Shown piece by piece: positions 1 to 64,000 of a stretch of 64,000 nucleotides of DNA (position 1 is its first letter; the number at the start of each line of letters is the position of its first letter). The notes under the pieces were generated by a model. It was not told the origin of the DNA and did no database searches. It saw only the letters and a program-made list of their open reading frames with translations. The position numbers and the translations under genes are program-made. Origin of the DNA: Hymenobacter sp. DG25B (GTDB lineage: Bacteria; Bacteroidota; Bacteroidia; Cytophagales; Hymenobacteraceae). The DNA lies in contig NZ_CP010054.1 of assembly GCF_000801315.1 (NCBI RefSeq), positions 3,038,001 through 3,102,000 on the forward strand, written 5' to 3'.

Positions 1-713
1 CCCACATAGAGCACGTAGCGCAGGTAGGTCTGCTCGCCGATAAACAGGTAGATGCACAGATTATAGATAACCATAATCAGCAGCACCCCATAGAAAGCGC
101 CCAGCAGGCCGTACTCAGCCTGAAAATGGTCGGCTAAGGATTGCTCCGTGCGCAGCCGGCTGAGGAAGCTGGTTTTGGACGTTGACTTCAGCCGCAGGTA
201 GTAGGTCTGGGTTTCATTGGCCTGCAGCGGCAGAAAAAACAGAAAGTTTTTATAGGGCAGCTTGCGGGTGGCCAGCGGCAGGTCGGCGCCGGTATAGGAC
301 ACCAGCGTGGGGTCGGCCACCGGAAAGAAAGCCACCTCATTAATGTGCGAGTCAAACAGCTCCAGGTACCAATGCCGCCGCACTGCTCCCTCTGCCTTCA
401 CCTGCAACCGCAACCAATAGGCAGAGTTGGTGTGCTCTATGTTGGTGGCGGTTTTATCGCCCCGCACAAACCGCCGGGCATTGGCCGGCTGCTGCACCTG
501 GGCCAGCGTGAGCTCCCCGGTAGGGTCTTCCAGCACGCCATAACACACCGGATCCACATAAAGCTCTTCCAGGCCGGTGCGCACTCGCAGAGGGTTGATT
601 TGGGCGGCCGCCGGGCTGACCGGAGCTAATGCCAGCAGGAGCAGCAAGCCCAGCCCACTACCGAAAAGCCAGCGCCGCGTGAAGGAAGAAAGATAGAGTT
701 GAATGCCGTGCAT
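1..713 (-). CDS. 7TMR-DISM signalling protein, N-terminal part (runs off window)
   Basis: The reading frame starts at ATG 713 and stays open to base 1, so only about 237 N-terminal residues are present. It begins with a signal-peptide or membrane segment (around residues 17-37, rich in Leu and Ala, ending near SPAAAQ). A periplasmic beta-rich domain follows, of the 7TMR-DISMED2 type, with motifs such as NSAYWLRLQV and YYLRLKS. The first transmembrane helices of a seven-helix bundle (LLGAFYGVLLIMVIYNL) come next. Proteins of this family sense a periplasmic ligand, possibly carbohydrate, and usually end in a histidine kinase, guanylate cyclase or PP2C phosphatase. The output domain lies outside the window, so the signalling type is unknown. 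The downstream position of this gene next to a secreted glucanase is suggestive only. Confidence 0.8.
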   Translation of the reverse strand, partial: MHGIQLYLSSFTRRWLFGSGLGLLLLLALAPVSPAAAQINPLRVRTGLEELYVDPVCYGVLEDPTGELTLAQVQQPANARRFVRGDKTATNIEHTNSAYWLRLQVKAEGAVRRHWYLELFDSHINEVAFFPVADPTLVSYTGADLPLATRKLPYKNFLFFLPLQANETQTYYLRLKSTSKTSFLSRLRTEQSLADHFQAEYGLLGAFYGVLLIMVIYNLCIYLFIGEQTYLRYVLYV

Positions 714-745
714 GGACTTCCAAGATAAGAAAACACCTGATCAGC

Positions 746-2548
746 CTATTCCACGGCCGCAGCGGAGTTGCCTCCCAGGAACCGCAGCCAGCTTATTTGC
801 TCCACCGGCTGCTCCACCACCAGCTGCACCGTATGCTGCCCCGCCGGGATAGAAGAAGTGGTAAGTGCTATGGTAGTCCAGACGGGGGAGCCGCTGGCCG
901 CAGGCACTACGGCGGTGGCTATTACGGCATCATTCAGGCGGAAAGTAAGCCGGCCCGGCGTGGTGGCGGGCTTCAGCCGTACCTGCAGAGTATAGGACCC
1001 GGCTGTGGCAACCTCTACCGTATAGCGCAGCCATTCTCCCGGTGCCAGGCTACTCACCGCGTAGCCATTGGACTGCTGATCGGGAATACGCTCAATGTCT
1101 ACCCCATCGTTGCGGTAGGCGTCGCCCTGGTTCACGGGGGCGGTGTTGCGGTAATCAGTCCGGGCGGCGTAAGAATCCTGATAGGCAACGCCGGCCCGGC
1201 CCATATCATAGTCTACCGCGTGCAGGGTGCCCGGAATGCCCAGCGTAGAAAAGGGAGTACGGGCATCGGCCGGCCGGGTGAGGGCGGCTACCACGTCTTT
1301 GTTAATCTGGCACTGGCGGAACTGCACCTGCTGCAGGAGCTTGTGCCGGCCAGCGGCCGTCAGGATGCTGCCGTAGGGCCTGGCGCGCAGCAGGCCGCTG
1401 GCGGCATCTACCCGTTTCAGGTTCCAGTGGCACCAACCGATATTCTGGTTATTGAGGCCCTGCACGGCGGTGGCAAACCAGTCGTTGGAGTTTTCGCCGG
1501 TTTCGCCTACCCAAACGGGCACCTGGTGCTGGTCGCGGAAGGCTGCCAGGTTATGGATCAGGTTAATTTGATTGGGGTTGGGGTCAGAAGCATCGGGGCT
1601 GTTGGAGCACCAGTAGCGGTGGGCATTATAGACCAGGTTGGGGCGCAGCTCGGCGGGCAGTTTATCGGGCGTGAGGTTAGTATACTCGTTGCCGTAGCCG
1701 TTGCCCTCCAGCAACACCAGGTGGTTGTCCTGCTGGCCCCGCACCGCCTGCAGCAGCCGCACATACAAGCTGCGCAGCTCCTGGTTATCGTTACTTAGCC
1801 CGTGGGCCGCATTCAGGTTGTGGGGCTCGTTGATAAGGTCGTACATAGCCACGCGGGCATCAGTGCGGTAGCGGGCTGCCAGCTGCTGCCACAGGCGCAC
1901 GGTGGCATCCTGGTATACCAGGCGGCCCCGGGCATCCCGGCGCTTCCACAGGTCCAGCGGCACCATATTATCGTTGATGTTGCGGTCGGTGCCCTGGCCG
2001 CCGGGGGCGGCGTGCAGGTCCAGCACCACATACAGGCCGCGGGCGCCGCACCAGCGCAGCACATCATCTATATGGCGGTAGCCTTCCAGATTTCGGTTGG
2101 TAAACAGCTGGTTCCGGTCGTTCCAGGCAGCCAGGGAATCGGCGTAGGCCGTAACCGCAGCCGGGTTTTGCAGGGCCCGGAAACGGATGAGGCGCTGCTT
2201 AGGCGTCAGAAATAAATCATAGTGCAGTGGCAGGCGCACACAGTTAAAGCCCTGATCAGCCAGAAAATCAATATCTGCTTTGGAAACAAAACGGGACCGG
2301 TAGCGGCGGTAAAATTGTTCTACCTTTTTGGCGGGCATGGTACGCAGCAGCGCGGCCTGTATGCGGCCCTGGGAATTCAGCGTATCGGTACCCAGAATAT
2401 AGCTTTCCTGCAAAAGCCAGCCACCCACGTTTACGCCCCGCAACACTACCTTCTGGCCGGCAGCATTGACCATATCCGGACCTTCGGCCCGCAGGAACTG
2501 CTGGGCCGTAGCGCTGCCTAGGAACAGGCTCAGCAGCCAGATACCCAT
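746..2548 (-). CDS. Secreted glycoside hydrolase family 5 glucanase with C-terminal CBM6-like domain
   Basis: The product is a predicted exported endo- or exo-beta-glucanase. From ATG 2548 it starts with a clean signal peptide (MGIWLLSLFLGSATAQ). The GH5 barrel follows: RGVNVGGWL near residue 37, the acid/base Glu in LINEPHN (about E241) and the nucleophile in VWVGETG (about E349). The LDLHAAPGGQ and YNAHRYW motifs resemble exo-1,3-beta-glucanase-like GH5. Residues from about 455 to the end resemble a CBM6/CBM35 beta-sandwich (SLAPGEWLRYTVEV, GSYTLQVRL). An in-frame ATG at 2611 would add 21 residues before the signal peptide. I prefer 2548 because the signal peptide then begins at the start codon. 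A TACGTTTG -7 box lies at 2640-2647. The substrate (beta-1,3 or beta-1,4 glucan) cannot be fixed from sequence alone. Confidence 0.88.
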   Translation of the reverse strand: MGIWLLSLFLGSATAQQFLRAEGPDMVNAAGQKVVLRGVNVGGWLLQESYILGTDTLNSQGRIQAALLRTMPAKKVEQFYRRYRSRFVSKADIDFLADQGFNCVRLPLHYDLFLTPKQRLIRFRALQNPAAVTAYADSLAAWNDRNQLFTNRNLEGYRHIDDVLRWCGARGLYVVLDLHAAPGGQGTDRNINDNMVPLDLWKRRDARGRLVYQDATVRLWQQLAARYRTDARVAMYDLINEPHNLNAAHGLSNDNQELRSLYVRLLQAVRGQQDNHLVLLEGNGYGNEYTNLTPDKLPAELRPNLVYNAHRYWCSNSPDASDPNPNQINLIHNLAAFRDQHQVPVWVGETGENSNDWFATAVQGLNNQNIGWCHWNLKRVDAASGLLRARPYGSILTAAGRHKLLQQVQFRQCQINKDVVAALTRPADARTPFSTLGIPGTLHAVDYDMGRAGVAYQDSYAARTDYRNTAPVNQGDAYRNDGVDIERIPDQQSNGYAVSSLAPGEWLRYTVEVATAGSYTLQVRLKPATTPGRLTFRLNDAVIATAVVPAASGSPVWTTIALTTSSIPAGQHTVQLVVEQPVEQISWLRFLGGNSAAAVE

Positions 2549-2971
2549 AATGCAACCCACCCGACAACGAAAGCCTAATGGATCCTCAGATAAATAATTG
2601 CAGAAGGCCATATCGGTTCGGGTCTTTGCCTGGCATCGGCAAACGTATCCTGAGTGGGGGCTGATAAAGTACCCGTAGCTAAGGAGAAACTGGAAATAAG
2701 GAGAGTTCCGCTACCGGGTAAGCTGCTGCCACTGGCTTCTGTTAGTGGAATGCTACAGGGGGAAAGCCAGGCAGCTACCCGGTAAGGGCAGCAACCAAAT
2801 TTAACACCCTGTGTGCGGGAAATACAAGTAAAAATCAGCCGATAGCCCCTTGAAAAGGCATTTACACTTACATCACCATTACTTTTTATACACGTAAGGC
2901 ACAACCCCTATCTACTGTATCAGCCTATTTCGCCGCTTTTATTGCTTTGCTGCCCGCCAGGGTGGGCTGAT
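2549..2971. other. Intergenic region between GH5 gene and menA
   Basis: No convincing gene. It holds the GH5 promoter element and, at 2712-2784, an imperfect inverted repeat whose outer arms read TACCGGGTAaGCTGC and GCAGCTACCCGGTA, with inner arms CTGGCTT and AAAGCCAG. The short minus-strand frame 2575-2904 has no recognisable domain and overlaps the GH5 start. Confidence 0.5.
2640..2647 (-). promoter_or_regulatory. -7 promoter element upstream of the GH5 gene
   Basis: Read on the minus strand this is TACGTTTG, matching the Bacteroidota -7 consensus TAnnTTTG, 92 bp before the preferred GH5 start (29 bp before the alternative ATG 2611). A good -33 TTG is not seen at 19-21 bp. Confidence 0.45.
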
Positions 2972-3011
2972 AAAAAACAATGCCGCGCTGTGGGGCACGG
3001 CATTGTTTTTT
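2972..3011 (-). terminator. Rho-independent terminator after menA
   Basis: Inverted repeat with 14-nt arms (2972-2985 and 2998-3011, core ACAATGCCG/CGGCATTGT) flanked by A and T runs, 20 bp after the menA stop. The A/T symmetry would allow it to work in both directions. Confidence 0.8.
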
Positions 3012-3031
3012 TGCGACGTAAGCTGTTTCAA

Positions 3032-3952
3032 TTACAGTATCTGCCCCAGCCCAAACAGCAGGGTAAAAGCCAGCGTGCTCATGGCCATTTGCTTTAATAA
3101 CGGGTCAAGCTGCATCGATTCCTGCCGCAGCCACACCTGGCGGGCATTGAAGAAGAACAGCGGCAGCGAAAGCAGAAATAGCCACTGCCAGGGCGAGTGA
3201 TACGTGAAAGCCACAAACAACACCGCACAGCTGAATCCCAGCAATAAGAGCAGCCAATGGTAGCGGCGCGCCCGCACCGGGCCCAGCCGCACGGGCACGG
3301 TAATTTTGCCGGCCAACTCATCAGAACGGATATCCCGGATGTTATTGACGTTGAGCACCGCGGTGGCAAAGCATCCCAGCGCGGCGGCGGGCAGCAATAC
3401 GGCCAGCGGCAGGGTGCGCGTATGCAGATAATAAGTGCCGCACACGCCCACCAACCCAAAGAAGATAAATACGGACAAGTCGCCGAGGCCGGCGTAGCCG
3501 TAGGGCCTGGAGCCGGCCGTGTAATTCACGGCCGCCCAAATAGCGGACAGCCCCATAACGAAGAAGGCCAGGAATACCCAGGCCCCCGCCGTGCCCAGCG
3601 CCACCCACAATAGCGCCACGCCTGCCACCAAAGAGGCTGCGCCAAATACGGCCATGCCGCGCTTCATCTGCTGCGGGGTGATGGTGCCGCTCTGCACGGC
3701 CCGCTGCGGGCCTTCGCGGTGCACGCTGTCGGCACCGTTCTGGGAGTCGCCGTAGTCGTTGGCCAGGTTGCTTAGTATTTGGAGCAGAATGGTGGTTAGA
3801 GCGGCCAGTGCCAGCACCAGCCAGCTAAAGCTGCCGACGGATTTTGCCAGAAAGCTGCCCATGAAAATGCTGGCCAGCGCCAGCGGCAGGGTGCGCGGCC
3901 GGAATGCCGAAACCCAGGCCTGGGCCGGGCTGATAGAAGCAGAAGAGCTCAA
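3032..3952 (-). CDS. menA: 1,4-dihydroxy-2-naphthoate polyprenyltransferase (menaquinone biosynthesis)
   Basis: This is a UbiA-family integral membrane prenyltransferase that attaches the polyprenyl tail to 1,4-dihydroxy-2-naphthoate to give demethylmenaquinone. The aspartate-rich motif NLANDYGDSQNGAD (Mg/prenyl diphosphate binding) follows the first helices, and the second conserved motif appears as NVNNIRDIRSDELAGK. Eight or nine hydrophobic helices fill about 306 residues, the usual size. The longer open frame back to 4018 runs into a palindromic repeat (3979-4074), so its first residues are an artefact. The first plausible start is TTG 3952, reading MSSSASISPAQAWVSAFRPR. The gene is terminated at 2972-3011. 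Function is confident, the start less so. Confidence 0.9.
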   Translation of the reverse strand: MSSSASISPAQAWVSAFRPRTLPLALASIFMGSFLAKSVGSFSWLVLALAALTTILLQILSNLANDYGDSQNGADSVHREGPQRAVQSGTITPQQMKRGMAVFGAASLVAGVALLWVALGTAGAWVFLAFFVMGLSAIWAAVNYTAGSRPYGYAGLGDLSVFIFFGLVGVCGTYYLHTRTLPLAVLLPAAALGCFATAVLNVNNIRDIRSDELAGKITVPVRLGPVRARRYHWLLLLLGFSCAVLFVAFTYHSPWQWLFLLSLPLFFFNARQVWLRQESMQLDPLLKQMAMSTLAFTLLFGLGQIL

Positions 3953-3978
3953 AACAAGGAATGTACAGAACAAAAAAA

Positions 3979-4074
3979 GAACGTCATGCTGAGCGAAGTC
4001 GAAGCATCTCGCCTGCAATAGTAATTTAAATTACCTGCGGTAGAGATGCTTCGACTTCGCTCAGCATGACGTTC
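3979..4074. repeat. REP-like long palindrome, perfect 32-bp arms
   Basis: Arms 3979-4010 and 4043-4074 are perfect reverse complements (32 bp), beginning GAACGTCATGCTGAGCGAAG. The 32-nt centre contains a second perfect palindrome, GTAATTTAAATTAC (4021-4034). It sits between gpx and menA, both minus strand. A single related arm recurs inside the palindrome at 7424-7568, so it is a dispersed repeat rather than a simple terminator. There is no T run. Confidence 0.85.
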
Positions 4075-4090
4075 GAAATTAATCGAAGAT

Positions 4091-4681
4091 CTACTTTAAA
4101 ATATCGGCCACCAGCTCTTCGCTCATGGGCTTTACTTTGGAAGGGTAGAACTTAAGAACGTGCCCCTGCTCATCTACCAGATATTTGCAGAAATTCCAGG
4201 TAGGCGCCTCCCCTACCGCACCGTTCTTCGACTTATCAGCGAGGTACTTGAACAGCGGATCCGTGTCGATGCCCTTCACGGAAACCTTGGAGAAAAGCGG
4301 GAAGGTTACGCCGTAGTTCTTCTCGCAGAAGGTGGCAATTTCCTGGTTGGTGCCCGGTTCCTGTCCCCCGAAGTTGTTGGCGGGGAAACCCAGCACGGTT
4401 ACCCGGTCGCCGTACTTCTTGTTCAGCTCTTCCAGCTCCTTGTACTGGGGCGTGTAGCCGCACTCCGAGGCCGTGTTGACAATGAGCAGCTTCTTGCCTT
4501 TGTACTGGCTGAGGCTAACGTCTTTGCCATTGATATCCTTCACCGTGTAATCATACACGGTTCCTTGCGCGGTAGCTTCGGTCATGGTAGCGGGAGCGGT
4601 AGTTGCGGTTTTAGACGCAGTAGATGAGGAGAAACCACAGGCGGCCATTCCGCCCAGCACAACTAAGAAAAAAGCTTTCAT
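4091..4681 (-). CDS. Glutathione peroxidase family lipoprotein (thiol peroxidase)
   Basis: The 196-aa product reduces hydroperoxides with thiols, probably thioredoxin as for most bacterial Cys-type GPx proteins. The catalytic site is NTASECGYT with Cys74 rather than selenocysteine. The tetrad is completed by Gln107 in NNFGGQEPG and Trp162-Asn163 in TWNF. Residues 1-15 form a signal ending at Cys15 (GGMAAC), suggesting a lipoprotein anchored in the cell envelope, followed by a Thr/Ala-rich linker (about 18-40). It stands between LOG-family and menA genes on the same strand, separated from menA by the palindromic repeat, so it is probably its own unit. The lipobox is slightly off consensus, so the lipid anchor is inference. 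Confidence 0.9.
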   Translation of the reverse strand: MKAFFLVVLGGMAACGFSSSTASKTATTAPATMTEATAQGTVYDYTVKDINGKDVSLSQYKGKKLLIVNTASECGYTPQYKELEELNKKYGDRVTVLGFPANNFGGQEPGTNQEIATFCEKNYGVTFPLFSKVSVKGIDTDPLFKYLADKSKNGAVGEAPTWNFCKYLVDEQGHVLKFYPSKVKPMSEELVADILK

Positions 4682-4800
4682 ACGGACAGGAAATTCGGGA
4701 CAGTTCTACGTGGATGGGAATTGTTCTCTCCGCCAACCAGCAACAGCAAGTTATTGTTTTTTCCAGGGAAAGAACAGGGCTTCTTATGGTTGGGCAAGCA

Positions 4801-5382
4801 TTAGGTACGTGGCACCGTCAGCCATTTCTCCAGGTTGGTGGGCTGGTAGGCCAGCATCTTATCAATCAGGCCGGCGGGCGTATCATCCTGCTGCAGCTGG
4901 GCGCGGTTTTCGGGGCGTAAGAAGCCCTCGTCCACCATCTTATCCAGGAACTGCAGCTGGTGGTTGTAGAAGCCCTGCACGTTGAACACGCCGCTGGGCT
5001 TCTGGTGCAAACCCAGCTGGCCCCAGGTCAGCACTTCAAACAACTCCTCCAGCGTGCCGAAACCGCCCGGCATAGCAATAAAACCTTCAGCCAGGTCGGC
5101 CATCAGCAGCTTCCGCTCGTGCATGCTTTTCACCACGTGCAGCTCCGTGAGGCCCATATGCGCCAGCTCCTTATCGGCCAGGAAATCAGGAATAACGCCA
5201 ATAGACTTCCCGCCATTCCGGATAACGCTGTCGGCTACGGCGCCCATCAGGCCTACGCGGCCGCCGCCGTACACCAGCGTGATGCCACGCCGCACTAGCT
5301 CCTTCCCCATCAGGTCGGCTTGCTGGCGGTAAATTTCATTGAAACCGGAGCTTGCCCCACAGTACACGGCAACGCTTTTCAT
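4801..5382 (-). CDS. LOG family protein (nucleoside 5'-monophosphate phosphoribohydrolase)
   Basis: This 193-aa Rossmann-fold protein of the TIGR00730/LOG family has the diagnostic motif PGGFGTLEE at residues 105-113, which binds the nucleotide and supplies the catalytic Glu. The N terminus (VAVYCGASSG, LVYGGGRVGLMG) matches the phosphate-binding part of the family. Characterised members release the base from cytokinin riboside 5'-monophosphates or AMP/GMP, and in bacteria the physiological substrate is often unknown. It has full family length. It is the next gene after argS on the same strand, but a strong hairpin (5417-5444) separates them. Confidence 0.88.
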   Translation of the reverse strand: MKSVAVYCGASSGFNEIYRQQADLMGKELVRRGITLVYGGGRVGLMGAVADSVIRNGGKSIGVIPDFLADKELAHMGLTELHVVKSMHERKLLMADLAEGFIAMPGGFGTLEELFEVLTWGQLGLHQKPSGVFNVQGFYNHQLQFLDKMVDEGFLRPENRAQLQQDDTPAGLIDKMLAYQPTNLEKWLTVPRT

Positions 5383-5416
5383 ATCAGTCAGTTTTTGAGA
5401 AACAGTATTAAATGAA

Positions 5417-5444
5417 AACTCCCCGGCTGGCTAGCCGGGGAGTT
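5417..5444 (-). terminator. Terminator between argS and the LOG-family gene
   Basis: A perfect 12-bp stem (AACTCCCCGGCT at 5417-5428, complement at 5433-5444) with a 4-nt loop and flanking T/A runs, just after the argS stop. Confidence 0.8.
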
Positions 5445-5451
5445 TTTTGTT

Positions 5452-7245
5452 TTACATGCGCTCAGGCACCGCAATGCCCAGCAGGCCCATACTGGCCTTA
5501 ATGGTACGGGCCGTTTGCGCCGACAGCGCCACGCGGAAGGCTTTCTTCACCGGGTCTGACTCCACAAAAATGGGTACCTCGGTGTAGAAGCGGTTGTAGG
5601 CCTTGGCAATGTCGTAGGCGTATTGCGCCACCACGGCCGGCGAGAAGTTGCGGGCAGCTTCGGCCACTACCGCGGCGTAGCGGCCCAGCTCCTGCACCAT
5701 CTCCTGCTCGGTTTCGTGCAGACTGCTGAGTGTGCTCAGATCCGTGCTTTCCGACACGCCCTGCTCCAGGGCCTTGCGGCGGATGGCGGAAATACGGGCG
5801 TGCGAGTACTGAATGAACGGCCCCGTGTGCCCTTCCAGGCTCACGGACTCCTCGGGGTTGAAGAGCATGCGTTTCTTGGGGTCCACCTTCAGCAGGTAAT
5901 ACTTCAGAGCGCCCAGGCCCAGCATGTGGTAGAGCTGCTCGGCTTGCTCCTCGGTCAGGCCTTCGGTCTTGCCTTTCTCCAGGGTGGCGGCTTTGGCAGC
6001 TTCCACTACTTCGCGCACCAACTCGTCGGCGTCCACTACGGTGCCTTCGCGGCTCTTCATCTTGCCGGAGGGCAGGTCTACCATGCCGTAGCTGAGGTGA
6101 TGGATGGCCTCGGCGTAGGGCTTGCCCAGCTTGTGCAGCACCGCCTTCAGCACCTGCATGTGGTAGTTCTGCTCGTCGGCAATAACGTACACCGAGAGGT
6201 CGTAGTGGTAGTCCTGGTACTTCAGCTCGGCGGTGCCCAGGTCCTGGGTGATGTACACCGAGGTGCCATCGGCACGGAGCAGCAGTTTTTCGTCGAGGCC
6301 TTCCTCTTTCAGATCCACCCACACGGAGCCGTCTTCCTTCCTGAAGAATACGCCTTTCTGCAGGCCTTCCTCCACGCGCTCCTTGCCCAGCAGATAAGTT
6401 TCGGATTCGTAGTAGTACTGGTCGAAATCAACCCCGATGCTTTTGTAGGTTTCGTCGAAGCCTTCGTACACCCAGCCGTTCATCTGCTTCCAGAGGCGGA
6501 TAACTTCTTCGTCGCCCTGCTCCCACTGCTGCAGCATGGTTTGCGCCGCCAGCATCAGCGGAGCCTGCTTCTTGGCCACATCAGTAGCCACGCCTTCGGC
6601 TTCCAGCTGCTTTATCTCCTCGCGGTAGTGCTTCTCAAACAGCACGTAGTACTTGCCCGCCAGATGGTCGCCCTTGATACCGGCCGATTGCGGGGTTTCG
6701 CCGTGCCCAAAGCGCTGGTAAGCCAGCATCGACTTGCAGATGTGGATGCCCCGGTCATTGACCAGGTTGGCTTTAGTAACGGTGGCGCCGGTGGCCTTCA
6801 GAATCTCGGCCACGGAGTAGCCCAGGAAGTTGTTGCGCAGGTGGCCCAGGTGCAGGGGCTTGTTGGTGTTGGGCGAGGAATACTCCACCACCACATCCTG
6901 CGGGCCGCCAGTGGGTACCGGCGCGCCATCGGGCTGCTGGCGGAGCTGCTCGAACAGGGCCAGCCACTGGGCATCGGCAATTTCCAGGTTCAGAAAGCCT
7001 TTCACCACGTTAAAGCCTTTCACCTTGGGCTCATTGGCCACCAGCCACTCGCCCAGCGCCTGCCCAATTTGCTCGGGGCCCTTGCCCAGAGTTTTGGTCA
7101 GCGGGAAAGTTACCAGCGTGAACGAGCCGGCAAATTCCTTGCGGGTAGGCTGAATGGTGAGTTGGTCCGGCGCTACCGAAGCCCCAAAGGCTTGCTGAAT
7201 GGCGGTGCTGAGAGCGGCTTTAATCGACTGTTCGAGTTGTTGCAC
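5452..7245 (-). CDS. argS: Arginyl-tRNA synthetase
   Basis: This class I aminoacyl-tRNA synthetase charges tRNA-Arg in the cytoplasm. The HIGH-type motif is HLGH in NKPLHLGHLRNN, after the family signature VEYSSPNTN. The KMSKS region is the degenerate KMKSREGT seen in ArgRS. The N-terminal additional domain (first ~110 residues) and the C-terminal DALR anticodon-binding domain (from about 480) are both present. The frame is open to 7350, but a good promoter lies at 7308-7338 inside that extension. I therefore choose GTG 7245 (reading MQQLEQSIKAAL), giving 597 aa, the normal length. Adjacent 3' hairpin at 5417-5444. Confidence 0.97.
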   Translation of the reverse strand: MQQLEQSIKAALSTAIQQAFGASVAPDQLTIQPTRKEFAGSFTLVTFPLTKTLGKGPEQIGQALGEWLVANEPKVKGFNVVKGFLNLEIADAQWLALFEQLRQQPDGAPVPTGGPQDVVVEYSSPNTNKPLHLGHLRNNFLGYSVAEILKATGATVTKANLVNDRGIHICKSMLAYQRFGHGETPQSAGIKGDHLAGKYYVLFEKHYREEIKQLEAEGVATDVAKKQAPLMLAAQTMLQQWEQGDEEVIRLWKQMNGWVYEGFDETYKSIGVDFDQYYYESETYLLGKERVEEGLQKGVFFRKEDGSVWVDLKEEGLDEKLLLRADGTSVYITQDLGTAELKYQDYHYDLSVYVIADEQNYHMQVLKAVLHKLGKPYAEAIHHLSYGMVDLPSGKMKSREGTVVDADELVREVVEAAKAATLEKGKTEGLTEEQAEQLYHMLGLGALKYYLLKVDPKKRMLFNPEESVSLEGHTGPFIQYSHARISAIRRKALEQGVSESTDLSTLSSLHETEQEMVQELGRYAAVVAEAARNFSPAVVAQYAYDIAKAYNRFYTEVPIFVESDPVKKAFRVALSAQTARTIKASMGLLGIAVPERM

Positions 7246-7307
7246 GGGGTGCGGAATAAAGGAACCGACCCATCGGCTCCGGAGTGGACAGCGTAAGTAT
7301 GAAGCAA

Positions 7308-7338
7308 CAAAAGTAGCGGAACCCACGCCGGGGACCAA
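7308..7338 (-). promoter_or_regulatory. Promoter for argS
   Basis: On the minus strand TTG (7336-7338), a 20-bp spacer, then TACTTTTG (7308-7315) match the Bacteroidota -33/-7 consensus, 63 bp before the GTG start of argS. Confidence 0.65.
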
Positions 7339-7423
7339 CTGGCCAGGCAATGAACCGGCGTGGGAAGCCAGATTATGGACTTTGGTGCTCCCTTAACCGT
7401 GTCCTGCTTAATTTTTGAAGAAC

Positions 7424-7568
7424 GTCCTGTCGAGCGCAGTCGAGACAACTCGCTAGTGTGGTACTTACTGCCAGTGCAACGAAGCGGTAGAGATGCTTCG
7501 GCCAGCTCAGCATGACAATACTACCACAACATCAGCACGCGAGATGTCTCGACTGCGCTCGACAGGAC
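7424..7568. repeat. Nested REP-like palindrome with perfect 23-bp outer arms
   Basis: Outer arms 7424-7446 and 7546-7568 are perfect reverse complements (core TGTCGAGCGCAGTCGAGAC). The 99-nt centre carries, at about 7487-7516, one diverged arm of the other palindrome in this window (GTAGAGATGCTTCG...CTCAGCATGAC). The element fills the gap between argS and the arginase-family gene. No open frame is convincing here. Confidence 0.8.
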
Positions 7569-7606
7569 AGTCTTTTAGAAGCTCGACCGGAAGGGCTTTA
7601 TCAGCC

Positions 7607-8581
7607 TTAGCGGCTCGTCACTTCCTCCATGCGGAGGCGATTCTGGATAGCATCGGTAGCGGCTTCCAGAATATCGAAGGCATTGGTGGCCATGGTGTTT
7701 TCGGAGTCCAGGGTAGGGTTGATTTCCACCATTTCAAAGCACACCACCCGGTCATTTTCCAGCAGGGCGCGGCACAGGCTAATGGCTTCTTCCACGTTCA
7801 GGCCATCTACTACGGGCGTGCCGGTGCCTTTACTGAAGCGTGAATCCAGGGAGTCTACATCAAAACTGATGTACACCATGTCGCAGAAGCGCAGCCGCTC
7901 ATAGATTTCGCGGGCTATACGACGGGTGCCTTTAGCTTTTACCTCGTCCAGCTTATAGTTTTTGATGCCCAAGCGCTCAATAATGGCGTTTTCCTCAGCC
8001 TCCGTATCGCGCACCACCACGTACACCAGGTGGTCGGCAGTGATTTTGGGGCCGGGCTCGCCCAGATCTTTGAGGCGCTTCCAGAAGAACTCGGTTTCCG
8101 GCTCAATGACATTGCGCTGGCACTCCAGGTTGTCGTCGCCCAGGCTAATGGCCAGCGGCATGCCATGCATGTTGCCGGAAGGCGTGGTGTAGGGGGAGTG
8201 AATATCGGCGTGGGCATCAACCCAGACTACGCCCAGCGTTTTGTGCGGATAAGCCGCTTTAATGCCCGCAATAGTGGCGGCGGCGCTGCTATGGTCGCCG
8301 GCCAGCACCAGCGGGAATTCCCCGAAGCGCAGGGTTTGCTCCACCGTGTTGGCAATGCCTTTTTGCACGGTATAAATAGAATCGATGTGCTTAGCCTTCG
8401 GAAAGTGGTTTTTGTCGAAGAGCACGTGGTTCAGATCCGGGATGGCCACGGAGTTGAACCGGCGAAAGTAATCGGACCCCTTGTTGAGGCAGGCCACTTT
8501 GAGGGCATCTACCCCCAGGCTGGCGCCACGGGTACCGGCTCCCAGTTCGGAGCGTACTTCCAGAAGCTTTATGCGTCGCAT
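7607..8581 (-). CDS. Arginase/agmatinase (ureohydrolase) family enzyme
   Basis: The 324-aa product hydrolyses a guanidino group to urea with a dinuclear Mn centre. All metal motifs are present: GDHS (His97), DAHADIH (Asp122, His124, Asp126) and SFDVDSLD (Asp241, Asp243). It is divergent from arginine decarboxylase, 360 bp away. Two pathways fit. It may be arginase (arginine to ornithine plus urea), or it may complete putrescine synthesis by cleaving the agmatine made by the neighbour. Sequence alone does not settle the substrate, although the context favours a role in arginine/polyamine metabolism. The stop lies 38 bp past the palindromic repeat. Confidence 0.9.
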   Translation of the reverse strand: MRRIKLLEVRSELGAGTRGASLGVDALKVACLNKGSDYFRRFNSVAIPDLNHVLFDKNHFPKAKHIDSIYTVQKGIANTVEQTLRFGEFPLVLAGDHSSAAATIAGIKAAYPHKTLGVVWVDAHADIHSPYTTPSGNMHGMPLAISLGDDNLECQRNVIEPETEFFWKRLKDLGEPGPKITADHLVYVVVRDTEAEENAIIERLGIKNYKLDEVKAKGTRRIAREIYERLRFCDMVYISFDVDSLDSRFSKGTGTPVVDGLNVEEAISLCRALLENDRVVCFEMVEINPTLDSENTMATNAFDILEAATDAIQNRLRMEEVTSR

Positions 8582-8941
8582 ATTACATGGGCAGGAAAAG
8601 GGTTTAGAGTGGTTTTAATGCTTGCCGATTGAGCGGGTGGGAATTCCTCTCAGGCTTGACGCGCGCGGGCCTTCCGGCGCAACCAACGAACAAAGCACAA
8701 CCAAAACCCCGCGGGCGGGGTATCTTTGCCCACGCAAGTTCGGCAAAAGCTGTCATGTTAAGAAATAGTCAAGCTGAACATTAATGCTTCCTATTTTTTA
8801 TCTGTCAGCCGAAGCAGGCGAAAGACTTTTAATGGCTGGTTTTACCACCAGGTATTAACCGCTCCGGCGCGCTAAAGTCCTCCGCTCGCAGGCTGACAGA
8901 CACCACTTACTCAACGCCTCTTTCCTTCCCTCCTTCCCTGA
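8582..8941. other. Divergent intergenic region, arginase-family gene / speA
   Basis: 360 bp without a gene. The only clear signal is TATCTTTG (8721-8728, plus strand), a -7-type element directed at speA and leaving a long leader of about 210 nt. A weak inverted repeat (TTAAT...ATTAA around 8829-8857) overlaps that leader. No riboswitch class was recognised. Confidence 0.45.
8721..8728 (+). promoter_or_regulatory. -7 promoter element for speA
   Basis: TATCTTTG matches TAnnTTTG exactly. No TTG is seen at the expected -33 position, so this is a moderate call. Confidence 0.45.
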
Positions 8942-10342
8942 ATGGATACTTATCACGACCTCATCAGCCAGACCTTTGACTGGCCCACCCCCGAGTTTCA
9001 TGTGGAAAGCAACGAGCTGCGCTTCCACGACATTGACCTGATGGCCCTGATTGAGAAGCACGGCACCCCGCTGCGCCTCACGTATCTGCCCAAAATCAGC
9101 AGCCAGATTCAGCGCGCCAAGCAGTGGTTTGCCGACGGCATTGAGAAAACCGGCTACAAAGGCCGCTACTCCTATGCTTACTGCACCAAGGCCTCGCACT
9201 TCAGCTTTGTAGTAGAAGAAGCGCTGAAGAATGATGTACACATCGAAACCTCTTCCTGGTTCGATATCAGCATCATCCGGGCCATGCACAAGAAGGGTAA
9301 GGTCTCGAAGGATACCTATATTATCTGCAACGGCTTCAAAACGGAAGAATACAAGCGCGAAATCACGGGCCTCATTAATGATGGTTTTGTGAACTGCATG
9401 CCTATTCTGGACTCGCCCAACGAGGCCGACTACTACCACGACAACGTGCGCGAAAAGTGCAACGTGGGCATGCGCCTGGCCTCCGATGAGGAGCCGCGCT
9501 TCCAGTTCTACACCTCGCGCCTGGGCATCCGCTACGCCGATGCTATTCCGCTGTATGAGCAGAAAATCAAAGACGACCCGCGCTTTGAGCTCACCATGCT
9601 GCACTACTTCATCAATACCGGCATCAAGGATACCTCCTATTATTGGTCGGAGTTGAGCCGCTTTGTGCATAAGTACACGGAGCTGCGCAAGGTGTGCCCT
9701 ACGCTCACTACTATCGATATTGGCGGCGGCCTGCCCATCCAGACCTCGGTGCAGCCGGAGTACGACTATCCTTATATGATTGAGGAAGTGCTGCGCACGG
9801 TGCAGCGCATCTGCCAGGAAGAAGGTGTGCCGGAGCCGGATATCTTCACGGAGTTTGGCATTTTCACCGTGGGTGAGTCAGGGGCGGTTATCTATTCTAT
9901 TCTGGATGAGAAGCTGCAGAATGATAAGGAGCTGTGGTATATGATTGACGGCTCCTTCATCACCAACCTGCCCGATACCTGGGCCCTGAACCAGCGCTTT
10001 ATTATGCTGGCCGTGAATGGCTGGGAGAAGAAGTACAAGAAAATTCAGCTCGGCGGCCTCACCTGCGACTCGCAGGATTACTACAATGCCGAAAAGCACA
10101 TATACCAGGTATTCCTGCCCGAGCGTAAACCCGTGGATCAAAAGCCCCTGTACGTGGGCTTTTTCCATACGGGTGCCTACCAGGAAAGCCTTTCCGGCTA
10201 CGGCGGCGTGAAGCACTGCCTGATTCCGGCTCCTAAAATGGTAATTCTGGACCGCGCCGAGGACGGCACCCTCACCGATTACGTGTTTGCCGAGGAGCAA
10301 ACCGGCGAGTCGATGATGCGTATTCTGGGCTATACCTCGTAA
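8942..10342 (+). CDS. speA: Arginine decarboxylase, fold-III PLP type (short form)
   Basis: This enzyme decarboxylates arginine to agmatine, the first step of one route to putrescine and spermidine. It has the alanine-racemase-like barrel: the PLP lysine lies in YCTKASHFS (Lys83), the phosphate-binding glycines in DIGGGLP (about 260) and the C-terminal FHTGAYQESLSGYGG near the active site. At 466 aa it is shorter than the biosynthetic SpeA of Escherichia coli (about 658 aa), lacking much of the inserted helical and C-terminal parts. A short form like this seems usual in Bacteroidota, though that is from memory. The divergent neighbour is an arginase/agmatinase-family enzyme, supporting a polyamine pair. 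Diaminopimelate decarboxylase is a less likely alternative. Confidence 0.88.
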   Translation: MDTYHDLISQTFDWPTPEFHVESNELRFHDIDLMALIEKHGTPLRLTYLPKISSQIQRAKQWFADGIEKTGYKGRYSYAYCTKASHFSFVVEEALKNDVHIETSSWFDISIIRAMHKKGKVSKDTYIICNGFKTEEYKREITGLINDGFVNCMPILDSPNEADYYHDNVREKCNVGMRLASDEEPRFQFYTSRLGIRYADAIPLYEQKIKDDPRFELTMLHYFINTGIKDTSYYWSELSRFVHKYTELRKVCPTLTTIDIGGGLPIQTSVQPEYDYPYMIEEVLRTVQRICQEEGVPEPDIFTEFGIFTVGESGAVIYSILDEKLQNDKELWYMIDGSFITNLPDTWALNQRFIMLAVNGWEKKYKKIQLGGLTCDSQDYYNAEKHIYQVFLPERKPVDQKPLYVGFFHTGAYQESLSGYGGVKHCLIPAPKMVILDRAEDGTLTDYVFAEEQTGESMMRILGYTS

Positions 10343-10350
10343 GCAATTCT

Positions 10351-10376
10351 GCGGCGGCTGTTGGTACGGCCGCCGC
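10351..10376 (+). terminator. Hairpin after speA
   Basis: GCGGCGGC (10351-10358) pairs with GCCGCCGC (10369-10376) nine bases after the speA stop. There is no T run, so it may be an RNA 3' end structure rather than a strong intrinsic terminator. Its loop contains the -33 TTG of the next promoter. Confidence 0.4.
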
Positions 10377-10391
10377 TAAGCTGTACTTTTG
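10361..10391 (+). promoter_or_regulatory. Promoter for the first CPAYS lipoprotein
   Basis: TTG (10361-10363), a 20-bp spacer and TACTTTTG (10384-10391) match the Bacteroidota consensus, 43 bp before the ATG at 10434. Confidence 0.6.
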
Positions 10392-10433
10392 GTATCTTCG
10401 TTTTCTCCATTTTTCTACTTCTGCCTCTTCGTT

Positions 10434-10586
10434 ATGAAAAAATTACTACTGCTGGCCTCGGTAGCCACGTTGTCCCTGGCTAGCTGCAATAAAAGCAAGT
10501 GCCCTGCCTATAGCAGCACGAAAGCTGCCAACCGCGTTTCATCTCCCATTATGGCCAGCACTGCTACCCCCGTTAGCCACCAGTAA
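10434..10586 (+). CDS. Small lipoprotein (50 aa) with Cys-x4-CPAYS motif, copy 1
   Basis: Starts MKKLLLLASVATLSLASC: a textbook lipoprotein signal with the lipidated Cys at residue 18, followed by NKSKCPAYSS. The mature peptide is only about 33 residues, Ser/Ala/Thr rich and without further cysteines. I do not recognise a function. A second gene of identical length and layout follows at 10771, so these are tandem paralogues. An upstream frame extension to 10389 exists, but the lipoprotein signal fixes the start at 10434. It has its own promoter (10361-10391) and a strong terminator (10609-10645), so it is transcribed alone. Confidence 0.75.
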   Translation: MKKLLLLASVATLSLASCNKSKCPAYSSTKAANRVSSPIMASTATPVSHQ

Positions 10587-10608
10587 TTTTTCTATAACTG
10601 GAATTTTT

Positions 10609-10645
10609 AGCCGGTTTCCTGTGTATTCAGGAAACCGGCTTTTTT
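10609..10645 (+). terminator. Terminator after CPAYS lipoprotein 1
   Basis: Perfect 13-bp stem (AGCCGGTTTCCTG at 10609-10621, complement at 10628-10640), 6-nt loop, then a T run. Confidence 0.9.
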
Positions 10646-10770
10646 ATTGACTTTTTTAGATAATGAGCCAACTACATACTTGAAAGCAAAATCTTGCGTT
10701 ACTTTGAGTTAAGAGGCGCTTTCCACGCATATTAAGCCTTTATCCATTCATTCTTTTTTTGCACTTAAGC

Positions 10771-10923
10771 ATGAAAAAAGTTTTGCTATTGACAGTTGTA
10801 GGATTAGCGGGGTTGGCGTCATGCAAGACCAAATGCCCGGCTTATTCGGAAGTTAAGCCTGCCACGCAGGTAGCTTCGCCGGTGGCCGCCACCAGCCAGC
10901 TTCCTCCTTCAGAGCAGCAATAG
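10771..10923 (+). CDS. Small lipoprotein (50 aa) with CPAYS motif, copy 2
   Basis: ATG 10771 to TAG 10923 encodes a 50-residue protein beginning MKKVLLLTVVGLAGLASC, with lipobox Cys at 18, then KTKCPAYSE. Length, position of the lipidated Cys and the CPAYS motif match the gene at 10434, while the tails differ (here Pro/Ala/Gln rich). It is short enough to be missed by common gene callers. A hairpin (10947-10978) follows. Function unknown. The reactive second Cys next to a lipid anchor could bind metal or form a disulfide, but that is speculation. Confidence 0.7.
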   Translation: MKKVLLLTVVGLAGLASCKTKCPAYSEVKPATQVASPVAATSQLPPSEQQ

Positions 10924-10946
10924 CTGCATCTACCCCCATATAAGAG

Positions 10947-10978
10947 AAGCCGCCTCTCCGTAACCCGGAAGGCGGCTT
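10947..10978 (+). terminator. Terminator after CPAYS lipoprotein 2
   Basis: Stem AAGCCGCC/GGCGGCTT (10947-10954 and 10971-10978) with a 16-nt loop. Only a short T stretch follows, and on the other strand it would end gmhB. Confidence 0.6.
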
Positions 10979-11014
10979 TACCTTTGTAGCCGGGCCTGTT
11001 ATGAAAGCTGAATC

Positions 11015-11551
11015 CTATTGGGCCAGAATCAGGTCAGTAGCAGCTAATAAGTTGGGCGCGGCGCGGGTGTATTCTACCTGCTCGGTGTCGTTAATCAGAA
11101 TACCCGCCACTCCCACGCGGGCGCCGGCTTCTATATCACGCAGCCTGTCTCCTACCATCCAGCACTGGTCAGGGTCCAGCTGAAACCGGGCCATAGCCTT
11201 CTCCAGCATCAGAGAATCCGGCTTTCGCATCAACGATTCCGAAACTGATGGGTGCCCCGGGGCAAAGTAAAAAGCATCTATCAGGTGGCCGCAGGCGTCC
11301 TGCAGCTTCTGATGGCAGGCATGTACATCAGCGGCCGTGTACAGGCCCTTCGCAATACCAGCCTGGTTGGTAACTACTACTAAATAGTAGCCCGCCGCTT
11401 TCAGCCGCGCCAGGGCCTCAGGTACCCCTGCCAGCACCACAAATTCTTCCGGGCGCCATACGTAGTGGCCTATTTCGGCATTCAGGACTCCGTCGCGGTC
11501 CAGGAACACGGCTTTGTTAAGGGTAATAGGCGAAGTTTTCATCTCATTCAT
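11015..11551 (-). CDS. gmhB: D-glycero-D-manno-heptose 1,7-bisphosphate 7-phosphatase (GmhB-like HAD phosphatase)
   Basis: A 178-aa HAD-IIIA phosphatase, probably removing the C7 phosphate during synthesis of the ADP-heptose used in LPS. HAD motif I is FLDRDGVLN (Asp18, Asp20), motif II is VVTNQAG, and the late motif is MVGDRLRDIEAG. The characteristic RKP segment is present, but the cysteine/histidine zinc loop of E. coli GmhB (CPHH...CxCRKP) reads APGH...SLMRKP here, so all four usual zinc ligands are missing. A HisB-like phosphatase is the alternative. The hldD gene in this window supports the heptose role. The start is ATG 11551 or ATG 11542, and a longer frame would overlap the divergent oxidase gene. 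Confidence 0.8.
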   Translation of the reverse strand: MNEMKTSPITLNKAVFLDRDGVLNAEIGHYVWRPEEFVVLAGVPEALARLKAAGYYLVVVTNQAGIAKGLYTAADVHACHQKLQDACGHLIDAFYFAPGHPSVSESLMRKPDSLMLEKAMARFQLDPDQCWMVGDRLRDIEAGARVGVAGILINDTEQVEYTRAAPNLLAATDLILAQ

Positions 11552-11624
11552 TGGGTCAAAACTACTGATTCCTGCGGGGTATGGGCGTAATTTGCGGCCT
11601 CCTTCCGAGTCTGTTTTTCTGAAT

Positions 11625-12962
11625 ATGCGCATCGCAATCCTGGGTGGCGGTATCACCGGCCTCACCACTGCCTACTACCTGCACCGGGCAGGCATTTCGT
11701 TTGATTTGTTTGAGGCCAATGACGACCCGGGCGGTACTATGCGCACCCGCCGCGAAGGCCCTTATCTGGTAGAGCTGGGGCCTAACTCCCTGCTGCTCTC
11801 CCCCGAGCTGGAGCAGCTACTACAGGACCTTAACCTCACCTCCCAAATACAGGAACCGGCCGCCACCAGCGCCAACCGCTACGTGCTGCGCGGCGGGCGC
11901 TACCGTAAGCTGCCCGGCTCACCCCAGGGGTTGCTGCTGTCTGGTTTTTTCAGCCTGAAAGCCAAACTGGCAATTTTGCAGGAGCTGTTCCGGCCGGCGG
12001 GCCCCATAAACCTCCGGGAGACGATTGCCGTCTTTTTTCGCCGCCGCTTCAATCAGGAAATCGTTGATTACGCCGTTAATCCATTTGTATCAGGCATTTA
12101 TGCCGGCGACCCGGACCAGCTTCTCCTCCAGGCTACCTTTCCCAGGCTGGCCGAGCTGGAGCAGCAGTATGGCTCCGTGCTGCGCGGCCTGGCCAAAACC
12201 GGCACCGGCCAGCGCCGCCGTACCATTTCGCTCCGCAATGGCCTGAATACTCTCACCAATGCTCTGGCGGCCCAGCTGGCCGGCCATCTGTTCCTGCACC
12301 AGCCCGTGCGGGAAATCACCCGCGACGCCGACGGCCGCTTCCACGTGGACACGCCCAGCGGCGCCTTCTCCGACCGCGCCTACGACCGGGTGATAATAGC
12401 CCTGCCCACGGCCGTTACGGCGGATATTCTGGCAAATCTGTTTCCCACGGAGGCGGCGGCCATTCGCCCGGTTTATTACCCCACCATGTGTGCCGTGCAT
12501 ACTGCTTACCGCCGGGCCGATGTGCAGCATCCGCTGCAAGGGTTTGGGGCCCTGCATCCCAAAATAGAGGGCGCCTACGCAGCCGGCAGCATCTGGAGCA
12601 GTTCCCTCTTCCCGGACCGCTGCCCCGCCGACGAGGTGTTGTTTACCACGTTTGTGGGCGGAGCTCTTTCCCAGGAAGCGGCCCACGAGCCGGAAACCGA
12701 GATGCTGCTGAAAGTACACCAGGAAATGCGCCGGCTATACGGCATCCGGGCCGAGCGGCCCCAGTGGCAGCGGCGCTTTGTGTGGGAACGGGCTATTCCG
12801 CAGTTTGATGAGCGCATCCTGCCAGCCCGCGAAGCTGCGGCCCGGCTGGCAACATTTGGGGTAGAGGTGGTGTCTAATTGGCAGGCGGGGGTATCCGTGC
12901 CCGACTGCATCCGCTACGCCCGCCAAACCGCCGAAAAGATTTCGGCGGGCAAAACCCGCTGA
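11625..12962 (+). CDS. hemG: Protoporphyrinogen/coproporphyrinogen oxidase, HemY type
   Basis: A 445-aa FAD-dependent amine-oxidase-fold enzyme that oxidises protoporphyrinogen IX (or coproporphyrinogen III) in haem synthesis. The N terminus has the Rossmann motif GGGITGLTTAYYL (Gly7-x-Gly9-x2-Gly12), then the FAD-ribose Glu in LFEAND and the family signature GGTMRTRREGPYLVELGPNS. The C terminus has the second FAD motif VVSNWQAGVSVPDCI. The preferred ATG 11625 sits immediately before the Rossmann strand, and the frame extends upstream to 11514 without domain support. gmhB is divergent 73 bp away. The symbol hemY is used equally for this type. Which porphyrinogen it uses cannot be told from the sequence. 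Confidence 0.92.
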   Translation: MRIAILGGGITGLTTAYYLHRAGISFDLFEANDDPGGTMRTRREGPYLVELGPNSLLLSPELEQLLQDLNLTSQIQEPAATSANRYVLRGGRYRKLPGSPQGLLLSGFFSLKAKLAILQELFRPAGPINLRETIAVFFRRRFNQEIVDYAVNPFVSGIYAGDPDQLLLQATFPRLAELEQQYGSVLRGLAKTGTGQRRRTISLRNGLNTLTNALAAQLAGHLFLHQPVREITRDADGRFHVDTPSGAFSDRAYDRVIIALPTAVTADILANLFPTEAAAIRPVYYPTMCAVHTAYRRADVQHPLQGFGALHPKIEGAYAAGSIWSSSLFPDRCPADEVLFTTFVGGALSQEAAHEPETEMLLKVHQEMRRLYGIRAERPQWQRRFVWERAIPQFDERILPAREAAARLATFGVEVVSNWQAGVSVPDCIRYARQTAEKISAGKTR

Positions 12963-12967
12963 ACTGC

Positions 12968-12975
12968 TATATTTG
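12968..12975 (+). promoter_or_regulatory. -7-like element six bases before the GT2 start
   Basis: TATATTTG matches TAnnTTTG and lies 6 bp before ATG 12982, suggesting a very short leader or leaderless transcript. No TTG lies at the -33 spacing. Confidence 0.35.
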
Positions 12976-12981
12976 ACCAAT

Positions 12982-13773
12982 ATGAACGACTCGCTCGTTA
13001 TCATACCGACCTACAACGAGCGGGAAAACGCTGAGCTCATTATTCGCAAAGTGTTTTCGTTGCCCAAGCCATTCGATGTCCTCATCATCGATGATGGCTC
13101 GCCCGATGGCACCGCTCAGATTGTGCGCGACCTGCAGACCGAGTTTCCCGGACGTTTGTTTCTGGAGGAGCGCGCCGGCAAGCAGGGCCTGGGCACGGCG
13201 TATCTGCACGGTTTTAAATGGGGGCTTAGCCGCGGCTATGCCTACCTGTTTGAGATGGACGCCGACTTCTCGCATAACCCCGAAGACCTGATCCGCCTGT
13301 ATGAGGCCTGCGCCCAGGAGGGCCAGGATATGGCCATTGGCTCCCGCTACATTCACGGCGTGAACGTGGTAAACTGGCCCATGAACCGGGTGCTTATGTC
13401 CTGGTTTGCCTCGGCCTACGTGCGCTTTATTACGGGCATGCCTATTATGGATGCCACGGCCGGCTTCAAGTGCTACACGGCGCAGGTGCTGCGGGTTATT
13501 CCGCTGGATCGGATCCGGTTTATCGGCTATGCCTTCCAGATTGAAATGAAGTGGCTGGCCTACAAATATGGCTTCCGCATTCAGGAAGTGCCCATTATCT
13601 TCACCGACCGTACCCGGGGCGCGTCTAAAATGAGCAAGGGTATCTTTAAGGAAGCTTTGCTGGGGGTAATTCAAATGAAGGTGAGCAGCTGGTTCCGCCG
13701 CTTCGACCGTTACCCCGCGCCCGCCCTCCCCGTTTCGGCTACGGCCGCAACCTCCGCGCCCGAAACACGGTAG
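12982..13773 (+). CDS. Polyprenol monophosphomannose synthase-like glycosyltransferase (GT2, Dpm1 type)
   Basis: A 263-aa cytoplasmic or membrane-associated GT2 enzyme, expected to transfer a hexose (mannose in characterised relatives) from a nucleotide sugar to a polyprenyl phosphate. Conserved motifs are IPTYNERENAELII, DDGSPDGT (residues 38-44), the metal-binding EMDADFSHNP (91-100) and GSRYIHG. The segment RTRGASKMSKG is typical of Dpm1-like proteins. There are no C-terminal transmembrane helices, unlike the GT2 at 20886. ATG 12982 is preferred over TTG 12973, which overlaps the -7-like element. The product probably feeds lipoprotein or surface glycan glycosylation. Confidence 0.9.
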   Translation: MNDSLVIIPTYNERENAELIIRKVFSLPKPFDVLIIDDGSPDGTAQIVRDLQTEFPGRLFLEERAGKQGLGTAYLHGFKWGLSRGYAYLFEMDADFSHNPEDLIRLYEACAQEGQDMAIGSRYIHGVNVVNWPMNRVLMSWFASAYVRFITGMPIMDATAGFKCYTAQVLRVIPLDRIRFIGYAFQIEMKWLAYKYGFRIQEVPIIFTDRTRGASKMSKGIFKEALLGVIQMKVSSWFRRFDRYPAPALPVSATAATSAPETR

Positions 13774-13829
13774 GGGCTTTACCCCCTTACCCGAGGGGTT
13801 CTCTCTTGTGTGGTTCCTGATGCCGTTGC

Positions 13830-14798
13830 ATGGAAAATACTCCCCTGTTTTGGGTTGCCTTTGTTGCCTTTGTGCTGGCAATGCTCTTGCTCGATCTGCT
13901 CGTGTTCAACCGCAAGGCCCACGTAGTAAAAATGCGCGAGGCCCTGGGCTGGAGTGCCTTCTGGATCCTGCTGTCCCTGTCGTTCAACTACCTGGTGCTG
14001 CGCACCATGGGCAAGCAGCCGGCCCTGGAGTTTCTCACCGGCTACCTCATTGAAAAGTCGCTGAGCGTCGACAACCTTTTCGTTTTTTTACTCATTTTCA
14101 GCTACTTCCGGGTACCGCAGGAATACCAGCACAAAATCCTGTTCTGGGGTATTATTGGGGCGCTGGTGCTGCGGGCCGTCTTTATTCTGGCCGGGGCGGC
14201 CCTGCTGGCCAAGTTCCACTTTCTGCTGTATGTGCTGGGGGCTTTTCTGGTCTACACCGGCGTTAAAATGGCCACCTCGGCCGGGGAGCCGGAAATTGAC
14301 CCCGATGCTAACCCGGTAGTGAAATTTCTCAGCCGCCACCTGCCCATTACCAGCAAGCTGGAGGGCGGCAAGTTTTTCGTGCGCAAGGAAAAGCTGCTGT
14401 TCGCCACGCCTCTGTTTGTGGTGCTGGTGATGGTAGAAACTACCGACGTAGTTTTTGCGGCCGATTCCATTCCGGCTATCCTGGCCGTCTCGCGCGACAC
14501 GTTCATTGTGTTTACCTCTAACGTGTTTGCCCTGCTGGGCCTGCGGGCACTTTATTTTGCGCTGGAAGGCCTCATGCGTCTGTTCCACTACCTGCACTAT
14601 GGCCTGTCACTAATCCTCATTTTTATCGGGGTGAAGCTGTTGATATCGGAGCTCTACGAGTTGCCCATGGCCATTTCTCTCGGGGTGGTGGGCTTTATTT
14701 TATTGATGTCGGTGGTGCTGTCGCTATTGCTGCCCAAGGCCAAGGAAGAATTGCAGCTACCTACGGCCGATGACTCGGCGGATGATTCCAGCCTGTAA
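13830..14798 (+). CDS. TerC/Alx family membrane protein
   Basis: A 322-aa inner-membrane protein with about nine hydrophobic helices. The two family signatures are visible: EKSLSVDNLFVF (around residue 75) and VETTDVVFAADSIPA (around residue 205), whose acidic residues are thought to bind metal. Characterised TerC/Alx proteins export manganese or contribute to tellurite and alkaline resistance. The C terminus is a short acidic Asp/Ser tail. A bidirectional terminator (14809-14860) separates it from the convergent transglycosylase gene. I looked for a yybP-ykoY manganese riboswitch upstream, but the 56-bp gap is too short and shows none. Confidence 0.92.
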   Translation: MENTPLFWVAFVAFVLAMLLLDLLVFNRKAHVVKMREALGWSAFWILLSLSFNYLVLRTMGKQPALEFLTGYLIEKSLSVDNLFVFLLIFSYFRVPQEYQHKILFWGIIGALVLRAVFILAGAALLAKFHFLLYVLGAFLVYTGVKMATSAGEPEIDPDANPVVKFLSRHLPITSKLEGGKFFVRKEKLLFATPLFVVLVMVETTDVVFAADSIPAILAVSRDTFIVFTSNVFALLGLRALYFALEGLMRLFHYLHYGLSLILIFIGVKLLISELYELPMAISLGVVGFILLMSVVLSLLLPKAKEELQLPTADDSADDSSL

Positions 14799-14808
14799 CC
14801 CAAACCAT

Positions 14809-14860
14809 ACTTCATAAAAAAGCCCCACTGGCCATGGCCGGTGGGGCTTTTTTATGAAGT
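14809..14860. terminator. Bidirectional terminator between terC and the GT51 gene
   Basis: A near-perfect palindrome of about 52 bp centred on CTGGCCATGGCCGG with arms AAAAAAGCCCCA/TGGGGCTTTTTT, extended outward by ACTTCAT/ATGAAGT. It lies between two convergent genes. Confidence 0.9.
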
Positions 14861-14871
14861 ATGTACGCTGG

Positions 14872-17007
14872 CTATTGCTTGGGCGGGGCCGGTGGCTCCG
14901 TAGTTTCCGGCACGTTGGTATTCACGCCCTCGTCCTGGCCGCCGCCCAGCAGGTCTATCAGGTTGAGCGGCTCAAATTGCGCCGAGTCGGCGGGCGATAC
15001 GGTGCGTACGGTGTCCCGCACGGCCCGCACAATATATTTACGGGCCGGGCCATTGAAGTTCAGGTGGTAACCCAGGCCTTCGTAGTCTGCCTGCGAGATG
15101 TAGCCTTTGCGGGCCATCAGCTGCGCAATGAGGCGGTGGAAGTAGCGGGCGCTACTCATCATCTCCCCGTACTGATTAAAGCCGTTTTTATAGTACTTGG
15201 GCCGTGGAATAATGCTGGCCAGATACAGGCTTTCGGATAAGCTCAGATTAGCCGGCTGCTTGTCGAAATAGAACTGCGCGGCCTCTTTCACCCCATAAAT
15301 CTTGGGGCCCCATTCAATAATGTTCAGGTACACTTCCATCATCCGTTCTTTGGTGGAGATGTGCGTGTTTTCAATCAGCCACACTATCAGCGCTTCTTCA
15401 ATCTTACGCGTCACGGTTTTCTGACGGGTCAGAAACACGTTTTTCACCAGCTGCATAGAAAGCGTACTGCCGCCCCGGGCAAAACGCTTCTCCTTAATAT
15501 TCTGAATAATGGACTTCACAAAAGCCTTTTCCATAAAGCCTTTGTGCGTGAAGAAACGCGGGTCTTCTGCCGTCAGAATAGCATATTTCAGGGTAGGTGC
15601 TACCTGATTGAAAGGCACAAACTTGGGATTGGGCGGGCCTACCTGGAAGGTCTTAATGGAGTCGCCTTTATCATTGTAGGCGGTGTACCAAAAAGGCGTA
15701 TTCAGCTTGCTCAGGTCTTCGCGGCCAAAGCGCGTAATCCGGAAGTTTTTGCCTTTCAGCGAGGAATTGAACTTGAGGCTGTCCAGCTTATTCATGTCCA
15801 GATCTGCGCTGAGACGGTAAGTCAAGGTGCCTTCGCCCTGCATGCCTTCCAGGGTGCTGAACATGCCTTCCGGCAAGGCATTGAAAAAGTCGTTGGCGGG
15901 TGTTTCGCCGGACTCAATCAGGGCTTTCACCTGCAGGCCGGCCAGCATCTCATCCCGCGACTTCACGCCATTGCTTTCCCCAATTACCCGCTTGTTGCGG
16001 GGCAGCTTACGCACGCTCAGCTGGGGGAAAACTTCCATCTGGTTCAGGGTTACTTTAGTGCCTTTTTCCAGCGCGGCGTAGGCTTTACCCAGCGTGGCTA
16101 CATAATCAATGCCGGCGCGGGGGAAGCGCACATCGTGGTCGGCCAGCTTGGGGTGGTGCACCACAAAGTTGCGCGCCCAGGCCGTGCCTTTTACCGTCAG
16201 CTCATCATTGTTCAGGTCTTTGCCCGTGAGGCTCACGCGCACGGTATCAAACTGAACCCGGGCTCCGTAGCGGCGCTGCACGTAGGGCATCACCACCGGG
16301 CGCCCATCCAAGCCATATACATTGGCCGTGAGGGAATAATCACCGGGCTCTACGTGGCCCTGCAGGCCAAAACGGTTCACCACGGAGTCGATATCCGCCG
16401 TCAGCTGGCCCTGCAGGTCTCCGTCTTCAATAGCGAAGCGCGGCATAGTGATGGTTGCCGTATGCTCCGGGCTGCGGTAGGTCACCAGAAAGCTGCGGAA
16501 GTCGGCTTCGCCGGGAATATTGTCGAAAACCGTTTCCAGCAGCTGGTTTACCATCAGGCCATAGTTAGCGCCCTGCGTGGTATCCCGCTTCACGGTGGTC
16601 TTCTGTTTTTTGAAGAGGAAGGAGTAGTTATCCGCCGTAGCGGTTTTGTGCGCCGTGAGGCGGGCGCTGTCAATCTGCAGGCCGCTAAACACGGGGCGCC
16701 GGGCAAACAGTGACTTCAAGCTGATAGAAGCGTTGATGCGACGGGCCTGCAGCAGCGTATCAGGGCGGGCCGTGGGCACCAGGCTCACGCCATCAATCTG
16801 CACGGTATTCAGGTCCACAAACCGGGCTGGGCCCAGGGCCAGCGTAACGGGGTACTTGGCTTCCACCTTGGCTTTTACCTGCCGCAGCGCATACTGCAAC
16901 AGCTCCTGGCGCTTGAGAAGAAATATACCCAAAGCCAATGCTAACAGCACCACCAGGCTACCCAGGGCAATGGCTATTCTTTTTTTCGTAGTTGAAGTCA
17001 CGCGCAA
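14872..17007 (-). CDS. AsmA-like/GT51 peptidoglycan glycosyltransferase fusion
   Basis: A 711-aa protein with an N-terminal membrane anchor (about 12-31) and a long periplasmic region (about 35-430) resembling AsmA/DUF748 beta-solenoid proteins (VTLALGPARFVDLNTVQIDG, LKSLFARRPVFSGLQIDS). A C-terminal GT51 transglycosylase domain follows (about 455-640). GT51 motifs are AEDPRFFTHKGF (catalytic Glu near 485), RGGSTLSMQLVKN and YLNIIEWG. No transpeptidase domain follows, and the last 50 residues are Pro/Glu rich. It should polymerise lipid II into glycan strands without cross-linking. The AsmA-like part may locate it in the envelope, but that is inference. Start at ATG 17007, directly followed by Thr/Lys-rich residues and the anchor. 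Convergent with terC. Confidence 0.85.
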   Translation of the reverse strand: MRVTSTTKKRIAIALGSLVVLLALALGIFLLKRQELLQYALRQVKAKVEAKYPVTLALGPARFVDLNTVQIDGVSLVPTARPDTLLQARRINASISLKSLFARRPVFSGLQIDSARLTAHKTATADNYSFLFKKQKTTVKRDTTQGANYGLMVNQLLETVFDNIPGEADFRSFLVTYRSPEHTATITMPRFAIEDGDLQGQLTADIDSVVNRFGLQGHVEPGDYSLTANVYGLDGRPVVMPYVQRRYGARVQFDTVRVSLTGKDLNNDELTVKGTAWARNFVVHHPKLADHDVRFPRAGIDYVATLGKAYAALEKGTKVTLNQMEVFPQLSVRKLPRNKRVIGESNGVKSRDEMLAGLQVKALIESGETPANDFFNALPEGMFSTLEGMQGEGTLTYRLSADLDMNKLDSLKFNSSLKGKNFRITRFGREDLSKLNTPFWYTAYNDKGDSIKTFQVGPPNPKFVPFNQVAPTLKYAILTAEDPRFFTHKGFMEKAFVKSIIQNIKEKRFARGGSTLSMQLVKNVFLTRQKTVTRKIEEALIVWLIENTHISTKERMMEVYLNIIEWGPKIYGVKEAAQFYFDKQPANLSLSESLYLASIIPRPKYYKNGFNQYGEMMSSARYFHRLIAQLMARKGYISQADYEGLGYHLNFNGPARKYIVRAVRDTVRTVSPADSAQFEPLNLIDLLGGGQDEGVNTNVPETTEPPAPPKQ

Positions 17008-17123
17008 ACATGAGGAGAGAAGTTGCGACCGGGCTAGCCAGATTCATGCCGAACCCGGTGCCGCTCGGAGGACAAAGGTAGTGAAAAGCATTGCGTGCCC
17101 TGTCGGGCAGAGCGGGCATTCCT

Positions 17124-17131
17124 TACCTTTG
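17124..17131 (+). promoter_or_regulatory. -7 promoter element for purB
   Basis: TACCTTTG, exact match to TAnnTTTG, 28 bp before the purB ATG. A second, opposite TACCTTTG (17073-17080, minus strand) points to the transglycosylase gene. Confidence 0.5.
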
Positions 17132-17158
17132 GCCTACCGGTCCAACTTCTCTATACGC

Positions 17159-18523
17159 ATGTCTGCCTCAACCGATACGACTTCTTTCTCCGCTCTCACC
17201 GCCGTTTCGCCGCTGGATGGGCGCTATCGTCGCCAAACAGCGCCGCTGGCCGCCTTCTTTTCTGAGCTGGCCCTGATTCGCTACCGGGTGCTGGTGGAAG
17301 TGGAGTACTTTATTGCGCTGCGCCAGCTACCGCTGCCCCAGCTGGAGTCGATTTCCGAGGAAGTTATCGGGGCCCTGCGCCAGATCTACCTTGATTTTTC
17401 GGCTGAGGATGCCGAGGCCGTAAAAGCCCACGAAAAGGTAACTAACCACGATGTGAAGGCTGTGGAATACTTCCTGCGGGATAAATTCTCGTCACTGGGC
17501 CTACAGCAATACGTGGAGTTCATTCACTTCGGCCTCACTTCCCAGGACATCAACAACACCGCCATTCCGCTCAGCCTGCAGCACGCCGTAGTGAAGGTGC
17601 TGCTGCCCGCTTACGCCAACGTCCGCAACCAGCTGGCTGACCGGGCTACCTCCTGGGCCACCGTGCCTATGCTGGCGCGCACCCACGGGCAGCCGGCTTC
17701 CCCTACCCGCCTGGGTAAGGAAGTACAGGTATTTGTAGCCCGCCTGGATGCCCAGGTAGATCTACTGGCCCAGGTGCCCTTCGCGGCCAAGTTTGGTGGT
17801 GCCACCGGCAATTTCAACGCCCACCACGTAGCTTACCCCAACATCGACTGGCATGCGTTTGGGCAGCATTTCGTGCAGGACCGGCTGGGCCTGCACCGCT
17901 CCTTCCCCACCACCCAGATTGAGCACTACGACCACCTAGCCGCCCTCTGCGACGGCCTGAAGCGCCTCAACACCATTCTTATTGATTTGGCGCGGGACGT
18001 GTGGCAATACATTTCCATGGGTTATTTCCGCCAGACCATTAAAGCCGGCGAAGTGGGCTCCTCGGCTATGCCGCACAAGGTGAACCCCATCGATTTTGAA
18101 AATGCGGAAGGCAACCTGGGTCTGGCCAATGCCGTGCTGGAGCACCTGGCGGCCAAGCTGCCCATCAGCCGCCTGCAGCGCGACCTGACCGATTCCACCG
18201 TGCTGCGTAACCTAGGTGTGCCGCTGGGCCATACGCTTATTGCCCTCACGGCTCTGCAGCGCGGCCTGGATAAACTGGCGCTGGACGAGGAAGCCCTCCG
18301 CCGCGACCTGGAAGCCAACTGGCCGGTAGTGGCCGAGGCCATCCAGACCATTCTGCGTCGCGAAAACTACCCTGACCCTTATAACGCCCTTAAGGCCCTC
18401 ACGCGCACGCACGGCCCCATCACGCAGCAAACTATCAGCGAGTTTATCGGCACGCTGAATGTGAGTGATGCGGTGAAAGCGGAGCTGCGCGCTATTACGC
18501 CGCTGAACTACGTGGGCATCTAG
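17159..18523 (+). CDS. purB: Adenylosuccinate lyase
   Basis: A 454-aa fumarase/aspartase-superfamily enzyme that removes fumarate twice in purine synthesis: from SAICAR and from adenylosuccinate to yield AMP. The N terminus carries LTAVSPLDGRYRR, typical of the E. coli-type PurB. The catalytic histidine region is ARTHGQPASPT, and the superfamily signature GSSAMPHKVNP lies near residue 300. The frame is open far upstream, but the -7 element at 17124-17131 and the conserved N terminus place the start at ATG 17159. Its partner enzyme PurA is encoded in another operon at 31809. The next gene (GT9) starts 71 bp downstream on the same strand. Confidence 0.97.
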   Translation: MSASTDTTSFSALTAVSPLDGRYRRQTAPLAAFFSELALIRYRVLVEVEYFIALRQLPLPQLESISEEVIGALRQIYLDFSAEDAEAVKAHEKVTNHDVKAVEYFLRDKFSSLGLQQYVEFIHFGLTSQDINNTAIPLSLQHAVVKVLLPAYANVRNQLADRATSWATVPMLARTHGQPASPTRLGKEVQVFVARLDAQVDLLAQVPFAAKFGGATGNFNAHHVAYPNIDWHAFGQHFVQDRLGLHRSFPTTQIEHYDHLAALCDGLKRLNTILIDLARDVWQYISMGYFRQTIKAGEVGSSAMPHKVNPIDFENAEGNLGLANAVLEHLAAKLPISRLQRDLTDSTVLRNLGVPLGHTLIALTALQRGLDKLALDEEALRRDLEANWPVVAEAIQTILRRENYPDPYNALKALTRTHGPITQQTISEFIGTLNVSDAVKAELRAITPLNYVGI

Positions 18524-18593
18524 CCCCCTGGTAAAAGTCGGCTTCCCTCCCTTTGATAAGTAGGGCTTCCTTTCAGCCCAAAATACTCTCCCA

Positions 18594-19702
18594 ATGCCCG
18601 AGCTTAACGGCATCACCGTTCATCCCGACTGCCGCCATTTTCGCGGTGATATTCCCTGCCGCCCGAATAAAGAACACGGCTATCAGTGCGGCAGCTGCCC
18701 CGTGTACGCGCCCGTGCTGCAGCGCATTCTGATTATCAAGCTGGGGGCCATTGGGGACGTTATCCGGACCACGCCCCTGCTGCGGCGGCTGCGGCAGGAA
18801 TATCCGGCGGCCAAAATCACTTGGCTCACGCTCACGCCGGCCATTCTGCCCCAGGGAGAAATTGATGAGGTGCTGAAGCTGGAGCTGACCTCCGTCCTGC
18901 ATCTGCAGGCGCGGGAGTTTGATATTCTATTTAACCTCGACAAAGACAAAGAGGCCTGCGCCCTGCACGACTCTATCCGAGCTACACAGAAATTTGGGTA
19001 CACGCTGCACCCTAATGGCGTGGCCTGGCCCGGCAATACGCTGGCCAACCATAAGTTCCTCACCGGCGTGTTTGATGAGCTCAGCCAACAGAATCAGAAG
19101 CCCTACGTGCAGGAGATTTTTGAGCTGTGCGGCTACGAATTCCGGGGCGAAGAATATGTATTCGACAACCACCAGGACAAAGGCTACGATTGGTCGGCGC
19201 TGCCCACGGGCAAGCCCCGCATCGGCCTGAACACCGGCTGCGGCGACCGGTGGACCACGCGCCTGTGGTCAGATGAGAAATGGGTGACGCTGATAACCCA
19301 CTTGCAGCAGGCTGGCTACGCCCCGGTGCTGCTGGGGGCACTGCCGAAGATGCGCGCAACCGGCGCTTACAGGCTACTACCGGCGCTACTTACATGGGCA
19401 CATTCCCACTGGAGCAGTTCATCAACCTCATGCAACAGATGGACCTCATTGTAACGCAGGTGACCATGGCCATGCACATCAGCATAGCCCTGCAGAAGCC
19501 TACGGTGCTCATGAACAACATCTTCAACCCCTACGAATTCGACCTCTATGGCCGCGGCCAGCTGGTGCAGCCTGACCGCAAGTGCGTCTGTTTCTACCGG
19601 GGAACGTGTAAGCTGGGCACCAGCTGCATGGAGGACTTACCGGCGGACAAGGTGTTTGAAGCGGTGAGGGCGAGCTTGCCGGCCGGAAAAGCCATCAGCT
19701 GA
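18594..19702 (+). pseudogene. ADP-heptose:LPS heptosyltransferase-like GT9, frameshifted
   Basis: Two overlapping frames (18594-19454 and 19280-19702) together make one GT9 glycosyltransferase of about 369 aa. The first half has LIIKLGAIGDVIRTTPLLRR, the GT9 N-terminal motif. The second half has LIVTQVTMAMHISIALQKPTVLM, the C-terminal nucleotide-sugar site. The break is at a G5 run (19334-19338). One extra G would restore LLGGTAEDARNRR across the junction. The protein also has Cys-rich ends: four Cys within about 25 residues at the N terminus (CRHF...CGSC) and four near the C terminus (CVCFYRGTCKLGTSC). The cause may be sequencing error, real inactivation or slippage in the G run. Role: adding heptose to the LPS core. 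Confidence 0.8.
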
Positions 19703-19708
19703 TAGCCT

Positions 19709-20848
19709 TCAGCCAACAGCTCTGACTTCTGCCACGTCTTTCAGGGCGTGCACCATCTCGCTCCAGGAGAACTGCTTTTTCCGCTCCCAAACTCCCGTGG
19801 TAAACTCGGCCTCGCGCTGGTTTTCGTAAAAATCTACCAGCGCATCGGCAATGGCTTTGGGCGTGGGCTTTACCACGTAGCCCACTTCGCCGTTGGGAAT
19901 CAGCTCGGCCAGGCCGCCCACGTCCGTTACCAGCATGGGCCGCTCAAAGTGATAGGCAATCTGCGAGACACCGCTTTGGGTGGCGTTTTTGTAGGGCTGC
20001 ACCACCATATCGGCCGCGCAGAAGTAGTCTACCACCTTCTCATTGGGAATGAAATCAGTGGCGCGCACGAGGCGGCTGGCCAGGTTATGTTTCTGAATGA
20101 GTTCTTCGTAGGGTGCGGAGTCCTCGTAGAACTCGCCGGCTATTATCAGCTTCACTGGCAGGCGCGCCAGCCGCTCATCGGCAAAAGCTTCCAGCAATAT
20201 ATCCAGCCCCTTGTAAGCGCGGATAAACCCAAAAAACAGCAGATAGCCAAACTTGTCATCCAGCCCCAACGCCCGTAGCGCTTCGGCTTTGGATTTCAGG
20301 GGGCCGAAGTTATCATAGAGCGGATGCGGCTGGTAGCGGGCGGGCTGCTTGAAATGCAGCAGGCGCAAATCGGCCAGCACGGCCCGCGACATGGTGACAA
20401 AGCCGTGACAGGCGGAGAGGAAGTACCGCGTGAGGGGCCGGTCGCCGGGGCGCTTTTCGTGGGGAATTACGTTGTCGGTAATGGCCACAATGCGCGTGTA
20501 CCGGTTGCGGCGGATGCGGCGGGCAATGAACCCCAGCGCGGGCCCCATAAAGGGCAGCCAGAACCGAAAAATCACCAGATCCGGCTTTTCCCGGCGCAGC
20601 TTCTCGCCTACCCGCAGCCAGGAAAGCGGGTTTACGGAGTTAATGCTGACATCAATATCCAGGTCGGCGGGGCCCGCCTCGGTGCTAAACTGCGTTTGGC
20701 CGGGAAACAGAAAGTTGGGGTACTGCAGGGAAAACGTTACCAGCCGCACCTCGTCGCCGGCCTCGCGGAAAGCCCGCGCCAGGCGCTCATTGTAGGTGGC
20801 CAAACCACCCCGCAACGGATAGGCAGGACCGATGATAACGACTCTCAT
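19709..20848 (-). CDS. Glycosyltransferase family 4
   Basis: A 379-aa GT-B-fold transferase. The N terminus VVIIGPAYPLRGGLATYNERLARAF is the acceptor-side motif with the glycine-rich loop. The C-terminal half has LLFFGFIRAYKGLDILLEAF and the donor-binding region VVQPYKNATQSGVSQIAYHFERP with an E-type contact near LVTDVGGLAELI. It probably transfers a sugar in surface polysaccharide or glycolipid synthesis, but donor and acceptor are unknown. ATG 20848 is chosen over the GTG two codons upstream. It is the last gene of a same-strand run with the GT2 at 20886 (37-bp gap). The 3' end is convergent with the GT9 gene, only 6 bp apart, with no visible terminator. Confidence 0.88.
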   Translation of the reverse strand: MRVVIIGPAYPLRGGLATYNERLARAFREAGDEVRLVTFSLQYPNFLFPGQTQFSTEAGPADLDIDVSINSVNPLSWLRVGEKLRREKPDLVIFRFWLPFMGPALGFIARRIRRNRYTRIVAITDNVIPHEKRPGDRPLTRYFLSACHGFVTMSRAVLADLRLLHFKQPARYQPHPLYDNFGPLKSKAEALRALGLDDKFGYLLFFGFIRAYKGLDILLEAFADERLARLPVKLIIAGEFYEDSAPYEELIQKHNLASRLVRATDFIPNEKVVDYFCAADMVVQPYKNATQSGVSQIAYHFERPMLVTDVGGLAELIPNGEVGYVVKPTPKAIADALVDFYENQREAEFTTGVWERKKQFSWSEMVHALKDVAEVRAVG

Positions 20849-20885
20849 AAGCACACCCTCAGGTCAATAAATTACCCTGGCTTAG

Positions 20886-21872
20886 CTATTCCAGATTCAG
20901 TTTATCCCGCACCAGATACTGGTTCTTACGGGGGCCGTTTAGCTGCACCATTTCGGCCAGAAACCCACCCACAAACACCTGCACGCCGACAATAACGGCG
21001 GCCAGAGCCAGAAAAAACAGAGGCTGATCCGTGACGTCGCGGGCTTTCAGGTTCTGGGATGCCAGGTACACCTTCTCCCCCACCAGCCAGAGCGTAATCA
21101 GAATACCCGTTAAGAACGAAAGCATGCCCACCGTCCCAAAGAAGTGCATGGGCCGCTTCCGGAACCGGCTCACAAAGGTGATGCTGAGCAAATCCAGGAA
21201 GCCGTAGACAAACCGCTCCAGGCCAAACTTGGTGACGCCGTATTTGCGCTCCTGGTGCTGCACCACCTTCTCGCCAATGCGCCGGAAACCGGCCCATTTG
21301 GCAATTACCGGAATGTAGCGGTGCATCTCCCCGTACACTTCAATAGCCTTCACCACGCGGTAGTTGTAGGCTTTCAGTCCGCAGTTAAAGTCGTGCAGCT
21401 GAATGCCGGAAATCCAGCGCGTAACGCCGTTAAAGAGCTTAGTGGGAATGGTTTTGCTGGGCGGGTCGAAGCGTTTTTTCTTCCAGCCGCTTACCAGGTC
21501 GTACCCATCGTGGGTAATCATCTGGTACAGGTCGGGCAGCTCTTCCGGCGAGTCCTGCAGGTCGGCGTCCATGGTGCATACTACGCGGCCTACGGCAGCT
21601 TTAAAGCCCACATTCAGGGCCGCCGACTTACCGTAGTTCCGGTTGAAGCGAATGCCGCGCAAGTGAATGTCATCCTGCGACAGGTCCTCGATTACCTCCC
21701 AGGAGGCATCGGTAGAGCCATCATCTATCAGAATAACTTCATAGGTGAGCCCATGCATGGAAAGCACGCGGTGAATCCACCGCGTGAGTTCCGGCAATGA
21801 CTCGGCTTCGTTGAGCAGGGGAATAACAATAGACAGCTCAACGGGGAAATGCTGCGGCAAACGCTTACTCAA
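20886..21872 (-). CDS. Polyprenyl-phosphate glycosyltransferase (GT2, GtrB/ArnC type)
   Basis: A 328-aa GT2 enzyme with two C-terminal transmembrane helices (about 235-258 and 275-300). The catalytic motifs are IVIPLLNEAESLPEL, IDDGSTD (49-55), DADLQD (102-107) and the cytoplasmic FNRNYGKSAAL. Relatives such as GtrB, ArnC and YkcC transfer a sugar from UDP to undecaprenyl phosphate. The C terminus also reads GVQVFVGGFLAEMV, common in Bacteroidota homologues. It overlaps the upstream DUF4199 gene by 8 bp, so translation is probably coupled. Its substrate sugar is unknown. Confidence 0.92.
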   Translation of the reverse strand: MSKRLPQHFPVELSIVIPLLNEAESLPELTRWIHRVLSMHGLTYEVILIDDGSTDASWEVIEDLSQDDIHLRGIRFNRNYGKSAALNVGFKAAVGRVVCTMDADLQDSPEELPDLYQMITHDGYDLVSGWKKKRFDPPSKTIPTKLFNGVTRWISGIQLHDFNCGLKAYNYRVVKAIEVYGEMHRYIPVIAKWAGFRRIGEKVVQHQERKYGVTKFGLERFVYGFLDLLSITFVSRFRKRPMHFFGTVGMLSFLTGILITLWLVGEKVYLASQNLKARDVTDQPLFFLALAAVIVGVQVFVGGFLAEMVQLNGPRKNQYLVRDKLNLE

Positions 21873-22392
21873 ACTCGGGACGGGTATTTTTAGTGATGGC
21901 AGAAATAATCAGGGAAAGAATCAGCCCAATAACCACGGCACTCACAATGGCTATGGCCAATCCCATGGGGCCACCGCTGAATTTCTGCGACATGGCAACG
22001 GCTTGATCGATCTGCTCGTCGCTCAGGTTGCCTTGTGCTTCTAGCTTGGTGCGGGCTAAGTCCATGCCGCGCTGCATAGCAGCGGGGTCAATAAACTCCA
22101 TGTAGATGTAGCGGAAAATAGCGCCCATTATGCCAGATACCAGCGAGAGAACTATGCCAATGGTCAGGCCCTGGCCGTAGGACATAAAGCCTTCGTTGTT
22201 GGCTTTGAAATACTTATGCGCCATCCAGATACCACCAATCCAAATTACAAAGGCCAGAAGCCCCAGTGGCGTGTTTCCTTCCTGATGGGCAACCAGCAGA
22301 ATGAAGGAGTAGATGATGGACACCAGGCCCGTTAATACGCCATAGCGAATACCAACGGAAGCAGGGGTAACGGTAGTAGCAGTGTTTTCCAT
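21865..22392 (-). CDS. DUF4199 domain membrane protein, copy 1
   Basis: A 175-aa integral membrane protein of the Bacteroidota-specific DUF4199 family, function unknown. It has four predicted helices: about 18-36, 42-60, 75-100 and 145-168. The characteristic GQGLTIGIVLSLVSGIMGAIF segment is in the third, and an amphipathic stretch with NLSDEQIDQAV precedes the last. The start is ATG 22392 (MENTATTVTP), since the frame extension to 22467 overlaps the preceding gene. The stop overlaps the GT2 start. A second DUF4199-like gene lies directly upstream, so the pair probably arose by duplication or forms a heteromer. Confidence 0.88.
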   Translation of the reverse strand: MENTATTVTPASVGIRYGVLTGLVSIIYSFILLVAHQEGNTPLGLLAFVIWIGGIWMAHKYFKANNEGFMSYGQGLTIGIVLSLVSGIMGAIFRYIYMEFIDPAAMQRGMDLARTKLEAQGNLSDEQIDQAVAMSQKFSGGPMGLAIAIVSAVVIGLILSLIISAITKNTRPEFE

Positions 22393-22432
22393 AAGATGGT
22401 TTTGGTGAGGAGAGAAAGAAAGGAATGCGCAC

Positions 22433-22966
22433 TTATTTCCGGAAGAAAACGGCTCCCGGCAATACAAACAATACTCCTAATATCAACTTTTTGTAAAACT
22501 CATCCAGGGCCAGCTCACTGGGCTGGGGGTTATGCTGCAAAGCTTTTTCTTCCAAGGCAAAGCGCCTGGCACCATCCCGCTGCTTTAGATAAATACCCTT
22601 CCCGGCTTGCAAAATAGCGCGCATTTCAGCCCCATTTTTTTCAATCAACTCCGGCCCGGCTGAGCGGGCGAAACCATACAGCCCTACTGCGGAAATACCA
22701 GATGCTAATACTACGGTTATAATACCCGTTAAAACCGCCCGCACCAGCCCAGGGCCGTTAGGCTGGAAATAACGCCGCACATACCACTGGCACAGTACGG
22801 CGGCAAAAGGCAGCAACACCGTAGACATCAGCCGTTTAGGCCCGTACGGATTATGCCCGGCTACATACAGATATAACAACCAAAGCAGAGACAGCAACCC
22901 TACGCCTACGCCAAAAAGCAGGGCGGTACGCAGAATGCGCTGGGAAAAAGAAAGCGTAGTGGACAC
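22433..22966 (-). CDS. DUF4199-like membrane protein, copy 2
   Basis: A 177-aa predicted membrane protein with the same overall layout as its neighbour: helices at about 10-33 (LLFGVGVGLLSLLWLLYLYV), 45-60, 75-97 and 158-172, with a charged amphipathic segment (ALEEKALQHNPQPSELALDEFYKK) before the last. Similarity to DUF4199 is judged from layout and position, so the family call is moderate. The frame is open upstream to 23128 but that would overlap the BatA gene. GTG 22966 (reading MSTTLSFSQRIL) is therefore preferred. It lies 40 bp from the downstream DUF4199 gene and 50 bp after the BatA gene, in one probable operon. Confidence 0.7.
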   Translation of the reverse strand: MSTTLSFSQRILRTALLFGVGVGLLSLLWLLYLYVAGHNPYGPKRLMSTVLLPFAAVLCQWYVRRYFQPNGPGLVRAVLTGIITVVLASGISAVGLYGFARSAGPELIEKNGAEMRAILQAGKGIYLKQRDGARRFALEEKALQHNPQPSELALDEFYKKLILGVLFVLPGAVFFRK

Positions 22967-23016
22967 GGGCAAATACGGAAAGCGGAAAGATAGAGGCTTT
23001 TCCGCAAATACGGCAT

Positions 23017-25083
23017 CTAGGCTACGGATACAGGCTGCACAGCAGCTTCCTTTGGTTTGCCCCAAAAGCGTAATAGCAACACCTCCAAGAGCAGAGAGGC
23101 CAAGGCAGCTGCCAGGCAATATTGCCACAGAGGCGTACCCACCCGCTGTGCCTTGTACTGCGCCGCTACCGACTGCCCCTCGTTTACATCGTATAAATGT
23201 ATATTCGGATGCGTAGTTCCTATCAGCTGCCGCAGTTCTTCCACGGAGTAGCTGGCCAGTTCCGATTCGCGCTTATCCTGATTGAAAGCCAGCGTAGTAA
23301 CCGGCCGGCCCTGTTGGGTAAGAGTATAAAAGCCAGGCGTCTTCATGCCGGCCGGCACTGTCAGCACCAGTTCACCCGCTTGTACACGCTGCGTGGGAAT
23401 AAACGTATTACTATCCTGCTGCAGCTTGAATATGGCCTTATCTGCTATATTCGTTCTTGACGCAGTCGGAACCGGCAGCGTCACACTTCCCTGCGTTAGC
23501 CGATAGGCCGGTAATTGGGTAGCCTGATAGCTCTGCATTGCCAGCCGATACATCACCGGCACAAATAAAGCATGGCTGCTAAAGTCAGAGAAACCTCCCT
23601 GCAGCGGTGCCGCCAGTACGTATACTTTGCCTGCTCCACTTGGAAATTCCGCCAGGTAACCATCCCCGTCCCGCATTTTAAGAATATCCTGCCCGGAACG
23701 AGCCCAACGCAGTACCGGCGCTGCCTTCGGCATGCTGCCCGGGCGGCTCTGCTTGGCAAACACCTCCCGAAAAAACGGATTCTGCTGATTTGGCGCGGCT
23801 AGCTCCCGTTGAACAGGTGTTCCCGCTGAACCCGAGTTCCACTGAATGAAGCCAACACCCAGCTCGCGAAACAAACGGTCATAAGAAGCCCGAGCCTTAA
23901 CGTCTGCCGAAGGGATAATCAACACACTACCACCTTGCGAAACATTGCGCTTAAGGGCTGCCACCAATCCGCTGGGAACCTGCGTCAGCTCCTGCACCAC
24001 CGTCAAATTGCCACCAGCAACTGCCTGATAGTTAATTCTATCGGAGGAGGAAAAAGAGTAATCAAAGAGCGGTTCATTGCCATATACCTGTTGGGTCGGC
24101 GTTTGCCTAGCAGCTATATCGACAATACGAATCCGGGTAGAAGGCTGTAGCGTGAAGTAATATGTATTGTCGAAGGAAATAGGCTCGTCATCTAACTGAA
24201 TTCTGCACTGCTGTATATCCGTAGTTTTAAGTCGAACCCGAACTGTGCTAATGACCATACCCGCAGCCGGTATATCAGCCTGATACGCACTAACCTGCTG
24301 CTGCCCAATGAATACTTTTACCTGGACACCCACCGCACCTTCACTCCCTCCATTTCTCAGTCGGATTTTGATAGGAATATCAACGCCTGTCCGAACGAAG
24401 GCATCCTCCAGAATGACACTATCTACATAAACATTAGCTGATGCCTGATGCCGAATGGGAACCAGATATACCTGCTGAGTAGAATCAACTGAAGCCAGGA
24501 AATTCGGTGCTAAAGAAGACTTCTGAAAATCGGAGAAAAGAAATAGTTGCTTATAAGCCGAATGTCCTCGCCGGGTTTGATTTATAGCCGTTGTTAAACC
24601 TAAGTTGTGACCCGAAATAGCCAACTTCTCAATCTGCTCCTTATATGAAGTTGGACTAAGAGGCTGAGAATTTACAGAAGGAAGATAAAACTGAGCAGTT
24701 GGCGACAAAGCCGAAGTCAAACTACTACCAAGTTCAACTGCTTTATCCAATAAAAGCGCATCCCCGATGGTGTGCGCCTGCATGCTAGGGGAAGTATCTA
24801 CTAAAACACCAATAGAGGTAGAATCTATGGTCACCCTTTCAGGGGCTGGAATAAAAGGTTGGCAGAATAGTAGAACCAGAAAAAATAAAAAACTAAGCCT
24901 GGCCAGAAGGACCAAGAGATGCCGAAGCTTTCGTTGTCGCGCAGAAATAAGCTTTACTTCCCGAATGAAGCTAACATTGGTAAAAGCAATACGTTGAACC
25001 CGCCGAAGTTCAAAGAAATGTATAGCTATAGGAATGGCTAACGAAAGCAGACCTATTAAAAACCAAGGATATACTAAAGCCAT
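23017..25083 (-). CDS. BatA-domain membrane protein with von Willebrand A-like region
   Basis: A 688-aa protein. Residues 1-80 are the BatA domain: two helices (6-22 and 57-76) with the intervening FFELRRVQRIAFTNVSFI typical of the family. A vWA-like domain starts at about 88, with the MIDAS-type motif DTSPS (96-100). A long beta-rich periplasmic region and one C-terminal helix (about 655-675) complete it. Relatives occur in Bat (aerotolerance) and gas/sugar gene clusters of Bacteroidota, and the molecular role is unknown. It probably heads an operon with two DUF4199 genes, a GT2 and a GT4. The 5' half (about 24000-25083) looks more AT-rich than the genes around it. Confidence 0.85.
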   Translation of the reverse strand: MALVYPWFLIGLLSLAIPIAIHFFELRRVQRIAFTNVSFIREVKLISARQRKLRHLLVLLARLSFLFFLVLLFCQPFIPAPERVTIDSTSIGVLVDTSPSMQAHTIGDALLLDKAVELGSSLTSALSPTAQFYLPSVNSQPLSPTSYKEQIEKLAISGHNLGLTTAINQTRRGHSAYKQLFLFSDFQKSSLAPNFLASVDSTQQVYLVPIRHQASANVYVDSVILEDAFVRTGVDIPIKIRLRNGGSEGAVGVQVKVFIGQQQVSAYQADIPAAGMVISTVRVRLKTTDIQQCRIQLDDEPISFDNTYYFTLQPSTRIRIVDIAARQTPTQQVYGNEPLFDYSFSSSDRINYQAVAGGNLTVVQELTQVPSGLVAALKRNVSQGGSVLIIPSADVKARASYDRLFRELGVGFIQWNSGSAGTPVQRELAAPNQQNPFFREVFAKQSRPGSMPKAAPVLRWARSGQDILKMRDGDGYLAEFPSGAGKVYVLAAPLQGGFSDFSSHALFVPVMYRLAMQSYQATQLPAYRLTQGSVTLPVPTASRTNIADKAIFKLQQDSNTFIPTQRVQAGELVLTVPAGMKTPGFYTLTQQGRPVTTLAFNQDKRESELASYSVEELRQLIGTTHPNIHLYDVNEGQSVAAQYKAQRVGTPLWQYCLAAALASLLLEVLLLRFWGKPKEAAVQPVSVA

Positions 25084-25470
25084 AAGAATCGAATCTTAGG
25101 GTAAAGAGAGACACAAATTAGGGCTGAGCTTCCCGTTGTTAGAAGCACCCTAGTACCATTAACTTTGGAGGGTAACAACGAAACAAAGCTCAATACAAAT
25201 ACAAAGGAATGAAGTAAATACATTCTGGACTACCTAAACCCAAAGTACATTAATATAGGTAAGCCTTGAAGTAACATAACCCTTGTAGTCTTAAACTAAA
25301 GCGCCCACGAAAACGAAGGTCCGTGGGCGCTTTATATTTTGGCCATAGCTTGCTGCATAGCTCATTGGCCTTTGGGTCTCCAAGAACAATAGCTGAAAAG
25401 GGAAGAGTTGACAAAGACGCCGGGCGCTTTCCTGGTGGCCGGGCGCGGGCACGGAGAAGTGGTAAAACGA
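25084..25470. other. Intergenic region between BatA gene and rRNA operon end
   Basis: No convincing gene. It contains a perfect 12-bp hairpin, AAAGCGCCCACG (25298-25309) with its complement (25322-25333), followed by TATATTTT, a likely terminator. The rest is AT-rich near the BatA start. The overlapping short frames at 25250-25608 have no domain and run into 5S rRNA. Confidence 0.5.
25298..25333. terminator. Intrinsic terminator-like hairpin downstream of rRNA operon
   Basis: Perfect 12-bp arms with a 12-nt loop. Flanking T/A-rich sequence on both sides could allow termination of transcripts leaving the rRNA operon. Confidence 0.6.
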
Positions 25471-25511
25471 CGATACCCCTCCCGCAGCACAAAGTCGCAG
25501 GAGGGGTATCG
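25471..25511 (-). terminator. rRNA operon terminator hairpin
   Basis: Perfect 12-bp arms (CGATACCCCTCC at 25471-25482, complement at 25500-25511) about 10 bp after the 5S 3' end. On the minus strand TCGTCGTTTT follows, so the T run is interrupted. Confidence 0.6.
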
Positions 25512-25519
25512 AAAAATAA

Positions 25520-25630
25520 GGTTGGCGGCGACCTACTCTCCCGCCGGTGAAGGCAGTACCATGGGCGCTACGGGGCTTAACTGCTCTGTTCGGAATGGGA
25601 AGAGGTGAACACCCGTGCTAAAGCCACCAT
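25520..25630 (-). rRNA. rrf: 5S ribosomal RNA
   Basis: The minus strand reads GGTGGCTTTAGCACGGGTGT, then CCCATTCCGAACAGAGCAG (the conserved loop B/C region of 5S rRNA) and ends GTCGCCGCCAACC. Length is about 111 nt. It lies about 95 bp after the 23S gene and is the last gene of the operon. The ends are placed by the acceptor helix and are accurate to a few bases. Confidence 0.93.
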
Positions 25631-25724
25631 TAAGGTGTCAGTAATACGTGAAACGCAAACTGTCAAATCGTTGACGCAGGTAACGGGTAAGAAAAAGGAG
25701 TTGAGCTTACTGACAAGAAGCGTT

Positions 25725-28625
<2,901 letters not shown>

Positions 28626-28702
28626 CTATTGCTAGAGAGGGCTCGGGTGACTAACCATAGGTTAATCACTCTTTGTTACTTTTTCTTACTCGTTACACTA
28701 CG

Positions 28703-28712
28703 TCAAAGAACG
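28703..28712 (-). promoter_or_regulatory. boxA-like antitermination element before 23S
   Basis: The decamer CGTTCTTTGA (minus strand) lies in the tRNA-23S spacer. An identical decamer lies in the 16S leader (30773-30782). Position and sequence fit rRNA boxA elements bound by NusB/NusE. Confidence 0.55.
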
Positions 28713-28817
28713 TTTGTTTTCCCTATTGGAAAACAACGTAGTACTGTCCTGTTGCCAGAAACACTACTATATGTTGGTATTCTCACCAAAGCTGATCCGA
28801 TTGATCATACTTCTTGT

Positions 28818-28894
28818 TGGTGGAGAATAACGGATTCGAACCGTTGACCCCCTGCGTGCAAGGCAGGTGCTCTAGCCAGCTGAGCTAATCCCCC
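28818..28894 (-). tRNA. tRNA-Ala (anticodon TGC)
   Basis: The minus strand reads GGGGGATTAGCTCAGCTGG at the 5' end, with anticodon loop CTTGCAC giving TGC. The T arm is GGTTCGAATCC, and an encoded CCA follows (28818-28820). Standard cloverleaf of 74 nt plus CCA. It sits between tRNA-Ile and 23S, the usual operon arrangement. Confidence 0.96.
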
Positions 28895-28931
28895 ATTTCC
28901 GTGTTCCGTTGGCAATCCCAACTGTGAACAG

Positions 28932-29005
28932 TGGGCCTGCCTGGACTCGAACCAGGGACCTCTACATTATCAGTGTAGCGCTCTAACCACCTGAGCTACA
29001 AGCCC
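28932..29005 (-). tRNA. tRNA-Ile (anticodon GAT)
   Basis: The minus strand begins GGGCTTGTAGCTCAGGTGG, the anticodon loop CTGATAA gives GAT, and the T arm is GGTTCGAGTCC. The acceptor stem closes with CAGGCCC and discriminator A. CCA is not encoded here, unlike in the neighbouring tRNA-Ala. Located in the 16S-23S spacer. Confidence 0.96.
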
Positions 29006-29110
29006 GGGTTTCGATGAGGGCATCGAATCCGTGAATATCTTGAATGAAGGAATGACAAATTTGATAGTCCAAAGGTAACGCGAGCAATAACTCACGAGTC
29101 GGACCGCTCC

Positions 29111-30626
<1,516 letters not shown>

Positions 30627-30869
30627 AAATTACTTGCTACTCTCTTCGAAAAGAGAGCCATGTCGAGTGCTGATCCGACCCGTATTGACGAGCTATTATT
30701 CGTTTGTTACGCTTGGTTGGTTTTAAAGCCGAAGCTCGAAAACCGCTTACCAAATTTGTCAATTCCAATCATTCAAAGAACGTGTGCTCTCGTCGTTTCG
30801 AGAACCGTGCGCTAGCCAGGCTAGCCGTGTTTTTCATTTCGTTTCCCGGCTTCCGTTCGAAGCGGGATG
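30627..30869 (-). other. 16S rRNA leader
   Basis: Transcribed leader between the nearest promoter and 16S. It contains the boxA-like decamer at 30773-30782, a palindrome GCTAGCCaGGCTAGC at 30811-30825 and a hairpin CTCTCTT/AAGAGAG close to the 16S 5' end (about 30641-30657), which may take part in processing. No gene. Short frames here are not supported. Confidence 0.6.
30773..30782 (-). promoter_or_regulatory. boxA-like antitermination element in 16S leader
   Basis: CGTTCTTTGA on the minus strand, identical to the decamer before 23S (28703-28712). It lies about 145 nt before 16S and after the last promoter. Confidence 0.55.
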
Positions 30870-31397
30870 CAAAGGTAAGTACCTTTTTTGAAGTGACAAG
30901 CGAAAGGCGAAATAATTTTGAAGCTTTCGTTTTCGTCTGCCTGACTTGTTTTCCCCTTCCGTTTGAAGCGGGATGCAAAGGTAAGTAACTTTTCTGCTGC
31001 TTTCCAAATCCGGTTTCGAAGTTTTTTTTCGAAGCGGGTTGGGTTTGTTCAGCTCGAAGCGCTTCCGGTTGAAGCGGGTGGCAAAGGTAAGCCGCTTTTT
31101 TCGTTTCGCAAGCGAAGTGGAAAATTTCTTTTTTGAACTTTTCCGTGCTGCTGGCTGACTTCCGATGGAAGCGGGTGGCAAAGGTAAGGCTTTCTTTTCT
31201 TCGTTTGCAAACCCGAAAACAACTTTTTTTTCGGATCCGGCCCGGCTTCCGGTTGAAGCGGGCTGCAAAGATAGTAGAACCTTTCCCAGATTTCCAACTT
31301 CTTTTTCAAAACTTTCTCCAGCCGCCTCGCAGCTCTTGGCCCCGCCGCGTTCCGGTTTGGGAGTGCAAAAGTGCGACTCTTCTCCTTGATTTCCAAA
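30870..31397 (-). promoter_or_regulatory. Tandem array of five rRNA promoters plus one degenerate copy
   Basis: Five minus-strand units each have a -33 TTG or TTTG, a 19- or 21-bp spacer and a perfect TAnnTTTG -7 box. P1: -7 at 30870-30877, -33 at 30897-30899 (19 bp). P2: 30976-30983, 31005-31008 (21). P3: 31082-31089, 31109-31111 (19). P4: 31179-31186, 31208-31211 (21). P5: 31266-31273, 31295-31297 (21). A sixth, degenerate unit has CACTTTTG at 31366-31373 with TTTG at 31394-31397 (20). The period is 87-106 bp. Each of P1-P5 is followed by a conserved start region of the form CCCGCTTCnnnCGGAAG, which could form a small hairpin at the RNA 5' end. All point to the rRNA operon. Confidence 0.85.
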
Positions 31398-31764
31398 CTC
31401 CCTTCCGAAGAAATCCGAAGTTAGGTTGGCAGGGCTTGACGGGCTTTCGCTACCGCGCTGAGGCCTAACTGTTTGACGGCCTTCTTTAGTTCACCATCTT
31501 TCCAAAAAAACTTTGACCTTTCGCTTATCAACATTGAAAATGCCGCTAACATGGCTCTGAGGTCGATAAACAGACCTTATATAGCATTGCTTAATACAAG
31601 AGATTAAGCGGGCAATACTTCGATTTCCGGTTAACCTATCTACTCTAACTAATAGATAAGCACTCTATCTTCATTAAGGTCCTGCCGTTTATAAGAAGGA
31701 ATTCACCTTATATATAGGGCCGCTTCGCACTCCTTATATATAAGGTGTACATGGAGCTAATGAA
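31398..31764. other. Intergenic region upstream of rRNA promoters
   Basis: No gene seen. At 31704-31747 lies a perfect 13-bp inverted repeat, CACCTTATATATA (31704-31716) with its complement at 31735-31747 and an 18-nt spacer. Each arm belongs to a CCTTATATATA(A/G)GG-like site similar to the one before fur. The rest is AT-rich. Confidence 0.5.
31704..31747. repeat. Perfect 13-bp inverted repeat, AT-rich operator-like
   Basis: Arms CACCTTATATATA and TATATATAAGGTG. The right arm is itself within the perfect palindrome CCTTATATATAAGG. It lies about 310 bp upstream of the most distal rRNA promoter and 20 bp past the purA terminator. Confidence 0.65.
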
Positions 31765-31799
31765 AAAGGCGAGTATTGCGCTTTACAATACTCGCCTTT
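31765..31799 (-). terminator. Terminator after purA
   Basis: Perfect 14-bp stem (AAAGGCGAGTATTG at 31765-31778, complement at 31786-31799) with a 7-nt loop. Flanking A/T runs. Ends the fur-STAS-purA operon. Confidence 0.85.
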
Positions 31800-31808
31800 C
31801 AGAAGGTC

Positions 31809-33080
31809 TTAGTTAAGATGCAGGGTGCTTACCCTATCTGGTCCGACGCTGACGATACGGATGGGAACATCTAATTGCTGCTCCAAGAACTGGATATAGG
31901 CTTTCAACTCGGCGGGCAGCGCTGCAGGATCGGTGATATCCTGCAGAACGGTACGCCAGCCGGGCATACTTACATATACAGGTGTCATGTATTGTAGTTC
32001 ACCAAAGTCGGGGAAGCGGTCGGTTTGCTGACCATCGGGGGTTTGGTAATGCGTGCAAACCCGGATTTCGTCGAACTCATCGAGTACGTCCGCCTTCATC
32101 AGGTGGATTTCGGTGACGCCGTTTAGCATGATGCTATAGCGTAGGGCGGGCAGATCAATCCAGCCACAGCGGCGCGGCCGGCCGGTGGTAGCGCCAAACT
32201 CGCGGCCAGCTTTGCGAATCTCCTCTCCTACTTCATCCAGCAACTCCGTAGGAAATGGGCCGCTACCTACGCGGGTGCAATAGGCTTTGCTGATGCCGTA
32301 TACCTTATCTATATGGCGCGGGGCAATGCCCAGGCCAGTACAGGCGCCGGCCACAATAGTGCTAGAAGAGGTGACGAAGGGATAAGTGCCGAAATCAATA
32401 TCCAGCAAAGAGCCTTGGGCGCCTTCAGCCAGGATGTTCTTGCCCTCGCTGAGCAGCTTATTTAGTAGATACTCCGTGTCGGTGAGTTGCAGGGTGCGCA
32501 AGAACTCTACGGCAGAGAAGAAATCAGCCTCAAAGGCTTCAATTTCCAGCTCTTTACCGTGGAAAGCGGCCAAGGTAGCGTGGCGGGCTACGGTTTCCTG
32601 ATAGCGCTCCTGAAAATCAGCCAACAGAATATCGCCTACGCGCAGGCCGGTACGACCAATCTTGTCCTGGTACGTGGGGCCGATGCCTTTGAGGGTGGAG
32701 CCAATTTTGCTGCCGCCACGGGCTTCCTCGCTGATGCGGTCTAGGGCGCGGTGCGAGGGCAGAATCAGCTGGGCTTTTTTAGAAACGTAGAGGTTCTGGC
32801 TCCAATCAACGCCCCGGTCGGTGAGCTTTTGCAGCTCCTGCCGGAAAACGGCGGGGTCCAGCACTACGCCGTTGCCGACTACATTAAGGATGTGCGGATG
32901 AAAAATGCCCGATGGAACCTGATGCAGCACATGCTTAATCCCATCGAAGGTGAGCGTGTGGCCGGCATTTGGGCCGCCCTGGAAGCGGGCCACCACATCA
33001 TAGGTGGGCGCTAGTACGTCTACAATTTTACCTTTTCCTTCGTCTCCCCACTGTAATCCGACTAGTACGTCAACTGGCAT
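31809..33080 (-). CDS. purA: Adenylosuccinate synthetase
   Basis: A 423-aa enzyme that joins aspartate to IMP with GTP, committing IMP to AMP synthesis. The N-terminal VDVLVGLQWGDEGKGKIVD contains the IMP/GTP-binding GDEGKGK. GPNAGHTL, the switch-loop region QEGAQGSLLDIDFGTYPFVTSS-like segment (here AEGAQGSLLDIDFGTYPFV) and TTGRPRRCGWID are all intact. Full length, with no odd features. ATG 33080 shares a base with the stop of the upstream STAS gene, so it is translationally coupled to an anti-sigma-antagonist-like gene and fur. A terminator follows directly. Its pathway partner purB lies at 17159. Confidence 0.98.
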   Translation of the reverse strand: MPVDVLVGLQWGDEGKGKIVDVLAPTYDVVARFQGGPNAGHTLTFDGIKHVLHQVPSGIFHPHILNVVGNGVVLDPAVFRQELQKLTDRGVDWSQNLYVSKKAQLILPSHRALDRISEEARGGSKIGSTLKGIGPTYQDKIGRTGLRVGDILLADFQERYQETVARHATLAAFHGKELEIEAFEADFFSAVEFLRTLQLTDTEYLLNKLLSEGKNILAEGAQGSLLDIDFGTYPFVTSSSTIVAGACTGLGIAPRHIDKVYGISKAYCTRVGSGPFPTELLDEVGEEIRKAGREFGATTGRPRRCGWIDLPALRYSIMLNGVTEIHLMKADVLDEFDEIRVCTHYQTPDGQQTDRFPDFGELQYMTPVYVSMPGWRTVLQDITDPAALPAELKAYIQFLEQQLDVPIRIVSVGPDRVSTLHLN

Positions 33081-33427
33081 TAGCTTACGGCTTTCAATTG
33101 TTCGGCGGCTTCCGCATCGGAGGCTGCAATAGTGAAAATGGCGTTGAGTTTGGTGATGACCAACAGCTTCTGGATGTGCTCGGAAGGGTTAATCAGGACC
33201 AACTCGCCGCCTTGATTGCGAAATTTGGTGAGGATGGATACCAGGACTCCAATACCGGTGCTGTTGATAAACCGCACGTTGGACAGGTCTACAGCGCAGA
33301 GGATGATGTCGTCGCCGAGGTGGTCATTGATGGTTTGGAGGAGGGGCTGGGTGTCGGGTGAACCGATCAGGTCGCCGCTAAGGCGCACGTAGAGGATGCC
33401 GTTCTGGACGGCGGCTTCAGTTTTCAT
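33080..33427 (-). CDS. STAS domain protein (anti-sigma factor antagonist-like)
   Basis: A 115-aa single-domain STAS protein. The phospho-acceptor loop is FINSTGIGVL (Ser56-Thr57), with Asn replacing the Asp common in SpoIIAA (DSTG). The pattern ILYVRLSGDLIGSPDTQPL at the N terminus is typical. Family members bind anti-sigma kinases or act in partner-switching. No partner kinase or phosphatase is nearby, so its target is unknown. It overlaps fur by 4 bp (ATGA-type) and purA by 1 bp, and so is the middle cistron of a tightly coupled three-gene unit. Confidence 0.85.
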   Translation of the reverse strand: MKTEAAVQNGILYVRLSGDLIGSPDTQPLLQTINDHLGDDIILCAVDLSNVRFINSTGIGVLVSILTKFRNQGGELVLINPSEHIQKLLVITKLNAIFTIAASDAEAAEQLKAVS

Positions 33428-33897
33428 TCAGCTTGAGAACGGGCGGCGGCTTGGGCTCGGCAGTCGCCGCACACACCGTACAGATTTAAAGAGTGATGCA
33501 AGATATGGAAGTTGAGTAACTCGCCGACCATGGTTTGGATGCCGTGGATGCGCGGGTCGCAGAACTCAACTACTTTATGGCATTCGGTGCAGATGACGTG
33601 GTCGTGCTGGCGGTAGCCGTAGCTTTTTTCATACTGGGCCAGGTTGCGGCCAAACTGATGCTTGCTGACCAGGCCGTGCTCTACCAGCAAATCCAGGGTA
33701 TTATATACAGTGGCCCGGCTTACCTGCAGGCCCTGGGTTTTCATGCCGGCAAAAAGCTCTTCTACATCGAAGTGGCCGGTGCGGGAGTAGATTTCCTCCA
33801 GAATAGCATACCGCTCGGAGGTCTTCCGCAAGCCTTTGTTTTCTAAGTAAGCTGTGAAGATTTTCTTCACTTCTTCAAACTTCTCCCGATCCAGCAT
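33424..33897 (-). CDS. Fur family metalloregulator
   Basis: A 157-aa ferric uptake regulator family repressor. The winged helix is at about 18-90 (LRKTSERYAILEEIY, then recognition helix SRATVYNTLDLLVEHGLV). The C-terminal dimerisation domain has HDHVICTECHKVVEF and a second CxxC in GVCGDCRAQ, forming the structural zinc site. The regulatory metal (Fe, Zn, or peroxide-sensing Fe as in PerR) cannot be assigned. A -7 box (33922-33929) and an AT-rich near-palindrome CCTATATATAAGG (33904-33916) lie just before ATG 33897, a good place for self-repression. It is the first gene of the fur-STAS-purA operon. Confidence 0.92.
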   Translation of the reverse strand: MLDREKFEEVKKIFTAYLENKGLRKTSERYAILEEIYSRTGHFDVEELFAGMKTQGLQVSRATVYNTLDLLVEHGLVSKHQFGRNLAQYEKSYGYRQHDHVICTECHKVVEFCDPRIHGIQTMVGELLNFHILHHSLNLYGVCGDCRAQAAARSQAE

Positions 33898-33903
33898 GCG
33901 CTA

Positions 33904-33929
33904 CCTATATATAAGGAGTAACAAAAGTA
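33904..33929 (-). promoter_or_regulatory. Promoter and putative operator of fur
   Basis: TACTTTTG (minus strand, 33922-33929) fits the -7 consensus. Between it and the start codon lies the near-palindrome CCTATATATAAGG (33904-33916), similar to the sites at 31704-31747. A repressor bound there would cover the transcription start. Confidence 0.5.
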
Positions 33930-34035
33930 CGGAGTAAACACGGGATGCGCCCGGCTTCAAACAAGGCAAGCCCAGAGCTACTTCGTCAATTCTTATACTT
34001 CTTATACTCATTTAAACTCTGAATACTGTTTTATA

Positions 34036-36243
34036 CTACGAGGCAAAGCGCTCCACCTGCAAAACGCCGTTTACCTTCGCCAGACGCTGCATTAGCTTGT
34101 TCAGGTGGTCGGTGTCGTTCACGAAAACCATGATCTGCCCTTCAAACAGACCGTCATCAGAGTCGATGGTGATGGAGCGCATATTCACTTTCAGGGAGTT
34201 GGAAATGATTTTGGTAACGTCATTTACCAGTCCTACCCTATCGGAGCCTTTGATGCGAATACCGGCCAGGAAAGCCAACTCCAGCTGGTCCGTCCATTTG
34301 GCGCGCACAATGCGGTTGCCGTAGTTCGACATCAGTTCCACGGCTTTGGGGCAGGAAGTGCGGTGAATAACGATGCCTTTTTCGGTTTCAAAGCCGAACA
34401 CATCATCACCGGGAATGGGGTTGCAGCAGGGCGCGATGGTGTAGTCGAACTTCTCGGTCTGCTCTCCGATAACCAGCAGGTTGGCATTTACGCCCCGGAT
34501 TTTCTGCACTTCGTGGTCGAAGGCTTTAGGCTCCAGCATGGAAGGCACGCGCGGCAGCTCTACGGCCGGGTCGAAGATGCTTTCCTTGATTTCGCGGCCG
34601 TCAATCTGTCCAATGGCCAGGCGGTAGTAGAAATCCTGTAGGTTATAGGTGTTGAAATGCGCCAGCAGCCGGTTCAGGTTGTCCTGCGTGGATTCGATAC
34701 CGAGCATTTCCAGCCGCTTTTCTACCAGAAAGCGGCCGTCTTCGGATTTGCTGCGCTTGTCGTCGCGGAGGTAATCCTTGATTTTGGAGCGGGCCTTGGA
34801 GGTAATGACGTATTTGAGCCATTCCTCAGTAGGGCGCTGCTTCTGGGAAGTCAGGATTTCTACCTGGTCGCCGTTGTGGAGCTGGTAGCTGAGCGGCTGC
34901 AGCTTCTGGTTTACTTTGGCACCCAAGCACTGCAAGCCAATGTGCGTGTGAATATCAAAGGCAAAATCCAGCGCCGTGGCTTTATCGGGCAGGATGATAA
35001 GCTTGCCTTTGGGCGTAAAGGCGTAAACCTCCTTCACGAAGAGGTTTTGGCGGAACTCGTCCATGAACTCCAGGGCGCTGGAGTTATTGGTTTCGAGCAT
35101 CTCACGCACCTTATTTATCCAGGCCTCCAAGCTCGACTCGGGCAATATGGAGCCGGTGTCTTTGTATTTCCAGTGGGCGGCGTAGCCTTTCTCGGCAATA
35201 TCGTCCATGCGGCGCGAGCGGATCTGCACTTCTACCCACTGGCCCGTGCGGGACATAACGGTGGTATGCAGGCTTTCGTAGCCGTTGGCTTTGGGCGTGC
35301 TCACCCAGTCGCGGAGGCGGTCGGGGTTGGGCTGGTAAAAATCCGTTACCACGGAGTATACCTGCCAGCAGGCCGCTTTTTCCTGCTCAAAGGGTACATC
35401 CAGAATAATTCGAATGGCAAACAGGTCATACACCTCATCGAAGGTGATGTTCTGCTTGCGCATCTTTTTCAGAATGGAATAGATGCTTTTGGGCCGGCCT
35501 TTGATTTCGTAGCTGAAGCCCTGGGCTTTCAGCTCGTCGTCAATGGGCATCACAAACTCCTTAATAAAGCGGTTGCGGGCGCTGCGGCTCTGGCGCACCT
35601 TCGTCACCAGCTCGTTGTACACCTCCGTATCGGTGTATTTCAGATACAGGTCTTCCAGCTCGCTTTTAATGGCGTACAGGCCCAGGCGGTGGGCCAGCGG
35701 CGCGTAGAGGTAAATGGTTTCGGAAGCAATTTTAAGCTGCTTGTGGCGCGGCATCGAGTCGAGCGTCCGCATGTTGTGCAGACGGTCGGCTATTTTGATG
35801 AGGATGACGCGCACATCTTCCGAGAGCGTGAGCAGCATCTTGCGGAAGTTTTCAGCCTGCTCGGAGGTGCCATACTCGAAAACGCCCGAAATTTTGGTGA
35901 GGCCGTCTACAATGCGGGCCACTTTGCTGCCGAACTCGCGCTCTACGTCGGCAATTTCCCAGGTAGTATCCTCTACCACATCGTGCAGCAGCGCCGCCAC
36001 AATGCTGGTAGTACCCAGCCCGATTTCCTCTACCACAATCTGCGCTACGGCCAGCGGGTGCAGGATATAAGGCTCCCCGGACTTGCGGCGCATGTCCTTG
36101 TGGGCATCCAGGGAAGTATTGAAGGCCTTTTTAATCAGCTTGGCATCGTTGCCGTGCAAATAGGGTTTGGCGGTGCGAAGCAGGCGGCGGTAGGCGCGCA
36201 GAATTTCGTTGCGTTCTACCTCGGGGTCTATGTGAGTGGCCAT
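34036..36243 (-). CDS. Bifunctional (p)ppGpp synthetase/hydrolase, RelA/SpoT family
   Basis: A 735-aa long-form Rel protein of the stringent response. An N-terminal HD hydrolase domain has intact HDVVEDT (His87-Asp88), so degradation of (p)ppGpp is expected. The synthetase domain has GRPKSIYSILKKM and FDEVYDLFAIRII. The TGS domain (about 395-455, KEVYAFTPKGKLIILPDKATALDFA), a helical/zinc-finger-like region (CCNPIPGD) and a C-terminal ACT domain complete it. It makes ppGpp on ribosome stalling and would act on the multi-promoter rRNA operon nearby only indirectly. ATG 36243 (MATHIDPEVERN) is preferred over 36267. Gap of 138 bp to fur, AT-rich, no terminator seen. Confidence 0.96.
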   Translation of the reverse strand: MATHIDPEVERNEILRAYRRLLRTAKPYLHGNDAKLIKKAFNTSLDAHKDMRRKSGEPYILHPLAVAQIVVEEIGLGTTSIVAALLHDVVEDTTWEIADVEREFGSKVARIVDGLTKISGVFEYGTSEQAENFRKMLLTLSEDVRVILIKIADRLHNMRTLDSMPRHKQLKIASETIYLYAPLAHRLGLYAIKSELEDLYLKYTDTEVYNELVTKVRQSRSARNRFIKEFVMPIDDELKAQGFSYEIKGRPKSIYSILKKMRKQNITFDEVYDLFAIRIILDVPFEQEKAACWQVYSVVTDFYQPNPDRLRDWVSTPKANGYESLHTTVMSRTGQWVEVQIRSRRMDDIAEKGYAAHWKYKDTGSILPESSLEAWINKVREMLETNNSSALEFMDEFRQNLFVKEVYAFTPKGKLIILPDKATALDFAFDIHTHIGLQCLGAKVNQKLQPLSYQLHNGDQVEILTSQKQRPTEEWLKYVITSKARSKIKDYLRDDKRSKSEDGRFLVEKRLEMLGIESTQDNLNRLLAHFNTYNLQDFYYRLAIGQIDGREIKESIFDPAVELPRVPSMLEPKAFDHEVQKIRGVNANLLVIGEQTEKFDYTIAPCCNPIPGDDVFGFETEKGIVIHRTSCPKAVELMSNYGNRIVRAKWTDQLELAFLAGIRIKGSDRVGLVNDVTKIISNSLKVNMRSITIDSDDGLFEGQIMVFVNDTDHLNKLMQRLAKVNGVLQVERFAS

Positions 36244-36385
36244 GTATGCGGAGCGGTACCGGGGCACCGCGGAAAGACTAGGAATGCGAAAGTACGAATC
36301 CGGAGCCGGGTTTCGGGCGGCAACCGGCTGAAATAGGGCCCTTTGCCGCTATCTGTACATACTACGCACACATTTACCGAAAGCG

Positions 36386-36416
36386 TTTGAATTTCCGACC
36401 AGCTTGCGTAGCTTTG
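36386..36416 (+). promoter_or_regulatory. Promoter for tRNA-Leu
   Basis: TTTG (36386-36389), 19-bp spacer and TAGCTTTG (36409-36416) match the Bacteroidota consensus well. The tRNA starts 27 bp downstream. Confidence 0.7.
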
Positions 36417-36442
36417 CGGCCCCGAGGCAAACGGCCTCGCAC

Positions 36443-36524
36443 GCGGATGTGGCGAAATTGGTAGACGTGCCAGACTTAGGATCTGGTGCCGCAAGGCGTG
36501 TGGGTTCGAGTCCCTCCATCCGCA
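36443..36524 (+). tRNA. tRNA-Leu (anticodon TAG)
   Basis: Begins GCGGATGTGGCGAAATTGG, anticodon loop ACTTAGGAT with TAG, a class II variable arm (TGCCGCAAGGCGT) and T arm GGTTCGAGTCC. The acceptor stem closes with CATCCGC and discriminator A at 36524. CCA is not encoded. 82 nt. Confidence 0.96.
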
Positions 36525-36555
36525 CAAAGTATTTTTCTTCCCTCCTCTCATACCC

Positions 36556-36584
36556 TCAACCCAACCAGTTGGGGGTTTGTTTTT
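36556..36584 (+). terminator. Terminator after tRNA-Leu
   Basis: Stem around CCCAACcaGTTGGG followed by GGTTTGTTTTT, 32 bp after the tRNA. Confidence 0.6.
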
Positions 36585-36670
36585 CAAGGACGTCCTGCAT
36601 GCGTAGGAACGGACGTCTGACCAGGCTGAAGCTTACGCATTCTTACGTTTACCCTTAACCGACGACCGTT

Positions 36671-38002
36671 TTGGACATTACCCTTAACAAGAACGACGAC
36701 CAGCTGAGTGCCATCCTGACAGTAAAACTCACGGAGGCTGACTATGCTCCCGCCGTAGAGAGCCAGCTGAAGGAATACAGCAAAAAAGCGCAGATCAAAG
36801 GCTTCCGCCCGGGTAAAGTGCCCGTTGCGCTGGTACGCAAGATGTACGGCAAGAGCATTCTGGCCGATGAGCTGAATAGCATGCTGAGCAAAGCGGTAGA
36901 CGGCTACATCAAGGAGAACAACATCAAAATTCTGGGCGAGCCCCTGCCCGTAGCTACGAACGTAGATTTCGACTCCCAGAAAGAGTTTGAATTCCCCTTC
37001 GAGCTGGGCCTGCTGCCCGATTTCGAGCTGCCCGCCGACCAGGCTATTTCCGTAGACCGCCACAAGGTAGACCTCGACGAGGCCACCCTGCAGGAAACCT
37101 ACGACCAGATTGGCCGCCAGTTTGGCGAAACCACCAACCCCGAGTCATCCGAAGCCAGCGACTACCTGTTTGGTAAGCTGAAGAAGGCTGATGAGGAAGG
37201 TGAAGGCCGCGCCGTGCTGCTGCCCATCAATAAAGTAACCAACGGTGCTGACAAGTTTGTAGGCGTAAAGCCCGGCGACTCTATCACCTTTGATCTGAAA
37301 GATGCTTTCGGGGGCGATGCTTCGGCTATTGCCAACTTCTCGGGCATGACCAAGGATGAGGCCAAGGAAGTAAGCGGCGAGTACGTGCTGAACGTGGAGA
37401 AAATCACGCGCACGGCCCACGCTGAGCACAACCAGGACCTGTTCGACAAAGTGTTCGGCAAAGACGCGGTGACTTCGAAAGAAGATTTCGACGCGAAAGT
37501 GCGCGGCACGGTGCAGGAAAACTACGACCGGGAGTCGGACAATCTGGTGAACCGTCAGATCATCGACAAGCTGATTGATTCGGTTTCTATTGAAGTACCC
37601 AAGGAATTCTTCAAGAAGTGGCTGCTGCGTGCCAACGAAGGCAAGCTGACCGCCGAGCAGGTGGAAGAGCACTACAATGACTATGAGCGCGAGCTGAAAT
37701 GGTCCATGATCCGCAACAAAGTAGTTGAGGAACAGGGCCTGAAGGTTTCAAACGACGAAATCATTGACCGCACCCTGGAGAAAATCATGGGCCAGTTTAA
37801 CCTGCCCGAGGTAACCGACGAGATGCGCGAGTCGATGCGTGGTTTCGCTGACAACTACCTGCGTCAGGAAAACGGCAAAAACTACGTAAACGAGTACGAA
37901 GCCATTCTGGCAGAGAAAGTACTTGAAAACCTCCGCGGCAAAGTTGTTGTTAACGACAAACCGATTTCGGCTGAGGACTTCCGCAATCAGGCAGCGAGCT
38001 AA
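36671..38002 (+). CDS. tig: Trigger factor (ribosome-associated chaperone)
   Basis: A 443-aa chaperone that binds ribosomes at the nascent-chain exit. The N-terminal ribosome-binding domain has the signature loop [16 protein letters not shown] (about residues 40-55). A central part (about 150-240) corresponds to the peptidyl-prolyl isomerase region but is poorly conserved, as in other Bacteroidota. The C-terminal helical cradle (about 260-440) is Lys/Glu rich. The start is TTG 36671 ([11 protein letters not shown]), with no upstream ATG in frame. It is followed by a strong terminator and then clpP and clpX, the usual arrangement of this protein quality-control cluster. Confidence 0.95.
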
Positions 38003-38026
38003 TCCCTCACCGCCCGGTTTTCAAAC

Positions 38027-38067
38027 CAACAAAAAAGCCCTTACTTGCCGTATGGGCTTTTTTGTTG
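38027..38067 (+). terminator. Terminator after tig
   Basis: Perfect 14-bp arms (CAACAAAAAAGCCC at 38027-38040, complement at 38054-38067). Confidence 0.9.
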
Positions 38068-38111
38068 CCCGTCGGTTTCGCTTTAACACATCTACTTCCC
38101 TCTTTTCTATC

Positions 38112-38822
38112 ATGCTGAATAAACAAGAATTCCGCAAGTTTGCCGTGAAGGGCCAGGGCCTCAGCGGCCTGGGTGTTGACCAATATCTGCAACACGTGGA
38201 AGGCCAGGTGCGCGGCGGCCTGATTATGCCTACGGGCATGACCCGCTCCGTAATTGAGGAACGCCCCACGCGCTTTGCTGAAATTGACGTTTTCTCCCGC
38301 CTGATCATGGACCGCATCGTGTTCCTGGGTACGGCCGTGGACGACTATATTGCCAACATCATTACGGCCCAGCTGCTGTTTCTGGAGTCCGTGGATGCCA
38401 AGAAAGACATCCTGCTGTACATCAACTCGCCCGGTGGCTCGGTATATGCCGGCCTGGGTATTTATGACACCATGCAGTATGTGAACCCCGACGTGGCTAC
38501 CATCTGCACTGGCTTGGCGGCTTCTATGGGTGCTGTACTGCTGGCCGGCGGTGCCAAAGACAAACGCTCGGCCCTCCCCCATGCCCGCGTCATGATTCAC
38601 CAGCCCTCAGGTGGTGCGCAGGGCCAGTCGTCGGATATCGAAATTACGGCCCGCGAGATTCTGAAGCTCAAGAAAGAGCTCTACGACATTCTGGCGCAGC
38701 ACACCGGCAAAACTTACCAGGAAATTCACGACAACTCGGACCGTGACTACTGGATGCGCGCCGACGAAGCCAAGGAGTACGGCCTGATTGACGAAGTGCT
38801 GGAGAAGAAGTCGGCTGCGTAA
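38112..38822 (+). CDS. clpP: ATP-dependent Clp protease proteolytic subunit
   Basis: A 236-aa serine peptidase forming the tetradecameric degradation chamber used with ClpX. The catalytic Ser138 is in [10 protein letters not shown], His163 in [10 protein letters not shown] and Asp212 in NSDRDYWM, giving a full catalytic triad. The N-terminal ~40 residues ([19 protein letters not shown]) form a propeptide-like extension longer than in E. coli ClpP (14 residues), which may be processed. ATG 38112 is used, because the open frame extends back into the tig terminator. Located between tig and clpX, each with its own terminator. Confidence 0.97.
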
Positions 38823-38881
38823 GCTGATTTTCATCACCTGTATGAGAGGCTTTTTCCTCCTGTATCAGACCCAGACTATAT

Positions 38882-38927
38882 AAAAAAAGCCCGCTATTGG
38901 CCTGAAAACCAATGGTGGGCTTTTTTT
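38882..38927 (+). terminator. Terminator after clpP
   Basis: Stem AAAAAAAGCCCgctATTGG with complement CCAATggtGGGCTTTTTTT (38882-38900 and 38909-38927), 8-nt loop. Confidence 0.9.
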
Positions 38928-38989
38928 CTTTATAGTAGAAAGGTGCTGAGTCGGCACTTTTTTTCGTGCAGAGGGCGTTTCCGTTTTCG

Positions 38990-38997
38990 TACCTTTG
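38990..38997 (+). promoter_or_regulatory. -7 promoter element for clpX
   Basis: TACCTTTG, exact consensus match, 58 bp before the clpX ATG. This implies that clpX can be transcribed separately from clpP. Confidence 0.55.
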
Positions 38998-39055
38998 GGC
39001 CTGCTCCCTGAAAAGCGGAGCAAACTATCCCCCTATCCTGAGAGTCCTTCAACCA

Positions 39056-40279
39056 ATGGCAGATATCACGTGCTCCTTCTGCGGTAAGAGCAAAAAAGAC
39101 GTCTCGGTCATGATTTCCGGCATTAACGCCCACATCTGCGAGCGGTGTGTGGGTCAGGCCCAGCAAATCCTGAACGAGGAGAATAAGATTCGGTCGAACT
39201 CGAAAGCGCCGAAGTTCAACCTCGTGAAGCCGCGCGAGATGAAGGAGTACCTGGATCAGTATGTAGTGGGTCAGGACGAAGCCAAAAAGGTAATGTCCGT
39301 GGCTGTGTACAACCACTACAAGCGCCTGATGCAGAAACCGCAGAAGGATGATGTGGTGATTGAGAAATCTAACATCATTATGGTGGGTGAAACCGGTACC
39401 GGCAAAACCTTCCTCACGCGCATGCTGGCCAACATTCTGCAGGTTCCCTTCTGCATTGCCGATGCCACGGTACTGACCGAGGCCGGCTACGTAGGCGAAG
39501 ACGTGGAAAGCATTCTGACGCGCCTGCTGCAGGCCGCCGACTATAATGTAGAAGCCGCGGAGCGCGGCATCGTCTACATCGACGAAATCGACAAGATTGC
39601 CCGCAAGAGCGACAACCCCAGCATTACGCGCGACGTGAGCGGCGAGGGTGTGCAGCAGGCTATGTTGAAGCTACTGGAAGGCACCACCGTAAACGTGCCC
39701 CCGCACGGCGGCCGCAAGCACCCCGAGCAGAAGATGATTACGGTGAACACTGAGAACATTCTGTTCATCTGCGGCGGCGCCTTCGTAGGCATTGAGCGCA
39801 TTATCAAAAGCCGTCTGAACACGAAGCCCATGGGCTTTGCCAAAACGCAGCTGGAAGAGAAGATTGATACCGACAACTTCCTGCGCTACGTAACGGCCAT
39901 GGACCTGAAGGCCTTCGGTCTGATTCCGGAGCTGATTGGTCGCCTGCCCGTGCTCACGCACCTCAACCCGCTGGACCACGCCACTCTGCGCAAAATCCTG
40001 ACGGAGCCCAAGAACTCTATTGTGAAGCAGTACCAGCGCCTCTTTGAGATGGAAGGCGTGGAGCTCACCTTCTCGGAAGAAGCCCTGGAGTATATTGTGG
40101 TGAAAGCCGATGAGTACCGCCTGGGTGCCCGCGGCCTGCGCAGCATCTGCGAAAGCATCATGACGGATGCCATGTTCGATATGCCTTCGGAAGAAGGCGT
40201 GAAAGAGCTGGTAATTGACGTGGAATATGCCCGCAGCAAGTTTGAAAGTTCACCTTTGAAGCAATTGCGCGCAGCGTAA
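39056..40279 (+). CDS. clpX: ATP-dependent Clp protease ATP-binding subunit ClpX
   Basis: A 407-aa AAA+ unfoldase that feeds tagged substrates to ClpP. The N-terminal zinc-binding domain has Cys6, Cys9, Cys28 and Cys31. Walker A is GETGTGKT (111-118), Walker B is [10 protein letters not shown] (around 180), and a sensor-2 type [10 protein letters not shown] lies near the C terminus. The IGF-type ClpP-contact loop is present in variant form near residue 250. The frame is open upstream to 38966, but the promoter at 38990 and the conserved [10 protein letters not shown] fix ATG 39056. Confidence 0.98.
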
Positions 40280-40291
40280 ACTGGTTATAGA

Positions 40292-40343
40292 ATTAAAAAG
40301 GAAAGCCCCAGCAGATTATTCTGCCGGGGCTTTCCTTTTTAAT
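40292..40343 (+). terminator. Terminator after clpX
   Basis: Long stem: ATTAAAAAGGAAAGCCCC-a-GCAG pairing with CTGC-c-GGGGCTTTCCTTTTTAAT, 6-nt loop. Strong and symmetrical. Confidence 0.9.
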
Positions 40344-40735
40344 GGTCTTTCCTGAAGGGGGTTGCGGACCGTTGTGCAAAAGCAGCCCAAAGCACGTCAT
40401 GTTTCGCACTACTCTGTATGACGTCCGAAGTTCGATAACAAGCATAAACAGCCCATCCTATGGGCTGTTTATAGCCAGATTAAGCTCTAATCGTTTTCTA
40501 ATATCTCTTTAACCAAAATCTAATAAGCTTATAATCTGGCTTTAATTCCGGCCATTGGGTTGGGCTCTACCTTTGTAGCAGAAAAATAACCTCATGATTC
40601 CGAAGCACCTGCTGCCCGCGGAATTGCCCTAGAAGCCTCTGCTTCGCGCACGGGCGGCGCTACGCCGCTGGTCGGGGCTGCTCTTCCTGCCTGCCGTTTT
40701 ACCGCTTCGCTGCTTTTGGCAGCGCCGGAATCCTC
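40344..40735. other. Intergenic region clpX / SulP-carbonic anhydrase gene
   Basis: It contains a perfect 13-bp inverted repeat with a 3-nt loop (ATAAACAGCCCAT, 40444-40456; complement 40460-40472). A -7 element TACCTTTG lies at 40568-40575 (plus strand). A 12-codon frame at 40594 (MIPKHLLPAELP, then stop) lies downstream of that promoter. From about 40630 the sequence is GC-rich and codes in frame for a short RR- and L-rich stretch with no recognised domain. Confidence 0.45.
40568..40575 (+). promoter_or_regulatory. -7 promoter element for the SulP-CA gene
   Basis: TACCTTTG, exact match to the -7 consensus, leaving a leader of about 155 nt before ATG 40736. Confidence 0.5.
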
Positions 40736-43129
40736 ATGCCATTTTCAAAGCCTATGTCTACTACAACTGAAAAACGCAGCACCTGGGATTTTTCTTACTT
40801 CAAAAGTGACCTCCAGGGTGGCCTCGTATCGTTTTTGGTGGCGGTGCCGCTGTGCCTGGGCATAGCACTGGCCTCGGGCGCACCTCTCTTTTCCGGCATT
40901 ATTGCCGGTATTGTGGGCGGCTTGGTGGTGGGTGCCCTCAGCCGGTCGGCGGTGAGTATATCGGGGCCGGAAGCAGGCCTGATTATGGTGGTGCTGAGCG
41001 GGCTGGAGGTACTGGGTTCGTTTGAGGTGTTGCAGCTGGCTATTTGCGTGGCGGGCGTGATGCAGGTAATTCTGGGCCTGTTGCGGGCCGGCATCATCAG
41101 CAACTTCTTCCCCTCCTCGGTCATTAAAGGAATGCTGGCGGCTATCGGCATCATTCTCATTTTAAAACAGATTCCGCATATTCTGGGCTACGATGCCGAT
41201 GCGGTAGAGTCGTTGGCGCTGTTTCCCTGGACGGGCGGCAACATAAGGGCGCTGCTGACGCACGCCATAGAGGAGTTTAACCCCACGGCGCTGGTTATTG
41301 CGCTGGCCAGCCTGACGGTATTGCTGGTCTGGGAACGGCCCTTTTTCCGCGCCAATCCGGTGCTGGCCAAAATTCCGGCGGCGCTGGTGGTGATTGTGCT
41401 GGGGCTGGGACTGAATGCCCTGGCCTACCTGCTCTACCCCGCCTATGCGCTGACGGGTACGCACCTGGTGCAGCTACCCATTCCGCACAGCATGGCCGAG
41501 TTTGCGGGCCTGTTTACCCTGCCCGATTTTTCCCAGCTCACCAACCCCAAGGTGTATACCACCGCCTTTGCCATTGCGCTGGTGGCCAGTCTGGAGGCCC
41601 TGCTGGCCATAGAGGCCACCGACGAACTGGACCCGCTGAAACGCAAAACCCCCACCAACCGCGAGTTGAAGGCCCAGGGCGCCGGCAACCTGGTCAGTGG
41701 GCTGCTGGGTGGGCTGCCCCTCACCTCGGTTATTGTGCGCAGCTCTGTGAGCATTAACGCCGGCGGGCGCACGAAGCTGGCCGCCCTGATGCACGGCAGC
41801 TTTCTGCTGCTGAGCGTGGTGCTGTTCCCGCGCCTTCTGAACATGATTCCGTGGGCCGCGCTGGCCGCTATTCTGCTGGTAACGGGCTATAAGCTGGCCC
41901 GCGTGAGCATCTTCCGCCAGCATATCCAGGCTGGCATTATGGAATTCCTGCCCTTCATTGTCACTATCGTGGCCATTCTGCTGACGGATCTGCTGATCGG
42001 TATTGGCGTGGGCGCAGCGGCAGGTATGTTCTTCATCCTGCGCGAAACCTATAAGAACGCCCACTTTTTCCACAGCTACTCGGTGCAGGGGCAGGATCAT
42101 CTGCGCATCAGTCTGGGCGAGCATGTGTCATTTCTGAATAAGGCTAGCATTATGACGGTCCTCAAGGATATTCCGGCCGATACCACGGTGGAAATTGACG
42201 GCACCAATTCCGCCTTCATCGACCGGGACGTGCTGAGCGCCATCGAGAATTTCCGCGAAACCGCCCGGCAGCGCAATATTCAGCTGGTGTTTCTGCGTAA
42301 GGGCGAGGAATACGCCCAGAATCTAGCCAAGCAGCCCCACGTAACCAGCAAGGAGGCCGACTTTGAGGCTTACTACAAGCTCTTTCAGAACAACCGCAAC
42401 TGGGTGGCCGAAAAGCTGCGGCGCAACCCGCGCTTCTTCGAAACGGCGGCCCAGCAAATTCCCAAGTTCCTGTTCATTGGCTGCTCCGACAACCACGTTT
42501 CCGTGAGTGAGATGACGGGCACGGCCCCGGGCGAGGTATTTGTGCACCGCAACGTGGCCAACCTGGTGGTTAGCACCGATCTGAACCTGATGTCGGTGCT
42601 GCAGTACGCGGTGGAAGTGCTGCAGATTCAGCACATTATTGTGTGCGGGCACTACGGCTGCCGGGGCGTGCAGGCGGCCATGCAAAGCGTGGACGCGGGC
42701 GTGGTCAGTAACTGGCTGACCAGCGTGCGCGACGTGATGCACCGCCACCAGCACGAGCTGGGCGAGCTGGAAACCGAGGAAGAGCGCTACCGCCGCCTGG
42801 TTGAACTAAACGTCATTGAGCAAGTTTACAATCTGCACCAAACTGTTACCGTGCAGAATGCTTACCAGAAATCGGCCCCCTTGCACCTGCATGGCTGGGT
42901 GTACGACATCCACGGCGGCATTATCCGCGACCTGGAGGTAGACGTGCGCCGCGACTTTGCCGAGTACGATGCCATTTTCCGCTACCAGGTGGCCCCGGAA
43001 GGGCTGCGCCGCCTGCCCGGGGAGCTGTACCAGGCCCCTTCTATCTACTCCATGAGCGCCGGGCAAGGCCGCACGCCCATCATTGCCATTCCCCCCTTCG
43101 ACTACGATAATCCGCTGGGGGTGCCGTAA
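40736..43129 (+). CDS. SulP anion transporter - STAS - beta-carbonic anhydrase fusion
   Basis: A 797-aa fusion. Residues 20-435 are a SulP membrane transporter (SGPEAGLIMVVL near 76, about ten or more helices). Residues 455-525 are a STAS domain (TTVEIDGTNSAFIDRDV). Residues 560-780 are a beta-carbonic anhydrase most like E. coli Can. The expected role is bicarbonate or sulfate uptake coupled with CO2/bicarbonate conversion at the inner face. The zinc ligands Cys583, His639 and Cys642 (CGHYGC) are intact. However, the usual CSDSR motif reads CSDNH, so the catalytic-dyad Arg is replaced by His587 while Asp585 remains. ATG 40754 is an alternative start. A two-component system follows 57 bp downstream on the same strand. 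Confidence 0.92.
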   Translation: MPFSKPMSTTTEKRSTWDFSYFKSDLQGGLVSFLVAVPLCLGIALASGAPLFSGIIAGIVGGLVVGALSRSAVSISGPEAGLIMVVLSGLEVLGSFEVLQLAICVAGVMQVILGLLRAGIISNFFPSSVIKGMLAAIGIILILKQIPHILGYDADAVESLALFPWTGGNIRALLTHAIEEFNPTALVIALASLTVLLVWERPFFRANPVLAKIPAALVVIVLGLGLNALAYLLYPAYALTGTHLVQLPIPHSMAEFAGLFTLPDFSQLTNPKVYTTAFAIALVASLEALLAIEATDELDPLKRKTPTNRELKAQGAGNLVSGLLGGLPLTSVIVRSSVSINAGGRTKLAALMHGSFLLLSVVLFPRLLNMIPWAALAAILLVTGYKLARVSIFRQHIQAGIMEFLPFIVTIVAILLTDLLIGIGVGAAAGMFFILRETYKNAHFFHSYSVQGQDHLRISLGEHVSFLNKASIMTVLKDIPADTTVEIDGTNSAFIDRDVLSAIENFRETARQRNIQLVFLRKGEEYAQNLAKQPHVTSKEADFEAYYKLFQNNRNWVAEKLRRNPRFFETAAQQIPKFLFIGCSDNHVSVSEMTGTAPGEVFVHRNVANLVVSTDLNLMSVLQYAVEVLQIQHIIVCGHYGCRGVQAAMQSVDAGVVSNWLTSVRDVMHRHQHELGELETEEERYRRLVELNVIEQVYNLHQTVTVQNAYQKSAPLHLHGWVYDIHGGIIRDLEVDVRRDFAEYDAIFRYQVAPEGLRRLPGELYQAPSIYSMSAGQGRTPIIAIPPFDYDNPLGVP

Positions 43130-43186
43130 CCCCTCGTCCCCCTGCTCGCTACAGAAACCAAAGCCCGAAAATCAACCCAAGCTGTG

Positions 43187-43867
43187 ATGAAAATATTGAT
43201 TGTAGAGGATGAGCTGAAAGTTGCCACTTTTCTGAAAAGCGGACTGGAAGACTACGGGCTGGCAGCGGCCGTAGCCCTGGATGCCACCTCGGCCCAGCGC
43301 CTGCTGGCCGCCACCGAGTACACCGCCGTAGTGCTGGACGTAAACCTGCCCGAGATGAGCGGGCTGGAGCTATGCCGCGTTATTCGCCAGCGCTACCCCA
43401 AGTTGCCGGTGCTCATGCTCACGGCCATGAGCTCTACCGACGATAAGCTGCTGGGCTTTGATGCCGGGGCCGATGACTACCTGGTCAAGCCCTATGAGTT
43501 TAACGAGCTGCTGGCCCGACTGCGGGCGCTGCACCGCCGATATGCCGTAACCACGGAAGAAAACGTGCTGAAAGTGGCCGATCTGGAGCTGAATGGCCAA
43601 AGCAAGCTAATGAAGCGCGGCGACAAGCGCATTGACCTGACCATGCGGGAGTTGGCGCTTCTGGAATATTTCATGCACAACCAGGGCCGCGCCCTCAGCC
43701 GCCTGGAAATCGTGGATAAGGTCTGGGATTTGTCGTTTGACACGGGCACCAACGTGGTGGACGTGTACGTGAACTACCTGCGCAAAAAGATTGACAAGGA
43801 TTTCACCCCCAAGCTGATTCATACGCTTAACGGCATCGGCTACATTCTGGAGGAGCGCGAGGCCTAG
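43187..43867 (+). CDS. OmpR-family response regulator
   Basis: A 226-aa transcription factor. The receiver domain has acidic pocket VEDE, phosphorylation site Asp51 (VVLDVNLPEMSG), Thr79 and Lys101 (LVKPYE), all intact. The C-terminal winged helix (about 130-225) ends with the typical NVVDVYVNYLRKKID and GIGYILEE. ATG 43187 is preferred over GTG 43184. Its stop is 3 bp from the histidine kinase gene, so the pair is co-transcribed. The location suggests control of the transporter-anhydrase gene or of envelope functions, but the target is not visible. Confidence 0.95.
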   Translation: MKILIVEDELKVATFLKSGLEDYGLAAAVALDATSAQRLLAATEYTAVVLDVNLPEMSGLELCRVIRQRYPKLPVLMLTAMSSTDDKLLGFDAGADDYLVKPYEFNELLARLRALHRRYAVTTEENVLKVADLELNGQSKLMKRGDKRIDLTMRELALLEYFMHNQGRALSRLEIVDKVWDLSFDTGTNVVDVYVNYLRKKIDKDFTPKLIHTLNGIGYILEEREA

Positions 43868-43870
43868 CGT

Positions 43871-44770
43871 ATGGTGTGGTATCTGCTCCTGGGTTTTGTG
43901 ATGGGCGCGGCCCTGTTTGGCGGTGCGGTTTGGTGGCAGCGCCGCCTTAGACGGAGCGTCCTCGCCCACCTCACCCGGCAAGTGGAGACCCTGGACCTGG
44001 ACGATTATCAGCAGCGCCTTGTAACCCCGGCCGCTGCCGCCGATACCGCGCCGCTCGTGCGGCAGCTTAACCAGCTACTGGCCCGGCGGCAGGCGGCTTT
44101 TGAGGACCAGCGCCGGTTTGTGGTGCAGGCGGCGCACAAGCTGCGCACCCCGCTCACCAGCATCAGGGGGCAGCTGGAGGTAACGCTGATTAAGCCGCGC
44201 AGCGTAGCACACCACGAAGAAACCTGCCGCTCGGTGCTGCAGGATATAGCCCGCCTCAACCTGCTTTCCGCCGATTTACTGACGCTGGCCCACCTGCGTG
44301 CCGCCCACCTCACGCCGCACCCCGTGGCCCTTGACGACGTGCTCTACCAGGCCAGCGCCCGGCTGAAAGCCCGCCGCCCCGGCTATGAGGTTCATTTTGA
44401 GTTCGACCCTCAGCTGGCGGAGCTATCCGGTCCGCTCACCGTTCCCGGTGATGCGGAGCTGCTGGAACAATTGTGTCTGCACCTGCTGGAAAATGGCTGC
44501 AAGTTCTCGCCCCACAACCAGGTGCGCGCCACCCTGGGCCTTGATGCACACCATGCCATTCTGCGGTTTGTGGATGATGGCCCTAGTGTGGTGCCCGCCG
44601 AGCTGCCGCGCATTTTTGAGCCCTTCTTCATGGGAGCTAATGCACACCTTTATTGCGGCCACGGTCTGGGTTTGGCGCTGGTGCAGCGCGTGGTGCAGCT
44701 GCACCGGGGTATTATAGAAGTAATGTCGGAGCCGGGCTCGGCTTTTGTTGTGCGGTTGCCGCTGCAGTAG
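43871..44770 (+). CDS. Sensor histidine kinase (compact, no periplasmic sensor)
   Basis: A 299-aa membrane-anchored kinase with one N-terminal helix (2-22), a HAMP-like or linker segment, a HisKA domain with His89 and an HATPase domain. ATP-binding boxes are LLENGCKFSP (N), FVDDGPSVVP (G1, variant), IFEPFF (F) and GHGLGLALVQ (G2). The phosphoacceptor motif is AAHKLRTPL, so the Glu that normally follows the His (HE[LF]RTP) is Lys90. This Glu supports phosphotransfer in HisKA kinases, so activity may be altered. There is no extracytoplasmic domain, so any signal must come from the membrane or cytoplasm. Followed by a terminator at 44814-44858. Confidence 0.9.
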   Translation: MVWYLLLGFVMGAALFGGAVWWQRRLRRSVLAHLTRQVETLDLDDYQQRLVTPAAAADTAPLVRQLNQLLARRQAAFEDQRRFVVQAAHKLRTPLTSIRGQLEVTLIKPRSVAHHEETCRSVLQDIARLNLLSADLLTLAHLRAAHLTPHPVALDDVLYQASARLKARRPGYEVHFEFDPQLAELSGPLTVPGDAELLEQLCLHLLENGCKFSPHNQVRATLGLDAHHAILRFVDDGPSVVPAELPRIFEPFFMGANAHLYCGHGLGLALVQRVVQLHRGIIEVMSEPGSAFVVRLPLQ

Positions 44771-44813
44771 CGGCAAGATCTTTATAGATATTACAGCATA
44801 ATTACAGTCAGCG

Positions 44814-44858
44814 TAAATAAAAAGACCCGACAGATAAATCTGTCGGGTCTTTTTATTT
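44814..44858 (+). terminator. Terminator after the two-component system
   Basis: Stem AATAAAAAGACCCGACAG with perfect complement and loop ATAAAT. Its 20-bp core (44827-44846) is nearly identical to that of the terminator at 60074-60125. Confidence 0.9.
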
Positions 44859-44897
44859 ATGTTAAGAATAGAGTGAATAAAAGCTCTTAAATTATTA

Positions 44898-45290
44898 TCA
44901 ATACGCTCTCTTCAACCTATAAGCTCCATTCCACTCGGTTTTATCAAATCTGTTATCATCTGAATTTACATATAACAGATTAACATTAGTATTTTTTTCG
45001 CCTAAATCTATATAACCAGCGTAACCGTATTGCCCAGCAGGCACCTTTATTTCAGCACCATTTAGTCGCTTTATTGTAGGATCGGGTATTTTAAACAAAA
45101 CACTGTCATTATATTTTTCTCTGAGGAGCAGAGACAGGGGGTCGTGTACATTATAAAATTGACGACGCTTAATTTTTAATACCCAATCATTATCAATTTT
45201 ACAGATCACAGCTTCATCATAATTATTTCTAGACCATAAGCAGTTAAAAAGCAATGCATTAAAAGCGAAGAAAATAAATAATAATTTCAT
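44898..45290 (-). CDS. AT-rich hypothetical secreted protein (130 aa)
   Basis: I do not recognise a family. The protein begins MKLLFIFFAFNALLFN, a signal-like hydrophobic segment with Cys17. A soluble region follows with many Asn, Asp, Lys and Tyr residues (DNDWVLKIKRRQFYNV, GYAGYIDLGEKNTN), consistent with an exported beta-rich domain. The DNA is plainly more AT-rich than the genes on both sides, with codons such as AAT, ATT, TTA and AAA rare in the neighbours. It lies between terminator-flanked genes, without an operon partner, and looks like a recent acquisition or a fast-evolving orphan. The start is ATG 45290. Confidence 0.65.
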   Translation of the reverse strand: MKLLFIFFAFNALLFNCLWSRNNYDEAVICKIDNDWVLKIKRRQFYNVHDPLSLLLREKYNDSVLFKIPDPTIKRLNGAEIKVPAGQYGYAGYIDLGEKNTNVNLLYVNSDDNRFDKTEWNGAYRLKRAY

Positions 45291-45336
45291 AGATACACTC
45301 CTGATATTATAAAAACAAGCACATTATTTCTCAGTC

Positions 45337-46446
45337 CTAATTCTGCAGGTATCCCACCATCAACTCCGCTGCTTTCTTAGCGGAGTTATTGCGGCCCAGT
45401 TTCTCGCGCAGTTCCGCATAATCTGCTTTCTGCCTGGCGATAAATACTTCATCGGCCGTTATCTTTTTCAACTCCTGCACCAGTTTGCGGGAGTTGAATT
45501 CGCCTTGAATCAGCTCTTTTACTACTTCCTTTTCAGCAATAAGATTGACTAAGGAAATGTAAGGCACCTTAATTACGGCCTTGCTGATGACGTAAGACAC
45601 GGCGCTGGTGCGGTAGCACACTACCTGTGGCACGTCAAACAGCGCGGTTTCCAGGGTGGCGGTACCGCTGGTGACCATAGCCGCTTTGGCGTGGCTGAGG
45701 ATATCGTAGGTCTGGTTGAAGAGGATGCGGACGTTGTTGCGCTCGAAGTTGGCGTAGTAGTTGGCATCAAGGTTATCAACGCCGGCTACAAGGAATTGAT
45801 AGTCCATGAACGGCGGAATAATGGCCGTCATCTCAAAGAGCATTTCCTCGATTTCCTGCTTGCGCGAGCCGGGCAATACCGCAATAATGGGCCGGTTGGG
45901 GTCCAGGTTATTGCGCTGATAAAAATCGGGGGAAGGCTGGTGGTCGGCTACTACATCGGCAGTAGGGTTGCCTATATAATCTACCTTATACTCGAAGCGC
46001 TTGTAGAATTCCTGCTCAAAGGGCAGAATGACAAACATCCGGTCAACGAGCTGCTTGATTTTGTGGCCACGGCTCTGGTTCCAGGCCCATATTTTGGGCG
46101 AAATGTAGTAGAACACTTTCAGGCCGGCGGCTTTGGCAAATTTGGCCACCCGCATATTGAAGCCGCCATAGTCTACCAGAATCACGACATCCGGCTTGTA
46201 AGCCAGTAAATCCCGCTCGCACTCCTTCAGATAGCCGCGAAATTTCAGGAGGCTGGTAGCCGCTTCCAGGAAGCCCATAATGGCCATTTCCTGGTAGTGG
46301 TGCACCAACTCCGCGCCCTGGGCCGCCATCATGTCGCCGCCCCAGGCCCGGAACTCAGCCTGCGGGTCTTGCTGCTTCAGCTCACGCATGAGGTTGGCGG
46401 CGTGCATGTCACCGGAACGCTCCCCGGCTATCAGGTAATACTTCAT
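45337..46446 (-). CDS. lpxB: Lipid-A-disaccharide synthase
   Basis: A 369-aa GT19 enzyme that condenses UDP-2,3-diacylglucosamine with lipid X to make the lipid A disaccharide. N-terminal motifs are YYLIAGERSGDMHAANL and WGGDMMAAQGAEL, then MAIMGFLEA, VDYGGFNMRVAK and KVFYYISPKIWAW. The C-terminal half has VLPGSRKQEIEEML and VTSGTATLETALFDVPQVV, all typical. It is slightly shorter than the E. coli enzyme (382 aa). The start codon ATG 46446 is well placed before the first strand. The upstream gene is a QueD/PTPS enzyme on the same strand, 64 bp away, and an AT-rich orphan lies downstream. Confidence 0.97.
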   Translation of the reverse strand: MKYYLIAGERSGDMHAANLMRELKQQDPQAEFRAWGGDMMAAQGAELVHHYQEMAIMGFLEAATSLLKFRGYLKECERDLLAYKPDVVILVDYGGFNMRVAKFAKAAGLKVFYYISPKIWAWNQSRGHKIKQLVDRMFVILPFEQEFYKRFEYKVDYIGNPTADVVADHQPSPDFYQRNNLDPNRPIIAVLPGSRKQEIEEMLFEMTAIIPPFMDYQFLVAGVDNLDANYYANFERNNVRILFNQTYDILSHAKAAMVTSGTATLETALFDVPQVVCYRTSAVSYVISKAVIKVPYISLVNLIAEKEVVKELIQGEFNSRKLVQELKKITADEVFIARQKADYAELREKLGRNNSAKKAAELMVGYLQN

Positions 46447-46510
46447 TGGTTGCTTCTGAATGATGAATTCGGAGGTTGAACAAAGCCTGTGGGCTTACTC
46501 AACTTCAGAA

Positions 46511-46930
46511 CTAAGCTTCGCCGTAATACTCCACAAAGTTGCGGGGCGTCTCGTAGAGTTTGATGCAGTGCAGTTGGGCATCGGTGATAGTGGGGAGCTG
46601 GCGCTGAAGAATTTCCCAGAACGCCAGTACCAGATTTTCCGTGCTGGCCAGCTTGCCGGCCATGAAGGGCACGTCCAGGTTCAGGTTTTTGTGGTCTACC
46701 TGGGCAATAATATGCTCCCGAATCAGCTGACTGAGCTGCTTGAGGTCAACCACAAAGCCGGTTTCGGGGCTGGGCTTGCCTTTCACCGTTACAATAAGGT
46801 CGAAGTTATGACCGTGCCAATTGGTATTGGCGCAGGGCCCGAAAACCTCCCGGTTCCGCTCTTCGCTCCAGTTAGGGTTGTATAGTTTATGGGCCGCGTT
46901 GAAGTGTTCCTGCCGGCTAACGTAAATCAT
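46511..46930 (-). CDS. queD: 6-carboxytetrahydropterin synthase / 6-pyruvoyltetrahydropterin synthase family
   Basis: A 139-aa T-fold pterin enzyme. Zinc ligands are His14 (FNAAHKLY), His39 and His41 (WHGHNF), and the catalytic Cys33 (GPCANTN) is present. The spacing Cys-x5-HGH and the segment EERNREVFGPCANTN resemble eukaryotic PTPS (FGKC...GHGHNY) as much as bacterial QueD. The likely role is conversion of dihydroneopterin triphosphate toward queuosine, with tetrahydrobiopterin-like synthesis as the alternative. No other queuosine gene is nearby. ATG 46930 begins directly at the first strand. Confidence 0.88.
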   Translation of the reverse strand: MIYVSRQEHFNAAHKLYNPNWSEERNREVFGPCANTNWHGHNFDLIVTVKGKPSPETGFVVDLKQLSQLIREHIIAQVDHKNLNLDVPFMAGKLASTENLVLAFWEILQRQLPTITDAQLHCIKLYETPRNFVEYYGEA

Positions 46931-47043
46931 TCTGTGGGGTATTGAGTGGTAGAACTCAGGCCCTGCAAGCAGGCATTAGCGGCCAGCCAAAACAGGTAGT
47001 GCGGTAAGAAATGCGCAACACCAATACATGCTGCTTATAACCC

Positions 47044-48054
47044 CTACACCCTGAATCCTTCTTTTTTTCGCAGCAAATATACGAAGAACGGTACGCCAAA
47101 CAGGGCTGTGACAATGCCTACCGGTAAGCCGGCCGGTGGGTAGAGTACGCGGGCCAGCAGGTCGCAGGCCAGCAGAAAGTTGCCGCCCAGCACCGCGCAC
47201 ACCCACAGGTTGGCCCGGCCCGTAACCCCCAGCAGCCAGCGCGTGATGTGCGGAATCATGAGCCCTACAAACCCAATAGGCCCGCATAAGGCTACTACAC
47301 AGCCCGTAAGCCCGGAGGCCGCAATAACCAGCAGCCAGCGCGTGCGGCCTACGTGCATACCCAGGGCCTGGGCCCGCTCCTCCCCCAGCAATAAAATGGA
47401 GAGGTCTTTCTGCAGGAACAGAAACAGCCCTAGCACCACGGCCAGCGCCACGGCCGGATAGGGCAATAGCTCCCAGCCGGCCCGCTCAAAGCTGCCCATG
47501 GCCCAGAAGGCCACCGAGCGCAGCTTTTCCTGGGTATCAGATAGAAAGGTGAGTAACCCGCCGATGGCGGTAGTCAGGGAGCCGATAGCCACGCCACCCA
47601 GCAGCAACTGGGCTGGTCGCAATTGGCCCTGCTGCATCCCCAGCACCACTACTATCAGCGTAGTACCCAGGGCGCCGGCCAGGGCGGCCAGCGGCGGCAG
47701 GTAGAACCCACCCAGGAATACACTGGGCAGAAAAGAAAAACACAGAATAGCGCCTAAGGCTCCGCCGGAGGCCGTGCCTAGTAAATAAGGATCAGCCAGG
47801 GCGTTGTTTACCATAGCCTGCATGAGGTAGCCACTCACAGCCAGGCCCGCACCGGCCAACACCGCCAGTAGCAGGCGGGGAAGGCGCAGCTCTACCAGTA
47901 CCAGCTGGGCGGGGTCAGCGGGGTTGTAGTGCAGCAGGGCGCGGCGCACCAGGGCATAATCTACTGAGTAGCTGCCCACACGCAAACCCAGCGCCAGCAG
48001 CACGACCAGCAGCACCAAACCCAGCACTAGCCACAAAGCGGCACGTTGATTCAT
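47044..48054 (-). CDS. ABC transporter permease, BtuC/FecCD family
   Basis: A 336-aa membrane permease with about ten helices, for import of iron-siderophore or cobalamin. Family motifs include LRLPRLLLAVLAGAGLAVSGYLMQ near residue 60, the coupling-helix region and GPIGFVGLMIPHITRWL near 250. The C terminus VGIVTALFGVPFFVYLLRKK is diagnostic. ATG 48054 is used rather than GTG 48069. It follows the substrate-binding lipoprotein gene by 27 bp, but no ATPase gene is adjacent, as the next gene is lpxB-side queD. The ATPase must be elsewhere. The similarity of the partner to BtuF favours cobalamin, without proof. Confidence 0.92.
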   Translation of the reverse strand: MNQRAALWLVLGLVLLVVLLALGLRVGSYSVDYALVRRALLHYNPADPAQLVLVELRLPRLLLAVLAGAGLAVSGYLMQAMVNNALADPYLLGTASGGALGAILCFSFLPSVFLGGFYLPPLAALAGALGTTLIVVVLGMQQGQLRPAQLLLGGVAIGSLTTAIGGLLTFLSDTQEKLRSVAFWAMGSFERAGWELLPYPAVALAVVLGLFLFLQKDLSILLLGEERAQALGMHVGRTRWLLVIAASGLTGCVVALCGPIGFVGLMIPHITRWLLGVTGRANLWVCAVLGGNFLLACDLLARVLYPPAGLPVGIVTALFGVPFFVYLLRKKEGFRV

Positions 48055-48081
48055 AGCGTGAAGTAACACCAGCGGGCGGAA

Positions 48082-48999
48082 TTACCGGGCAGCCGGCTGC
48101 TGCAATAATTGCTGCAGCTCCTGAATAGACTCAACCACGCGGGGACTGGGGCGCTCCATCAGGTTGCCAGTCACGGCAAACACGCGGCGGTTTTGGTAGG
48201 CTTTGATGCGGCGCAGCTCGGGGTAGTTCTTGAAAAAGGTGCTGTCCAGCTGCCCAAAGCGGCCACCCAGCAGCACATCCGGGTTTAGTTGCAGAATATA
48301 CTCGCGGGTAAGGGCCGGGTAGGGTTGCGGGAAAGACTCAACTACAGAATTTTGCCCGCCGGCCAGCCTCATTTTATCGGTGAACAGGGTATTCTGACCA
48401 TACACATAAATAGGGTCCTGCCAGGTAATGGCCAGCACGCGGGGGCGCGGCCCGGCCGGTGCCGTAGTAGCTATGGCTCGCAGCGCGGTGCGGAGCGAAT
48501 CGGTGAGGTGGCGGGCTTGCGGCTCGCGGTGTAGAATGCGGCCCAGGTCCTGCAGGCCTTTAAATATATCCTCTACCGTGTTGTAGCGCTGATAATACAC
48601 CGGAATGCCCAGCTTTTCGAGGCGGGCAGCATCATCCTGCGAGGTAATGCCTTCCATAGTAAAGACTACATCGGGCTGCAGCGCTACCAGGCGTTCCAGG
48701 TCCAGCGGGTAGCTGTTGACGATGGGCTTGCGCAGAGCGGCCTGCGGGAAGTCGCAGGCCTGGGTGCGGGCTATAATGGTAGCGGTGTCGGCTACGGCGT
48801 ACAGCATTTCCGTCATGGACGGGGCCAGCGCCAGAATGCGGCGCGGCCGGGCCGGCACGGTGAGGCGGCGGCCCAGGTCGTCGGTCAGCTGCTGGGGCCG
48901 GGCGGCATTTTCGGTAGCGGCGGGCTGTTTATCAGGCTGGCAGGCGAGCAAACCAAGCAAAGGCAGCGCCCGAAACACGCGTAGAAATAACTGAGGCAT
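48082..48999 (-). CDS. Substrate-binding lipoprotein of a BtuF/FecB-type importer
   Basis: A 305-aa periplasmic binding protein anchored by Cys20 (LLGLLAC). The two-lobe fold shows RRILALAPSMTEMLYAVADT at the start of lobe 1, DVVFTMEGITSQ, and the Glu-containing contacts typical of BtuF-like proteins. ACDFPQAAL with RTQACDFP recalls cobalamin-binding members. It should deliver the ligand to the permease encoded 27 bp downstream. ATG 48999 is preferred to TTG 49005. A TACCTTTG -7-like box lies only 3 bp upstream (49003-49010), suggesting a leaderless message or a different transcription start. Confidence 0.88.
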   Translation of the reverse strand: MPQLFLRVFRALPLLGLLACQPDKQPAATENAARPQQLTDDLGRRLTVPARPRRILALAPSMTEMLYAVADTATIIARTQACDFPQAALRKPIVNSYPLDLERLVALQPDVVFTMEGITSQDDAARLEKLGIPVYYQRYNTVEDIFKGLQDLGRILHREPQARHLTDSLRTALRAIATTAPAGPRPRVLAITWQDPIYVYGQNTLFTDKMRLAGGQNSVVESFPQPYPALTREYILQLNPDVLLGGRFGQLDSTFFKNYPELRRIKAYQNRRVFAVTGNLMERPSPRVVESIQELQQLLQQPAAR

Positions 49000-49002
49000 G
49001 GG

Positions 49003-49010
49003 CAAAGGTA
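49003..49010 (-). promoter_or_regulatory. -7-like element abutting the substrate-binding protein start
   Basis: TACCTTTG on the minus strand, ending 3 bp before ATG 48999. No TTG lies 19-21 bp upstream. Confidence 0.35.
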
Positions 49011-49089
49011 GCGTGCCAAGTCAAGTACTCGTCGGCTGAGGAAAAGCAGACGCCGGATAATGCCTACTTTTAGGCAAAATTTCAGCCCT

Positions 49090-50058
49090 ATGATAGTTGT
49101 GACCGGAGCGGCCGGCTTTATTGCCAGCTGCCTTGTAACCCGCCTCAATGCCGCCAACTTCAACGACATTGTGGTGGTGGATAATTTCTCAGTGGAGCGC
49201 AAGCTGGCCAACCTCAAAGGCAAGCACCTGCGCGAGTATGTAGACCGCAACGAGTTTTTTGAATGGCTCGATAAAAACCACGAGCAAGTGGAGTTCATCT
49301 TCCACCTCGGCGCCCGCACCGATACCACCGAGCAGGACCGTGCCGTGCTGGACCTGCTCAACCTGAACTACTCCAAGCAGATGTGGCAGGCCTGTGTGCG
49401 CTATCAGCTACCGCTGGTATACGCCTCCTCAGCTGCTACCTACGGCTCGGGCACGCTGGGTTACTCAGACCAGGATGATGCCCTGCTGCCGCTGTACCGC
49501 CCCCTGAACCCCTACGGCGAGTCGAAAAACGACTTCGACAACTGGGCCGTGGAGCAGGAAGAAAAGCCGTTTTTCTGGGCGGGCCTGAAGTTTTTTAACG
49601 TGTACGGCCCCAACGAATACCACAAGGGCCGCATGGCATCCGTCATTCTGCACGCGTTTGAGCAGATCCGGCGCACAGGCTCCATGGAGCTGTTCCGCTC
49701 CCACAACCCCGACTATACCGACGGCGGCCAGATGCGCGACTTCGTGTATGTGAAGGACGTGGTGGAAGTATGCTATTTCCTGCTGCACCACCGCCAGCAT
49801 TCCGGCATCTACAACCTGGGCACCGGCGAGGCGCGCACATTCCTGGACCTAGCCCTGAACACGTTTGCCGCCCTGGATATGACGGCCGACATCCAGTTCA
49901 AAGACACGCCGGAAGACATTCGTGATAAGTACCAGTACTTCACGGAGGCCGATATGCGCAAGCTGCGCAGCATAGGCTATGACCGGCCCTTCACCCGCCT
50001 GGAAGATGGTATTCAGGACTACGTGCGCAACTACCTAGCCACGGGCGCCTATTATTAA
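49090..50058 (+). CDS. hldD: ADP-L-glycero-D-manno-heptose 6-epimerase
   Basis: A 322-aa SDR-family epimerase that converts ADP-D-glycero- to ADP-L-glycero-D-manno-heptose for LPS. The NAD(P)-binding loop is GAAGFIA (residues 6-12), with Ala replacing the last Gly of GxxGxxG. The catalytic triad is Ser113/114 in YASSAATYGS, Tyr142 and Lys146 in PYGESK. NVYGPNEYHKGRMASVI is the HldD-specific region. ATG 49090 is chosen because ATG 49060 would add ten residues over a promoter-like TACTTTTA. gmhB (11015) and the GT9 heptosyltransferase (18594) in this window fit the same pathway. Divergent from the importer genes. Confidence 0.93.
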   Translation: MIVVTGAAGFIASCLVTRLNAANFNDIVVVDNFSVERKLANLKGKHLREYVDRNEFFEWLDKNHEQVEFIFHLGARTDTTEQDRAVLDLLNLNYSKQMWQACVRYQLPLVYASSAATYGSGTLGYSDQDDALLPLYRPLNPYGESKNDFDNWAVEQEEKPFFWAGLKFFNVYGPNEYHKGRMASVILHAFEQIRRTGSMELFRSHNPDYTDGGQMRDFVYVKDVVEVCYFLLHHRQHSGIYNLGTGEARTFLDLALNTFAALDMTADIQFKDTPEDIRDKYQYFTEADMRKLRSIGYDRPFTRLEDGIQDYVRNYLATGAYY

Positions 50059-50109
50059 GCGGGCAGTGCCCATCTAAGGGTTAACTCGTCTACATCCCTG
50101 TTTTCTTTC

Positions 50110-50150
50110 CGAACTGCCCAGCTGTGCGCAACGCCAAGCTGGGCAGTTCG
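50110..50150 (+). terminator. Terminator after hldD
   Basis: Perfect 14-bp stem (CGAACTGCCCAGCT at 50110-50123 and its complement at 50137-50150) followed by TTTT. Confidence 0.85.
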
Positions 50151-50285
50151 TTTTAGGGCAGACGATGTAATGGCTTAGGTCCACACTTCGCTTATCTGTT
50201 TTTATTCCCCGATTTTTTAGTAAGAATTTTTTATTCCATTTTATCGTCCCAAACTCTCCCACCTCTCTTTTTTGACCCCACCTCA

Positions 50286-51674
50286 GTGCAACGGAAGACC
50301 ATAACAATTTTGGGCGGGGGATTTTCGGGCTCGATGCTGGCCGTGCAGCTGGCCCATTTACCGGGCGGGCCATTTGCCTGTGATATTCATTTAGTAGAGC
50401 CCCGACCGGCACTTGGGCCGGGCCTGGCTTATACGGCCCGCCGGCCGGAGTATCTCTTGAACGTGCGCAGTGCCTTTCTCAGCGCCTTTCCCGATCAGCC
50501 AGGGCACTTTTTCGATTGGCTACAAAGCACCAACGCACCCGCCTGTGCGCAGGACTTCTGCTCCCGCCAAACCTATGGGCGCTACATCCAGGAACAGATT
50601 GCCAGCGTAGTAAGCCAGCCTGCGGCCAATGGCATGCGGGTTATGGCCCACAACACCACCGCCACCGCCGCCGCCCTGGCCCCCGATGGGTACTCGGCCG
50701 TGGTGGAGCTGGCGGATGGCACGCGCTTGTCCAGCCATTATGTGGTGCTGGCGCTAGGTAATTTCCCGCCCCTGCCCCCTACCCGCCCGGCCGAGGGCTA
50801 CAGCGCCCATCCCGGTTTTCATGGCAACCCCTGGACGCAGGGCGCCTTGCGCACTATTGGTCTGGACGATTCCGTGCTGCTGATTGGCTCCGGCCTGACT
50901 GCCGTAGATGTATTGCTGGGCCTGCGTGCCGATGGGCACCGCGCCCCCCTTACCGTGGTATCGGGGCATGGGCGCTGGCCTACCACGCACGGCCCCCTGG
51001 CTGCTGCGTATCCCAGCTTCTACGCCGCCGAGCTGCAGGAATTAACTACCGTGGGCGAAGTAATAGCCGCGGTGCGCCGGCACGTGCAGGCAGCGGCCGC
51101 CCAGGGCATAGACTGGCGCCCGGTGATTGACTCGCTCCGGCCCGATCTGGGCCGGATATGGGCAAACTGGCCCCTGCCGGAGCAGGCCCGCTTCCTCCGC
51201 CATGTATCGTCTCTGTGGACCACTATCCGCCACCGGAGCCCGCCCCAGAACGCCGCCATCATAGAAAGCATGATGGCTGCCGGCCAGGTCCAGATGCACC
51301 GGGGCCGGGTGTGCCACCTGGAAGCCCAGGGCGCGGAGCTGGCGGTGCACGTGCGGCAGAAAAGCAACACCACCATCCTTACGGCGCAACACGTGGTTTC
51401 CTGCACCGGGCCGCTGCTGGACTATACCCGCATTCAGGACCCCTTGGTGCAAAGCCTGCGGACAGCTGGCCAGCTGGTGCCCGATGTGCTGCGCCTGGGG
51501 ATGGAAACCGATGCGCACGGGGCCCTGCGCAATGTGGCCGGAACCGTTTCTCCGGTGTTTTTCACGCTGGGACCCAGCCGCCGGCCCGCCTATTTTGAAT
51601 CGACAGCCGTGCCGGAGTTGCGGCAACAGGCCGTAGCGCTGGCGCAATTGCTGGGCGAGCGAGTGGTGGGGTAA
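50286..51674 (+). CDS. FAD/NAD(P)-binding protein (NAD_binding_9 type)
   Basis: A 462-aa oxidoreductase-like protein with an N-terminal Rossmann motif TILGGGFSGSMLAVQL (Gly10-x-Gly12-x2-Gly15) and VEPRPALGPGLAYTARR, typical of the PF13454 family. A second nucleotide-binding motif is LLIGSGLTAVDVLLGL (near residue 200). The family includes uncharacterised hydroxylase-like or monooxygenase-like proteins, and the substrate is unknown. The start is GTG 50286, with MQRKTITILGGG placing it directly before the first strand. It stands alone, with terminators on both sides (50110-50150 and 51691-51727). Confidence 0.85.
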   Translation: MQRKTITILGGGFSGSMLAVQLAHLPGGPFACDIHLVEPRPALGPGLAYTARRPEYLLNVRSAFLSAFPDQPGHFFDWLQSTNAPACAQDFCSRQTYGRYIQEQIASVVSQPAANGMRVMAHNTTATAAALAPDGYSAVVELADGTRLSSHYVVLALGNFPPLPPTRPAEGYSAHPGFHGNPWTQGALRTIGLDDSVLLIGSGLTAVDVLLGLRADGHRAPLTVVSGHGRWPTTHGPLAAAYPSFYAAELQELTTVGEVIAAVRRHVQAAAAQGIDWRPVIDSLRPDLGRIWANWPLPEQARFLRHVSSLWTTIRHRSPPQNAAIIESMMAAGQVQMHRGRVCHLEAQGAELAVHVRQKSNTTILTAQHVVSCTGPLLDYTRIQDPLVQSLRTAGQLVPDVLRLGMETDAHGALRNVAGTVSPVFFTLGPSRRPAYFESTAVPELRQQAVALAQLLGERVVG

Positions 51675-51690
51675 AGGCGGCGTACATGCA

Positions 51691-51727
51691 AAACGCCACC
51701 GCTGAAACAGGCTCAGCAGTGGCGTTT
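51691..51727. terminator. Bidirectional terminator between 50286 gene and 83-aa gene
   Basis: Stem AAACGCCAC-c-GCTGA / TCAGC-a-GTGGCGTTT between convergent genes. Confidence 0.8.
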
Positions 51728-51746
51728 GATATGGGAAGATACGCGC

Positions 51747-51998
51747 CTAGGCGGCCATATCGTCTTCGGAGTAGAACGGCACCATAGGCAACACCGGCGT
51801 AGCGGCCGGCTCTTCCTGGGTATTGCGGCGCAGGGCCCGCATCAGCAGGTAGCGGTACTGCTCGGCATCGGCCAGGGCAGCTTCCACGGCCCGCAAGGCA
51901 TCATCGTAGGTCACAACCGGAGCCGATTCTGCTTCCTCCCCCGTTGGATACGTAAGGTAGAAAACCGGCGCATTGAGGTAATCAGCAGGTGCTTTCAT
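51747..51998 (-). CDS. Small hypothetical protein (83 aa)
   Basis: I do not recognise a family. From ATG 51998 it reads MKAPADYLNAPVFYLTYPTG. An acidic helical stretch follows (TYDDALRAVEAALADAEQYRYLLMRALRRN), then a Pro/Thr-rich tail ending SEDDMAA. There is no signal peptide or membrane segment. Codon usage looks like the surroundings, so it is probably a real but poorly characterised cytoplasmic protein. The upstream extension of the frame to 52094 enters a long palindrome (52081-52137), so ATG 51998 is preferred. Confidence 0.55.
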   Translation of the reverse strand: MKAPADYLNAPVFYLTYPTGEEAESAPVVTYDDALRAVEAALADAEQYRYLLMRALRRNTQEEPAATPVLPMVPFYSEDDMAA

Positions 51999-52080
51999 AG
52001 AAGGAAGAAGAGTGTTAATTATCGTACGCTTTATAACAGAAAGCACCCTTGTTTCATTCCTTTTTGGTGTGTTTTTCGAC

Positions 52081-52137
52081 ATAGCTGATTCCATTGTAAT
52101 TTATTGATTTTTAATAAATTACAATGGAATCAGCTAT
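52081..52137. repeat. AT-rich perfect palindrome with 25-bp arms
   Basis: Arms 52081-52105 (starting ATAGCTGATTCCATTG) and 52113-52137 are perfect reverse complements with a 7-nt loop (GATTTTT). On the plus strand TAATTTTTGTTTGTTTT follows, as in a terminator, but no plus-strand gene ends here. On the minus strand it lies between the stop of the oxidoreductase gene (52153) and the 83-aa gene. Composition differs from the GC-rich surroundings. Confidence 0.85.
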
Positions 52138-52152
52138 TAATTTTTGTTTGTT

Positions 52153-53160
52153 TTATGGGTTGGTAATCTGAAGTACAATCTTGCCGAATTGCTGTCCATT
52201 ATCCATGTGACGCAGGGCGGTTTCGCCCTCAGACAGCGGCAGCACTTCATCTACCACCGGCTTCAGCTGGTGCTCGGTTACCAGAGCCAACAGCTCGGCA
52301 AAATCCTGCTCGGTGCCCATGGTAGAACCCAGGATGGAGAGCTGCTTCCAGAAGATTTTGGCCGGTGCCAGTTGGGGTATAGTGCCCAGCGTACCGCCGT
52401 AAAACACAATGCGGCCACCCGCAGCAGCTACATCCACCAGCTGGGCAAAGGCGGGCCCGGTGGCACTATCCACAATGACATCGAAGGGGCCGCCGGCTTC
52501 TTTAGCTAATGCCATGGCCCAACCCTCGGTTTTGTAGTTGATGCCGCCCTGGACACCTAAAGCAACGGCCCGGGCTATTTTCTCCTCGGAGCCGGAGGTT
52601 ACCCACACCTGCGCACCGCGGGCCACGGCCATTTGCATGGCCAGCAGGGCCACGCCACCACCAATGCCCGTTACCAATACCCGCTCATGAGGCTGCAGAC
52701 CGGCCCGGGTGAAGACGGCCCGGTAGGCCGTGACGCCAGCCAGGGGCAGGGCCGCCGCCTGGGCAAAGCTCAGGTGGGGCGGTATGGGATGTACATATTG
52801 GGCCGGCATCCGCAGGTATTCGGCAAAAGTACCCTGTTCGGGCAAGCCCAAAATAGCAAAGGCCTTGCCCTGAGCCCGGGGGTTTTCGCCCCAGTTATGC
52901 CCGGGGTTGATGAGCACCTTCTGGCCCAGCCAGTCCGACGAAACGCCCTCCCCTACGGCCGAAACCAGACCGGCCCCATCGGAGCCCAGAATGCAGGGAA
53001 ACCGGAGGCCGGCATATTGGCCCTTCTGAATCCAGACGTCGCGGTGGTTGAGGGCGGCGGCGTGCAGCTGCACAAGCATCTCGCCGGGCCCGGCTGCGGG
53101 AGTAGGAACATCACGGAGCTGCAGGGGCTGGTCGATGCCGTCGAGAACTAGGGCTTGCAT
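52153..53160 (-). CDS. Zinc-type/quinone oxidoreductase (MDR superfamily)
   Basis: A 335-aa medium-chain dehydrogenase/reductase. The N-terminal GroES-like domain has LHAAALNHRDVWIQKGQYAGLRFPCILGSDGAG. The cofactor domain has VLVTGIGGGVALLAMQMA (around residue 165) and VDSATGPAFAQLVD. The GxGxxG loop appears as GIGGGVA. Family members reduce quinones or enones with NADPH. The catalytic zinc ligands of alcohol dehydrogenases are not obvious, favouring a zinc-free quinone oxidoreductase. ATG 53160 (MQALVLDGIDQP) is used instead of 53220. It ends just before the palindrome 52081-52137. Confidence 0.88.
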   Translation of the reverse strand: MQALVLDGIDQPLQLRDVPTPAAGPGEMLVQLHAAALNHRDVWIQKGQYAGLRFPCILGSDGAGLVSAVGEGVSSDWLGQKVLINPGHNWGENPRAQGKAFAILGLPEQGTFAEYLRMPAQYVHPIPPHLSFAQAAALPLAGVTAYRAVFTRAGLQPHERVLVTGIGGGVALLAMQMAVARGAQVWVTSGSEEKIARAVALGVQGGINYKTEGWAMALAKEAGGPFDVIVDSATGPAFAQLVDVAAAGGRIVFYGGTLGTIPQLAPAKIFWKQLSILGSTMGTEQDFAELLALVTEHQLKPVVDEVLPLSEGETALRHMDNGQQFGKIVLQITNP

Positions 53161-53244
53161 GCGGGAGGGTATGGGGTGGGAAATAAAACGCGCCGTTGAA
53201 TACGGGTGCTGGCAGGGCAAATAACAAAAAATGTAAACGGCAGG

Positions 53245-53658
53245 CTAGCCGGCAAGGAAACGGGCGCGCAGTTCCGGGGTGGGCAGCCAGCAGGCATCCT
53301 GTTTGCCAAACCACTGGTAGCGGTGGCGGGCAACCCAGCGGTACACGGCATCGCGCAGGGCCTTCGGCAGCCAGATGGCGGCGTAGCTCCAGCGCCAGGG
53401 CCAGGTAAGCTGCCGGGCAATGCGCAAAGCCGCCGTGGAATGGGTATACAGCTGCCCATTCTCCAGCAGCAACACCGAGTCCGGCTCGCCGGCCGGTACG
53501 GCGTGGCCCTGGGCTGCTAACATTGCCTGGCCCTCTGGCGACTGCAGAGATGCGAACCGGAAATGGCCGGTGGGGTCGTGCTGAATCACAAACTGCACAA
53601 ACCCATTGCACAGGTTGCAGACGCCATCAAACAATACAAGAGCCGGGGAAACTGACAT
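53245..53658 (-). CDS. DCC-family thiol-disulfide oxidoreductase (DUF393)
   Basis: A 137-aa protein with the family motif LFDGVCNLCNGFV (Asp11, Cys14, Cys17), a redox-type CxxC near the N terminus. The central region (FRFASLQSPEGQAML) and LLENGQLYTHSTAALRI follow, then a helical C terminus with PWRWSYAAIWLPKALRDAVYRWVA. Its molecular role is poorly known. DCC proteins are often encoded beside or fused to HTTM membrane proteins, and an HTTM gene lies at 54477 on the other strand, with a lipoprotein gene between. ATG 53658 follows a possible weak upstream region; the frame extension to 53757 is rejected. Confidence 0.88.
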   Translation of the reverse strand: MSVSPALVLFDGVCNLCNGFVQFVIQHDPTGHFRFASLQSPEGQAMLAAQGHAVPAGEPDSVLLLENGQLYTHSTAALRIARQLTWPWRWSYAAIWLPKALRDAVYRWVARHRYQWFGKQDACWLPTPELRARFLAG

Positions 53659-53999
53659 GCTGCAAACGAGGAAATATTTTGTTAAGTCTATGTCTTGGCT
53701 GATGCATACGTTTCGGCCTGAAATAAAGCCAAAGGTTCTTTTAGGCTGCCTTGGCAAGCCTTCTGCTACTATACTATCCTGACAAGTAAAAATCTGTTTC
53801 GTTAAAAATACGGAGGCGCTGGCAGACTTATTCCCAATAATCAGTATTTATTCAAGAATAAAAGTGAATCATCCGGCTCAACGGTACGTATAACTGGGCT
53901 ACTTTATTCCCTACTATTAGTATACAACTGGTTGGACGCTTGCCCACTACCAGTCGGCGCTCAGTGCAAGTTTTTCTCTTCACTAACCGAATCCTTTTT
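53659..53999. other. Divergent intergenic region DCC gene / Thr-rich lipoprotein
   Basis: 341 bp, clearly AT-richer than neighbours, with no gene. No clear TAnnTTTG was found at the right spacing for either gene. Short frames here have no domain support. Confidence 0.4.
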
Positions 54000-54350
54000 A
54001 TGAAAAAGCCTTTTGCCTCCGTGGCTATGCTGGCAGCCGTACTCGCGCTGTCCACCGGCCTGTCCTTAAGCTCGTGCAACCGAAACATGTCGACGGACAC
54101 GGGCACTTCTCCCTCCACCGGCACTGATATGAGTACCACGTCCGGCACTTCTACCTCCGGCAGTACCACCGGTACCACTACGGGTATGGAGGGCACCACT
54201 ACATCCGGTACCACTACCGGCACCACCACAGGAACTACCTCGGGCACTACCTCGGGTTCCACTACGGGTATGACAACCACCGGCTCTACTACTGGCTCTA
54301 CCACCAGCAGTACTACCTCGGGCACCACCAGTGGCTCTACCACCCGCTAG
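54000..54350 (+). CDS. Thr/Ser/Gly-rich low-complexity lipoprotein
   Basis: ATG 54000 gives 116 aa. Residues 1-26 form a lipoprotein signal (MKKPFASVAMLAAVLALS...SLSSC, Cys26). The mature part is about 90 residues of low-complexity T, G and S repeats of the type TSGTT, TTGTT and STTG, with only a few Met and Asp, and no aromatic residue. At DNA level it is a run of ACC, ACT, GGC and TCT codons, prone to repeat-length change. It may form a flexible surface stalk and could be O-glycosylated, as Ser/Thr-rich Bacteroidota proteins often are (DS/TA-type sites). No enzymatic function is visible. It stands 127 bp before the HTTM gene on the same strand. Confidence 0.65.
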   Translation: MKKPFASVAMLAAVLALSTGLSLSSCNRNMSTDTGTSPSTGTDMSTTSGTSTSGSTTGTTTGMEGTTTSGTTTGTTTGTTSGTTSGSTTGMTTTGSTTGSTTSSTTSGTTSGSTTR

Positions 54351-54476
54351 CGCACGTTGAATAGCCTAGCCGCCCTTATATCATAGTTAGCTCGGCAGCT
54401 TATCGGAATGCAGGACATTCTGGTGGGCTGCCGCGTTGCGTTTTTTCTCCCCTCCCGCCTTTTGCCCTGGCTTTCT

Positions 54477-56015
54477 ATGCCTCGTGGTGCCGCTGCTTTC
54501 TTACAGAATCCGTTTGCGCTGGATTTGCGGGCACTGGGGCTCCTGCGCATGGCGCTGGCGGCGGTGCTGCTGACTGACTTAGCTATTCGCAGTACTGATC
54601 TGGAAGCGCATTATGCTAACATGGGCGTGCTGCCCCTGCATGTGCTGTTTGCCAATTGCTGGACGCCCTATCAGTTCTCCCTGCACACCATGAGCGGGTT
54701 GTGGCAGGTGCAGGCTATTCTGTTTTTAGTGGCGGCCGGATTTGCCGGGGCCCTGCTGCTGGGCTACCACACCCGCCTGATGACGGTGCTATCCTGGCTG
54801 ATGCTGGTTTCCCTACAAAACCGCAACCCGCTTATTCTGCAGGGCGGCGACGACTTACTGCGGATGCTACTCTTCTGGGGCATTTTTTTACCCTGGGGCC
54901 GCTGCTACTCGCTGGATGCGGGGCGCAAGCCTGTGCCGGCTTCCTTCACGTATTTCAGTGCCGCTACGGTGGCGTATATCGTGCAGCTGGCGCTGCTATA
55001 CTGGTGCACGGCGCTGCTAAAAAGCGGCCCGGAATGGACCCAGGATGGCACTGCCCTATACTATGCGCTTAGCCTGGACCAGATTCTGATGCCCGTAGGC
55101 CGGCTGCTGTACCCGCATAGCGAGCTGCTGCGCCTGCTCACTTTTGGGGCCTACTATACTGAAATGCTGCTGCCCTTTGTGCTGTTTATCCCTTTTCGGG
55201 TAGCCTGGTGGCGCATGGTGTTTATAACGGTGCTTTTCCTGTTTCATATCGGTATCAGCCTCACGCTATTTGTGGGGCTGTTCTACCTGATCAATCTTGC
55301 CTCTCTACTGGCTCTATTGCCGGCTTCTGCGCTGGCCGTGCTGGAACGCCACGGACTGCCGCCGCTGCAACGCCTGCAACAGCGGGTCACTTTCCACACC
55401 ACTGCCTGGCGGAACCGAATTGACCAGTGGCCCCGCCCGATTACCCTGCGCCTGGAAGCTACCTGGCAGCTCCACCGGGGTAGCCGGCAGTTACTGCGGA
55501 GCCTGCGCGAGGGGCTGGTGCTGGGCCTGCTGGTGTATATCTGCTGGTGGAATGTGGATAGCGTGGCGCCCACCCGCCGGCTGTTTTCAGACCATAGCCG
55601 CTGGCTGGGCTACCTCTTCCGGCTGGATCAGCACTGGGGCATGTTTGCGCCCACGGTGTTTAAGGATGATGGCTGGTATATTCTGGAGGCCACCACGGCC
55701 AGGGGGCGGCGCCTGGATTTAAACCGTGGGGCGGCCCCGGTAAACTACCGCAAGCCAGCCTCCGTGGTCAGCCTGTCTCCCAACGACCGGTGGCGTAAAT
55801 ACTCCGAGAATTACCTGTTTATTAACAATGCTTATATGCGGCCTTACTACTGCAACTATCTGCTGCGCATCTGGCAGGAAAGGCTGCCCACTACCCCCAT
55901 CCGGCAGCTGGATGTCGTGTATATGAAGGAAGTTTCCCTGCCCAACTATCAGGTGGCGCCTCCTACGCGGGAAGTGCTGTGCACCTGCGCCCCTACTGTA
56001 CCGGCCAAGCCGTAA
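54477..56015 (+). CDS. HTTM domain membrane protein (vitamin K-dependent carboxylase-like)
   Basis: A 512-aa (from ATG 54477) multi-pass membrane protein. The HTTM (horizontally transferred transmembrane) domain has about eight helices in residues 25-300, with ALDLRALGLLRMALAAVLLTD near the start and the typical YHTRLMTVLSWLMLVSLQNRNPLILQGGDDLLRMLLFWGIF region further on. A C-terminal soluble part (DQHWGMFAPTVFKDDGWYILEATTARGRRLDL) resembles other DCC-linked HTTM proteins. Function is unknown. The human homologue carboxylates Glu, but the bacterial ones differ. ATG 54408 would add 23 residues. The DCC gene at 53245 is its likely functional neighbour. Confidence 0.85.
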   Translation: MPRGAAAFLQNPFALDLRALGLLRMALAAVLLTDLAIRSTDLEAHYANMGVLPLHVLFANCWTPYQFSLHTMSGLWQVQAILFLVAAGFAGALLLGYHTRLMTVLSWLMLVSLQNRNPLILQGGDDLLRMLLFWGIFLPWGRCYSLDAGRKPVPASFTYFSAATVAYIVQLALLYWCTALLKSGPEWTQDGTALYYALSLDQILMPVGRLLYPHSELLRLLTFGAYYTEMLLPFVLFIPFRVAWWRMVFITVLFLFHIGISLTLFVGLFYLINLASLLALLPASALAVLERHGLPPLQRLQQRVTFHTTAWRNRIDQWPRPITLRLEATWQLHRGSRQLLRSLREGLVLGLLVYICWWNVDSVAPTRRLFSDHSRWLGYLFRLDQHWGMFAPTVFKDDGWYILEATTARGRRLDLNRGAAPVNYRKPASVVSLSPNDRWRKYSENYLFINNAYMRPYYCNYLLRIWQERLPTTPIRQLDVVYMKEVSLPNYQVAPPTREVLCTCAPTVPAKP

Positions 56016-56133
56016 GGGCTTAGGCTGATAAGACGGCTGAATAATTGGCAGCAAAAATCAGGCAGCGCCATCTTCCGGGCTCGTACTGCCGTATACAAAG
56101 CCCCAATATCCCGTTCATTCAGTTATCATTCCT

Positions 56134-56454
56134 ATGAAACATCTGCCCCATATAGTACTGGCCCTGGTAGCGGCCACCGCGCTTTCGTCCTGCGACCGAA
56201 GCAAAAGCCCGGGCAAAGACCCGCAGTTTAGCCAGGACTTTACCGATGCCCCACCCGCCCGCTCTACCGACACGAACCTGGACAGCGTAAGCAAAGAGCA
56301 GGACGCGCAAACGCCCATTGGCACCGGCTCCGCTGCCGATATGAAAACCTCTACCGACGCGGCCATCAAGGGTTCCCCCAACGACCCCAACTCGCCGGTA
56401 CAGCGCATGCCCAGCCAGTCTACCGAGCAGCAGGCCTCTACCCGCGAAGAGTAG
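56134..56454 (+). CDS. Small lipoprotein (106 aa), unknown function
   Basis: Begins MKHLPHIVLALVAATALSSC with the lipidated Cys at 20. The mature 86 residues are polar, rich in Ser, Asp, Thr, Pro and Gln (DTNLDSVSKEQDAQ, GSPNDPNSPVQRMP), with no aromatic core, so the chain is probably disordered and envelope-tethered. It shows no recognised domain. A terminator follows at 56467-56506, and the gene is 119 bp after the HTTM gene. A tail with such composition is common in small Hymenobacter-type lipoproteins (general impression). Confidence 0.65.
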   Translation: MKHLPHIVLALVAATALSSCDRSKSPGKDPQFSQDFTDAPPARSTDTNLDSVSKEQDAQTPIGTGSAADMKTSTDAAIKGSPNDPNSPVQRMPSQSTEQQASTREE

Positions 56455-56466
56455 CCAACTACCTTT

Positions 56467-56506
56467 ACAAAATAGCCCGCCAGAATATCTGGCGGGCTAT
56501 TTTTTG
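56467..56506 (+). terminator. Terminator after small lipoprotein
   Basis: Stem AAAATAGCCCGCCAGA / CTGGCGGGCTATTTTT with a short loop, convergent with the DUF885 gene. Confidence 0.85.
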
Positions 56507-56534
56507 TAAGTGATAATCTGAATTCCGGGAGTAG

Positions 56535-58337
56535 TTATTTCTGGGTAGCGGCCCAGGCGTCCATTTTGCGCTCCAGCACTGCCAGGGGCATCACGCCATC
56601 CTTCAGCAGCTCATCGTGGAAGTTGCTCAGGCTGAACTTAGCGCCCAGCTGCTGCTCATACTTGGTGCGCAGTTCCCTGATTTTGAGGGCGCCCACCTTG
56701 TAGGAAAGCGCCTGGCCCGGAATGGCCATGTAGCGCTCAATCTCGGCCGTAGCGCCGTCTTCGCTAATGGCTTCGTTTTCCATCATGTACTTGATGGCCT
56801 GCTCACGGGTCATGTTTTTGGTGTGCATGCCCACGTCTACAACCAGCCGGATGGCGCGGTGCATTTCATCACCCAAAGCTCCCATGTACTGGTAGGGGTT
56901 GGTATAGAGGCCCAGCTCTTTGCCCAGGCTTTCCGTGTACAGGGCCCAGCCTTCGCCCATGGCGCCGTACCAGGCAAAGCGGCGGAACTTGGGCAAGCTG
57001 GTGTTTTCCTGCTGCAGCGAAATCTGGTAGTGGTGCCCCGGAATAGCCTCGTGCAAAAACAGCGACTCCATGCCGGAAGTGATATTGAACGTGGTGGCAT
57101 CCAGAATTGGAATGTAGAACACCCCGGGGCGCGAGCCATCGGGGCTGCCCTGGTTGTATTCGGCCGAGGCGGAGGCGGCGCGGAAGGCCTCCGTCTGCCG
57201 GATTTCGAACGGGGTTTTGGGCGTGCGCCCAAACATCTTCTTCAGGTTGGGGTCGATGGTGGCCTGAATGGCGCGGAAGGCGTTGAGCACATCTTCCGGC
57301 TTTTTGTAGGGCATCAGCTTTTTATCTGTCTTCAGGCTCTGGAAGAAGGCCTGCAAATCACCCTTGAAGCCTACCTGCGTCTTCACTTTTTCCATTTCCT
57401 GGCGAATGCGCTTTACCTCGCTCAGGCCGGTCTGGTATATTTCTTCGGGCGTTTTATCGGTGGTAGTCCAGTATTTAACGTCGTAGCGATACAGCTCGGC
57501 GCCCTGCGGAATGGCGGCAATGCCGGTGCTGGTGCGGGCTTTGGGCAGGTATTCCGTCTTGAGAAAATCGCCCAGCTTTTTGTAGGTGGGTACCAGCTCC
57601 GTGAGAATGGCTTGCTTATATGCCTCCGTGATGCGCTTTTTATCAGCCTCCGCTATGCCTTGTGGCATTTTATTGATGGGGCCGTAGAACAGGCTCTTGG
57701 TGGGGTCCGTGACTACCATGGCCGTCATCTGCGGAATCATTTTTACCACCAGGGCTTTGGGCAGCACCACGCCGGCTTTCATGCCCTGGCGGAAGTTGCT
57801 GATGGCGGTATCGGCCCACACGGAAAAGCCCCGCACACGGCCCAGCCAGTTATCATAGTCCTGCGCCGTTTTAAACGGCTGGTTGCCTTCGCCGGAGCCG
57901 TACTGGCCCATGGTAAGCGGCAGGCCCCAAAACTGCTGAAAAGGCATCATCCAAGTGTTCAGCTGCAGGCCCTCCAGCTTGGTTTCCAGGTCGTATTTAA
58001 AGATATCGTAGCTGATTTTATCATTCTCCGAGAGCTTCTCCCGGTCGTATTTCGCCAGTTGGCTTAGGTAAGACTGGTAGGTAGTGCGCAGCTTCTCCCG
58101 GAACTCCCGGGTGCCGTCGTTGGGCAGCTGGTCGTTGTAGCGGTTATCGCCCTGCGCGGTGGCATCCAGGGGAAAAAGCCGGCTGTTTTCTTCCCAGTAT
58201 TGATCGAAAAGTGTGGCCATATCTTTCATTTCGGTAGCCGTGCTGGCCGTAGCGCCGGCCTCCTGTGGTTGCGTTTGCTGACTACAGCTTCCCAACAGGG
58301 TGCCAGCCAGCAAAGCCGCTAAGGTTACGTGTTTCAT
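56535..58337 (-). CDS. DUF885 family lipoprotein (predicted metal-dependent hydrolase)
   Basis: A 600-aa protein anchored by a lipobox (LAGTLLGSC, Cys18). The family signature HEAIPGHHYQ appears near residue 428, giving an H-x3-x-HH metal-type motif. The segments LFDQYWEENSRLFPLDATAQGDNRYND at the N terminus, QGWALYTESLGKELG-like (here GEGWALYTESLGKELG) and the C-terminal PGQALSYKVGALKIREL are typical of the family. DUF885 enzymes are thought to be zinc peptidases or related hydrolases, though the substrate is unknown. It ends 29 bp from a convergent terminator. ATG 58337 gives a good signal peptide. Confidence 0.88.
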   Translation of the reverse strand: MKHVTLAALLAGTLLGSCSQQTQPQEAGATASTATEMKDMATLFDQYWEENSRLFPLDATAQGDNRYNDQLPNDGTREFREKLRTTYQSYLSQLAKYDREKLSENDKISYDIFKYDLETKLEGLQLNTWMMPFQQFWGLPLTMGQYGSGEGNQPFKTAQDYDNWLGRVRGFSVWADTAISNFRQGMKAGVVLPKALVVKMIPQMTAMVVTDPTKSLFYGPINKMPQGIAEADKKRITEAYKQAILTELVPTYKKLGDFLKTEYLPKARTSTGIAAIPQGAELYRYDVKYWTTTDKTPEEIYQTGLSEVKRIRQEMEKVKTQVGFKGDLQAFFQSLKTDKKLMPYKKPEDVLNAFRAIQATIDPNLKKMFGRTPKTPFEIRQTEAFRAASASAEYNQGSPDGSRPGVFYIPILDATTFNITSGMESLFLHEAIPGHHYQISLQQENTSLPKFRRFAWYGAMGEGWALYTESLGKELGLYTNPYQYMGALGDEMHRAIRLVVDVGMHTKNMTREQAIKYMMENEAISEDGATAEIERYMAIPGQALSYKVGALKIRELRTKYEQQLGAKFSLSNFHDELLKDGVMPLAVLERKMDAWAATQK

Positions 58338-58439
58338 TTAGGGAGAGTTGATTGGATGAACGGAAACGAAAGCTAGCAGATTTTAGGACGAAAGGCAGTA
58401 CTTCCGGGTACAAATACAGCCGGTGGGTTTCACCAAAAA

Positions 58440-58478
58440 CGGCCGTGCCAATGAAGCTTGTCTTCATTGGCACGGCCG
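58440..58478 (-). terminator. Terminator between T9SS gene and DUF885 gene
   Basis: Perfect 17-bp arms (58440-58456 and 58462-58478), 5-nt loop, then TTTTT on the minus strand, ending the T9SS gene at 58505. Confidence 0.9.
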
Positions 58479-58504
58479 CACTCTTTTCCACAATTATTGC
58501 CTGC

Positions 58505-59785
58505 CTAGTTCAGCAGTATTTTCTGACTCATCATGCCGGTAGAGGTCATGGCCTGCACAATATAGATACCGGCTACCGAGGTCCGCAGCGGAATGGTGCG
58601 GGAGAAAGTGCCGGAGGCTTCAGAAGAAAGCTGCTCGGTGTACACTACCCGGCCCATGCTATCCAGCACCCGAATGGCGCGGCAGGTGCCGGGGCTGCGC
58701 AAATCCACATTCAGCGAAGAAAGGTTGCCATACACGGCCAGGGCCTGCGTGCCCTTTCCGGCCTGCACCACCGCCACGTTGGAGTAGCTGAAGGTGCCAT
58801 CGGTATCGGTGGCCTTCAGGCGGTAGTAGCTGATGCCCGCGCGGGGCGTTCTATCAACGAAAGAATAAGAGCGAGTAGTGGACGACTGACCCGCGGCCGG
58901 CACCACGGAAACGGCTTCAAACTGGCGGCCATCCTGGGAGCGTTCTACCGTGAAATTGGCGGAAGCCCGTTCCATGGCCGTAGCCCAGCTCAGCTCTACC
59001 TGCTCATTCACATACTTAGCCGCGAAGCTGATCAGCTCAACCGGCAGGGGGCCGCAGCCATTAATGGCAATAGCCTCCAGGGCATTGGGGTTGCACTCCA
59101 GGCTGGGGTCGGTGGTGGAGGTACAGGCTGTTTCCTGGCCCAGCACGCATACGCGCAGGTTGGGACCAAATAAACCATTCAGCTTGCCCCGGCTTTGCGT
59201 ACGTACGCAGCCATCTATTGCCAAGGCACCAGTTCCTTCCAGGCTGGGGTTGCCCTGCATTACAATCAGGTCACCATCTATATTCACCTCGGAGGCAACT
59301 GTGAGGGTAGATTGGTTGGCAATGGTGATGCTGCAGGTGGCGGTAAGGGGCGCATTAATCAGGGCATCGGCCTTCAGAAAGCTTAGGGAAGTAACCTCCA
59401 CGCTGCCATTAGCCAGTAAGCGTTGCTTGTCGGGCCCGGTTTGCTGGCCAAAGCTTAGCGTACGGCCGGGGGTGGTGGCAGCTTCGGTAATGGAGCCGTT
59501 TGTTCCAATCATTAACACCCCATTATTGCCGGCTACCGTATAATCCTGATCCAGCTGAACGGGGGCGTTGATGATGATGATGTTGTTGCTGACGTCCTGC
59601 CCGTTTACCATTTTATTGGTAGGCACTGGATTGGCATTAGGGGTGCCGGATACCACCCAGGTACCCGGGCTGCTCCAGGCGCCCCCGGTGGCCGTAGTAG
59701 TGTAAACTGTTTGCGCTACCGCTCCTGTTTTGAGCCCGCAGCTCAAGATCAAAAACAGGACAAAAGGAAGTATATAGGTTTTCAT
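58505..59785 (-). CDS. T9SS-secreted protein with type A sorting domain, copy 1
   Basis: A 426-aa exported protein. ATG 59785 gives a signal peptide (MKTYILPFVLFLILSCGLKTGAVAQ). A beta-rich N-terminal region follows with Gly/Asn-rich strands (GTWVVSGTP, NGVLMIGTNGSI). A fibronectin-III/Ig-like segment has LPVELISFAAKYVNEQVELSWATAMERASANFTVERS, and the C-terminal sorting domain has IRVLDSMGRVVYTEQL then GIYIVQAMTSTGMMSQKILLN. The CTD directs secretion through the type IX system and attachment to the cell surface. Paralogous to the gene at 60142 in layout and motif. The cargo function is unknown. The extended frame to 59845 is rejected. Confidence 0.88.
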   Translation of the reverse strand: MKTYILPFVLFLILSCGLKTGAVAQTVYTTTATGGAWSSPGTWVVSGTPNANPVPTNKMVNGQDVSNNIIIINAPVQLDQDYTVAGNNGVLMIGTNGSITEAATTPGRTLSFGQQTGPDKQRLLANGSVEVTSLSFLKADALINAPLTATCSITIANQSTLTVASEVNIDGDLIVMQGNPSLEGTGALAIDGCVRTQSRGKLNGLFGPNLRVCVLGQETACTSTTDPSLECNPNALEAIAINGCGPLPVELISFAAKYVNEQVELSWATAMERASANFTVERSQDGRQFEAVSVVPAAGQSSTTRSYSFVDRTPRAGISYYRLKATDTDGTFSYSNVAVVQAGKGTQALAVYGNLSSLNVDLRSPGTCRAIRVLDSMGRVVYTEQLSSEASGTFSRTIPLRTSVAGIYIVQAMTSTGMMSQKILLN

Positions 59786-60073
59786 GTTCGTCGTAGTTAA
59801 GGTCAAACTTTTTATCTTAAAAGCTTGATATTTATACGACAACACTTATCTTTAGATCATCAACAACGAGCAAAAAAATTTTATAACTGGTCTTATATAT
59901 ATAAATATTCTAATTGAATCAAAATGAATTTATCCTGGCGTAATGTGCTTTAATGCGCTAAAAACCACTTCAAAAACTGCATTTATTTTACAAACTATTC
60001 TAAGAATGAGACAAAAAAATTCATGTAAACGTTCCTGAATTTCCTTTTTGTGTTTACGTTTTGCCACGTGTTA
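59786..60073. other. AT-rich intergenic region between the T9SS genes
   Basis: About 290 bp with low GC and no gene. It holds the likely promoter region of the gene at 58505. Nothing else was recognised before the terminator at 60074. Confidence 0.45.
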
Positions 60074-60125
60074 CCCAGCACAAAGGGCCCCGACAGACAA
60101 ATCTGTCGGGGCCCTTTGTGCTGGG
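60074..60125 (-). terminator. Terminator after T9SS gene copy 2
   Basis: Perfect 23-bp arms (60074-60096 and 60103-60125) with loop ACAAAT, 16 bp after the stop codon. The central 20 bp (60090-60109) differ by one base from those at 44827-44846. Confidence 0.8.
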
Positions 60126-60141
60126 CAGGCAACCAGAAAGC

Positions 60142-61467
60142 TTATTCTTTTAACAGCAGGCGCTGCGTGAGCAAACCAGTGGTGGTGATGGCCTGCACCG
60201 TATAAATACCCAAGCTTCGCTGTCCCAGTTGGATCTGGCGCTGAAGATTTCCCCGGGTAGCCGCCGTAAATGCCTCACTGTATACTACACGCCCCAGGTT
60301 ATCAAGCACGCGCAGTAGCTTGCACTCTCCGGGGGTATGCACTTCTACCACCAGCTGCGCGGCGTTGCCTGCCTGCCCGTAAGCCAAGAGTTCCGCCTTG
60401 ATGGCCGTGGCCTGCACTACCGCCACCGACGAAAATGCCTGCGTACCGTCGGTATCCGTCTGGCGCAGCCGGTAGTAGTTGGTACCCGTAACCGGCTCGG
60501 CATCAGTAGCGGAGTATTGTTGCAGGGTACTGGTATGCCCGGCAGCGGGTACGCTCACAATAGGTTTGAACACATGCGCATCGGTGGAGCGCTCTACCGT
60601 GAAATTGGCGGAGGCCCGCTCCAGCGCCGTGGTCCAGCTTAGCTGTACCTTACCCCCTACGTAGTGGGCCGTAAAGCTATTCAGCTCCACGGGCAGAGAG
60701 GGTGGCGGACAGCCGTTGTTGGGAATCTCCACGGCGGTGTTCACCTGCAGCTTGCTATCCAGGGTATTCCGCCCACAGCCCCCACCTCTTTTCACACATA
60801 CCACAACGGCATCGGAGAATAACCCTTTTAAGGGGCCGTTATTCACGCTCAGCACTGCGCCTTCAACCGTTAAGCTTGCCCCGCTCAAGCCTTGGTCAAT
60901 ATCCGGGTTAGTGGCTTCGGTATCGGTATTGCCGTTATACACAATCAGGTCGCCTTTCACTACTACATTAGAGGAAATAGCGAAGGTGGATTGATTACTG
61001 AGTAGCAGATTGCAGTCCAGCGTGGTGGCTGATCTGATAGAGGCATCCGACTTATAGAACTCCAGGGTTGCAGCCGTTATCTTGCCGCCACTGGCAATGG
61101 ATAATCGTTGGACGACTTTATTAGTTTGCTCTACAAACTTCAGCGTCCTTCCTGTTGCAACTAATTCACCCAAACTACCTATGGCAATTTTGCCATCTTT
61201 TCCTCCTGCAACATAGTTATCAGTCAGTTCGACTTTACGATCTATCGTTACAACATTATTCCACCCAGAGGTAGGAAAATCTGGCATAGTCAGTCCGGCA
61301 GGGCTGCTGCTTCTGGTCCAGGAGGCGGCGGCGTTCCATTGCAAGGCAGCACCGGGTAGCAAGGCTGCCGAAGCGGTACTGTAGTAGTAGATCTGCCCGT
61401 ATCCATTGGTAAAGGCGCTAAACAGCGCTACCATGAATAGCAAAAAGGAGCGTAGAGTTGCTTTCAT
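60142..61467 (-). CDS. T9SS-secreted protein with type A sorting domain, copy 2
   Basis: A 441-aa paralogue of the preceding protein. ATG 61467 gives a signal peptide (KATLRSFLLFMVALFSAFTNGYG). The N-terminal region repeats the pattern of beta strands (DGKIAIGSLGEL). The Ig-like region has LPVELNSFTAHYVGGKVQLSWTTALERASANFTVERS, nearly matching copy 1 (LPVELISFAAKYVNEQVELSW...). The C-terminal sorting domain has LLRVLDNLGRVVYSEAF and IYTVQAITTTGLLTQRLLLKE. It has a CGRN motif with Cys pairs (CVKRGGGCG) absent from copy 1. Both are probably surface or secreted proteins of unknown role. Confidence 0.88.
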   Translation of the reverse strand: MKATLRSFLLFMVALFSAFTNGYGQIYYYSTASAALLPGAALQWNAAASWTRSSSPAGLTMPDFPTSGWNNVVTIDRKVELTDNYVAGGKDGKIAIGSLGELVATGRTLKFVEQTNKVVQRLSIASGGKITAATLEFYKSDASIRSATTLDCNLLLSNQSTFAISSNVVVKGDLIVYNGNTDTEATNPDIDQGLSGASLTVEGAVLSVNNGPLKGLFSDAVVVCVKRGGGCGRNTLDSKLQVNTAVEIPNNGCPPPSLPVELNSFTAHYVGGKVQLSWTTALERASANFTVERSTDAHVFKPIVSVPAAGHTSTLQQYSATDAEPVTGTNYYRLRQTDTDGTQAFSSVAVVQATAIKAELLAYGQAGNAAQLVVEVHTPGECKLLRVLDNLGRVVYSEAFTAATRGNLQRQIQLGQRSLGIYTVQAITTTGLLTQRLLLKE

Positions 61468-61760
61468 CACATTCCAACTTTATGGTTCAATTATTTAATT
61501 GAATTTTCATATAATATAAATCTTAACTCTACCCGTAGCAAGTGTTTTTGTTATATTATTATATTATTTATACCTATAACGATAATAAACAAAACTGCGT
61601 AGCCTACTTCCCGGTAGCCGGTTAGGGAGCATTTACTCAAGTTTTGAAAGGTGAGGCCACCGGCATCTTCCGCCTTCATCAGCATGTTTTTCCAGCTCCT
61701 GTTTTTCTCCCTGCACTCGACACGGCTTAACAGACGGCACATTCCCACCCGAAAAGGCAT
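61468..61760. other. Intergenic region between T9SS gene 2 and 61815 gene
   Basis: AT-rich near 61500-61580, no recognised gene. The minus-strand frame 61551-61760 (69 codons) has no domain and no clear start signal, and is not reported as a gene. Confidence 0.4.
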
Positions 61761-61796
61761 AAAAAAGCCCGCTGGCGAATACCAGCGGGCTTTTTT
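61761..61796 (-). terminator. Terminator after the 61815 gene
   Basis: Perfect 15-bp arms AAAAAAGCCCGCTGG / CCAGCGGGCTTTTTT with a 6-nt loop. Confidence 0.9.
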
Positions 61797-61814
61797 ACAG
61801 AAACGGAGTGATGG

Positions 61815-63032
61815 TTATTTTTTGACCATCGTGCCAAAAGCGCCTTTTCTTTCGAAGGCAGCAATTACTTCGTCCTCCACCGGCGTACGCTTCACCACGG
61901 GGTTGTTGGCCCAGAACTCCGGGTCATACTTAATGCTGCGAATGGCATCCAGGTCACGGTCTTTCGTGCTTACCCGGGCGTATTTAATGGCCGTAGGTGT
62001 GGGCGTGGTATCGTAGAAGAACGTGAACGACTGCACATTAATAGGCGTGGCTGCCTTGCCGGCGCTGGTTAGCTCAGCCTGCAGGCTGGTTTTCATATAG
62101 GATAAGGGCGTGGGGCCGGTGGCACCGGCGGCATCCTGAAAAGCCATTTCTATCCGCAGCTGGGGGTTGCGAAATTTCTGGTTGGGATTGGTGGAGGTGG
62201 CCGTGAAGTTAGGCGTCGTCATTTGGTAGCGCAGCACCTGGTAAGTATCCGTATCAACCCAGATAGTGCCCTTCGATTCATATTTCTCCAGCTCGGGGCG
62301 GGTTTCAAAGGTAATTTCCGCCACGCCACCCTTGGTAGAATCGGGGCCGGCCACAATGCCCTTTATTTCGAGCAGGTAGTTTTTGAAGGTGTTGGGGCTA
62401 AGCAGCGCCAGGGATTTAGTGCTATCCATGCGCGGATCAAACAACCCAAAGGAGCGGGTATACAGCGAGAAGTTGCTGAAGCTGGTTACAGCCTGCTTGC
62501 CGGCGTAGCGGCCCTGCGCAATGGCCGTGCCCTCTATGCGGGAGTTATTGGACTTCACATTCCAGATAACTTCCTGCAGCTCCGTGGGCTCGCCCCCGAT
62601 GCGCGTAATCTGGCGGTAGAAGGCTTTGCCGTAGAATTTCTGGTCATATTCTTTCTGCAGGCGCTGGTAGGCCCGGTCTACCAACCGAAAAGCATAGCTG
62701 CCTACTTTCACCTCCGGCAGCGTAATTGTAGCCGAGGCCAGGGAAACCGCCAGCGGCTCGGCCCCGGAGGTAACCCGCACGGTGTCGCGCTGGTGGCTGA
62801 GCTCGGAGAAAACCAGGGTGCGCGGCAAGGATGGCACGTTGATGGAGAATTCGCCGTTTTCGTTGCTGGCCGTGCCCAACGTGGTGCCGCTCACGCCAAT
62901 GCTTACAAAAGGAAGCGGCTCGCGGGTATCTTTATCGATAACGGTGCCGCGCAGCATGACCTGCGCCTGGGCAAGCTGGGTGAGTAGCAAAAAAGCCACC
63001 ATTAGCCCCAGGGCCTTAGAAAATGGGCGCAT
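61815..63032 (-). CDS. Carboxypeptidase-regulatory-like domain outer-membrane-associated protein
   Basis: A 405-aa exported protein (from ATG 63032: MRPFSKALGLMVAFLLLTQLAQAQ). Residues 26-105 form a CarboxypepD_reg-like beta sandwich (MLRGTVIDKDTREPLPFVSIGV, GTTLGTASNENGEFSINV). Such domains precede many Bacteroidota outer-membrane and TonB-linked proteins. The rest (about 110-405) is a beta-rich region with FYGKAFYRQITRIGGEPTELQEV and WVDTDTYQVLRYQM, similar to the DUF5686-type family, but without a long barrel. Function unknown; a role in surface nutrient use or envelope assembly is inference. Start 63080 would add 16 residues and is not preferred. Confidence 0.75.
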   Translation of the reverse strand: MRPFSKALGLMVAFLLLTQLAQAQVMLRGTVIDKDTREPLPFVSIGVSGTTLGTASNENGEFSINVPSLPRTLVFSELSHQRDTVRVTSGAEPLAVSLASATITLPEVKVGSYAFRLVDRAYQRLQKEYDQKFYGKAFYRQITRIGGEPTELQEVIWNVKSNNSRIEGTAIAQGRYAGKQAVTSFSNFSLYTRSFGLFDPRMDSTKSLALLSPNTFKNYLLEIKGIVAGPDSTKGGVAEITFETRPELEKYESKGTIWVDTDTYQVLRYQMTTPNFTATSTNPNQKFRNPQLRIEMAFQDAAGATGPTPLSYMKTSLQAELTSAGKAATPINVQSFTFFYDTTPTPTAIKYARVSTKDRDLDAIRSIKYDPEFWANNPVVKRTPVEDEVIAAFERKGAFGTMVKK

Positions 63033-63256
63033 GGCCCCGGAAAAAGAACGGCGAAAAAAAAGCGAAGACCGATAAATCAAAACAGCCAGGATTGAAGTGT
63101 GAAGATTGAGAAACCGTAAACGCCTGCGCTAACGGCCGGCATATGTAGCATTCACAAAAAACGAACCGGATAGTGGTCAAACCAACTATCCTACGCAGAA
63201 AGATAATCTTTGCTTTTCCTTTGTTGCCGGTTACCTCACGTCTTAGCCCTCCCTTA

Positions 63257-64000
63257 ATGAAAGCTTCTCTCCTTCTTGCAGCCCTAACTTCTTTATATAT
63301 AGGTACCCAGACGCCCGCGCTGGCCCAGCATAAAAAAGAGCTGCGCATTGCCTTTGGCTCCTGTAACCGCCACGATTTACCCCAGCCCCTCTGGGACGAC
63401 ATTGCCCAAGACAAGCCGCAGGTGTGGATCTGGCTGGGCGACAACATTTACGGCGACACCGACGACATGCAGGTGATGCGCCAGAAGTACGATGCCCAGT
63501 TCAACCAGGAAGGCTACCGCCACCTGCGCGAGCAGGGCACGGCCGTCATCGGTACCTGGGACGACCACGACTACGGCCGCAACGACGGCGACAAGAACTA
63601 CCCCTTCAAGAAGCAGAGTCAGCAGGTAACCCTGGATTTTCTGCAGGAGCCAGCCGCCAGTCCGCGCCGCCAGCAGGAAGGTATTTATGCCGCCTACGAG
63701 TACAAAGCGGGCCGCAAAAAGGTGAAAGTGATTCTGCTGGATGACCGCTACTTTCAGGACACGCTGTACCGCGACGCCAACAAAGTATACCACCCCAACC
63801 TGACCGGCGACATTCTGGGCGAGGCCCAGTGGAAGTGGCTGGAGCAGCAGCTCACCAACTCCGATGCCGATGCCCATATCATTGCCTCCGGCATTCAGTT
63901 TCTGCCTCAGGAGCACGTGTATGAGAAGTGGGCCAACTTCCCCAAGTCCCGCCAGCGCCTGCTGGATTTGCTGGTTTCCACCAAAACCAAGGGTGTGCTG
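63257..64000 (+). CDS. PhoD-like phosphatase, N-terminal part (runs off window)
   Basis: Open from ATG 63257 to the window end (248 codons seen). It starts with a signal peptide (MKASLLLAALTSLYIGTQTPALAQ). The PhoD/alkaline phosphatase D-like metallophosphatase core follows: IAFGSCNRHD, WIWLGDNIYGDTDDM (metal ligand Asp), GTWDDHDYGRND (Asp-His) and IASGIQFLPQEH. These match the calcineurin-like dinuclear site. Substrates of the family are phosphodiesters and phosphomonoesters in the periplasm. The remaining C-terminal part is outside. The gene is divergent from the 61815 gene and has no Tat twin-arginine motif, unlike Bacillus PhoD. Confidence 0.88.
   Translation, partial: MKASLLLAALTSLYIGTQTPALAQHKKELRIAFGSCNRHDLPQPLWDDIAQDKPQVWIWLGDNIYGDTDDMQVMRQKYDAQFNQEGYRHLREQGTAVIGTWDDHDYGRNDGDKNYPFKKQSQQVTLDFLQEPAASPRRQQEGIYAAYEYKAGRKKVKVILLDDRYFQDTLYRDANKVYHPNLTGDILGEAQWKWLEQQLTNSDADAHIIASGIQFLPQEHVYEKWANFPKSRQRLLDLLVSTKTKGVL

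Follow-up and report, generated by a model that had tools for sequence, protein, structure and literature searches.

A tandem array of five predicted sigma-A rRNA promoters upstream of a 16S rRNA gene in Hymenobacter sp. DG25B

The leader of an rRNA operon of Hymenobacter sp. DG25B harbors five sigma-A-type promoter motifs (TTG, 19-21 bp, TAYCTTTG) on the minus strand upstream of the 16S rRNA gene, as recognized by direct reading as well as with a script. The best explanation of this arrangement, which is held with a probability of roughly 0.87, is a tandem array of five predicted sigma-A rRNA promoters that loads several polymerases. rRNA transcription sets the growth ceiling of bacteria, and Bacteroidota constitute a dominant phylum of the gut, soil, and sea. 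The rRNA promoters of this phylum were found to be barely described in the literature searched.

All positions given here refer to the window, i.e., the whole 64-kb stretch of DNA that was analyzed. The 16S rRNA gene is located downstream of the array (29113..30625, minus strand) and is followed by tRNA-Ile, tRNA-Ala, 23S, and 5S, while the next gene upstream of the array is purA (31809-33080, minus strand). The unit proximal to 16S, P1 (30845..30922, minus strand), comprises an UP-like tract (30910-30922), TTG (30897-30899), the box TACCTTTG (30870-30877), and a C-rich start region with a hairpin (30845-30866). The box TACCTTTG is also present on the minus strand in P2 (30953..31028; UP-like tract 31016-31028, TTG 31005-31007, box 30976-30983, start hairpin 30953-30972), P3 (31060..31134; UP-like tract 31122-31134, TTG 31109-31111, box 31082-31089, start hairpin 31060-31078), and P4 (31159..31231; UP-like tract 31219-31231, TTG 31208-31210, box 31179-31186, start hairpin 31159-31175). 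P5 (31241..31318, minus strand; UP-like tract 31306-31318, TTG 31295-31297, start hairpin 31241-31262) carries the box TATCTTTG at 31266-31273. From P5 down to P1, the first bases of the -7 boxes on the minus strand are 31273, 31186, 31089, 30983, and 30877, the TTG-to-box spacers are 21, 21, 19, 21, and 19 bp, and the start-to-start distances between consecutive units are 87, 97, 106, and 106 bp. In all the five units, the box is followed by CCCGCTTCnnnCGGAAG.

Dinucleotide shuffles of positions 30700-31460 (n = 20,000) contained a mean of 0.0086 units and a maximum of one, and none contained five. A motif scan over the full window returned four matches on the plus strand and seven on the minus strand, five of the latter being the array; the scan required TTG, and hence the conservation of TTG is partly built into the result. 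The minus strand of the leader contained no terminator-like site. The open frames across the array were short and at odds with the motif structure, and none was accepted as a gene. An earlier, sequence-only reading of this DNA had described five regularly spaced minus-strand promoter motifs directed toward 16S, which the reading and the scan confirmed, and the spacers it gave (19, 21, 19, 21, 21, and 20 in a degenerate unit) were reproduced. Its term "tandem copies" is apt for the motif blocks common to the units, but not for the DNA between the blocks, which is hardly alike.

The degenerate sixth unit, P6 (31340..31396, minus strand), consists of TTG at 31394-31396 and the box CACTTTTG at 31366-31373 with a spacer of 20 bp. 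The first T of its box is missing, the A-tract/T-run in the UP position is absent from P6, and its start region (TCCCAAACCGGAACGCGGCGGGG) is of a different type from that of P1-P5. In type and position, P6 corresponds to the TACTTTTGCACTCCCAA unit that other Hymenobacter leaders carry intact at the distal end, and in six leaders (L017, L018, L024, L026, L061, and L067) the most distal unit is of the CACTCCCAA type, with a spacer of 20 bp and an intact TACTTTTG box. Since its start type and its spacer recur in intact most-distal units elsewhere, P6 most likely represents an old distal promoter, now decayed, and not just a worn copy of its neighbors.

The genome carries two rrn operons, and the second one (L013) bears the same five units. 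The segment shared by the two (25387..31401, minus strand) is 99.9% identical over 6015 bp, and its upstream end, 31401, falls within the P6 spacer. The sixth box CACTTTTG is present in both operons, the TTG being additionally lost in the second. It was also observed that the homogenized segment of the two operons takes in exactly the intact promoters. The unit, which the sequence-only reading had proposed to look for upstream of other rRNA operons, was found at the second operon of the genome and before the rrn operons of relatives, and this recurrence gives comparative support to the designation of the motifs as rRNA promoters.

The frequency of tandem units was evaluated in 27 non-redundant Hymenobacter leaders from 16 genomes, picked by 16S similarity. 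Strict units numbered 1, 2, 3, 4, and 5 in 2, 7, 8, 6, and 4 of these leaders, respectively, with at least two units in 25 of the 27. When the set was extended by another 24 leaders of named records, a biased addition because the motif itself had served to find them, at least two units were present in 48 of 51. The equally biased, motif-found leaders of Pontibacter (4/4) and Pedobacter (2/2) also carried at least two units, while only one of seven leaders belonging to the same order but to other families had at least two strict units, and none of three distant members of the phylum had any. A class sample comprised 96 usable leaders from 48 families, 15 of the 111 leaders having been left out as too short. 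In this sample, 0, 1, 2, 3, 4, and 5 units were present in 8, 22, 45, 14, 4, and 3 leaders, respectively, i.e., at least two in 66 of 96 leaders and in 32 of the 48 families, with an opposite-strand mean of 0.07. These unit counts are lower bounds, as units lacking the exact box or TTG were not counted; leaders without a pattern-found 16S start (L214-L216 and others), near-duplicates, and leaders shorter than 420, 540, or 750 bp, depending on the test, were left out. In named genomes, the exact unit pattern preceded 16S wherever 16S was reachable (59 of 155 matches), the other 96 matches lying less than 1 kb from the end of the available sequence or in one gapped scaffold. With at least two units in most leaders of the 48-family sample (66 of 96), tandem rRNA promoters, judged by sequence, are ordinary in the class, and five units represent the upper end of the range (4/27 Hymenobacter and 3/96 class leaders). 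The earlier view of such an array as unusual for Bacteroidota is thus not supported by the Hymenobacter and class leaders. Five-unit strict arrays were also seen in the class families f28, f65, and f85 (L185, L275, L332, and others), all three distinct from that of DG25B, and the array of L185 shows a near-constant spacing of 106-111 bp.

The -7 box of Bacteroidota sigma-A promoters, TAnnTTTG, was matched by all the five units and missed by one base in the sixth. The -33 element (TTTG/TTG at about 19-21 bp) was likewise present in all five, being part of the scan definition. The -7 box and the spacing range equal those of the sigma-A promoter (-33 TTTG/-7 TAnnTTTG) in the available parts of three reports, which map mRNA promoters and in those parts make no mention of promoters of rRNA, of arrays, or of UP-like tracts and start hairpins (PMC6847099, PMC9723704, PMC7366714). 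According to the available text of one of them, the -33 motif of F. johnsoniae promoters is only weak, and the start lies about 4-5 nt after the box (PMC6847099). By analogy with Flavobacterium, the start sites in the present array would be expected 5-6 nt after the box, which would put them near 30865, 30971, 31077, 31174, and 31261 on the minus strand.

An A-tract/T-run was observed at the expected UP-element position in each of the five units. With positions numbered relative to where the box starts, the frequency of A at -45..-38 and that of T at -37..-33 were 0.67 and 0.58 among 169 Hymenobacter units, 0.61 and 0.51 among class units (n = 42), and 0.75 and 0.60 among the units of this genome, where the A-tract is short in P1 and P5. 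The surroundings in the class sample are also AT-rich (0.70-0.81 vs 0.84), and therefore only the A-then-T order is informative there. As the box spans -12 to -5 according to the accessible sections of two Flavobacterium papers (PMC9723704, PMC6847099), the UP-like tract would lie at about -57 to -45. This is within the range of the UP element of the strong E. coli rRNA promoter, which, in the part of the source available, extends from -60 to -40, with the alpha CTDs at -54 to -48, and is accompanied by a GC-rich discriminator (PMC7822876). The A-then-T order was also found in the tract. The genome encodes an alpha CTD (PF03118 present) with the stretch SVRAYNCLK...KFRNFGKKS. This stretch may correspond to the DNA-contact residues R265, K291, N294, and K298 of E. 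coli, and alpha could contact the UP-like tract. A putative GC-rich discriminator was found as the start CANCCCG in all the five array units, two of which read CCACCCG, and C reached 0.98 in two start-region columns among the 169 Hymenobacter units.

The spacing of the units showed a floor. Among Hymenobacter leaders, 88 of 113 spacings were within 87-115 bp and one was shorter (78 bp); in the class, 70 of 97 were within 80-132 bp and one was shorter (26 bp, probably by chance). The unit length from TTG to the hairpin is only about 55 bp, so that the floor exceeds the needs of the motifs, and it would fit the room required for one polymerase and its upstream contacts. No period of helical phasing stood out among 93 spacings of ≤125 bp, for which the resultant was 0.29-0.30 at every period tried from 10.0 to 11.0 bp.

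The start regions fold as a hairpin at the predicted 5' end, and their own arms pair better than arms swapped between units. The fold excess over shuffles, 4-30 nt past the box, was -3.24 kcal/mol in Hymenobacter and -2.24 kcal/mol in the class. In Hymenobacter, the control stretch +34..+60 was also in excess (-2.14 vs -3.24 for the start region), probably owing to the self-complementary A/T tract of the next unit lying there, and the class sample was used in place of this control for the hairpin test. In an independent class sample (143 units), the excess was -1.77, as compared to -0.41 and -0.61 in two control stretches, and it peaked in windows starting 1-4 nt after the box and faded by nt 13, which indicates that the stem begins at or beside the 5' end of the transcript. 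The 18 strict promoters found before 30 of 43 tRNA genes showed an excess of -1.94 (sem 0.54), the folded stretch often overlapping the tRNA genes; hence, the start hairpin may not be specific to rRNA.

A different function of the start region would be that of a DNA operator, CCCGCTTCnnnCGGAAG being bound by a dimeric regulator overlapping the start and not forming an RNA hairpin. The near-palindromic nature of CCCGCTTCnnnCGGAAG would suit such an operator, as would the arms of the common start type, which barely vary, making the arm swap uninformative for this type (-8.37 vs -8.19). Other start types, however, pair through quite different arms: own arms gave -5.37 and swapped arms -3.90 (sd 0.26) in 67 Hymenobacter units, and the corresponding values were -3.22 and -2.41 in 72 dissimilar class units, with none of 300 swaps as low. 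Swaps in the control stretches shifted the energy in the same direction, but less strongly (13/300 and 2/300), so part of the arm pairing is due to composition. As differing sequences keep pairing, the start region is interpreted, with moderate confidence, as an RNA hairpin, and an operator appears unlikely. The conserved, initially transcribed hairpin of the sequence-only reading is thus upheld by the folding energy and by the pairing of differing arms.

It is also conceivable that P1, perhaps along with P2, is the only unit that fires and that the distal units are decaying relics of rrn duplication or gene conversion. The decayed P6 fits such a history, and P1 was found to be the most uniform unit, with a spacer of 19 bp in 51 of 52 leaders. 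The strict unit count differed among leaders in all ten other genomes with at least two leaders compared (two of the loci given for G023 being one operon), and in four of these (G002, G003, G006, and G026) the difference was plainly one of missing distal units; the two rrn operons of DG25B agree in unit number. Against this, all the five units here retain boxes, TTG, A/T tract, and hairpin despite the diverged intervening DNA, and many species keep their distal units, making loss of function in the distal units quite improbable. As homogenization here stops inside the sixth unit, we suggest that the ends of homogenization tracts may set the promoter number. The sequence-only reading had further considered unequal duplication as the origin of the array. 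The sharing of CATCCCGCTTC by P1 and P2 and of CCACCCGCTTC by P3 and P4 would be in line with one promoter block having recently been duplicated in tandem by unequal exchange. When the motif blocks were masked, and with some of the compared leaders coming from one genome, the mean flank similarity within an array (-0.023; 217 pairs, none above 0.4) was slightly above that of different-rank units across leaders (-0.064; 10411 pairs, 5 above 0.4), whereas same-rank units across leaders gave 0.000 (3568 pairs, 75 above 0.4). Moreover, spacer lengths alternate along the array, and units of equal rank are found again in other species. Since within-array flanks are no more alike than same-rank flanks across leaders, a recent duplication is unsupported and highly improbable as the source of the array, while an ancient one is possible.

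In an array of five rRNA promoters loading several polymerases, the sigma factor would read TAYCTTTG, and TTG weakly. The C-rich start region (CANCCCG) would serve as the GC-rich discriminator, shortening the lifetime of open complexes and rendering them regulable, as in E. coli, and the spacing of 87-106 bp would leave each promoter just enough room for its own polymerase. Several polymerases would be loaded per operon, and their transcripts would continue across all units further downstream and on into 16S. A small hairpin would stand at the head of every primary transcript; it would aid the polymerase in leaving the promoter without backtracking and would protect the 5' end up to the removal of the leader. 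It is most likely that the array lets several polymerases load onto one operon; we infer the simultaneous use of the promoters and the roles of the discriminator and the hairpin. As there are only two rrn operons, promoter stacking may substitute for operon number. The array may also tune rRNA output to growth rate, as the sequence-only reading had proposed.

The P1-P2 region of E. coli rrn operons is not known to have a start hairpin, and it differs from the present array in having two promoters only and -35/-10 boxes. P1 and P2 form a tandem pair according to the text available (PMC5179076). The available portion of a report on the hypervariable multiple promoter region (HMPR) of mycobacterial rrnA describes several tandem housekeeping promoters per operon, with as many as five in M. 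chelonae and a distance of 103 bp separating the starts of P1 and PCL1 in M. kumamotonense, and a promoter number that differs between the operons of one genome, for which gene conversion is invoked (PMC10218544). Similar to the HMPR, multiple tandem promoters, here predicted from sequence, precede one rrn operon, and promoter number varies among the operons of a genome (10/10 other genomes compared). In contrast, the phylum, promoter consensus, and sigma factor are unrelated, and the Hymenobacter units are alike, each with an UP-like tract and a start hairpin, whereas the mycobacterial ones, as far as described in that portion, are distinct promoters with CL1/CL2 motifs. The Hymenobacter array is hence best read as convergent with the mycobacterial multi-promoter regions.

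No description of multiple rRNA promoters in Bacteroidota was found among the literature titles and abstract openings searched, although an earlier one may exist; a 2009 study reportedly addressed the 16S rRNA promoter of B. thetaiotaomicron. Multi-promoter control of rrn operons is already known, and its Bacteroidota form, with alike units bearing UP-like tracts and hairpins, may be new. A broader and tentative proposal, held at somewhat less than even odds, is that Bacteroidia generally start rRNA from tandem UP-equipped sigma-A arrays, that each transcript bears a dedicated, compensatorily kept 5' hairpin for escape or protection, and that promoter number, changed by tract ends, is a heritable dial. 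If true, rRNA promoters would have, in the hairpin, a second component acting at the RNA level and undescribed for other bacteria. The comparison maps the predicted starts, UP-like tract, discriminator, and start hairpin, and offers natural variants whose unit number ranges from one to five, frequently inside one genome, which allow a direct test of promoter number, besides operon number, as a setter of rRNA output. The array units could also serve as strong-promoter designs for Bacteroidota genetics.

Between P1 and 16S, CGTTCTTTGAATG is present at 30770-30782 (minus strand), in letters identical to those in leaders L090, L110, L113, and L122, and we take it to be a sequence resembling the boxA of rRNA antitermination. 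A boxA-like GTTCWT after every unit was considered and rejected, being present in 5 of 164 Hymenobacter units and, in the class, in 18 of 43 as compared to 16 of 43 for the upstream control.

Promoters with C-rich starts were also found elsewhere in the genome. A related start type, TANNTTTGCANNCCC, occurs at seven further sites, of which four are positioned just upstream of the L3 gene, the L31 gene, a Pyr_redox_2 gene, and tRNA-Trp with secE; the Pyr_redox_2 protein looks like a thioredoxin reductase, and the remaining three sites look like chance matches. CA-N-TCCC starts were noted at L198 (ribosomal protein L3), L197 (L31), L196 (thioredoxin-reductase-like), and L199 (tRNA-Trp/secE). CC at nt 4-8 was present in 13 of 18 tRNA promoters as compared to 12 of 36 other genome matches with a spacer of 19 bp, or 12 of 35 without the one that actually precedes a tRNA gene. 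The reversed pattern gave 17 matches vs 46, indicating that many of the non-tRNA matches are due to chance. These small counts are suggestive of a discriminator class common to growth genes. The tRNA-Leu gene at 36443 has a single TTG-19-TAGCTTTG promoter (36409-36443, plus strand) with the start CGGCCCC, which is C-rich like that of the rRNA units.
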